32,004 nt of DNA, taken from a virus. The notes beneath the pieces were generated by a model. That model was not told where the DNA came from. It saw only the letters and a program-made list of their open reading frames with translations, and did no database searches. A program made the position numbers and the translations under genes. Below, piece by piece: positions 1-32,004 of the stretch (its first letter is position 1; every line of letters begins with the position of its first letter). The DNA is taken from positions 1 through 32,004 of the IMG/VR virus record IMGVR_UViG_3300020378_000018. The stretch is one strand, 5' to 3'.

Positions 1-43
1 ACGCTCCTTAGACGTGCGCGTCTACCAATTCCGCCACGTCCGC
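1..43 (-). other. 5' portion of a tRNA-Leu sequence, probable attP core
   Basis: Read on the minus strand, the sequence from 43 to 1 is the 5' part of a bacterial tRNA-Leu. It has the acceptor strand GCGGACG, the D arm GCGG-AATTGGTAGA-CGC, the anticodon stem CACGT and the loop CTAAGGA. My folding gives U33, anticodon AAG and G37. The window ends before the variable arm, so I cannot tell whether a full tRNA or only a phage-borne fragment follows. The integrase reading frame runs into it and stops at TAA inside the anticodon loop. A tRNA-Leu fragment directly downstream of int is reported for the cyanophage P-SSP7 as its presumed integration site, so this is most likely attP (or attL/attR if the source is a prophage). 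Confidence 0.85.
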
Positions 44-1096
44 AAAGGGTTTTCGAGCATCGGCGGATGTGAAAACCTCATTATTATACGACGTAAGTGG
101 CTGAAATTGGGGGTCTGCCGCCACATCCGCTGATGTGGAATGAACCCTTGCCATTGCATATCTATCTTCCTCGGTTAAAACTTTTTGCATTTTTTGCAGC
201 TCGCCTGTGTGGTAAGCCTTTGCGAGATTAACCAAGTCTCTGCTCTTCTGTTTGCCCAACGCTCTGGCATAACGTCTCGTAACTTCAACGGAGCTGTGGC
301 ACATGATGTCACATACTCTGTCGATTGGAGTATCGATCATCAACAACGCACTACAGAATGTGTGGCGCAGCTGCTTCAATGGATACTGTTTGTCTTGAGG
401 TAATGCATAAGAACGATTCTTGTTAAACCAATAAGCCAGTGTGTCTACGGTTTCCCAGTCGTCTCCAAAAACTAGAGCATCTTTATGCTTGTTATTGATA
501 CGTGGCTCAAGTACTTCATGTAGTTTGGGCATTATTGGTATAGGTACTATCTTGGAAGCTTTGTTCTGAAAACTTCTACCTATGTATAGCCAGCCGTGCT
601 CGAGATCGATGTCCCTGGCTCTGATCTTAAGGATTTCACCACGTCTAGCACCTGACCATGCGAGAGCCAATATGATGTCGGCCAGATCATCTCTGCCCAT
701 AAACTCATAAGATCTTGCATACTTAACCATTGCATCTACCTCGTCAAAGGTATAGACAATTGGTGTTTGTTGCGGTTCATGCTGACGTGCTCCTACAAAG
801 CATGTAGGGAACTCCGGAATTAGGTGACGTTGAGCACAAAACAATAAAGCTGTCTTCACAGCTGATATTGACTTGTTGATTGTGGAAGGTGAAAGGCCCT
901 GATGCTTCATCGTATTGATGAGCTTGTCCATTGCCATCCAGTCAATCATGCTCACGGCACAATTACCCCAGACCTTCTGCGGCCATGCGAGGTTATTGAT
1001 GATAGTTTGACGCGACCTTGAGTGAACCCATTGAGGTCTACTCTTAAGGGCGTAATCAATACACTGATTCAGTGTTCTAAATTGTTTGTTCGCCAT
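8..1096 (-). CDS. int: Tyrosine site-specific recombinase (phage integrase)
   Basis: This 362-residue tyrosine recombinase should catalyse integration of the phage into a host tRNA-Leu gene. The N-terminal part (about 1-110) is a SAM-like core-binding domain. The catalytic domain has Arg151 in SGARRGE, Lys182 in the beta-hairpin NKASKIVPI, Arg244 in KQLRHTF, His267 in CHSSVEVT and the nucleophile Tyr276 in RRYARAL. The first residue of the usual HxxR box is Lys241 instead of His, a variation seen in some family members. The last 11 codons (ADVAELVDAHV) are encoded by the tRNA-Leu/attP sequence, so strand exchange keeps the C-terminus intact. The gene overlaps the preceding winged-helix gene by 20 bases. 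A tail of about 70 residues follows the catalytic Tyr, with two ADVA motifs that mirror the att sequence. Confidence 0.95.
   Translation of the reverse strand: MANKQFRTLNQCIDYALKSRPQWVHSRSRQTIINNLAWPQKVWGNCAVSMIDWMAMDKLINTMKHQGLSPSTINKSISAVKTALLFCAQRHLIPEFPTCFVGARQHEPQQTPIVYTFDEVDAMVKYARSYEFMGRDDLADIILALAWSGARRGEILKIRARDIDLEHGWLYIGRSFQNKASKIVPIPIMPKLHEVLEPRINNKHKDALVFGDDWETVDTLAYWFNKNRSYALPQDKQYPLKQLRHTFCSALLMIDTPIDRVCDIMCHSSVEVTRRYARALGKQKSRDLVNLAKAYHTGELQKMQKVLTEEDRYAMARVHSTSADVAADPQFQPLTSYNNEVFTSADARKPFADVAELVDAHV
118..130 (-). repeat. 13-bp near-copy of the attP core inside int
   Basis: The bases at 118-130 (CCGCCACATCCGC on the plus strand) match 12 of 13 bases of the tRNA-Leu/attP sequence at 31-43 (CCGCCACGTCCGC). 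The two lie 87 bases apart in the same orientation, and both encode ADVA in the integrase frame. The copy also forms one arm of a small palindrome, CCACATC-cgct-GATGTGG, at 121-138. This could be coincidence in a coding region, an arm-type integrase site, or a relic of an earlier att duplication. Confidence 0.4.
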
Positions 1097-1460
1097 AAAG
1101 AATTTGTTTCATGGTGTTTGCAAGTTGTCGACCTTTGGCTGTCAGTTGAAGTATTTGTCTACGACGATTTGTCCTATCCCTATACTTAACAATCAAGCCC
1201 AGACCTGGTTTTCCTAACCTATGTTGATCACTTAACCAATCAGTATTCCTGCTTCCGCTTGCACTGGATAATTCCAATTCTCTTTCCATATCGATTTTAT
1301 TGCAGTCATCGTGACTAGCTACGTATAAGAAAGTGGCGATTACTTGAGCAGGAATTTCTTTGGAATATGCGTTCTCGGAGTTTCTAAAGGCTTCGATCGC
1401 TCGAGCCAGCTTCTCCATCTGATAGCATGTCACCGCCCTGCTTGGGTTGAGGTCTGACAT
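1077..1460 (-). CDS. Small winged-helix (MarR-like) DNA-binding protein
   Basis: This is a 127-residue protein with the layout of a MarR-type winged helix. A helical N-terminus (about 15-50) is followed by a helix-turn-helix (about 55-80, KIDMERELELSSASGSRNTDW) and a basic wing (about 88-106, GLGLIVKYRDRTNRRRQ). The C-terminal helix LTAKGRQLANTM is typical of MarR-like regulators. It probably binds DNA. Because it sits just upstream of int and overlaps it by 20 bases, a role in controlling int or as a directionality factor is plausible, but this is inferred from position only. No clear Shine-Dalgarno precedes ATG 1460; Met15 is an alternative start. A second frame with a good ribosome binding site enters from upstream (1578) and overlaps its first 77 bases. 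Confidence 0.75.
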   Translation of the reverse strand: MSDLNPSRAVTCYQMEKLARAIEAFRNSENAYSKEIPAQVIATFLYVASHDDCNKIDMERELELSSASGSRNTDWLSDQHRLGKPGLGLIVKYRDRTNRRRQILQLTAKGRQLANTMKQILYGEQTI

Positions 1461-1578
1461 TGGTGGGAAGGGGTCTTGGTCTATATTCTAGGTGAAGTCT
1501 CCCTAAGTGGATGGAAAAATCGAAAAAATTGTCATTTTCTATACCTACATAGATGGAGCCAAAAGAGAATAGTGTCAT
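1384..1578 (-). CDS. Possible 64-residue small protein overlapping the winged-helix gene
   Basis: I keep this frame as a candidate because its ATG at 1578 has one of the better ribosome binding sites in the early region (ATAGGAGC, then 4 bases, then ATG). The first 40 residues cover a stretch that no other gene explains. The last 25 residues overlap the start of the winged-helix gene in another frame. The composition (IHLGRLHLEYRPRPLPT, then polar) gives no family. Alternatives are a leader peptide that couples translation into the winged-helix gene, or one longer protein interrupted by a frameshift near 1450. Confidence 0.4.
   Translation of the reverse strand: MTLFSFGSIYVGIENDNFFDFSIHLGRLHLEYRPRPLPTNVRPQPKQGGDMLSDGEAGSSDRSL
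1503..1510 (-). promoter_or_regulatory. CCACTTAG motif, candidate phage RNA polymerase promoter (copy 1)
   Basis: The minus strand reads CCACTTAGGGAGA here, close to the core and start of the T7 promoter (CACTATAGGGAGA). It lies about 45 bases upstream of the winged-helix gene start at 1460. It is one of four CCACTTAG octamers on the coding strand. Confidence 0.4.
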
Positions 1579-1590
1579 AAATGCTCCTAT

Positions 1591-1731
1591 CTAGTTGCTT
1601 GCCATAACAGACAACTTAGAGTCTTCGTGGATTTGTTGCAACATTATTTTTTGCAACTCCTCTTTATGTGGATGAGTTGACAATTGCTGTAACAATTGAC
1701 ACATCCTTCTGGTATATGTTGTTCTATTCAT
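1591..1731 (-). CDS. 46-residue hypothetical protein
   Basis: I take the internal ATG at 1731 as the start. A longer form opening at 1851 would overlap the 108-residue upstream gene by 100 bases, and its first 40 residues look like a shadow of that gene. The resulting protein (MNRTTYTRRMCQLLQQLS...) is short, helical and basic at the N-terminus, with several Gln and Leu residues that could form a small amphipathic helix. No family is recognised and there is no clear Shine-Dalgarno. It lies in the run of tiny early genes ahead of int. Confidence 0.5.
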   Translation of the reverse strand: MNRTTYTRRMCQLLQQLSTHPHKEELQKIMLQQIHEDSKLSVMASN

Positions 1732-1751
1732 AGTGATAATGGTTATCGTTT

Positions 1752-2078
1752 TTATATCCAATCTGTAGGCGGCTCGGGGCTGAGGTGGTACATACCGTCC
1801 ATCGTAGCCATAGTTATAGACTTGTTTTCCCTCATCGCTTGAGTGATGCAAGCCTCGGCTCCGCGCTTGGTGTTGTAATATTTCTCAACGTACTTGCCAG
1901 TGTTGTTATCTTCAATTCTGATGATACCGAAGACAGAATCGGGAATGACATACTGATGACATTTCCACTCCTTCAGCTCTTCATACGAGAGACTAGGCAA
2001 AAACTCTTCGGGTAGATCTCTTACGGCTCTCCAATTATTAGGAAAGTATTTTTGTCCTCTATTAGGTTTATTTTTCAT
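1752..2078 (-). CDS. 108-residue hypothetical early protein
   Basis: This is a soluble 108-residue protein of unknown function with no transmembrane segment or known motif. It starts with a basic patch (MKNKPNRGQKYFPNNWR), continues with an acidic helix (LPEEFLPSLSYEELKEWK) and ends with a Pro-rich tail. Its ATG overlaps the stop of the 57-residue gene upstream in an ATGA arrangement, so the two are translationally coupled. A GGAG lies 12 bases before the ATG. Confidence 0.75.
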   Translation of the reverse strand: MKNKPNRGQKYFPNNWRAVRDLPEEFLPSLSYEELKEWKCHQYVIPDSVFGIIRIEDNNTGKYVEKYYNTKRGAEACITQAMRENKSITMATMDGMYHLSPEPPTDWI

Positions 2079-2248
2079 AATGGATATACTCCGGTTATAT
2101 GTTTAACATCAATTAGCTCATATCCCCTGGTATCACACCAGTTCTTAGCTTTCCACGCTGCGTCTTCATAATCGCCAGCCTCCATGAGATGCCAACGCCA
2201 ATCAGACCAGTGAGGTAAGACTTTAAATTCAACTTGATAAGAGTTCAT
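2075..2248 (-). CDS. 57-residue hypothetical early protein
   Basis: This short gene runs from ATG at 2248 to TGA at 2077-2075. It was read by eye because it is under 60 codons. It encodes MNSYQVEFKVLPHWSDW followed by a helix with several Trp and Ala residues and the ending GYELIDVKHITGVYPL. The stop overlaps the next gene's start (ATGA), which strongly supports it as real. The pattern of a beta strand, an amphipathic helix and a final strand suggests a compact alpha/beta domain. No family is recognised. A weak AGGCG lies upstream of the ATG. Confidence 0.75.
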   Translation of the reverse strand: MNSYQVEFKVLPHWSDWRWHLMEAGDYEDAAWKAKNWCDTRGYELIDVKHITGVYPL

Positions 2249-2325
2249 AGTGACGCCTATAGATGTGTGTGAAGCCTGTCCTTGTTCAAGGGGGGTTTAT
2301 TGACTGTCAGGTGTAGTCACAATTT

Positions 2326-2535
2326 TTATCTGCAAAGAAAGTGTCCAGTGCATTGAAACTGCCACTTAAATTCAAATAAATCACCGTATTCCTTAGCGAC
2401 TCGAGAGTCGATGATACGGGCAATAGTTTGTCGGTCTGCGTCCGTGAGCACGTCGCAAACGTTAAAGTCTTTCGTGCGGCAAAGTTTCTTGTTATGCTCG
2501 TCCGCTTGTTCGATCAAGTCGTTGTACTCGGTCAT
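2326..2535 (-). CDS. 69-residue hypothetical early protein
   Basis: This 69-residue acidic, largely helical protein begins MTEYNDLIEQADEHNKKL and contains four Cys (19, 27, 61 and 68). AAGGAG sits two bases before the ATG at 2535, and the stop of the upstream 54-residue gene overlaps the ATG (ATGA). No family is recognised. It closes a three-gene coupled run (2908 to 2326). The 77 bases after its stop (2249-2325) contain a short CCTTG/CAAGG hairpin but no gene. Confidence 0.7.
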   Translation of the reverse strand: MTEYNDLIEQADEHNKKLCRTKDFNVCDVLTDADRQTIARIIDSRVAKEYGDLFEFKWQFQCTGHFLCR

Positions 2536-2696
2536 AACTCCTTCGAGTAATCAACCTTCTTCTTGTCATGCACGCAGTCAATACGTCCAATCTTTCCGAA
2601 GGTGAGAGCCATTTGTTCAGCCTGTTCTTTGCTGTTAGCTTCAAACCTGTAATAGTTAAATACTGTCTTACTGGTTCTTACTTCGTATGTACTCAT
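2532..2696 (-). CDS. 54-residue hypothetical early protein
   Basis: This short gene runs from ATG at 2696 to TGA at 2534-2532 and encodes MSTYEVRTSKTVFNYYRFEA, then a helix and IGRIDCVHDKKKVDYSKEL. Both ends overlap neighbours by an ATGA junction, which is strong support for a real gene despite its size. The strand-helix-strand pattern with charged residues suggests a small alpha/beta protein of the kind common in early phage regions. Function unknown. Confidence 0.8.
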   Translation of the reverse strand: MSTYEVRTSKTVFNYYRFEANSKEQAEQMALTFGKIGRIDCVHDKKKVDYSKEL

Positions 2697-2908
2697 AGCT
2701 CTCCTTGTCTTCTAGCTTGAGTGTCCCTGAGTGATGGGCGTTTCGGCTCAGGTTTAAAAGAGTCGATGATGATCTCCCACCTTAACGCCTTGTCCTTGAG
2801 AGATCCCAGTTCCTGGAGTACTTCTTGGAAAGTAGAAGACTCATTAAGATCCGGATTACTTGCCCATGCAATTGCATAGACTTCCGAAATAAACTTTGAC
2901 TGATTCAT
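2693..2908 (-). CDS. 71-residue hypothetical early protein
   Basis: This 71-residue protein (MNQSKFISEVYAIAWASNP...) has a helical first half and a basic C-terminus (KPEPKRPSLRDTQARRQGEL). It opens the coupled run of three small genes, with its TGA overlapping the next ATG. No Shine-Dalgarno is visible before the ATG at 2908. Upstream lie a CCCAGC/GCTGGG hairpin, a tRNA-like segment and a strong terminator, so this run is transcribed either from an unseen promoter in 2909-3015 or by read-through. Confidence 0.75.
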   Translation of the reverse strand: MNQSKFISEVYAIAWASNPDLNESSTFQEVLQELGSLKDKALRWEIIIDSFKPEPKRPSLRDTQARRQGEL

Positions 2909-2916
2909 AGATTGTC

Positions 2917-2939
2917 AATAAACCCAGCTCATTGCTGGG
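2917..2939 (-). terminator. Weak hairpin (possible attenuator) before the small early operon
   Basis: On the minus strand CCCAGC-aatga-GCTGGG is followed by TTTATTG. The stem is perfect but the T-tract is short. It ends 8 bases before the ATG at 2908, so it could act as an attenuator, a processing site or a weak terminator. Confidence 0.4.
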
Positions 2940-2944
2940 CAACT

Positions 2945-2983
2945 GGACGAGCTGGAGTTGAACCAACTAAATACCCTGCGTCC
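2945..2983 (-). ncRNA. tRNA-like acceptor/T-arm minihelix 1
   Basis: The minus strand holds a canonical tRNA T arm (stem GTTGG/CCAGC with loop TTCAACT). It is followed after one base by CGTCC, which pairs with GGACG 38 bases upstream. The result is an acceptor-plus-T-arm structure of 39 bases with no D or anticodon arm; eleven bases replace them. I could not fold a full class I or II tRNA from the flanks. It lies between a strong terminator (3016-3060) and the small early operon. It may be a tRNA remnant, a tRNA mimic or a chance T-loop hairpin. Confidence 0.4.
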
Positions 2984-3015
2984 GTGAGCGACCTTGAGAT
3001 TCCAGGCCACCACTA

Positions 3016-3060
3016 GAAAAAAAATAAAAAAAATAAAAAACGCCCTGATTTTGTGGGCGT
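3016..3060 (-). terminator. Strong intrinsic terminator (distal of a tandem pair)
   Basis: The minus strand forms ACGCCC-acaaaatca-GGGCGT, followed by a long T-tract broken only by single A bases. It lies about 85 bases downstream of the methyltransferase-like gene's stop and would end the transcript of the 5035-3144 gene set. Confidence 0.88.
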
Positions 3061-3093
3061 CCGTGTGTGTGAAGCGGCCTTAGCCGAAATTTT

Positions 3094-3132
3094 TAAAAAA
3101 AATAAAAAATCCGCTCAAAATTTGGGCGGATT
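3094..3132 (-). terminator. Intrinsic terminator (proximal of a tandem pair)
   Basis: The minus strand forms an AATCCGC/GCGGATT stem (3108-3132) followed by TTTTTTATTTTTTTT. It starts 12 bases after the stop codon at 3144. A smaller CGGC-taag-GCCG hairpin lies between it and the second terminator. Confidence 0.85.
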
Positions 3133-3143
3133 CTGTAAAAATA

Positions 3144-3731
3144 TTAGGGACGTATTGCGCCCCATTGCTCGGCCATTGCTTCGGCTATGCCGTCGTAAGT
3201 TTTCGAGCGAATCTTCCAACGGTCAGGGCTGGGCGGTAGCCAGTGCAAACGCTGGCGCACTTTGTCAGGTAGTCCCGAAACATCGACAAACTTTGTGCCT
3301 TTTAATTTTGGTAAACCTTTTAACCACAGACCCGTTTTCTTTTGCTCGGCGTGGCCGAACTCATAAGGCTGGATATATTGGGTAGCTTTGCCCAGACTTG
3401 AGCGGCTGGACAATGCGCCGACGGGATTCTCAACCGCTATGCGTTGGCACTTATTGTTAAATATGCGCTCAACAAATCTAATCGCGGCTTGCTGCTTACC
3501 AGTGCGAACCAGCTCCGCCCAGTTCTTAGCATTACTAACCGTTAAATATGTGCACGGTGGATGAGCAATTATAAGGTCGTAATCGTCGTCGATAATGTCG
3601 AAGATATCGCCCTGATAATGTTTGCCAGCTTTGTCAGTCGGCAAAAGGTCACAACTTATTGCGTCGTGACCACGTTTTGCGAATGCATCGCGGACAGTGC
3701 CCGAATACTCGCAAGCAACTAGTACTTTCAT
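3144..3731 (-). CDS. Phage DNA cytosine-methyltransferase-like protein
   Basis: This 195-residue protein belongs to the compact 'DNA methylase' family seen in many phages. It has a SAM-binding start (VLVACEYSGTVRDAF, with the acidic SCDLLP strand), the C5-methyltransferase catalytic motif as HPPC (57-60, catalytic Cys60) and the motif VI equivalent as ENPVG (101-105). The family endings QPYEFGH, KKTGLWLKGLP and GIAEAMAEQWG are also present. It is much shorter than a classical Dcm enzyme and lacks a separate target-recognition domain. Modification of phage DNA against host restriction is the likely role, but the product base is not certain. It follows the DUF7227-type gene by 14 bases and is followed by two terminators. 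Its start has no Shine-Dalgarno, but CCACTTAG lies 15 bases upstream. Confidence 0.8.
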   Translation of the reverse strand: MKVLVACEYSGTVRDAFAKRGHDAISCDLLPTDKAGKHYQGDIFDIIDDDYDLIIAHPPCTYLTVSNAKNWAELVRTGKQQAAIRFVERIFNNKCQRIAVENPVGALSSRSSLGKATQYIQPYEFGHAEQKKTGLWLKGLPKLKGTKFVDVSGLPDKVRQRLHWLPPSPDRWKIRSKTYDGIAEAMAEQWGAIRP

Positions 3732-3745
3732 AATGGAATAATTGT

Positions 3746-3753
3746 CTAAGTGG
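3746..3753 (-). promoter_or_regulatory. CCACTTAG motif (copy 2)
   Basis: The minus strand reads TCCACTTAGACAATTATTCC, 15 bases before the methyltransferase-like gene. It overlaps the stop codon of the preceding gene. The 12 bases TCCACTTAGACA also occur at copy 3. Confidence 0.35.
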
Positions 3754-4477
3754 ATGAATTAAGTAATTGATTTAATTTCTTTTTATTGTTTCCGTGAGCA
3801 ACAAACGCTATCGCGTAGTCACGTGGCTTAGAACATAAAAGACATGTTTCGCACTTTGTAGGCTCGCAAGTTTGGGCGGGGCATACAACAACGCGGCGAC
3901 CTTTAGGCGTTTTAATTGGCTTGCTTACTTTGTAGTAAGTTTTTTTATCTTTTAAAGAAGAATAAGCAATTAAATTTGGATTGTCGGAGCTGATAATAGA
4001 GCAAGCATTTAAACTCTTATCTATTGCGGCGTCGGCATCGCTTAATGATTCGGTGCTGGCGTTGATTGTGAAACCCTGAGCCGTTGCGGTTTTAATTGCT
4101 TCGGTGTTGTGGGTGTTCAGTATGTGATGACTGTATGTCCAGCCTTTGCGCCCTTTGTTAGCTTCGATTAGTTGCTTTAAAAGATCTAATCTAATTAAGC
4201 CGTCATAGTGTGGCATGTCTCCGCTGGTATTCATTCTCCAAGGCTGGCCAGCTGGCAAAGCTTTAATATTGTTTGCCAAACCGTCCCAGTCTGTAAGGTT
4301 TTTCCCAGCGGTTCCCTTGTCTACTTTCGCCCAGATCCAAGACTGGGGGCCAGTTTTGGCGTAGCAATTGCCGTTAATGTGTGGGCATGTTTTCGGACAG
4401 CTGGCCGACTCAGTAATTGTGACTGGTAGCCGCCCAACTTTTGCATTAGATGATTTCTTAATAAATAAGACTTTCAT
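3746..4477 (-). CDS. Cysteine-rich DUF7227-type phage protein
   Basis: This 243-residue protein has a recurrent phage architecture that I recognise as the DUF7227 type. The N-terminal cluster C27-x3-C31-x6-C38 (SCPKTCPHINGNCYAKTG) comes first, then the central RMNTSGDMPHYDGL and TYSHH segments and NASTESLSDAD. The C-terminal cluster is C199, C204, C209, C212 and C215 (CPAQTCEPTKCETCLLC), followed by AFVAHG. Eight cysteines in two clusters suggest bound metal or an iron-sulphur centre. The function is unknown to me. It is paired with the methyltransferase-like gene 14 bases downstream, so a joint role in DNA modification or nucleotide chemistry is possible but inferred. No Shine-Dalgarno is seen. 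Confidence 0.75.
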   Translation of the reverse strand: MKVLFIKKSSNAKVGRLPVTITESASCPKTCPHINGNCYAKTGPQSWIWAKVDKGTAGKNLTDWDGLANNIKALPAGQPWRMNTSGDMPHYDGLIRLDLLKQLIEANKGRKGWTYSHHILNTHNTEAIKTATAQGFTINASTESLSDADAAIDKSLNACSIISSDNPNLIAYSSLKDKKTYYKVSKPIKTPKGRRVVVCPAQTCEPTKCETCLLCSKPRDYAIAFVAHGNNKKKLNQLLNSST

Positions 4478-4507
4478 GTTTTGATTGTTGGCTACTCTCA
4501 GTGAGTA

Positions 4508-4537
4508 GCAAAAGCAAAGGGCGGAATCGAACCGCCC
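4508..4537 (-). terminator. Hairpin with T-loop cap, probable intrinsic terminator
   Basis: The minus strand forms GGGCGG-TTCGATT-CCGCCC, followed by TTTGCTTTTG. The six-pair stem and T-rich tail fit an intrinsic terminator after the 67-residue gene. The loop is exactly a tRNA T-loop (TTCGATT), but no matching acceptor strand is nearby, so I do not call a tRNA. Confidence 0.6.
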
Positions 4538-4568
4538 AAATCGCCCAAAAGCCAGGCTATGACTGGAT

Positions 4569-4772
4569 TTATAGCGTTTTGCTAGTTATTAATTTGCTCT
4601 CAGGATCTAATACGATGCTGAAAGTGTGGCCGAGTCTCTCAAGTGCTCGCATATCCCAGCGAGTTAGGCTTTTTTTGCCAGTGAGAGTGATAATTGCATC
4701 TTTTATGTCAGGGTCAGCAATGTAGGTGCGCTCGGTGCCGAAATCGCGGCGTGTATAAACTTCGATTTCCAT
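4569..4772 (-). CDS. 67-residue hypothetical early protein
   Basis: This 67-residue protein begins MEIEVYTRRDFGTERTYIAD and continues with an alternation of charged helices and strands (DIKDAIITLTGKKSLTRWDM, then ALERLGHTFSIVLDPES). Its ATG overlaps the TAA of the KTSC gene (TAATG), so the two are coupled. It ends just before a terminator-like hairpin. No family is recognised. Confidence 0.75.
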   Translation of the reverse strand: MEIEVYTRRDFGTERTYIADPDIKDAIITLTGKKSLTRWDMRALERLGHTFSIVLDPESKLITSKTL

Positions 4773-5035
4773 TAGTTTTTAACCCCTAATAAAGAGTGAC
4801 TAAATAAAGCAAAGCCAGTGCGCTTACAAGTAACGCCCTTAGTTCTTTTAATCTTGTTTGCCCAAAAGCCAAGGGATATCGACCCATTAATAAATAGATT
4901 GATAATTGCAAGACTTGGGACGTTGCTGTATGTGTACTCTCTGCCGCCGACATAGCGAACTATTGCAACACGTCTAAAAGGACACGCGGCGATAGTCTCA
5001 ACGCATGTTGAGGTGCGATCTTCTATGTAATACAT
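4772..5035 (-). CDS. KTSC-domain-like small protein
   Basis: The 87-residue form starting at ATG 5035 resembles the KTSC domain. It has a beta-hairpin with the pattern VAIVRYVGGREYTYSNVP, then a hydrophobic helix and SISLGFWANKIKRTKGV, matching the family's G-x-x-Y-x-Y-x-x-V-P and S-x-G-x-x-x-N-x-I layout. KTSC proteins are small phage and bacterial proteins of poorly known function, sometimes fused to RNA-related domains. A longer form would need a TTG at 5137 and would run through the tRNA-like structure, so I reject it. No Shine-Dalgarno is seen. It is the first protein gene after the promoter region and couples to the 67-residue gene. Confidence 0.65.
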   Translation of the reverse strand: MYYIEDRTSTCVETIAACPFRRVAIVRYVGGREYTYSNVPSLAIINLFINGSISLGFWANKIKRTKGVTCKRTGFALFSHSLLGVKN

Positions 5036-5064
5036 AAAATTAATTAAGTAAGTGGAAATACTGT

Positions 5065-5072
5065 CTAAGTGG
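5065..5072 (-). promoter_or_regulatory. CCACTTAG motif (copy 3)
   Basis: The minus strand reads TCCACTTAGACAGTATTTCC, 30 bases before the KTSC start and 7 bases after the tRNA-like minihelix. A further one-off copy, CCACTTAC, follows at 5047-5054. Confidence 0.35.
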
Positions 5073-5079
5073 ACAGTAA

Positions 5080-5126
5080 GCCAATATAAAGAATCGAACT
5101 TTATTAAAAGGCCTAACCTTATTGGC
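5080..5126 (-). ncRNA. tRNA-like acceptor/T-arm minihelix 2
   Basis: On the minus strand, 47 bases fold as a shortened tRNA. A perfect 7-pair acceptor stem (GCCAATA with TATTGGC) is joined directly to a T arm (TAAAG-TTCGATT-CTTTA), with no unpaired base between them, as in a real tRNA. The D and anticodon arms are replaced by 16 bases that can form a tiny AGG-ttagg-CCT hairpin. No CCA is encoded after the acceptor. It sits in the 5' leader of the early transcript, downstream of two promoters. It could be a tRNA mimic, a processing signal for tRNA nucleases, or a remnant. Evidence is structural only. Confidence 0.5.
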
Positions 5127-5256
5127 GCATACTTCAAACGCTTGCCAGCGGTAGCAATTACTTTAAGTCAGTTGCTAAGACTGTTATTTAGTTCCCATTG
5201 CGTGGGTTAGTCCTTACGGCTCGGGGCGGCTATCCAGCCACAACGTAATTAATATA
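5127..5256 (-). other. Non-coding leader with several hairpins
   Basis: No protein gene is visible. The minus strand contains in order GGCT-ggat-AGCC, CCCA-cgcaa-TGGG, a TAGCAA/TTGCTA stem with a 13-base loop, and CGCT-ggca-AGCG, followed directly by the tRNA-like minihelix. The density of stems and the GC-rich patch (about 5215-5240) suggest a folded 5' leader RNA. I could not match it to a known RNA class by eye. Confidence 0.4.
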
Positions 5257-5285
5257 ATTTTAGTCTTATTGCTTCATTAGTGCAA
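5257..5285 (-). promoter_or_regulatory. Host-type (sigma-70-like) promoter, proximal
   Basis: The minus strand has TTGCAC (5285-5280), a 17-base spacer and TAAAAT (5262-5257). It points into the structured leader and the KTSC gene set. Early genes of T7-like phages are transcribed by host RNA polymerase, which fits this position. Confidence 0.5.
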
Positions 5286-5371
5286 TAGTTAAATTAATGG
5301 AAATATACACCCAAATCGCCCAAACTCCAGGTATACCAATGGATCTCAGCGATTTCACGAGTTTTAAAGTA

Positions 5372-5401
5372 TTTATACTTATTTATTGTTTGTTTTATCA
5401 A
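5372..5401 (-). promoter_or_regulatory. Host-type (sigma-70-like) promoter, distal
   Basis: The minus strand has TTGATA (5401-5396), an 18-base spacer and TATAAA (5377-5372) in a very AT-rich stretch. It points in the same direction as the proximal promoter about 110 bases further on. Confidence 0.5.
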
Positions 5402-5636
5402 TAATATTTAAATCGTTACAGATCGCGAGAGAGTGAGACGGCGAGCCGACCGCCGCCGAGCCGCTCGAAAATCGCCTAAAAATTGGCAAAAATTATGACC
5501 CCGTGCAATGTTTTTGGCGCGATCCATTGCGGCTATTGACTTGGCATCCGCTGTAAAAGCGTGTGGCTAGTATTTGTAGGGGCTTTGGGGGTTTTTTGAG
5601 TCCGTCCATATTGCGAATAGGCTTCAGAAATTTATG
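5402..5636. other. Non-coding stretch with a GC-rich patch, possible genome-end region
   Basis: No protein gene is supported. A markedly GC-rich patch (about 5423-5476, including GACGGCGAGCCGACCGCCGC) sits between AT-rich flanks, unlike the rest of the window. It lies between the late genes (TerL and one small gene) and the host-type early promoters. That is where a T7-like genome would have its terminal repeats if the assembly were circularised. The terminal repeat itself cannot be seen from one copy. Confidence 0.35.
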
Positions 5637-5897
5637 TCATTTTTCATCGCCTTCTGGAAAATAGCCAATAGTGAACCCACCATCCTCTGTTTCCTGGACT
5701 ACTGCCTTATAAACGCGGTCATCATAGGTCTGCATGTACTCCTTTATGGCAGTATCTACAGTTTCTTTTGACACATACTCTATATACTTCTTCTCCCATC
5801 CAATTAAATAACCTAAAATTATCCAATTTATCGGTTTCCAAGGAGTCTTCAGACTCTTGTACAGTTTCCGGAATCTCTCCAGCTTCAATCTAGGCAT
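5637..5897 (-). CDS. 86-residue hypothetical protein downstream of TerL
   Basis: This 86-residue protein has a basic start (MPRLKLERFRKLYKSLK), a hydrophobic patch (PINWIILGYLIGW, too short and interrupted for a confident membrane span) and an acidic C-terminus (VVQETEDGGFTIGYFPEGDEK). It occupies the position of the small genes after gene 19 in T7-like phages. It is separated from TerL by a terminator and by inverted repeats (TATTACTG/CAGTAATA), so it is probably transcribed separately. No Shine-Dalgarno and no known family. Confidence 0.65.
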   Translation of the reverse strand: MPRLKLERFRKLYKSLKTPWKPINWIILGYLIGWEKKYIEYVSKETVDTAIKEYMQTYDDRVYKAVVQETEDGGFTIGYFPEGDEK

Positions 5898-5960
5898 ATA
5901 TAGTGTTATTACTGTTTATATGTAGGTTGGGGGAGTTGTTTTCAGTAATATCATTCACGG

Positions 5961-6006
5961 ATATTAGTTAAAGGGAGCCGAAGCTCCCCTACAAGGGTCC
6001 ACCCTT
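5961..6006 (-). terminator. UUCG-capped terminator after TerL
   Basis: On the minus strand AAGGGT-gg-ACCCTT is followed by the hairpin GGGAGC-TTCG-GCTCCC (5973-5988) and a moderate T-tract (TTTAACTAAT). The UUCG hairpin is identical to the one after the capsid gene. It lies about 45 bases after the TerL stop. Confidence 0.7.
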
Positions 6007-6031
6007 CCCCTGTATTACGTAGGGTACCCCC

Positions 6032-7765
6032 CTAGTTCCAGTGAGGGACTGAGTTTCCGTTAGATAAACCTCTAGCTTGTTGTCTTTGTTCTTTATCCAT
6101 CCCCAACACCAAATGATTGGTAGCCATTTGGGGATTCTCTATGAACTGTTCGAGTAGGTCTTGGAACTCTTCGTCTTTCTTCATCTGGATCTGAGCCTTT
6201 GCCGAAATAGACAGACTATCTGTGTAGTATTTGACTGCCATAGCTAGACAGTCGAGTCTGTCGTCATGCTTAACTGCATATTTCATTCGGCACATACGGC
6301 TCATTTGGTAGAACAGCATGTATAGAAGCCTTTGTTCCGGTGCTGCGTCTGGATTGGATCTATAGTCCCAATCAATAACATCACGGTTAACAACAAGACG
6401 ATGTTGATTAAGAACAGGTTCAAGAGAGTCAATGATTCTGTCTTCTTTCCTAACATTCGCTCTAACTTCATCAATAAATATTCTCTGTTTTGTTTGTTGA
6501 ATATGTTTTTTAAATAATTCACTAACTATTCCGTCTCCAAAGTTTGTCTCTATAACTAACGTGGTTGCGTCGTACTTTTTACAGCCTTTTAATATATCGA
6601 GCAGGGTCGCATCTGAATACCCGTCTCTGTAGGCTCGCACCTCATGTAGGTATAGAAAGCCGTTCTTCTGGGAGAGGTAGCACGCGGCTGTTTCATCGGA
6701 GCCACGGCCCGAGGGATCGACGGCGCAGATGGTTTCTGAGTATGGAGTCCACTCTCCCTGTATTTGCATAGGGGAGTAGAAGTAATCTCCAGGCAGCCCA
6801 ACTGTTGGTAGGTCTTTAAGGATATTTCTTGGATCTGAGCACCATACGATGTTGTCGGGTGCTTCAGTAGGATTAACGCTGGTAATAATAAGGTCAGACA
6901 TCTTAAGAGGAAACTTTTCAGCATCACTGAGAGTCGTATCAAGCTGGAACTGAAGCATGAAGTTGCTTCGTCCCATTGCCGATTCTCTTTCCAGTAAATC
7001 CTCGTTATCAAACCGGTCTGGGTCTGTAGGTTGTCCTGCTTCGGCACCATCATCTATATCTTCCTGTAATTGTGGGGCTATTAATCCTTCGTAGGGTGTA
7101 ACGTCTTTTGGATATCTGGAGGGCCAAACAAAGGGGCGATACGCACGCTCTGCCAACTTACGATAAACAGTAAAAGTAGTCTGAGGAGTCCCGAGATACA
7201 TAATACGGCTATCGTCTTTCGGGGTAAGGATACTTTCCGCCTCAGTGCAAAGTTGAAGTAATTTTTCACGCATCAACTCCGTCATGGAGTTTCCTGGCAC
7301 CTCTATGTCGTCCAGAATCATCAGATCCGCACGACTTCCTGTTAACTGACCAGTAATACCAACACTCTTCACGGACGGAGCCTGATGAGGAGCGCAGTTT
7401 ACGTCGAAGGAAATCCTTGACCATCTGCTGTCGTCGCTCTTTGGTTGTAGATGACTTAGCCATGGTGTTTCTATGATTAGTTTCTGTAAAAATATGCTCA
7501 TGTTGTCTGCTCTTTCCTTGGAAGCAGAAATGATCATTATTTTCTTTTCAGCGTCGTTAAATAGTGTCCATAAGACAAAAGCACCGGTAATCCAGCTCTT
7601 ACCTACTCCACGAAACGCCTGTATCTGTAATCGCTTAGGACCATTCTGTAAATAGTCTGCGATTGCATATTGTGCCCTAGTAGGTGAGGGCAGATCCAGC
7701 TGGTTCCACAAAGCTTGTAGAAACAGCTTGAAGTCTGCCTGTAGAGCAACTAAATGTTCTTCCAT
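6032..7765 (-). CDS. terL: Terminase large subunit (T7 gp19-like)
   Basis: This 577-residue packaging motor is near the length of T7 gp19 (586). The ATPase domain has a Walker A at 51-57 (FRGVGKS, Lys56) and a Walker B at 147-155 (DLMILDDIE). A further motor motif is MYLGTPQTTFTVY. The RNase H-like nuclease domain has CAVDPSGRGSDETA, TTLVIETNFGDG and the late acidic motif KHDDRLDCLAMAVKYY. It translocates DNA into the procapsid and cuts the concatemer. The gene follows an HNH gene with only 4 bases between, and a CCACTTAG motif lies 39 bases upstream of the ATG. The UUCG terminator follows. Confidence 0.97.
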   Translation of the reverse strand: MEEHLVALQADFKLFLQALWNQLDLPSPTRAQYAIADYLQNGPKRLQIQAFRGVGKSWITGAFVLWTLFNDAEKKIMIISASKERADNMSIFLQKLIIETPWLSHLQPKSDDSRWSRISFDVNCAPHQAPSVKSVGITGQLTGSRADLMILDDIEVPGNSMTELMREKLLQLCTEAESILTPKDDSRIMYLGTPQTTFTVYRKLAERAYRPFVWPSRYPKDVTPYEGLIAPQLQEDIDDGAEAGQPTDPDRFDNEDLLERESAMGRSNFMLQFQLDTTLSDAEKFPLKMSDLIITSVNPTEAPDNIVWCSDPRNILKDLPTVGLPGDYFYSPMQIQGEWTPYSETICAVDPSGRGSDETAACYLSQKNGFLYLHEVRAYRDGYSDATLLDILKGCKKYDATTLVIETNFGDGIVSELFKKHIQQTKQRIFIDEVRANVRKEDRIIDSLEPVLNQHRLVVNRDVIDWDYRSNPDAAPEQRLLYMLFYQMSRMCRMKYAVKHDDRLDCLAMAVKYYTDSLSISAKAQIQMKKDEEFQDLLEQFIENPQMATNHLVLGMDKEQRQQARGLSNGNSVPHWN

Positions 7766-7769
7766 TTAT

Positions 7770-8102
7770 TTATGCAGCGATATGATCGCTTATTTGTCTT
7801 TCTCTAAGTGGTATATGTCCAAATCTGTCTCTCATCCATATAAGCCAGTTCCTACTACCTTTGTCCTGATTGCACTGCTGACAGGCGCATACAACATTAG
7901 TTGTAAGGTCTTCGCCACCCTTACAGCGAGGGTGTACGTGATCGAGTGTAAGTTCATTAAAATCATAAGTTTTTCCGCAATAAACACATGTACAGTTGAA
8001 GTGCTCTTTTATAGCTCTTCTCCAGAGCTTCTTAGCGTCAGGACTTGTCATGGTTATTAAGTTGTATAAATAATGTTTAGGACTAGGTAATAGAGGGGTC
8101 AT
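7770..8102 (-). CDS. HNH endonuclease between the terminase subunits
   Basis: This 110-residue HNH nuclease has a zinc-binding CVYC (39-42), the catalytic DHVHPRCKGG (54-63) and a second cysteine pair (CQQC, 74-77) followed by N78 in NQDKGS. It sits between the small and large terminase genes. HNH proteins next to terminases in other phages assist DNA packaging or cleavage, and that role is likely here, although a homing nuclease is an alternative. The ATG at 8102 overlaps the upstream stop (ATGA). Met18 at 8051 is a possible shorter start that leaves the domain intact. Confidence 0.88.
   Translation of the reverse strand: MTPLLPSPKHYLYNLITMTSPDAKKLWRRAIKEHFNCTCVYCGKTYDFNELTLDHVHPRCKGGEDLTTNVVCACQQCNQDKGSRNWLIWMRDRFGHIPLRERQISDHIAA
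7804..7811 (-). promoter_or_regulatory. CCACTTAG motif (copy 4)
   Basis: The minus strand reads ATACCACTTAGAGAAAGA inside the 3' end of the HNH gene, 39 bases before the TerL start. The spacing fits a late promoter for terL. Confidence 0.35.
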
Positions 8103-8350
8103 TTACGTATTTTGAGTCTGCTTTTTCTATTGACTGATGGGTCTTGGAGTCGGCCTTTGGTCTTACTCCCCTTATAGTGAGCAGCGTCTTTCCCATCTCC
8201 ATTTCCATAGGTACCAAGTTGCCTATTAAGTCGATTTGCGTTGACACGTAGTTCTATTCCCTTTTTGGTTTTGTTGTATTTTGCTTGTTGTTTGAGACGT
8301 TTCTTTCGAGCCTCTGGGTTGGACTTGTAGTAACTACTTGTACTTGCCAT
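8099..8350 (-). CDS. 83-residue basic protein of unknown function
   Basis: This is a very basic, Lys/Arg/Asn-rich protein (MASTSSYYKSNPEARKKRLK..., with YGNGDGKDAAHY in the middle and RKSRLKIRK at the end). It resembles small basic proteins I have seen near terminase and HNH genes in marine cyanophages. It overlaps the TerS gene by 17 bases and the HNH gene by an ATGA. Its charge suggests nucleic acid binding, but the function is unknown. Confidence 0.75.
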   Translation of the reverse strand: MASTSSYYKSNPEARKKRLKQQAKYNKTKKGIELRVNANRLNRQLGTYGNGDGKDAAHYKGSKTKGRLQDPSVNRKSRLKIRK

Positions 8351-8576
8351 AAAGCTTCGCCTTTACTAAATCTGGATCTACCTCTGGCAACATGTTTGCC
8401 AGCTTTGATAATGGGCTACCATCATAGGCAACACCTGATATATCGTTTGTCTTCAGCCAATCACAGGCTGCTTTTAAATCTTGAGTAGTAGCATCACCGC
8501 TTTTTACTCTGTCTAAAAATTCTTGTGTGACCAACTGATGCAGTTCATTAAACTGTTCTTCAGTTGCTTTTTTCAT
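8334..8576 (-). CDS. terS: Terminase small subunit (T7 gp18-like)
   Basis: This 80-residue helical protein matches the usual podovirus small terminase layout: a helix ending in LLDRVK-like EFLDRVKSGDATTQDLKAACDWLKTNDI, then SPLSKLANMLPEVDPDLVKAKL. T7 gp18 is 89 residues. It should recognise the packaging site and stimulate TerL. It lies in a coupled run with a 49-residue basic gene upstream (ATGA) and the 83-residue basic gene downstream. Confidence 0.82.
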   Translation of the reverse strand: MKKATEEQFNELHQLVTQEFLDRVKSGDATTQDLKAACDWLKTNDISGVAYDGSPLSKLANMLPEVDPDLVKAKLYGKYK

Positions 8577-8722
8577 TTCTTTTTAGCTGTTCTAGCTGAT
8601 CTTTTAAAATTTGCAGCAGTAGGAGCACCCTTACTGCCAGGTTTTCTCATCTTCTCGCCAGATCCAGCTGCAATGCGCTTTCTCTTAGCGTGAATGTTTG
8701 CATACAATCCTCTTTTAGCCAT
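8573..8722 (-). CDS. 49-residue very basic protein
   Basis: This short gene was read by eye, from ATG at 8722 to TGA at 8575-8573. It encodes MAKRGLYANIHAKRKRIAAG, then GSGEKMRKPGSKGAPTAANF and a Lys-rich tail. This is a recurrent small phage protein (MAKRGLYANI... with GEKMRKPG) of unknown function. Start and stop overlap both neighbours (TAATG and ATGA), which strongly supports it. About a third of residues are Lys or Arg, so DNA binding during packaging is a reasonable guess. Confidence 0.85.
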   Translation of the reverse strand: MAKRGLYANIHAKRKRIAAGSGEKMRKPGSKGAPTAANFKRSARTAKKK

Positions 8723-8958
8723 TAACATTTCCATTTACGTAGTGCAAGAGCTTTTCTTGTAGGACGACCCTTGCTGTCTTTCATTGGTCCTTTTACTCCT
8801 GACATACGAGCACAAAAGGATTTCTTTCTTGGACCACCCTGTGGTTGTGGTGCCTTGAGGTTAGATCCTGTTTCTCTGTTGTATTTCTCTCTGCCAGCTT
8901 TGGTAAGCCCACCTGTACGGCTTTTATGCTTACCAATTTTTAGTTTTACGTTTGCCAT
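8722..8958 (-). CDS. 78-residue basic protein (DUF6321-type)
   Basis: I take ATG 8958 (MANVKLKIGKHKSRTGG) as the start because GAGGAA precedes it by 6 bases and the upstream stop overlaps it (TAATG). A longer form from 8997 has no such support. The protein carries the pattern GGLTKAGREKYNRETGSNLKAP, then KKSFCARMSGVKGPMKDSKG and RPTRKALALRKWKC, which I recognise as the DUF6321 type found in many marine phages. Two conserved Cys residues are present. It is very basic; the function is unknown. Its position beside TerS suggests a packaging or head role. Confidence 0.85.
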   Translation of the reverse strand: MANVKLKIGKHKSRTGGLTKAGREKYNRETGSNLKAPQPQGGPRKKSFCARMSGVKGPMKDSKGRPTRKALALRKWKC

Positions 8959-9536
8959 TATTTTTCCTCGTAATTTAGGTTTAAAACAAATCGACATTTA
9001 GAATCTGTAGCCCAAACTCCTGCATGTTCTGCTGAACTAGGTGCTACTACACATCTATTAGCTTCAGACTTTATAAACTCGCCATCTTTAAATTGCGTTC
9101 CACCATTATTGGAGTTCAAATATAAGATGGCAATTTTTCCATGCTTATCAAAATAAGTTCCAACCATGTCTCTATGGAATGCACCTTGATGTGGTTCTTT
9201 AGTTCCAAAAGTACAATTCACACGCATCATCCATAACTTTTTAATATTTAATAAATTATGAATTTTTTGAATAACTGGATCAGCTTCTATATAGAAATCT
9301 AAAAATGTTATTTGATCGTTACGTCGTCTGTAGATTATGGACTGTGCCATACATTCATTAAAGTTTACATTTGGATTTAACTCACGACCTAAAGTTTCAA
9401 TGCTTCCATCACTTTCTCTAATATCTGCTGTATAGTCAGCCACACTAAAATGTGGTCGATCTATTACTCTATAAGCAAAATTTGCAAACATTGCATCGGG
9501 GAGGAAATTTTCAATTATTTTGGGTGAATTAGACAT
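8958..9536 (-). CDS. 2OG-Fe(II) oxygenase 1
   Basis: This 192-residue protein has the double-stranded beta-helix signature of prolyl-hydroxylase-like 2-oxoglutarate/Fe(II) dioxygenases. The iron triad is His121-x-Asp123 (FHRDMVG) and His171 (SSAEHAGV), and Arg182 (CRFVLNLNYE) binds the 2OG carboxylate. The strand ILYLNSNNGGTQF is also typical. The substrate is unknown; cyanophage oxygenases of this type are suspected to hydroxylate proteins or DNA, or to affect host carbon/nitrogen signalling through 2OG. It overlaps both neighbours by TAATG junctions. Confidence 0.85.
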   Translation of the reverse strand: MSNSPKIIENFLPDAMFANFAYRVIDRPHFSVADYTADIRESDGSIETLGRELNPNVNFNECMAQSIIYRRRNDQITFLDFYIEADPVIQKIHNLLNIKKLWMMRVNCTFGTKEPHQGAFHRDMVGTYFDKHGKIAILYLNSNNGGTQFKDGEFIKSEANRCVVAPSSAEHAGVWATDSKCRFVLNLNYEEK

Positions 9537-9691
9537 TAAAGACCTAAACCTTTTTTAACAATGGCTAGTGCTTTGTCGTCCAGCTCGTTATCACTCTGCT
9601 CTACTAATTTTTCTAATAATTGAATGACAAAAACCTTAAATTTAGGGCTTTTTAAACCAGTTAAAACGAGGGGTTTTAGAATTGCTAACAT
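9536..9691 (-). CDS. 51-residue hypothetical protein
   Basis: This short gene was read by eye, from ATG at 9691 to TAA at 9538-9536. It encodes MLAILKPLVLTGLKSPKFKV, then FVIQLLEKLVEQSDNELDDK and ALAIVKKGLGL. The pattern KxFxIxLLEKLVxxxDNxLDDxALxIVKK occurs in small proteins beside tail genes of marine cyanophages. It overlaps the end of the secreted-protein gene by 50 bases and the oxygenase start by a TAATG. A two-helix hairpin is likely; the function is unknown. Confidence 0.75.
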   Translation of the reverse strand: MLAILKPLVLTGLKSPKFKVFVIQLLEKLVEQSDNELDDKALAIVKKGLGL

Positions 9692-10238
9692 TTTCTTCTT
9701 TTTTAATTAATGAACTAATTGGTACTACGTCGGAACACAAGTGATAGACACGAGTTCCAGGTAGCAGGGTAAAGCCTCGCTGCATTATTTTTGTACAGTT
9801 GTCTATACGGACAAGCTCGTAATTTAATTGCATTTTCTCCTCCTGACGTTTAGCGATGGCTTTACATTGTCGTAAACCTTCTCTATCAAGGGGCACCATA
9901 AAATTTATCTGAAATCCCCAGTTTTCATTTAACTGATAGCTAGAGGGATACAAATCTCGTGTATCCTCGTCAGCTGTATAGGGATTGGTATGGTTGCCCA
10001 TATAGAAGGGACTAAACGTCATTGTGCTTCCGTTGCACTGGATGGATGGGCCATATGACTGTCTCGACGATGCTCCATTGTTCTGGAATTGTATAGCCGA
10101 ATTGGTCACATTTCCGGTCGCTGCGGCGACTGGATTGGCATTGTTATTGGTCTCTCCTTCAGCAAACGCTGGGCTTACTGTGAGAAGACAGAGAGTGAGG
10201 TAGTAGTAGAGTTTATTGTGTAGTTTGTTGTTGTATCC
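9642..10238 (-). CDS. Secreted or envelope-directed hypothetical protein
   Basis: About 198 residues with a likely signal peptide (KLYYYLTLCLLTVSPAFA, cleavage before EGET). The start is uncertain: the open frame reaches a GTG at 10286, which would overlap the preceding gene by 112 bases, so I prefer the GTG at 10238 (VGYNNKLHNK). The mature part is polar, rich in Asn and Ser early, with four Cys (PSIQCNGS, RQCKAIAK, RIDNCTKI, YHLCSD) that could form two disulfides. The family is unknown to me, but its place after another secreted protein and near a holin-like gene suggests a lysis or envelope-stage role. Confidence 0.65.
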   Translation of the reverse strand, partial: GYNNKLHNKLYYYLTLCLLTVSPAFAEGETNNNANPVAAATGNVTNSAIQFQNNGASSRQSYGPSIQCNGSTMTFSPFYMGNHTNPYTADEDTRDLYPSSYQLNENWGFQINFMVPLDREGLRQCKAIAKRQEEKMQLNYELVRIDNCTKIMQRGFTLLPGTRVYHLCSDVVPISSLIKKEENVSNSKTPRFNWFKKP

Positions 10239-10531
10239 CACTGCTCTACTAGCCCTGCGGCTCTTGTTGTTGTTTCTAATGTCCACGGTAAAGTTGCATC
10301 AGTTACTGAGAACGTTGTACCAGTACCGGTGATGTCTGCGGATGGTGTTACGTTTGTTCCAGACCACGTATCTACTGAAGACCCGAAGACTTGCTTCTGG
10401 GTCACTTCTGTAATAGTTTGCGTGGTAGTGGTTGTAGAGTTCATCGAGCCGTGTGTAAAGGCTGGAGTCACTACGTTTGCTCTAGCTATGCTGGGTGATA
10501 ACAGAGCTAAAAGCACAATAAATTTTTTCAT
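10175..10531 (-). CDS. Secreted Thr-rich hypothetical protein
   Basis: This 118-residue protein has a clear signal peptide (MKKFIVLLALLSPSIARA). A Thr-rich mature part follows (NVVTPAFTHGSMNSTTTTTQ, TITEVTQKQVFGS, GLVEQWDTTTNYTINSTTTSLSVFSQ). Proteins with this NVVTP...TTTTTQTI...LSVFSQ layout also occur in T4-like cyanomyoviruses next to fibre genes, from memory. Its ATG overlaps the stop of the holin-like gene (ATGA). The function is unknown; export through the host inner membrane is expected. Confidence 0.75.
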   Translation of the reverse strand: MKKFIVLLALLSPSIARANVVTPAFTHGSMNSTTTTTQTITEVTQKQVFGSSVDTWSGTNVTPSADITGTGTTFSVTDATLPWTLETTTRAAGLVEQWDTTTNYTINSTTTSLSVFSQ

Positions 10532-10839
10532 GCTTTTGGTTTTTCTTTATTTGCCATTGGGCAAACTGGGGGTTTACTGTTTTTATTTCCGTTATTTGTT
10601 TGTAATCCAAAAGAATAAAGAGCAGATCCAAATATCGAAGCCACAAATGTAATATCTGTATTTGCAGTCTTTTTGATCATTGGCAAATCTATGTAATTTA
10701 GAGTAATGATAAAACCGGACCAGACGACAACGCCCAATCTAACGAAAGTACCTAATACTTCTAAATGATGTTCTTTATCTTCGGAAACGTCTTTTAATTT
10801 ACCGATCAGCCCTTTCTTCGGCTGCTTAACTTCTTCCAT
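10528..10839 (-). CDS. Two-TM small membrane protein, holin-like
   Basis: I choose the ATG at 10839 (MEEVKQPKKGLIGKLK), giving 103 residues; the upstream ATG at 10878 lies deeper inside the previous gene. A charged N-terminus (LKDVSEDKEHH) is followed by two hydrophobic spans, about residues 30-51 (LGTFVRLGVVVWSGFIITLNYI) and 64-82 (DITFVASIFGSALYSFGLQ), and a polar tail. The layout and its place between fibre and terminase genes, where T7 keeps its holin gene 17.5, suggest a holin. No sequence proof exists; a structural membrane protein is an alternative. Confidence 0.55.
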   Translation of the reverse strand: MEEVKQPKKGLIGKLKDVSEDKEHHLEVLGTFVRLGVVVWSGFIITLNYIDLPMIKKTANTDITFVASIFGSALYSFGLQTNNGNKNSKPPVCPMANKEKPKA

Positions 10840-11171
10840 GTAGTTTTTAGTATTGGTTTCATGGCTGTTACAACCCATTTAAAGGCTGCTGTAGCTGTCA
10901 AGGTTGCAGCCACACTAACTACTGCTGTTGTTGACGCAGTAATTAATATTTCGTTTTCCGGTAGAGGAACTTTAAAATCTAATACTGGTATATTTACTTC
11001 TCTTAATCCTGTATCTGTTTCCGTTGCTTCTGGCTCAGTACCTTCTGGGTTTTTTAAATCGCTAGGTGGTATTACTAAAGGTTTATAAAAAGGTACTTTA
11101 GCTGTTGGTAGTGGTATTGATATTGTCTTTATCGCTGGCGGAATAATAATAGTTGGTGTTTCAACTTCCAT
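10806..11171 (-). CDS. Proline-rich single-TM protein
   Basis: 121 residues from ATG 11171 (MEVETPTIIIPPAIKTISI). The first 75 residues are Pro-rich with regularly spaced I/L/V (IPPAIK, IPLPTAK, YKPLVIPP, VNIPVLDFKVPLP), suggesting an extended stalk. A small-residue transmembrane segment (ILITASTTAVVSVAATLTATAAFKW) comes next, and a basic tail (KTTWKKLSSRRKG) ends the protein. Similar proline-rich membrane proteins occur in other marine cyanophages near fibre genes. It overlaps the stop of the oxygenase gene by 11 bases and the holin-like gene by 34 bases. The function is unknown; a spanin-like envelope role is conceivable. Confidence 0.65.
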   Translation of the reverse strand: MEVETPTIIIPPAIKTISIPLPTAKVPFYKPLVIPPSDLKNPEGTEPEATETDTGLREVNIPVLDFKVPLPENEILITASTTAVVSVAATLTATAAFKWVVTAMKPILKTTWKKLSSRRKG

Positions 11172-11805
11172 TTTTGGTTGTGAGATATAAGTTCCCAGCA
11201 ATAGTTATTCGTCTTCCTTTACTTTTAAATGGGTAAACCATATGTGGAACCCATGCAGGAAATAAGAAACAAGTACCTTCTGTTGATTTATCTACTGCAA
11301 CTTTAATACTTGAATAAAAGAAATTATCAACAAATTCAGTACAACCATTTAAAACTTTATCTACTTCTATGTTTGGAGTTAACTTACACTCTTCTTCAAA
11401 AGTATAAGGAATATTTACATAGACAATAAAACTAAATAACCCAGAATGTATATGTAGTGGAGAATATGAATTATTTGTACCACTGTTTAGCCAAATCCTA
11501 TCAATATTTAAATCAAAATGTTTTGTTACATCAAACTCAGCTTTATTGCTATTCCATTTGTCATTGCGAAAACTATTAACAATATGATGAAAGATTAAAT
11601 CATTGTGTCTTATTTGTAGATATTCAAGAGATTGTGCCTTTATAAAATCCACAAACTTTGGACATTCTTTGTCATTAACAAGATACTGGTCTTCTAAAAC
11701 ACCAGCTAATGATTCTGCATGATTTTGACCTAATGTTGCCTGTTTAAGATTTTGAAATACTTCATCAGACATAGGTAGTTTTGCTATTGGTCCAGCAAAT
11801 TCCAT
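11161..11805 (-). CDS. 2OG-Fe(II) oxygenase 2 (TIGR02466-like)
   Basis: The start at ATG 11805 (MEFAGPIAKLP, 214 residues) has a GGAG seven bases upstream and avoids overlap; a start at 11820 would be worse. The C-terminal half has the pattern IWLNSGTNNSYSPLHIHSG, then FSFIVYVNIPY and GTCFLFPAWVPHMVYPFKSK plus RRITIAGN. This is the layout of the TIGR02466-type phage oxygenases. The iron ligands would be His118-x-His120 (in place of the usual His-x-Asp) and His188, with Arg198 or 199 for 2OG. The substrate is unknown. Confidence 0.75.
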   Translation of the reverse strand: MEFAGPIAKLPMSDEVFQNLKQATLGQNHAESLAGVLEDQYLVNDKECPKFVDFIKAQSLEYLQIRHNDLIFHHIVNSFRNDKWNSNKAEFDVTKHFDLNIDRIWLNSGTNNSYSPLHIHSGLFSFIVYVNIPYTFEEECKLTPNIEVDKVLNGCTEFVDNFFYSSIKVAVDKSTEGTCFLFPAWVPHMVYPFKSKGRRITIAGNLYLTTKNGS

Positions 11806-11807
11806 AA

Positions 11808-12176
11808 TTATTCTCCACAACTTTCACACCCTTTAATGACTTTTGGATAATCTTTCCAAGAATCTTTAATTTGGGTAAAATTTTCAGCACTAATAACAAA
11901 AGCTATACATGCTTGCTTGTTTTCTAATTTCATTTTTAAATACCTATGATGACCGTCAACAATATCGTATTTATCACCATTTGGGGTGACTAATATTGGA
12001 TATCTTGTATCAACCATATGTATTTCTGATTTAGTTATTTTGGTTTTAGGTTGATGAAAAATTAGATCTTTAAAAAGAATCAACTTTAAATCAGATGCTT
12101 TACATGTATCTAATAAATCTATCAACCTATAAACTCTTTGATCAGTAGATAAAAAGTCTCTTAAATAAATTTGCAT
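11808..12176 (-). CDS. ParB/sulfiredoxin-fold small protein
   Basis: This 122-residue protein has the core of a ParB N-terminal/sulfiredoxin-like domain: a strand RYPILVTPNGDKYDIVDGHHRYLKMKL with the diagnostic DGxHR box (DGHHRYL), then a helix and CIAFVI. Such domains bind nucleotides (CTP in ParB, ATP in sulfiredoxin), and phage versions are of unknown role. The C-terminus has CESCGE, a possible metal-binding pair. It lies two bases upstream of oxygenase 2, so the two are probably translated together. Confidence 0.7.
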   Translation of the reverse strand: MQIYLRDFLSTDQRVYRLIDLLDTCKASDLKLILFKDLIFHQPKTKITKSEIHMVDTRYPILVTPNGDKYDIVDGHHRYLKMKLENKQACIAFVISAENFTQIKDSWKDYPKVIKGCESCGE

Positions 12177-12193
12177 ATGGGTGAATTAATTAA

Positions 12194-12604
12194 TTAATCT
12201 AATAATTTGTCAATTTCTTCTTCTTTGTAAGTCGTACCTTTTGGTATTTTTGCTTTGACTTCTTTAATAGCTACATCAACAGCTTTAAGGTTAGTGTCGT
12301 CTCCTTCACGTGCCCAATGTAAAGCGTCAAGCTGATGTCCTACTGAAGGATAATTTCTACGTCTCGCATCTTTGTAATCAATTTCTGTTTGTACTACTTC
12401 ACTTGTGTCTAACCAATCTTCGGATGCGGTAACTGGAACGTCCTTAACTTCATCAAATGGAGCACGCCTATTACCATACTCGTCAATTTGACTAAGTATG
12501 GCATCTTTTGTTTGCCCTTTTTGTATTGGAACTAGTGCCCAAGAACCGTCTTCATATTCTGCTTTTACAGACTCAGTAGTGACTTCTTTAATTTTAAATT
12601 TCAT
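12194..12604 (-). CDS. Small fibre-associated protein
   Basis: This 136-residue acidic protein starts with a beta-rich segment (KFKIKEVTTESVKAEYEDGSWALVPIQKGQT). It ends with a helical part YPSVGHQLDALHWAREGDDTNL, then KAVDVAIKEVKAKIPK. The pattern YPxxxxQLDAL...W...I..VKxxxPK is common in small proteins coded next to tail fibre genes of marine phages, probably a fibre assembly or base component. It follows the Gly-rich adhesin by two bases. Function inferred from position. Confidence 0.65.
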   Translation of the reverse strand: MKFKIKEVTTESVKAEYEDGSWALVPIQKGQTKDAILSQIDEYGNRRAPFDEVKDVPVTASEDWLDTSEVVQTEIDYKDARRRNYPSVGHQLDALHWAREGDDTNLKAVDVAIKEVKAKIPKGTTYKEEEIDKLLD

Positions 12605-12606
12605 AA

Positions 12607-13815
12607 TTATCTGCCGGCAACTGTACCGGAATTGTTGAATGTTATCGACCCACGATTGGTGATGTAATATCCAGCTTGTCCTCCGCTAGAACCTCCTGAG
12701 CCACTTGAGCCGGAAGAACCTCCTGAGCCGCTTGACCCATTTGTATGATTTCCATTACCGCCTGGATTTCCTGTATGACCAGTGTTTCCAGTTGCTCCAG
12801 CATTACCGTTTGCACCAGAGTTACCAAAAGTACCGCCAATACCGCCAGTTCCACCAGTTCCACCAGTTCCACGAGCACCGCCGGAACCACCAGAGCCAGC
12901 GTTTGTTCCGCCGCTAGAGCCGCTAGAGCCATTACCTCCTACTGATCCACTAGAACCACCAGAACCATTATGTCTACTTTGGTTATATCCTTGACCTCTT
13001 CCACCGTTTCCACCGGTACCTCCGCCGCCACCGCTGCTACCGCCAGATCCTCCAGAACCACCGTTAGTATAGTTCCATCTATAACAGTTCCAATGCCATG
13101 TTGATTCAGTACTACCATGCTGACAAGAACCACTACGGTTACAGAAGTGAGTAGTACCAACCCACGTGTTAGCGTTTTGTACAGCGTAAGCTTCACTTGC
13201 ACTACAACCCCAAGAAGCTGGGTATCCACCATGTAGGTGTACAACAAAAGAACTATATTTTCCTTGTCCTCCGGTTCCACCTGTACCGCCGTTACCTCCT
13301 GTACCGCCGTTACCGCCTTTACCGCCACCTCCACCGCCACCATAAATGGTGCCAGTATTGTTGATAGTTACGCCTGATGTTTGGTTTGCAGCTATAGCAT
13401 CACCTCCGGTTCCACCGTTAGCTGCTCCACCATATCCTTGGATGCTTCCAGCATTGTCAATAACTAAAGTACCACCCATACCAGTTGGTATGTTGATAGC
13501 AGGGTTACTACCAGTAGCACCCATAATTGCACTACTATTAATAATTACTCGTTTAGGTACAGCAGTTCCCCAGTTAGAACCAAAGACAGAAGCTAAGTTT
13601 ACGTTTGTATTAGTAGAACTGTATGTCTGTTGTATTTCGTTTACAGCAGAATAAAAGTTTGAAAGAGAAATTTCTCCAGAAGTTGGAACATTAGTATTAT
13701 TTCCAGGAACTTCTCCACCATTTCTATAGTATTCAGAAAGAGAGTGAGGGGCTGACCCCCCAAACTCATCTACTATATCTTGTATAGAAATGGATCCAGA
13801 ACTCTGGATTGCCAT
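12607..13815 (-). CDS. Glycine-rich tail-tip adhesin
   Basis: This 402-residue fibre-tip protein has an N-terminal attachment segment (about 1-60, SISIQDIVDEFGGSAPHSLS and VPTSGEISLSNFYSA) shared by many marine phage tail proteins. A beta-rich middle follows (61-158). Gly-rich tracts at about 159-186 and 251-381 are built from GGTGGNGGTGG and GSGGSSG-type repeats that can form polyglycine-II sandwiches, as in T4-like gp38 adhesins. Between the tracts lies a 64-residue insert (187-250) with four Cys (204, 225, 231, 244) and many His and Trp residues, a good candidate for the receptor-contact loop. GGGAGGT precedes the ATG by 6 bases and the upstream stop overlaps it. Confidence 0.8.
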   Translation of the reverse strand: MAIQSSGSISIQDIVDEFGGSAPHSLSEYYRNGGEVPGNNTNVPTSGEISLSNFYSAVNEIQQTYSSTNTNVNLASVFGSNWGTAVPKRVIINSSAIMGATGSNPAINIPTGMGGTLVIDNAGSIQGYGGAANGGTGGDAIAANQTSGVTINNTGTIYGGGGGGGKGGNGGTGGNGGTGGTGGQGKYSSFVVHLHGGYPASWGCSASEAYAVQNANTWVGTTHFCNRSGSCQHGSTESTWHWNCYRWNYTNGGSGGSGGSSGGGGGTGGNGGRGQGYNQSRHNGSGGSSGSVGGNGSSGSSGGTNAGSGGSGGARGTGGTGGTGGIGGTFGNSGANGNAGATGNTGHTGNPGGNGNHTNGSSGSGGSSGSSGSGGSSGGQAGYYITNRGSITFNNSGTVAGR

Positions 13816-15326
13816 TACTTACCTCCCTTTTTGTGTTCGTCTAGTTCTGCTTTAAGTTCGTTTATTGCGTTTATAAGTACGCCAACTATTTTTCCGTAGT
13901 CAACTGATTTAACTTCTATTGATTCTCCTGTAGAAGGGTCAGTGTCTACATTAGTTAAAACTACTTCTGGTATTACTTCTTCTACTTCTTGTGCAATAAC
14001 ACCTATAGAAGATTTACCATCTCTTAACCACTTATAACTAACACCACGTAACTTACCGCAGATATCTAAAGCATCATTAATAGTACTTATGTCTGTTTTT
14101 AGTCTTGCGTCAGAGTAAGCTGTTACGTTACCACTAGCAGTTAAGTTACCAGATTGATCTAATGTAAGCTTGTTGCTACCAGCCGTATTTCTGTGATACA
14201 AATTACCTTGATATTGGAAATAACTATTACTTTGGTCAGGTTGTATTTTTATACCACTACTATAATCTCCTGCCCAAGAACCACCAGCTATACGAATATC
14301 ACTACCACCAGAAATTGTTACAGCACCAGCACCACCAGAAAATGAGATGTCACCTACTGCTGTATCTGCGGTATCTGCCCTTAAGAAACTACTAGCTTGT
14401 AAACCATCTACTGTGTCAGCATCCAATCCACTGCCAGAACCGTCATTACGAGAGTGCCATAGAGTTCCATATCCAGAACTGTCATACCATTGTGCGGTTG
14501 AACCTAATTTAAATCCTTTATTTTCTTCTGAATTCCATATGTATACGCTGTTGTCACTAGCAGACCACTGAATATATGCTCTGTTAGTAGTACCTTCTTG
14601 CAATCTTATATAAGGATTGGTTGCACCACTTAATTTAATTTTTTCATCAGTAGATGAACTAAATGTATAAGTAGAACCTGTTAAGGTATCACTTGCATCT
14701 GATCTTACAAACTGACCAGCTTCCAAACCATCAACTTGGTCAGCATTAATGTTTAGTGCATCAATATCTGATTTAGTCTGATCGGCAGTGGCTCCATTTT
14801 CTACATTTATCATAGTTCTTACCTCTGACGCATCTAGCCCTTGCAAACTGCCATTGCCACTTGCTATCCTTCCAGCAATTCTGTTTTGACCAAAATCTGC
14901 AATTTTATCTACTGTTACTGCATTATTAGCTATTTTTGCAGTTGTTACAACTCCACTTCCTAGTTTATTTTCTGTTATAGAACTGTTTTCTAATTTATCA
15001 CTTGCATTTATAGAAGCATTTGCAAGTTTAGTTCCAGCTATTGCAGCGTTAGAAACTACGTTGTCATTTGTAACTGTTACGTCTGTTGGTAAGGCTCCAG
15101 CAGCAATTTTAGATGTTGCAATAGAGTCTGTGCCTAATTGTCCAGCTATTGAAGCAGAAGATACGTTTGACATATCTTCTCTTGCTAGTGGTCTACCACC
15201 AGCTTGTGCGCCGTCATGTACGACAGCTGTATCTTTTGTTGTGTCTATTGTGACTTCGCCTTCGGCACCAGTAAATGATGAATGCTGACTTGTCGAGCCA
15301 CGTCTTAATTTTAATAATTTTGCCAT
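13815..15326 (-). CDS. Tail fibre with S74 intramolecular chaperone
   Basis: This 503-residue trimeric fibre protein starts MAKLLKLRRGSTSQHSSFTG with EGEVTIDTTKDTAVVHDG, a common fibre attachment motif. It continues with repeats of the type SIATSKIAAGALPTDVTVT and ends with a peptidase S74 self-cleaving chaperone from about residue 405 (SDARLKTDISTINDAL, SIGVIAQEVEEVIPEVV, VDYGKIVGVLINAINELK). The probable catalytic Ser405 lies in the usual SDARLK motif. The chaperone helps the fibre trimerise and is then released. The gene starts directly after the stop of the gp17-like gene with no Shine-Dalgarno. Confidence 0.92.
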   Translation of the reverse strand: MAKLLKLRRGSTSQHSSFTGAEGEVTIDTTKDTAVVHDGAQAGGRPLAREDMSNVSSASIAGQLGTDSIATSKIAAGALPTDVTVTNDNVVSNAAIAGTKLANASINASDKLENSSITENKLGSGVVTTAKIANNAVTVDKIADFGQNRIAGRIASGNGSLQGLDASEVRTMINVENGATADQTKSDIDALNINADQVDGLEAGQFVRSDASDTLTGSTYTFSSSTDEKIKLSGATNPYIRLQEGTTNRAYIQWSASDNSVYIWNSEENKGFKLGSTAQWYDSSGYGTLWHSRNDGSGSGLDADTVDGLQASSFLRADTADTAVGDISFSGGAGAVTISGGSDIRIAGGSWAGDYSSGIKIQPDQSNSYFQYQGNLYHRNTAGSNKLTLDQSGNLTASGNVTAYSDARLKTDISTINDALDICGKLRGVSYKWLRDGKSSIGVIAQEVEEVIPEVVLTNVDTDPSTGESIEVKSVDYGKIVGVLINAINELKAELDEHKKGGK

Positions 15327-18227
15327 TTATAGGGTACCGAAATCGAGAGTTAAATTAGTTGTTGTTATTACGTTTGGTGCAATAGTTTGACCAGCTACAA
15401 GAGCTGCAATCTCACTAGCTGTCTGATCCGCAGTAGCTCCAGACTCAATGCCATCCAGTTTTGTACCGTCAGTAGCTACATCTCTACCATCTACTGTTCC
15501 TGATATAACAATGTTTGCATTAATGGTTTGGTTTCCAGAGAAAGTATTTGCTCCAGTACCAGCTAAGTTTCCTGTTGCAGTAACACCACCTTGCCAGGCT
15601 GAACCGTTATAAATTCTTAATTCATTAGAAGAACTATCAAAATATAAATCTCCAGCAGCTAGTGCATTACCACCACCATCTGTCGATGGGTTAGATGATG
15701 CAATTTGGTATAAATCTGCAAAGTTATTTATATCTGATATGTTTCCAGCAACTGTATTAATATTGGTCGCATTGGAAACTACTGAGTTTATATTTGACGC
15801 ATTTGAAACCGCAGAATTAATATTTGATGCGTTAGAAACTGCACTATTAATATTGCTTGAGTTATTAGCTACAGAAGTAATGTTGGAATTGTTTCCAGCT
15901 ACGGCATCAATATTTGTTTTGTTTGCATTAACTGCATTGATATTTGTAGCGTTTGATTGAACTGCATTTATGTTGGTTGCGTTACCAGCTACGGCAGTAA
16001 TGTTTGAGTTATTACCAGCTACTGCGTTTATATTTGTTGAGTTACCAGCTACAGCATTAATGTTAGTTATGCTGTCAGATACTGTTTTTATAGGGTCATC
16101 TTTAACAGTGATGGTGTTACCCATTCCACTGTGGTTTGTACAGTAATACTGGAAGTTAGTTGGCTGAGTTTCTGGAATCTTAATAGATACCTTTGCGCCA
16201 GCTTGTCCCTGAGTACCAGTAACAGTTACGTTAGTTGAATACTGTGAACTGTTAGCGTAGAAACGTAATGGATGAGATCCAAGAGTATTAGAACTTAAGT
16301 CAAATGTATATGTCCAACCTTTGTATAAAGTTAAAGCTGGCTTAGATACACCATCAATTAGATAAGCTCCTCCAGATGCAGTAACAGTAAAGGTTGCTTC
16401 ATCTTCTAGTATGTCTGCAACTATATCTAATGAACCATTAGAACTTCCTGTAGTTACAGCATCACTTATAAGACCTAAGTCCTCTTGATAAGTAATCGCA
16501 CCTGAGACAATAGCAATATCGTTAAGAACACTCTGTGCAGGGGTGACGATAGCCCAATTAGTCCCGTCATATACCCGTAAATTGTCATTGGAATTATCAA
16601 ACCATAAGTCACCATCTTGAAGAGATCCACCATCCACTCTTTGAGTTGGGGCATTATTTGAAATTTGGTAAAGATCTGCAAAGTTATTTATGTCGGCTAC
16701 GTTTACACCAGCTGCAACAATATTAGTTATGTTGCTTGCAACTGTTGTCACTTCAGTAGCTTTTGGAACTAATCTGTGGAAAGTATATGTGTTAAGTGTT
16801 GAAGTAGATTCAACTAATATTCCAAATCCTTGAGGTAAAACTGAAGGCACTCCAGTTACAGTTACCGTACTATTTCCTACAGTTCCATTTGCAATAGTTA
16901 CTGTAGTTCCACTAGGAGTATAAGCCTGTGATAAAGCACCAATACTTAAAATAGCTGCTTGACCAGTAGCTCCTTGTGGGTTTGTATTTGGAAAACTTGT
17001 CTCGTTTGCAATAGTTGTAAAACCACCAACATCATCAACAAGGTCAATAATCCTGGCATTGATAGCAGCCGTTGTTGCTACTTTTGCATCTGAGTTAGAC
17101 CATGTATCTCCACTAGCAATAGTTTCTGAAGAATCCTGTCTAAGGAATAAAGCTTCAGCTTCTGTTTCTGTGTAGTACCTACCGTCTAAGGCTCCACTTG
17201 AAAGTTCAGTTTCTGTAAAATATCTGTTGTCTAACTGACCAGCATCTAGCTCAGTTTCTGTGTAGTATCTGACGTCAGCAGCTCCACCAGTTATTTCAGA
17301 TTCTGTAAAGTACCTTGTATCAAGTGAACCACCGTTTAGTTCTGCTTCGGTGTAATATAAGGTGTTTAACTGACCACCATCTAGCTGACTTTCTGTGTAG
17401 TATCTAGTGTCAAGAGCACCGTTAGATAATTCTGTTTCAGTAAAATATCTGTTATCTAACTGACCGTTATTTAATTCAGTTTCTGTGTAGTACTGGTTAT
17501 CTAGTTGACCGTTATTTAGTTCGGTCTCTGTGTAGTATCGATTATCTAAAGTACCTTCTTCAATATCAATATCTTGAATCGTGCGATTTTCAATATTAGT
17601 TCTAGTGACGGTGATGTCACTTGGTAACGTACCTCCACCTAACTTATCAAGAGTTACTGAATCAGCAGCTAATTTAGATCCTTGGATATTGGCAGCTGAA
17701 TTAATATCTGCATCAACAATAGAGTTATCTACTATGTTTGACGAGTTAACAGTTATGCCACTAGGTAAAAGACCTGTAGCAATTTTGGTTTGTGCTATAG
17801 CAGCAGTTGCACTTATATCCGCATCAACAATAGTTCCATCTTTTATTTTTGCTGTTGTTACAGAACTATCTTTTAAATCAGGTGTTCTTATAAGTTGATG
17901 TTGTTCTTGACTTGCAAGTCTTACCAAATCATGGCAATCATTTAAGTCTTGTGCCCGTATAGCTGAACCAGCGGCAAATACAGCTGCTGGCGAATCTAAG
18001 TCAGTATGTCTATATATGTGTACATTCCCAGAACCGGCTGCTGCTGCTGCGCCGAGTGTAACTGTGGTGCTAACTACTTTGTATTCACCAGATGATGGGT
18101 TTGTATTTGTTGTATATGTAAGCGGAGATCCATCAATTTCAACTTTGATGTCCTCCGGTTTTATGTATTCAATTGAAAAATTGTAGGATGTACTCCCACC
18201 ATTTTTAAGTTCTTCAGTTGTTGCCAT
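15327..18227 (-). CDS. T7 gp17-like tail fibre with repeats and a cupredoxin-like domain
   Basis: This 966-residue fibre is much longer than T7 gp17 (553). Residues 1-115 are a phage T7 tail-type N-terminal domain (NFSIEYIKPEDIKVEIDG, IYRHTDLDSPAAVF, AQDLNDCHDLV) that binds the tail. Then come TAKI/DADI repeats, nine 15-residue repeats (225-359) and a first INNFADLYQI module. A cupredoxin-like domain follows (about 606-709), with His652, Cys696, His699 and Met702. Eleven 10-residue TNINAVAGN repeats (721-830), a second INNFADLYQI module (832-880) and a KLDGIESGATADQT terminus complete it. AAGGAT precedes the ATG by about 5 bases. It should bind the host surface; two further fibre genes follow directly. 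Confidence 0.93.
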   Translation of the reverse strand: MATTEELKNGGSTSYNFSIEYIKPEDIKVEIDGSPLTYTTNTNPSSGEYKVVSTTVTLGAAAAAGSGNVHIYRHTDLDSPAAVFAAGSAIRAQDLNDCHDLVRLASQEQHQLIRTPDLKDSSVTTAKIKDGTIVDADISATAAIAQTKIATGLLPSGITVNSSNIVDNSIVDADINSAANIQGSKLAADSVTLDKLGGGTLPSDITVTRTNIENRTIQDIDIEEGTLDNRYYTETELNNGQLDNQYYTETELNNGQLDNRYFTETELSNGALDTRYYTESQLDGGQLNTLYYTEAELNGGSLDTRYFTESEITGGAADVRYYTETELDAGQLDNRYFTETELSSGALDGRYYTETEAEALFLRQDSSETIASGDTWSNSDAKVATTAAINARIIDLVDDVGGFTTIANETSFPNTNPQGATGQAAILSIGALSQAYTPSGTTVTIANGTVGNSTVTVTGVPSVLPQGFGILVESTSTLNTYTFHRLVPKATEVTTVASNITNIVAAGVNVADINNFADLYQISNNAPTQRVDGGSLQDGDLWFDNSNDNLRVYDGTNWAIVTPAQSVLNDIAIVSGAITYQEDLGLISDAVTTGSSNGSLDIVADILEDEATFTVTASGGAYLIDGVSKPALTLYKGWTYTFDLSSNTLGSHPLRFYANSSQYSTNVTVTGTQGQAGAKVSIKIPETQPTNFQYYCTNHSGMGNTITVKDDPIKTVSDSITNINAVAGNSTNINAVAGNNSNITAVAGNATNINAVQSNATNINAVNANKTNIDAVAGNNSNITSVANNSSNINSAVSNASNINSAVSNASNINSVVSNATNINTVAGNISDINNFADLYQIASSNPSTDGGGNALAAGDLYFDSSSNELRIYNGSAWQGGVTATGNLAGTGANTFSGNQTINANIVISGTVDGRDVATDGTKLDGIESGATADQTASEIAALVAGQTIAPNVITTTNLTLDFGTL
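15738..16067 (-). repeat. Eleven 30-bp tandem repeats in the fibre gene
   Basis: Eleven in-frame 10-residue units (consensus TNINAVAGNx) encode residues 721-830 of the fibre. Unit differences are mainly N/S/A swaps at fixed positions. The N-I-N-x-V spacing suggests a repeated beta or coiled stalk. Related units recur in marine phage fibres. Confidence 0.9.
17151..17555 (-). repeat. Nine 45-bp tandem repeats in the fibre gene
   Basis: Nine in-frame 15-residue units (consensus GxLDNRYYTETELNN) encode residues 225-359. Y/F alternates at one position, and units 4-7 are more diverged than units 1-3 and 8-9, as expected after repeated duplication and drift. Probably part of a trimeric stalk. Confidence 0.9.
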
Positions 18228-18256
18228 CTTTATCCTTTAGGAATTGATGGGTGGAT

Positions 18257-21200
18257 TTATAAAAGGTTCTTTGCTTCTTTTTGCAGTCTTATTATTTCTT
18301 CTATGTCGCCTCTACGTGTGGCGTCTGTTATCGATCTATTGTAGTACTGTTTCTTTTCGACTATTCCTCTTTCAGCAATTCTAAGTTCTGCCTGATTCTG
18401 AGCATTTCTTAACGCCCTTTTTAGCATTCTATGGATATCTTTAAATTGTTTTCTATCTAATTCAACTCCATTATTTATAGCTTTTTTGTATTCTTTTCTG
18501 AAATTTCTACCCTCTGGAGTATTCATTATTCTCTGAACTTCTTTAGCAAATAGCTTATCTTTGCCCATAATCTGTGTGACTTGTGAGCGTTGAGCTGGAG
18601 AATATTCCACTCCATTACCATTTGTATTTAGTTGAGGTCTTCCATCAAATTCGACATCAATAAGGAATTGTTTAATAGGTGAAAGATCATCACCACGTTT
18701 AAATGCAGGAGAATATGTATTTACTAATCTTTGCCAAAAGTTTTGTGGTTCTCTAATTAGACCACCATCTACCCAGTCATACGCATTAGGTAAACCTTCT
18801 TTTGCAATAGGGTTTCTGTTAGCTAATAACTGTGTAAATTCTTGTTCTACTTCTTTTAGTTGTGGGGTAAGAAGTCTACCAAGTTCATTTCTAAGTCCAC
18901 TTCCTGGCACAAAACTACTACCAAAACTAGCAAGCCATCTATTCATAGCTGCTGGGTTTCCAGCTAACACGTCGTTCATTGGTTCGAGACCAGCTAAGAA
19001 TGATTTGTTAACTATATTGGCAGCTAAAATGTGACCCATTTTATTTAGATATAACTCTAAAGTTGGTGAATCTAACGTATCGAAGTTATCCATCACGTCA
19101 GCAGTTAAAGCAATCCAATCACTTATTGCACCAAGACCTTCATAGCTATACCATTTACCATCCCAACCTTTATAGGAGCGAGGTTGCCAACCAAGTTGTT
19201 GTCTAGTTCTCTGTCTTGTCTTGTCATATAAACCATTACCATGAAGACGATCAGTACTAAATAATCCAACAGCACCAAATACTGAGATAGTACCTATAGC
19301 TTTTCTGCCTTTTAATTCAGCACGAATAGTCTCATAAGCAGCTTCAATATTAACGGCATCTACATCAACCTCATTAGCTCTTAATAATCTCTCTACTTCA
19401 CTACCATCCATTTGTGCGAATGGTTTTCTGAAAGCATTTAATCGATCAATAAATAAACCTAATGGGTTATGACTACCAGCAAAGCGCAACATGTTTACAG
19501 CTGTTCGTGGAAACATGAGAAATGGTTTAAATACTGGTGCATAAGTAAGCAAACTATTGATGCCATCTACCCCAGGATTATCTAGGTTCATAGCTATTTC
19601 TCTACTTGCGTACTCCACACCCTTATCGGTAATCATCCCGTTCTCATCGAACATCTCCTTATATATTTTGTCGCTTGCTTCTTTTAAACTTTTATCTGTA
19701 ATTTTCGTGCTTTTATCAAATAATGCATCATATGCTCTACCTCGAGCTTCAACACTAGCAATAAAGGATCTGGTAAATCCGTCAAACGCTGTCATAGAGT
19801 TTGCACCAAATCTCAACCAAGGATGCTCTGCAAGATCATTCATCGCTTTGACTCTTTCCATCATTGCTGCTGGACCTTCTAAACCTTCAGCAGATTTAGC
19901 GTCAGCAAAAGCTTGTAATGATTCCAAAGTTTTTTGATTTTTAATTTGGAAATCTTTACGCATCACATACTCAACAGAACTAGGATCTCTAGACGCTTGT
20001 CTAAAAACTATGTTCATATGTTTAGTAGCTTGCTGCAAAGTATCAACCATACCAACCGTGTACATATAACTTGCTCTTCTTATGGTTGCAATATCACCTT
20101 GTAATAAAGCTCCAGCCATAGTAGATATAGGTCTTTCAATCATTAATGCCAAGTTTGACATTGCAGCTTTAAGAGGTGTACCGATAGCAGATAGAACTGA
20201 GTTATAAATATTAGCCCATGCTCCCTGTACCACAACAGAAGGCATATCAGGATTTAAATCTATTAAGGCTTTTCTAAATACTCCTGTTGATTCTTTAAAG
20301 TATCTATTTAGCTTTGCAATGGTATTTACATTTCCATCAGTAGTTTCATAAGCCAACATTAGTGGTTTTAACATTGATGGCTTTTCCGCGTTTAGCATGC
20401 GGATTAGATCAATAGCTTCTTTTGACTCAATAGTGATTTTCCTTAAACTTTCTATTGTTTCTTGTTTCTGCTCTTTTACATAATTAAAAGCATTATTTAA
20501 GATATTTTTCTTTCCGCCTTTATTTCTAAAATCTAGTGTTTTTATTCGATTAAATATATTGGTCATATTCAAAGCTCTACCTCTTGCATAAGAAGTTTGC
20601 GCTTTAATATTCATTAAATATTGAAGTCTATCTAGGATCTGTTCTTGCGCTCTTTGTACAGCTTGGGGTGCATCTTCCATAAGTCTTGCACCTTCTGCTA
20701 AATCAGAAACTTGTCCAGCTAAAGATGTACTCATATATGCTTGAGCACGTGCTAAGTCCATATTCATATAGTCATCAAAGTATTTCTTTATTGCATTAAA
20801 TACTCCGACATATCCTTCTGAGCTAAGAACTTTAATACCTGTATCAGCGTCGGTACCAGTTAAGAAAGTATCAATAACTTTCTTCATTTCTGGTACATCC
20901 ATTTCGTATAAAGCTGCGGCTAGATCTTCTCCTACTTCTACAACCTCTTTATGTGTAATTACCTTTCCAGTTTGACCATGCCATTCAACATCTAATTGCA
21001 AATCTTTAGATAATTGACGCATAGTATCAAATCCTCCATCATCAAGGTTTAAACCTTTTCTTAATGCAGAATCAGTAAATACACTTCCAACTCTTCCTTG
21101 GACACTATCTATATTTTTAGTAATACGTACAGCGTCAACTGATGCTGAAACTATATCTGCATCCTGAGTTCTAAAACCAACTTCATAATCATCGTAGAGT

Positions 21201-22264
21201 TTATGTACTCCTTTTATTGGTTTATCTAGATCTATATCTTCAGTAATTTCTAAATTATATTTACCCAGCTCAGTGAACTCTTTCTTTCTCTTTTCACTGT
21301 TGATGACCATTTCATTTTCTACTGGGTCTTTTACTCTTGTCTTCTTTGCATTCTTCTTATCAACCCATGCCTTAGCCTTTTCAGATTTAGGTACCCATTG
21401 GGTTGCGTCATCTATACCTTTTAGTTCTCTAAGTAATTTTGTACCACCTAGCAAAACATCTCCGAAGAAACTTAATCCAATTCCTTCATTGACATTCTTC
21501 ATTCTCTTAGTTTCTGGAGAATCGCTATCTAATGTTGCAATGTTTTCTGGTATCCAGCCATAAGTCTGTGGCCACGCTTTCTTTAACGAACCAGCAGCGT
21601 TGTGATCTGTTTCGTTTACTGTGTTAATCCTATCGACTACACCACCAGCAAAAGCATCAGCTCCGGCATTACCCATAAATTTCATTAAAGGGTTATTTCC
21701 AATAGACCAGCCAACTTTCGCATGAGCTGCTCTTCCTAAGCCTTTTAACCATATTCCTCCATATAACGCAGGAATCACGATGCCAGATATTTCTCTAATA
21801 CCCTGCAAAGTTGCACTTTCGTACTTAGGCAGTTTTGGAATTTTAACGCCAGGAATTATGTTGACTGTATCAATGGCGAAATCTACCATTCCAGCTCCCA
21901 TGGCTGCTGGGTAATTAGGAGCATTTAATGGGTTTCTTAAATCTGCTCTGTTATGGGAAAAGGTATCAGCAAAGGTAATTCTCTCACCTCTTTTGATTTT
22001 TCCTTCTATGTATAGTCGATGATCTTTTCTAGATAAAGCCTGACCTTCAACTTTATTCGGCTCTACCTCTGTTAGTTCCGTAGAACTTGATTGGGATTGA
22101 GGTTGATTTGTCTGTTCTGTTTGACCTTGGTCTCCTCCTGCTGCTTCCTGTAAAACTTGTTGTCTATATTGAGATTCTTTTTGAAACTCATCCATAGACT
22201 TTAAAGCTTCTTCAGTTAAGCGAGGGACAGACTCATTCAACTCATCCATTATTGAATCGTTCAT
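18257..22264 (-). CDS. Internal virion protein D (T7 gp16-like)
   Basis: This 1335-residue protein matches T7 gp16 (1318) in length and in its place between gp15-like and fibre genes. It is mostly helical and polar, with a Gln/Ser/Glu-rich N-terminal linker (about 40-75). Small-residue hydrophobic patches (AMGAGMVDFAIDTVNIIPG, ISGIVIPALYGGIW, AIGTISVFGAVGLF) could insert into membranes. I see no lytic transglycosylase motif at the N-terminus, unlike T7 gp16, in line with other marine cyanopodoviruses. In T7 this protein is ejected and forms the trans-envelope channel for DNA. Its ATG overlaps the stop of the gp15-like gene (ATGA). Confidence 0.85.
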   Translation of the reverse strand: MNDSIMDELNESVPRLTEEALKSMDEFQKESQYRQQVLQEAAGGDQGQTEQTNQPQSQSSSTELTEVEPNKVEGQALSRKDHRLYIEGKIKRGERITFADTFSHNRADLRNPLNAPNYPAAMGAGMVDFAIDTVNIIPGVKIPKLPKYESATLQGIREISGIVIPALYGGIWLKGLGRAAHAKVGWSIGNNPLMKFMGNAGADAFAGGVVDRINTVNETDHNAAGSLKKAWPQTYGWIPENIATLDSDSPETKRMKNVNEGIGLSFFGDVLLGGTKLLRELKGIDDATQWVPKSEKAKAWVDKKNAKKTRVKDPVENEMVINSEKRKKEFTELGKYNLEITEDIDLDKPIKGVHKLYDDYEVGFRTQDADIVSASVDAVRITKNIDSVQGRVGSVFTDSALRKGLNLDDGGFDTMRQLSKDLQLDVEWHGQTGKVITHKEVVEVGEDLAAALYEMDVPEMKKVIDTFLTGTDADTGIKVLSSEGYVGVFNAIKKYFDDYMNMDLARAQAYMSTSLAGQVSDLAEGARLMEDAPQAVQRAQEQILDRLQYLMNIKAQTSYARGRALNMTNIFNRIKTLDFRNKGGKKNILNNAFNYVKEQKQETIESLRKITIESKEAIDLIRMLNAEKPSMLKPLMLAYETTDGNVNTIAKLNRYFKESTGVFRKALIDLNPDMPSVVVQGAWANIYNSVLSAIGTPLKAAMSNLALMIERPISTMAGALLQGDIATIRRASYMYTVGMVDTLQQATKHMNIVFRQASRDPSSVEYVMRKDFQIKNQKTLESLQAFADAKSAEGLEGPAAMMERVKAMNDLAEHPWLRFGANSMTAFDGFTRSFIASVEARGRAYDALFDKSTKITDKSLKEASDKIYKEMFDENGMITDKGVEYASREIAMNLDNPGVDGINSLLTYAPVFKPFLMFPRTAVNMLRFAGSHNPLGLFIDRLNAFRKPFAQMDGSEVERLLRANEVDVDAVNIEAAYETIRAELKGRKAIGTISVFGAVGLFSTDRLHGNGLYDKTRQRTRQQLGWQPRSYKGWDGKWYSYEGLGAISDWIALTADVMDNFDTLDSPTLELYLNKMGHILAANIVNKSFLAGLEPMNDVLAGNPAAMNRWLASFGSSFVPGSGLRNELGRLLTPQLKEVEQEFTQLLANRNPIAKEGLPNAYDWVDGGLIREPQNFWQRLVNTYSPAFKRGDDLSPIKQFLIDVEFDGRPQLNTNGNGVEYSPAQRSQVTQIMGKDKLFAKEVQRIMNTPEGRNFRKEYKKAINNGVELDRKQFKDIHRMLKRALRNAQNQAELRIAERGIVEKKQYYNRSITDATRRGDIEEIIRLQKEAKNLL

Positions 22265-24567
22265 TTGTTAGTTCTGTTTTCTACATCTTTTTCAAGACCT
22301 TCGATAATCAAGTTTTTTAAAGCATATTTATCTGTACCACCGCTGTATTTATAAAGTGCTCTGTTATAGTCATCTCTTTGTTCGGAATTAAGAATCTTAT
22401 ATAATTCATCGGTGCTGTCAAAGTTATAGCCAAGGTTGTCTAGTTGAATACCAGTTTCAAATGTTGCCATTTTATGGCCAAAACTAAGATCTCCCAATAG
22501 ATCGGAATTTAAGGATTCTAGTAGTTTTTGTTTGGGTGATAAAGCTTGTACGTTTTCTCCAGTGGTGCCCCATGCACGAGCAGACGTCATACTTGTTGCT
22601 GAGTAATTAAGTAAGAATTTAGATTCTGTAGGTAATCCATCAAATGCTTTTAATGCATCGCTTGTAAGTGGTTCCATACCTAGTGATGCACGTTGTCTAT
22701 TGATGACATCGATAGCATTCATATTGTCGAACTTTTTAGCAATTCTTTTAGCTTTTTCTGGTATGACTAAAACACCTTGAGTTGCAGAGTTGTTCTGAAT
22801 ATCAATAAGTTCTTGTTCACTAAAGAAAAGTCTTGGAGAGTCTAGAGCTGTAACTCCCATACTCTTTAAATAAAAATTTTCTTTTTGTATTGCTTTATCA
22901 ACTAATTTTGATGTATCAGCTAACTCATCTGCTTTGGTGACATTAGGACTTACATAATTACCAAGATCATCCTGATAGATACTTACACTTGCACCTTGTT
23001 TAGATTGAAATTCAAAATCAGTTTTTATTTCATCAAAAGCCATTTGACCAGCTTTATGTTTCTCACCTTCTGGTAAAGCTTCATGTATTTCTATAGCTCT
23101 TTTTTGCCATTTAGCTTGGAAGTATCTTGAGAGTTGATTAGCTCCATCGTCATATCCACCAGCCGTTAACTTGGCTGCTTTTTTAACCATAGATTCCAAG
23201 TCATTTAAATACTCTTTACCACCAACAATTACAGTATCTCCAGCTTTCGCTTTCTTTTGTATCTCAGGATCTAACTGAACCATTATTGGATATTCTTTAA
23301 GAGTTTCTGAATTTAACTCTCCATCAAGAAAAGCTTGCTCTGCGTCTAATTTCCTGGATTTTATAATGTTCTTATCTTCACGTAAGCTATCAATCATTGT
23401 TTGGAGGTACGGGTCAGAATGACCGTTGTACATCATCTTTTGCTTTGTCTGTAATTGTTGAGCCTGTTTAATAATTTCTAAGTCATAACCTTTTTCACTG
23501 ATCTTGTCAGCAGGAATACCTTTGATAAATTCCTGAGTATCGTTGTGAGCATTTAGTTGACGCTCATTCTGTTCTCTGTTGTATTTCTTAGTTGCATAAT
23601 CATCTACAGCATCTTCTAACTCATTAGCTTCTGCTGGATATTGTTGTCTAAAAGTAGTTGTATGGCCATCAGCATGTACAAATTCCATGTCCAACATTTT
23701 GTCAGTTTGAGCTTCTGTTAAAACTCCAGAATTTGCTAAAGATTTCAAATGACCTAAAGCTTCTCTTCTAGCCTTACCTTTAATACCGCCATATAAACCA
23801 GAATAATTATTCGCAAAATTCATTATGCAGTTCACTCCGTCTGCACCTGTCATGGCACAAGACATAAGTGTTTTCTTGGCATCAACTATTTCTTGTTCTT
23901 TTATTTCTTTTTCTCTTTTTGTATACCAGTTGTTATAGGCAGTTTCTTCTTTTTTACGCTGCCCTTCAAAGACATGTTTATTTACTAGAGCTGGGTTGAT
24001 ATCACCAAGTTGTCTGTATAGATCTAATCTTGCTATTGATTCAGCAGCTTTGTACTCCTCGTATGAAGTTGCATTTTGCATAGCTTCATTAGTAGAAGGA
24101 CTGTATTGTTGAAGTTTTCCCTCAACAAATGCAACAACAGCTCCATGCTGTTCAGCTTTATTTAGCTTTTTAAATTCAACAGAGTTCCATATATCACCAC
24201 CTCTTTTGTCCCACTCAGTACGCATGTCATTAATAACACGCCCTTCTTCGTATAACTCTTCAGTGGCAGTGTCATATGCAAGTTGGGTTTCATCTGGGAG
24301 TCCATTTTCATAGAGCCACATATAACCTTTAGCAAAATCTTCTTGCCTTTTTTTATCTTCTCTTTCTTTTAAAATCCCACCAATAGTTTCGGACATTTCG
24401 CCCAACTGTTTTAAACCATCACCAGCGAAAGAAGCTGCATAATTATAGTTGTCAATTTCTTGACTCCAGAAATTATCCATTCCTTCGTTGATCTGTTTAT
24501 AACCAGTTACGAGTTCGGGAATATAATCTTTAGATGCTACGGGATCGAATTGTGGTTCTTTTGCCAT
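22261..24567 (-). CDS. Internal virion protein C (T7 gp15-like)
   Basis: I choose ATG 24567 (MAKEPQFDPVASKDY, 768 residues). GGAGG lies 10 bases before it and the gp14-like stop overlaps it (TAATG); an in-frame ATG at 24594 lacks this. It is near T7 gp15 (747) in length, strongly charged and helical, with long Lys/Glu-rich helices (about 85-250 and 330-420). It belongs to the internal core and is expected to be ejected into the periplasm as part of the DNA conduit. The assignment rests on length, composition and gene order. Confidence 0.82.
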   Translation of the reverse strand: MAKEPQFDPVASKDYIPELVTGYKQINEGMDNFWSQEIDNYNYAASFAGDGLKQLGEMSETIGGILKEREDKKRQEDFAKGYMWLYENGLPDETQLAYDTATEELYEEGRVINDMRTEWDKRGGDIWNSVEFKKLNKAEQHGAVVAFVEGKLQQYSPSTNEAMQNATSYEEYKAAESIARLDLYRQLGDINPALVNKHVFEGQRKKEETAYNNWYTKREKEIKEQEIVDAKKTLMSCAMTGADGVNCIMNFANNYSGLYGGIKGKARREALGHLKSLANSGVLTEAQTDKMLDMEFVHADGHTTTFRQQYPAEANELEDAVDDYATKKYNREQNERQLNAHNDTQEFIKGIPADKISEKGYDLEIIKQAQQLQTKQKMMYNGHSDPYLQTMIDSLREDKNIIKSRKLDAEQAFLDGELNSETLKEYPIMVQLDPEIQKKAKAGDTVIVGGKEYLNDLESMVKKAAKLTAGGYDDGANQLSRYFQAKWQKRAIEIHEALPEGEKHKAGQMAFDEIKTDFEFQSKQGASVSIYQDDLGNYVSPNVTKADELADTSKLVDKAIQKENFYLKSMGVTALDSPRLFFSEQELIDIQNNSATQGVLVIPEKAKRIAKKFDNMNAIDVINRQRASLGMEPLTSDALKAFDGLPTESKFLLNYSATSMTSARAWGTTGENVQALSPKQKLLESLNSDLLGDLSFGHKMATFETGIQLDNLGYNFDSTDELYKILNSEQRDDYNRALYKYSGGTDKYALKNLIIEGLEKDVENRTNK

Positions 24568-25301
24568 TAATATATAACCTCCGCTTGAGACCAATCAGTA
24601 AATCCATCAGCTCCAGTTGGTATTGGGTTTACATCCCAATCACCTTCCATAGCTTGATCACCACTAAATAGGTTTCCACCATCTGCTTCCATAGCACTGA
24701 ACGCACTACCAGCCGCACCAAGGATTCCCTGGAATATTGGCATTGATGAGTTCTGCATTGGAGGATAATTAGGAGCCAATGTAGGTACTGGTACTAATGG
24801 TTCTGTTAATTTATTTCTTGCGCTTAAAGCTTGTCTTCTTGTTCTCTGAATACTTTCTCTGTAAGCTTCATAGCCACGGGTTAAACCAAAGGCTCTCTTA
24901 CCAACTTCTCTTCCATAAGCTGCTGCTACCAAAGTTTCGTAGCGTTGAGCTGATCTACCAGTAACACCGGCAGCTGCTCTCTTGCCAACTTTTTCTCTAA
25001 CCATTTTCATAAATGAACCCATGTTCTGAGACAAAGCTTTTGATCGGGTTGCATTTAGATTTGCTCTAGCTTTTTCGTAAGCACGATTTGCTGCTAGATC
25101 ATTTTCATTTATATCGATGGCACGCTTGGTTGTCTTAGCCTGATATAAGGTTCTGTCTTGTAGCCACTTTCTATGGCGAATCTCCATCTGACGTTCCCAT
25201 GCCCGTCTTTTGGCTGTATTCTGTGCCTTGATTTGTTGGCTTTGACCTATACCGCTAAGTATCTTTGACGCTCCACCGAAGGCTGCACTAGGACTGCACA
25301 C
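24567..25301 (-). CDS. Internal virion protein B (T7 gp14-like)
   Basis: This 244-residue protein has a very basic helical core (KRRAWERQMEIRHRKWLQDR, AYEKARANLNATRSKAL, GKRAAAGVTGRSAQRYETLV) and a low-charge C-terminus with a Gly/Ala segment (PIFQGILGAAGSAFSAM). It starts MCSPSAAFGG, as many gp14-like proteins start with a short MC-x-P motif. T7 gp14 (196 residues) is the outer-membrane part of the ejected channel. It overlaps the gp13-like gene by 14 bases. Confidence 0.8.
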   Translation of the reverse strand: MCSPSAAFGGASKILSGIGQSQQIKAQNTAKRRAWERQMEIRHRKWLQDRTLYQAKTTKRAIDINENDLAANRAYEKARANLNATRSKALSQNMGSFMKMVREKVGKRAAAGVTGRSAQRYETLVAAAYGREVGKRAFGLTRGYEAYRESIQRTRRQALSARNKLTEPLVPVPTLAPNYPPMQNSSMPIFQGILGAAGSAFSAMEADGGNLFSGDQAMEGDWDVNPIPTGADGFTDWSQAEVIY

Positions 25302-25725
25302 GGCAAAATTCTATAAAGGATAAATTATTAGGTCCATGTTTTAGTTCCCTTAAAAATTTGAACCCAAGGAACTTGAGGAGTTTTAAATGAACCCTGTTTC
25401 GTTTATCAACGATATTCCAGAGCAACTTCTCTTTTCTACTTTTCACAAACCTCTTAGCTTCTCGAGCAAAGGTATGTGGATATTTAAGGATAGCTGGTGT
25501 ACAGAGCATCCAGATCTGCCCATCGTGATATACGCCAGCTAGTCCAGCTATCTCACCATTCGGTACCTTGAAATATACAGAGTCACAGTTATTAATTCCT
25601 ACGACTATTGCATTCTCAGGATCATGTCCATGACCCTCAGCTACTTCCGAACGATCCTCTGGTAACAAGTTAGAAGCTACATATAGAGCAGCTTCCAACG
25701 TTGCAGGGTGAATGTATTTAGACAC
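25288..25725 (-). CDS. GNAT-fold virion protein (T7 gp13-like)
   Basis: This 145-residue protein sits at the gp13 position (T7 gp13 is 138 residues). The body has a GNAT acyltransferase-like layout: a strand pair DSVYFKVPNGEIAGLAGVYH and QIWMLCTPAIL, then a helix with FAREAKRFVKSRKEKLLWNIV and the typical end KRNRVHLKLLKFLGFKFLRE. Gp13 is needed for correct internal core assembly in T7; enzymatic activity is not established. It overlaps gp12-like by 8 bases and gp14-like by 14 bases. Confidence 0.85.
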   Translation of the reverse strand: MSKYIHPATLEAALYVASNLLPEDRSEVAEGHGHDPENAIVVGINNCDSVYFKVPNGEIAGLAGVYHDGQIWMLCTPAILKYPHTFAREAKRFVKSRKEKLLWNIVDKRNRVHLKLLKFLGFKFLRELKHGPNNLSFIEFCRVQS

Positions 25726-28624
25726 GTTTATATGATTTAGTTGTATATTGTCCTTCCCACTGATACGACAGCATTGTTGCTGGTGATGGGTGTTCTGAGG
25801 ACACAGTAAGTTTTAAGTTCTTATTTCTTTCGTAAGTTGGTATAGTTTCTACATCTTCAGCTAAGAAGGTAGGAGAGTTAGCTGTCTGTTGGTTAGCTCT
25901 ATTTACTTCTCTTTCTTCACTGTATTGTGGTTTACCATCTCTATCTAAAGTAAGTTTATAAATTCCTATATCGCCAAAACTAAATTTAACTCTATGTACT
26001 ATTAGATCAGCTCTTGTATCAGATCTAAAGTCTTCTCCATCTTTGTATCCAAAAAATATTGTAGGTAACTCGACTTGCATATTAAACAAGTAACCAATAA
26101 TAAATGTTTCTCCTGACCAGTCACCATCTAGTACTAGGTTCGATCCACTGACTGTTATTTTTGCATATCTACCTAAGTTGTTATTCGCAGTATCAACGTC
26201 GTAAGCAACTAATTGATTTGTACTTTCTAAGCCAGTAGGTTTAGGGAATGTAGTTTTACCAGTAGTGGAATTATAAGTATTACCAGCCGTGGTCACTGAC
26301 ATTGCATGATCTAAGTGAACAGTAAATGTATCTCCAGAAGTTACATAAGTACCATCAGTATCCTGTTTTATTGAATACTTTAGTAATTGATCTTTGTTGT
26401 TATTTCTCACTACTACATGTAATGCGTCATCTAGCATGCAGTGATAGACAATATTTCCAGTAACAGTCCAGTTAAACCATGCAGCTAAGATTCTTTTGTT
26501 TCCTGAGTCAAAATATCTATATGCAAATAACTTGTTAGTACCAACTTCACTAAAGAAAATAATGTTATTCTCTCTTGAGGCTGAAACTAAAGTTAGATTT
26601 TTATCTAATAATTGAGAAACTACTTGACTTTGATTAACAACTTTAGGTTCTCCTTCACGTCTAATATTAGACATTTCAAAGAATCTACTATTTTTTCCAG
26701 CGTTATCTAAGAAACCTACTGTGGTACCTAAAGATATTGGATTAGTTTTATGGTTGAAATTATAATTTGATAATGCATTAATTTTTGCAGTATTTGGATT
26801 TAATACGTCACTATCTGTTGTCAGCATAAATTGCTGATTTTTAGTAAATATGACTAATCCTGAGTTAACTTGTATAGCATCAAAAACGGTAGCTGGAAAT
26901 GTAGAACTACAGGATAAATCTATAGGATCACTGTTGGAAAATGTGGTTGCAGTTTTTGCAAAAAAATTAAAAAAATCTCCAGGTCTGGACATGATTATGT
27001 TTGCACCACTCAGCATAACTAAACGGTTTCTGAAGAAAACCATCTTGTTAATAGATGCCCCCACAAAACTCGGACGAGGGTTTGTACCATCCTCAGCTGT
27101 AGTTCCTACAAGTGCTTCATCCCAAGCGACTGTAGATAAGGTAAATGTTGTTGCGTTAGTTCTGACTAATTGAAGTGGCATAGTGCCAGCATCAAAATTA
27201 ATTTCTTCATCAGGTTTGACACACTCTTCCCATGTACCATTACCATCTTTCCCATTATTTCCTTCAAATCTTACGTAGTAATCATCTTTCTCATCAGCAC
27301 TGTTTCTAACAAGTACTACCATTCCATGTTTACATTGTCTTGGTAAATCATCTACTACCAGTACACTTCCTGCTACAACGTTCATAAGCTCTGAGTTAGG
27401 AGCTGTCATATTGAAACTACCGGAAGGTCTAGTTATATAAATTCCATTACCTATGATCTGTACATTCGAGCTGGTGAAATTACCTGTAGCTATGATCTCA
27501 GATCTTAAAGTACCCAATATAGATTCAGCAGTAACAGTAGTTTTGGTATCGAAGGATGTAGGGTTAGGTCTGATCAAACCAAGGTTTGCCTGTACGCTCG
27601 AAGTACTGGTTTCGTCGATAGTTATCTTGTAATAACCATCTTTCATATATACATAGAAATGATCACCAGTTTGCCAACCTTCACCGCCGTATAACATATC
27701 TACGTTGGTGGTATATCTAGTTCTGTACTCAACGTTAGATCCTGCCCCTACAGGTGTGGACTGACCAGTGGTAGTAATTCTGAAATATAGATTAGATCTT
27801 CCAGTCTGACCTCCTGTCCCAGATGCGTTATAAATATTTGCTTGATAAGAAAAATCAGTTCCTCCATCTGTAGAAATAGCATCGTTATCAACTAACGTAA
27901 CTCCACTACCTACCTCAAATATTCTGGTACCAACGTTAGGAGCTAAGTCATCATCATTAGGTGAAGCTGTAGAAGCATCACATCTAGTTGTGTTATTAAC
28001 TCGAGCTGTATGACTTGCTATTGTTCCATCACTATTACAGTAATTATTGCTTGATCTAACTAGCTCTCCACTAAGTCTTGTACATGTACTGACGCTTTGG
28101 AAGTTTGTATTATCAAATATATTTAAGGAATATTGGGCAGCATATTTTATTTGATCTAACTCTAAATACACTTCCGGCGGTCTGACGGGTGACTTAGTAG
28201 AAGACATAGCTACAGTCTTTAACCTGTTTGTAAGAAACGTAAAGTCATTAATAGTTAGAGTCTGTATATCTTCGTCATCACTGTGAGTCAGATAGTTAGC
28301 CATTGCTGTGGTAGAGCCAACAACATTCATTTCTGAACCGTCGCTGCATTTCCACATATTGATATCACCACTTCTACTAACTTGACCTATATATTGTTCT
28401 GCTTCATCTCTGTAGTAATGAAACCATTTACCATTTGTTTGGGAATTATTAGTTCCATCACTCAGTGATTTTATAAATTGACCAGAAGGACGTTTAAGCA
28501 AACCATGTGTTACATCAGGTAATACATTGTCTGCAACATTAAGCTGTCCTGGAATTTTGAGTTCATCTGGCTGTTGCGAGATTCCCCCAGTTAATGTTGG
28601 TACTAATTGTGTAACACTTGCCAT
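25718..28624 (-). CDS. Tail tubular protein B, nozzle (T7 gp12-like)
   Basis: This 968-residue nozzle protein begins MASVTQLVPTLTGGISQQPD and continues with ADNVLPDVTHGLLKRPSG, the hallmark gp12 start. It is longer than T7 gp12 (794). It contains beta-propeller-like motifs (NKMVFFRNRLVMLSG, SSTFPATVFDAIQVNSGLV, FTKNQQFMLTTD). The nozzle closes the tail tube and anchors the fibre. It overlaps the gp11-like gene by a TAATG. Confidence 0.95.
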   Translation of the reverse strand: MASVTQLVPTLTGGISQQPDELKIPGQLNVADNVLPDVTHGLLKRPSGQFIKSLSDGTNNSQTNGKWFHYYRDEAEQYIGQVSRSGDINMWKCSDGSEMNVVGSTTAMANYLTHSDDEDIQTLTINDFTFLTNRLKTVAMSSTKSPVRPPEVYLELDQIKYAAQYSLNIFDNTNFQSVSTCTRLSGELVRSSNNYCNSDGTIASHTARVNNTTRCDASTASPNDDDLAPNVGTRIFEVGSGVTLVDNDAISTDGGTDFSYQANIYNASGTGGQTGRSNLYFRITTTGQSTPVGAGSNVEYRTRYTTNVDMLYGGEGWQTGDHFYVYMKDGYYKITIDETSTSSVQANLGLIRPNPTSFDTKTTVTAESILGTLRSEIIATGNFTSSNVQIIGNGIYITRPSGSFNMTAPNSELMNVVAGSVLVVDDLPRQCKHGMVVLVRNSADEKDDYYVRFEGNNGKDGNGTWEECVKPDEEINFDAGTMPLQLVRTNATTFTLSTVAWDEALVGTTAEDGTNPRPSFVGASINKMVFFRNRLVMLSGANIIMSRPGDFFNFFAKTATTFSNSDPIDLSCSSTFPATVFDAIQVNSGLVIFTKNQQFMLTTDSDVLNPNTAKINALSNYNFNHKTNPISLGTTVGFLDNAGKNSRFFEMSNIRREGEPKVVNQSQVVSQLLDKNLTLVSASRENNIIFFSEVGTNKLFAYRYFDSGNKRILAAWFNWTVTGNIVYHCMLDDALHVVVRNNNKDQLLKYSIKQDTDGTYVTSGDTFTVHLDHAMSVTTAGNTYNSTTGKTTFPKPTGLESTNQLVAYDVDTANNNLGRYAKITVSGSNLVLDGDWSGETFIIGYLFNMQVELPTIFFGYKDGEDFRSDTRADLIVHRVKFSFGDIGIYKLTLDRDGKPQYSEEREVNRANQQTANSPTFLAEDVETIPTYERNKNLKLTVSSEHPSPATMLSYQWEGQYTTKSYKRV

Positions 28625-29232
28625 TATCTAATTAAGGATTTGTATGGTTGATAGGATCTGTAGACACTATTCTTCGGCCAACCAAGGAAGGAGTGATCTC
28701 CTTGCTGTGTTTCATATTCCATTAAGGAAGCACGAGCTAAGGCTTCTTGTTGTTGTAATAGTTTTACTAAATTTGGATTTGTAACTAGCTGAGTAGCTGC
28801 TCTAGTAGAGGAACGAGCGATAATATATCTCTGAAAAACTGAAGGTACATCTTCAAAGTTATATAGATAAACAACGTCTAATTCCATGTCATGGTCAAAG
28901 ACATCTGTGTGATTTACCTTGTCATATAATTTGCCGTTTCTTTTTACAACATCCATATGCCTATCAACTTGACCTTCATTAATGTCGTAACGTAAATAGT
29001 CTTTTGGTATGGTTATATTTCCATTTGCATCTGGACTGATTTTTACATGTTCTTCTGTATTAAAGTGCCAGCCTTCGTTTAAAAGATCTTTAGTTACTTC
29101 AGTTAAAATATTATGAATAAATGAAATTTCTGGATTTTGAAAATTAAGAGTGGTTATAGGTGATTGACCTATGCTACCCAAGATAGAATTAACTGCGGAT
29201 AGTTCGGTATCGGTTGCTATTGGAGTAGTCAT
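28624..29232 (-). CDS. Tail tubular protein A, adaptor (T7 gp11-like)
   Basis: This 202-residue adaptor (T7 gp11 is 196) has the family start TELSAVNSILGSIGQSPITTL, with LLNEGWHFNTEEHVKI and the strongly conserved FEDVPSVFQRYIIARSSTRAA. It connects portal and nozzle and is the gatekeeper of the short tail. It follows the capsid gene across a strong terminator. Confidence 0.96.
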   Translation of the reverse strand: MTTPIATDTELSAVNSILGSIGQSPITTLNFQNPEISFIHNILTEVTKDLLNEGWHFNTEEHVKISPDANGNITIPKDYLRYDINEGQVDRHMDVVKRNGKLYDKVNHTDVFDHDMELDVVYLYNFEDVPSVFQRYIIARSSTRAATQLVTNPNLVKLLQQQEALARASLMEYETQQGDHSFLGWPKNSVYRSYQPYKSLIR

Positions 29233-29236
29233 AGAT

Positions 29237-29261
29237 AAAAAAAAAGGGAGCCGAAGCTCCC
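29237..29261 (-). terminator. UUCG-capped intrinsic terminator after the capsid gene
   Basis: The minus strand has GGGAGC-TTCG-GCTCCC followed by nine T. It lies between the capsid stop (29277) and the tail tube A start (29232). It likely sets a high capsid-to-tail transcript ratio, as the terminator after gene 10 does in T7. Confidence 0.93.
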
Positions 29262-29276
29262 GATAAAATGAATAAA

Positions 29277-30401
29277 TTAGAATGCAGAAGGAGCTGTAGC
29301 ACCAACATATAATTCTACTGCGGCAGCAGGATTTAAGTAATCCGCCCCCATAGCTAGACGTCCCAGAATGACATCACCTTGGTATACCACGGATATGTCT
29401 CCGCTTGTTACCTGTACTTGAGGACCAATAGCCTCAACTACACCAGCAGCTTCCTTCTGGAAGATTAATCCACAAGACTTAGCTCCTACTTCAGCAGTAG
29501 TACCGTAGTCATTGTTGATTCCTGTTGATGCACCTGATGCGTTCTCAAGTGTGTTACCAATTCTGTCGCCCATGTTAGATGGTGAAGTCTTACCTGTAGT
29601 TCCGCCAAATGCAGTACCATATTTGCCTAAGAAAGGAATATTCATAGACTTATAAATGTGGATACCAGCGATCTCTACAACTCCATTACCACCTTGTAGT
29701 GCAGTACCTTGCACGTCTCTATTAACAAGACCATTATTACCAATATCAGTTATGAGGGAATAATATTGTCTTGGGTTGAGGACCGCGCATCTACCTTGGG
29801 AACTCACTCCTTTTTCGTCTAGAGCAGCAGCTGCATCATAGAATGCATTTACTAGGTTGCTCGCAACGTAAGCGTCAGAATCATTAGTTGTAGAACCAAC
29901 TCTGATCTGTGTTCCGCCAGGTTCTTTGAAGTTATTCTTTGTGATTGGAGAAGCACTTCTAGCTCCTCTTGTGATTGCTCTAAAGATTAGGCGATCATAC
30001 TTCTCTGCAAGAGCGTAACCGATCTTACGAGAGATCTCTCCTCTCAACTCGAAGTGCGCTAGTGTTTCATCTAGCTCATACACGAAGGCACTTGAAATTA
30101 ATAGGTCGTCAACAGTTATAGTTTTTTCTGCGACTGGAGGTGCGCCGTCACTGTTACCTAAGATTGAATTTCCAGGGGTATGGAACTCAGCAGTTGTACT
30201 ACCGGTGTAGATGAACTGAAGACTCTTACCGTTCTTCAATGTTCTCTTCATAACCAAGTCACGAGCGATTGCTTCGTGCTGGAAACCCTTAAACATCTCG
30301 CCTGAGAACAGACGAAGGTAAAGTGCTCTAGCGTCACCTGTTGAGTTTGACTGACCTTGACGTGTAAGTGAGGTAGTCAAATCTGATGACTGATGAGCCA
30401 T
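29277..30401 (-). CDS. Major capsid protein (T7 gp10-like)
   Basis: This 374-residue HK97-fold capsid protein starts MAHQSSDLTTSLTRQGQSNS and continues DARALYLRLFSGEMFKGFQH, the standard start of T7-like cyanophage capsids. It also has SSAFVYELDETLAHFELRGE, AEKYDRLIFRAITRGAR and NPRQYYSLITD. T7 gp10A is 345 residues. No Shine-Dalgarno is obvious. A structured leader of about 170 bases precedes it and a strong terminator follows. Confidence 0.97.
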   Translation of the reverse strand: MAHQSSDLTTSLTRQGQSNSTGDARALYLRLFSGEMFKGFQHEAIARDLVMKRTLKNGKSLQFIYTGSTTAEFHTPGNSILGNSDGAPPVAEKTITVDDLLISSAFVYELDETLAHFELRGEISRKIGYALAEKYDRLIFRAITRGARSASPITKNNFKEPGGTQIRVGSTTNDSDAYVASNLVNAFYDAAAALDEKGVSSQGRCAVLNPRQYYSLITDIGNNGLVNRDVQGTALQGGNGVVEIAGIHIYKSMNIPFLGKYGTAFGGTTGKTSPSNMGDRIGNTLENASGASTGINNDYGTTAEVGAKSCGLIFQKEAAGVVEAIGPQVQVTSGDISVVYQGDVILGRLAMGADYLNPAAAVELYVGATAPSAF

Positions 30402-30575
30402 GATATTTGCTTAAAATGTAAAGGTATATTTGCTTGTCTCTTCGATCGAAAAGTTGTGAGTCTTAATTGGACTCGTTTATATTGTGGTCTATCCCACCGT
30501 CTAGACGGCTGATGAGTATCCGCGTACGGGTCAAAAGCCAAATTGAATAGGGAGGACTTGCACCTCCCAGATCGC
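30402..30575 (-). promoter_or_regulatory. Non-coding capsid leader with hairpins
   Basis: No gene is seen here. Reading toward the capsid, the minus strand has a GGGAGG-tgcaagt-CCTCCC hairpin (30550-30568), an ACCCG-tacg-CGGAT pairing, the perfect palindrome CCGTCTAGACGG and a GTGG-gataga-CCAC hairpin. These could be RNA processing or stability elements, or hold the capsid promoter. I see no CCACTTAG copy. Confidence 0.5.
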
Positions 30576-30632
30576 TTAACCGATTATTCTTGTGTAAGCA
30601 ACGCCACGATATACGAAAGTAACTTTCTTCAT
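30576..30632 (-). CDS. 18-residue peptide under riboswitch control (YRGxxY motif)
   Basis: A mini-gene of 18 codons plus stop encodes MKKVTFVYRGVAYTRIIG. Its start has a good ribosome binding site, GGAG with a 6-base spacer. The YRGxxY pattern resembles the short cyanobacterial DUF4278 proteins. In known Downstream-peptide/glutamine-II riboswitches the regulated gene is exactly such a short frame of about 17 codons or more, in Prochlorococcus, Synechococcus and their phages. The peptide may act itself or may mainly set translation and stability of the capsid leader. Confidence 0.85.
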   Translation of the reverse strand: MKKVTFVYRGVAYTRIIG

Positions 30633-30638
30633 GGTTAT

Positions 30639-30702
30639 CTCCATATACCTAAGCCCCGTTCCATGCTTAGGAGTCATGCGTCCCCGAGGGGATGAACGGA
30701 CG
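30639..30702 (-). promoter_or_regulatory. Glutamine-II (Downstream-peptide) riboswitch
   Basis: The minus strand reads CGTTCATCCCC, a tight CCC/GGG hairpin, GGGGACGCATGACTCC and then a 7-pair stem CCTAAGC/GCTTAGG (30671-30665 with 30654-30648). The 10-base loop holds GAACG, which pairs with the 5' CGTTC (30698-30694), giving the pseudoknot of this class. The Shine-Dalgarno GGAG (30642-30639) can pair with CTCC (30673-30670), which overlaps the base of the 7-pair stem, so SD access and aptamer folding compete. Glutamine binding would report nitrogen status of the cell. The assignment is by eye from the remembered consensus. Confidence 0.85.
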
Positions 30703-30705
30703 TGG

Positions 30706-31188
30706 CTAAAAATAATTCACATTACATATAACTCTTCGGTGTGCATCGCTAGTAGTCGTACTATGATGCAACTTTGATGGGTCATGTATTAGTACACGAT
30801 TTGCTACCGAAGAAACTTTTTCTCCTTCGCAATACGTATAACCATCACAAGTGTTTAAATATAAAATCGCACCCTTATGTGAATAATGAAAATCAACATG
30901 ATCTTCATGGATTTTTAATTTAGGAGTGTAAGGATACATATTAAGAATCACTCTTATCAGTGATTTCATGCCAAGGTTTTTCAGTAGAGGAGCAACTACT
31001 TCAATTACATTTGAAATTGGTACGTGATTTTCATAAGCCAAATGACTGTGCATGTAATTATCAAGTGCGTGTTTATCAGTTACGTCTGCAACTGAAGGTA
31101 TGAAATACCAAGGCATATCAGAACTCATTATGTACTTACTAAGTCCTTCAAATATTTCGGGCGGTAAAAAATTATCTATGACTCGCAT
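30706..31188 (-). CDS. 2OG-Fe(II) oxygenase 3
   Basis: This 160-residue compact dioxygenase has iron ligands His94-x-Asp96 (KIHEDH) and His141 (LHHSTTT), with Arg151 or 152 (HRRVICNVNYF) for 2OG. The strand AILYLNTCDGYTYCEGEKV and the segment SVANRVLIHD are typical of cyanophage P4H-like oxygenases. It lies two bases after the one-TM gene and just before the glutamine riboswitch. The substrate is unknown. With its neighbours it forms a metabolic cassette next to psbA, and 2OG itself is the cyanobacterial nitrogen signal. Confidence 0.85.
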   Translation of the reverse strand: MRVIDNFLPPEIFEGLSKYIMSSDMPWYFIPSVADVTDKHALDNYMHSHLAYENHVPISNVIEVVAPLLKNLGMKSLIRVILNMYPYTPKLKIHEDHVDFHYSHKGAILYLNTCDGYTYCEGEKVSSVANRVLIHDPSKLHHSTTTSDAHRRVICNVNYF

Positions 31189-31190
31189 CG

Positions 31191-31502
31191 TTAATAAGAA
31201 GGATCTCCTTCTGGCTCCTTTAATTTTTCTCCAGTTAGAGCTTCTTCTAACGATTCGTATTCTTCTTCTTTAGTCTCAGGTTCAGGTGTAAACCAAGTGA
31301 CCTGAGCTTTTGCTTTATTAGTTTGATGTGGCATGTTATTCCAATGACGTATAACGCCTGAGATGATAAAACAATTAGTTATTAAATAACTGATGAAAAT
31401 AAAAGTACGGGTGATAGCTATAACGTTGTCATAAGATTTAGTCTTATCATCGCTAAAGCTACCAAGAGCGTACTTCCATATAGTCCAAATTTTTTTAGCC
31501 AA
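31191..31502 (-). CDS. One-TM small protein following psbA
   Basis: This 103-residue protein starts at a TTG (31502) that lies inside the psbA end and overlaps its stop by 8 bases. There is no ATG before residue 57, so the TTG start is favoured. A transmembrane segment (about 26-48, [25 protein letters not shown]) separates a basic N-terminus ([20 protein letters not shown]) from an acidic tail ([18 protein letters not shown]). No family is recognised. The tight link to psbA makes a thylakoid or plasma membrane role during infection plausible. Confidence 0.7.
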
Positions 31503-32004
31503 TTTGTGGGGCTGTTAATGCAACTTGTGTTGACTCAGCAGTAGCTAAATCAAGAGGGAAGTTGTGTGCATTCCTTTCGTGCATAACCTCAAAGCCAAGG
31601 TTCTGTCTGTTAACAATGTCAGCCCATGTAGGGATAACTTTGCCATTAACATCTACAACTGACTGATTGAAGTTGAAGCCGTTTAGGTTAAATGCCATTG
31701 TGCAAATACCCATGGATGTCAGCCATATGCCAACAACCGGCCAAGTACCAAGAAAGAAATGTAGAGCACGAGAATTATTGAAAGATGCATACTGAAAAAT
31801 TAATCTACCGAAATAGCCATGAGCTGCAACGATGTTATATGTCTCTTCGTCTTGACCAAATTTATAGCCATAGTTCTGTGATACCTCGTCCGTTGTTTCT
31901 TTAACAATTGAAGATGTAACCAAACTTCCGTGCATAGCAGCGAACAAAGCTCCACCGAATACCCCAGCAACACCGAGCATGTGGAACGGATGCATAAGGA
32001 TATT
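31495..32004 (-). CDS. psbA: Photosystem II D1 protein, C-terminal half (partial)
   Basis: About 169 C-terminal residues of D1 are present; the 5' part lies beyond 32004, so the first Met in view (31995) is internal. Visible hallmarks are [16 protein letters not shown] (a non-haem iron His), [20 protein letters not shown] and the Mn-cluster ligands in [13 protein letters not shown] (His332, Glu333, His337, Asp342 and Ala344 in plant numbering). A cleavable C-terminal extension, [15 protein letters not shown], follows. Phage psbA keeps photosynthesis running while host D1 turns over. Its position upstream of the capsid gene differs from the order I remember for P-SSP7 (after the capsid). Confidence 0.97.

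Follow-up and report, generated by a model that had tools for sequence, protein, structure and literature searches.

A Glutamine-II riboswitch with a YRGxxY micro-ORF that ends inside a tRNA-like structure ahead of the capsid gene in T7-like cyanophages

The segment that separates psbA from the major capsid gene in a T7-like cyanophage is, taken as a whole, quite probably best explained as a class-II glutamine riboswitch that controls an 18-residue peptide, with the capsid gene being served by a leader of its own. Prochlorococcus and Synechococcus are killed in large numbers by T7-like cyanophages, and the virus may read the nitrogen status of its host through such a glutamine-sensing RNA. The conservation of this predicted sensor in the laboratory phages P-SSP7 and S-TIP37 makes the question of their response to host nitrogen directly testable.

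The window, i.e., the whole stretch of DNA that was analysed, is the 32,004-base IMG/VR fragment IMGVR_UViG_3300020378_000018 (positions 1 to 32,004), identified as a T7-like cyanophage by its gene content with P-SSP7 as comparison. On its minus strand the 3' end of psbA is followed by two small ORFs, then by the riboswitch element, the major capsid gene and tail genes. The two genes that delimit the segment are:

31495-32004, minus strand: 3' part of psbA (photosystem II D1; Pfam Photo_RC, E 2.6e-27)
29277-30401, minus strand: major capsid protein gene, 374 aa (Pfam Gp10A-like, E 2.5e-70; PHROG major head protein)

Between psbA and the riboswitch there is also an ORF of 160 aa (30706-31188, minus strand) that matches PHROG 274 (E 1.3e-42) and no Pfam family; the label of PHROG 274, DNA endonuclease V, is putative only for this ORF.

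The aptamer is real and far beyond what chance would give. When the window was compared with all Rfam models (cmscan), Glutamine-II (RF01704) was the sole match above threshold, covering positions 30648-30701 of the minus strand and the complete model (1-60) with 46.7 bits against a cut-off of 33 (E 1.6e-8). The sister model, glnA/glutamine-I, stayed below its cut-off in the window (16.3 bits vs 35), and 14 control genomes contained no place at the RF01704 cut-off and gave zero matches even at E<=0.01. The letters and the Rfam alignment agree in that the CGUUCA, CGCA and CAUGGAACGG blocks of the family, together with its CGUUC/GAACG pseudoknot, are all present. The parts of the riboswitch and of the frame behind it are:

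30648-30701, minus strand: Glutamine-II riboswitch aptamer (cmscan against RF01704, and letters)
30698-30694 / 30661-30657, minus strand: pseudoknot CGTTC / GAACG (letters)
30692-30681, minus strand: hairpin TCCC/GGGA, UCCC/GGGA in the RNA (letters)
30671-30665 / 30654-30648, minus strand: stem CCTAAGC / GCTTAGG (letters)
30639-30642, minus strand: Shine-Dalgarno GGAG, 6 nt ahead of the micro-ORF ATG (sequence)
30576-30632, minus strand: micro-ORF MKKVTFVYRGVAYTRIIG of 18 codons, encoding one YRGxxY module like those of DUF4278 (such an ORF behind 136 of 140 aptamers in phages, coding signature, longer homologue above the DUF4278 cut-off)

A preliminary description had read from the letters a Glutamine-II or Downstream-peptide element lying between a psbA cassette and the capsid gene and regulating an 18-codon YRGxxY frame. 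That reading holds: all the letters that it quoted are found on the minus strand, the covariance-model search that it had proposed as a check returned the class, the Pfam calls of both flanking genes agree with the stated place, and the frame is present at 30632-30576 (minus strand). The RF01704 aptamer and its micro-ORF are thereby members of a known riboswitch class, of which the class and the frame are established and the binding of glutamine and the switching are predicted. The aptamer region by itself folds no better than its shuffles (z 0.29), an outcome to be expected because the folding program cannot model the pseudoknot. Further Rfam matches, to blv_FSE, SNORD57 and Plastid-psbl-rps4, were sub-threshold and judged to be due to chance.

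A YRGxxY frame follows on the 3' side in 136 of the 140 aptamers from viral contigs and isolates (a sample of loci plus isolates that includes a few duplicate window entries), the remaining four running off the end of their contig. With each distinct micro-ORF counted once, the median length is 19 codons (range 13-79), and an SD-like motif was found in 91 of 112 relatives. In the set of 119 different micro-ORFs, all variation at the four motif codons (Y, R, G, Y) is synonymous (for R: CGT 78, CGC 36, CGG 3, AGA 1 and CGA 1), and the entropy at codon positions 1, 2 and 3 amounts to 0.72, 0.77 and 1.35 bits, i.e., there is an excess at the third. Judged by this codon pattern, the micro-ORF is coding and under purifying selection across diverged phages. 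Regarding the peptide, the 18 aa encoded in the window are too short to score against DUF4278 (PF14105), and a 22-aa form of it has no match either; the 35-aa phage homologue L052 reaches 29.9 against a gathering score of 25.3, via the C-terminal end of the profile. The frames behind the phage aptamers agree with the description of the class by Weinberg et al. (2010, PMC2864571), where ORFs of 17-100 aa with a conserved motif stand behind the aptamer in cyanobacteria and marine metagenomes.

The region was found by blastn in 41 phage records, all of them from cyanophages or uncultured marine phages. Five of the six isolates tested (P-SSP7, S-TIP37, S-RIP2, P-SSP10 and NATL1A-7) contain exactly one aptamer copy, located with its micro-ORF between psbA and the capsid gene, and S-B28 contains none. 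The unit is mostly unannotated in these isolates, apart from the longer micro-ORFs of S-TIP37 and S-RIP2, which are listed as hypothetical proteins. For the hosts, the copies were taken from a covariance-model search, because a pattern scan of genome contigs gave mostly chance matches, with a few true Prochlorococcus or cyanophage-like loci. In that search, 6 of 7 genomes, Prochlorococcus among them, had 1-6 copies, all matches but one lying above threshold; the Prochlorococcus genomes have 2-6 each. Among the host targets, every protein that was readable matches DUF4278 and has the YRGxxY-like module two or three times, against once in the phage peptide. A host origin of the aptamer and the micro-ORF is likely from these comparisons.

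Downstream of the micro-ORF, the 175 nt that precede the capsid gene make up a highly structured RNA (30402-30575, minus strand, with a 5' part from 30589), which is present in every T7-like cyanophage leader inspected. Its order is A element, module B, PAL1, hairpin C and PAL2, and the elements beyond the 5' part are:

30507-30541, minus strand: module B, a UUGGC..GCC helix P1 around hairpin P2, with a UACG loop and a conserved AUAC strand (covariation, fold)
30497-30508, minus strand: PAL1, self-complementary CCGTCTAGACGG (palindrome comparison)
30484-30497, minus strand: hairpin C, GUGG-GAUAGA-CCAC (covarying stem, conserved loop)
30441-30450, minus strand: PAL2, palindrome TTCGATCGAA ahead of the capsid start (comparison with shuffles)
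2843-2990 of L277, 3030-3205 of L280 and 2425-2600 of L279: leader copies in relatives (comparison)

The nested pairs of module B were returned by a structure-free scan of all column pairs (unsupervised covariation), and one P2 pair occurs in all four Watson-Crick types, being paired in 37 of 37. Its loop is usually of UACG type across loci, and the same motif is found in Syn5 and P60. PAL1 is a self-complementary 10-12 mer across loci, perfectly palindromic in 121 of 126 relatives with a variable centre (CTAG, CATG, ATAT, CG) that keeps its self-complementarity; this invariance is partly selected, because most loci came from a scan demanding its commonest form, and the variants come from the riboswitch-based scan. 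For those with the sequences CCGTCTGGACGG and CTGTCTAGACGG (L090, L126, L002), self-complementarity depends on G-U pairs, a hint that this site matters as RNA rather than as DNA. Two bases belong both to PAL1 and to the P1 helix, which may form as alternatives to each other. The stem of hairpin C varies (GUAGG/CCUAC, GUGUG/CACAC, GUCUG/CAGAC) around a conserved GAUAGA-type loop. A palindrome of at least 10 nt was present at the PAL2 site in 94 of 126 relatives vs 9 of 126 shuffled sequences; in the relatives it measures 8-16 nt just 5' of the capsid start, and very different sequences share self-complementary centres, which suggests RNA-RNA dimerisation or a symmetric site.

The same order of elements, with little sequence identity, is found in Syn5, which has neither psbA nor a riboswitch nearby, and P60 has the tRNA-like part and module B. 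With its A element, module B, two self-complementary sites and hairpin C, the capsid leader would be a new RNA family: it is a sizeable, strongly covarying RNA that matches no family in a search against all Rfam, and it deserves a family model of its own. Its range may extend to the pelagiphages, given that GACCCCTTGCGAGGGACAATC, 5' of the capsid gene of Pelagibacter phage HTVC019P (L278, 4990-5020), looks like a remote module B. The sequence GGGATAGACCACAA may resemble the start of the T7 phi10 RNA. The idea that the leader element is a repeated promoter of the phage RNA polymerase was rejected, as the window and five isolates each have only a single close copy of it. The capsid leader of Syn5, which shares this architecture, lacks the published Syn5 promoter, ATTGGGCACCCGTAA (PMC3950665).

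Three alternatives occur at the 5' end of the leader, namely a tRNA-like structure, a hairpin whose loop reads CACCUCAGAGUCGG, and a whole tRNA (tRNA-Gly in NATL1A-7 and L145, tRNA-Leu in L129). The window has the first of them:

30545-30589, minus strand: tRNA-like structure without anticodon arm (fold, acceptor covariation, complete tRNAs in its place in relatives)
30589-30585 / 30549-30545, minus strand: acceptor GAATA / TATTC (fold)
30584-30571, minus strand: D-like hairpin ATCG-GTTAAG-CGAT (fold)
30568-30550, minus strand: T arm GGGAGG-TGCAAGT-CCTCCC (fold)
30578-30576, minus strand: micro-ORF stop TAA, inside the tRNA-like structure (sequence)

The window copy folds as drawn, with -15.2 kcal/mol and z -2.58. 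After dereplication to 20 distinct strands, 18 of the 20 acceptor stems have at least four Watson-Crick pairs, compared with a mean of 7.9 and a maximum of 15 when partners were swapped (5000 swaps). It is this covarying acceptor, stacked on an arm with a 7-nt T-loop, that defines the structure as tRNA-like, and the T-loop retains its letters across loci (TTCRANN / TGCANNN). ARAGORN found no complete tRNA in the window, and no Rfam tRNA family matched, hence the designation as tRNA-like only.

The stop codon of the micro-ORF falls inside the tRNA-like structure in all 43 loci where a YRG ORF adjoins it, and it overlaps the alternative hairpin type in none of 11. Stops of other ORFs lie inside the structure in six further loci, among them L132, where the ORF is psbA, and L013, L023, L082 and L186, where it is a membrane ORF; in P60 it is the stop of the scaffold gene that does so. 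The non-YRG cases are biased in that the longest ORF close to the structure was chosen, and the loci counted include relatives that are not independent of one another. The 5' strand of the acceptor (30589-30585) coincides with codons 15-16 of the 18, and a ribosome finishing the peptide would therefore have to open the structure. As a separate observation, in 15 loci (L049, L051, L063, L069 and 11 others) the alternative hairpin of the leader is crossed by a short ORF of membrane type, ending in ..PQ(C/S)R(T/I)S. with the stop just past the hairpin.

How would such an arrangement work? In the preferred explanation, the riboswitch would be contained in a late polycistronic mRNA of the phage, and glutamine would close the pseudoknot and the CCTAAGC/GCTTAGG stem, giving the ribosome access to the GGAG/ATG just downstream. 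High glutamine in the host would then lead to the synthesis of the 18-residue, one-module relative of DUF4278; this ON direction is taken from the type-2 switches of hosts, which are reported to activate expression in response to glutamine and to be associated with DUF4278 genes akin to the gene of IF17; DUF4278 forms the N-terminal part of this inactivating factor of glutamine synthetase (reviewed in PMC6316151). The peptide would most likely act on the nitrogen metabolism of the host, where IF17, the best-known member of the family, binds glutamine synthetase. The micro-ORF ends in the tRNA-like structure with which the separate leader of the capsid gene begins, and a ribosome at its stop codon would melt that structure, while the capsid gene would be served by its own leader. 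As to the expression platform, the preliminary description had noted that the SD GGAG can pair with CTCC: the letters allow this pairing, but it is not conserved, the complementarity over 112 loci having a mean of 3.13 with the own partner vs 3.29 with swapped ones. SD/anti-SD pairing was therefore rejected as the platform, and none is visible by comparison across the 112 loci.

Does the switch act on the capsid gene itself? The preliminary description had proposed that it could tie virion production to glutamine, and in nearly all loci whose flanks are long enough the aptamer does stand 5' of the capsid gene and on its strand. As stated, that proposal found no support: the conserved regulated frame is the YRGxxY micro-ORF, whereas the capsid start lies 175 nt beyond its stop, behind an independently conserved leader. 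Across loci, aptamer and leader are 151 to 1358 nt apart (where psbA is upstream, its distance is usually between 42 nt and a few hundred nt), the spacing exceeding 1 kb with several ORFs in between in P-SSP10 and NATL1A-7, and S-B28 and Syn5 keep the leader without the riboswitch. Because of this gap, the variable distance and the leaders without riboswitch, the capsid gene is probably not a direct target, and its direct control by the riboswitch is very improbable; an indirect link between glutamine and capsid is possible via the tRNA-like structure that overlaps the end of the micro-ORF. Even less credit, to the point of being almost negligible, is given to the aptamer and micro-ORF being a neutral relic of captured host DNA, which the likely host origin and the same aptamer and motif in Prochlorococcus would favour, but which conflicts with an intact aptamer consensus, the purifying selection on the micro-ORF across diverged phages and the fixed position after psbA. 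The T-arm-like hairpin, for its part, might be a mere intrinsic terminator after the psbA cassette, and a pattern scan does list GGGAGGTGCAAGTCCTCCC TATTCAATTT as terminator-like; this is improbable in view of the poor T tract, the T-loop letters retained across loci, the covariation of the flanking acceptor pairs and the whole tRNA-Gly or tRNA-Leu genes that stand in the same place.

More weight, although these are still unlikely, deserve two readings in which the nested stop codon is central. One is that the act of translation, not the peptide, is the product, so that the gated ribosome would cover the 5' strand of the structure and block its processing by RNase P/Z-type enzymes, or some other use. 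It would account for the stop inside the structure (all 43 loci with a YRG ORF, the six with other ORFs and the P60 scaffold gene), for the H-type hairpin, which replaces the structure elsewhere, never overlapping the micro-ORF (0 of 11), and for the complete tRNA genes at the same place in other phages. However, the overlap occurs also with ORFs that have no riboswitch, and compaction alone could therefore give it; moreover, the sequence of the peptide is conserved, which this model does not need, and H-type phages have the riboswitch without the overlap. The other, to which a similarly low probability is assigned, is a metabolite-gated switch between translation and RNA processing: at high glutamine, ribosomes passing along the micro-ORF, the last codons and stop of which make the 5' half of the structure, would keep it unfolded, and under low glutamine it would fold and be cut, which would part the psbA mRNA from the capsid mRNA and determine how stable each is. 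This coupling of glutamine, translation and mRNA processing is proposed because of the nested stop, the fold in the window and the likeness of the Syn5 copy to mascRNA. A tRNA-like part with a nested stop would offer a new possible route by which, in the late operon of a phage, a metabolite could be linked to translation and to RNA processing, and as far as the cyanophage literature was searched, no precedent was found for the nested tRNA-like arrangement and the capsid leader RNA.

Such likenesses deserve a closer comparison. mascRNA, the tRNA-like element of MALAT1, is released by RNase P. It shares with the phage structure the acceptor, a small D part, the T arm and the lack of a normal anticodon arm, but it comes from an unrelated organism, the match of the Syn5 leader copy to its model (RF01684) is below threshold (E 0.011), and the cleavage of the phage structure is putative. 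The tRNA-like domain of tmRNA likewise combines an acceptor and a T arm, its D part being reduced, and the T arm of S-TIP37 gives a sub-threshold tmRNA match; in contrast to tmRNA, the leader structure sits in an mRNA leader and has no tag-peptide frame or tmRNA pseudoknots.

With Glutamine-II (RF01704) of marine picocyanobacteria, the phage element shares the above-threshold aptamer and the short motif ORF downstream (PMC2864571), and it differs in its location between psbA and capsid in a T7-like phage, in the stop within a tRNA-like structure and in a peptide cut to one YRGxxY module, whose commonest form has 13-22 aa. In the same way, the YRGxxY motif is common to the phage peptide and the DUF4278 or N-terminal region of IF17 (gifB), longer homologues from phages align with the C-terminal end of the DUF4278 profile (L052 above its cut-off), and riboswitch control exists also in the host (PMC6316151), whereas the host proteins that were read have two or three modules against one in the phage, where the part of IF17 beyond DUF4278 is absent. 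Phage-borne glutamine riboswitches are known as well from T4-like cyanophages (PMC9602691, PMC9964418) and from methylophage Melnitz and Pelagibacter phage Mosig (PMC9004378); in Melnitz a glnA-type motif is associated with a tmRNA gene, unlike the type II element with its own peptide at the psbA-capsid junction described here.

At the other end of the capsid gene, directly on its 3' side (29261-29246, minus strand), the strong hairpin GGGAGCTTCGGCTCCC TTTTTTTTTA is intrinsic-terminator-like and recalls the T7 terminator after gene 10.
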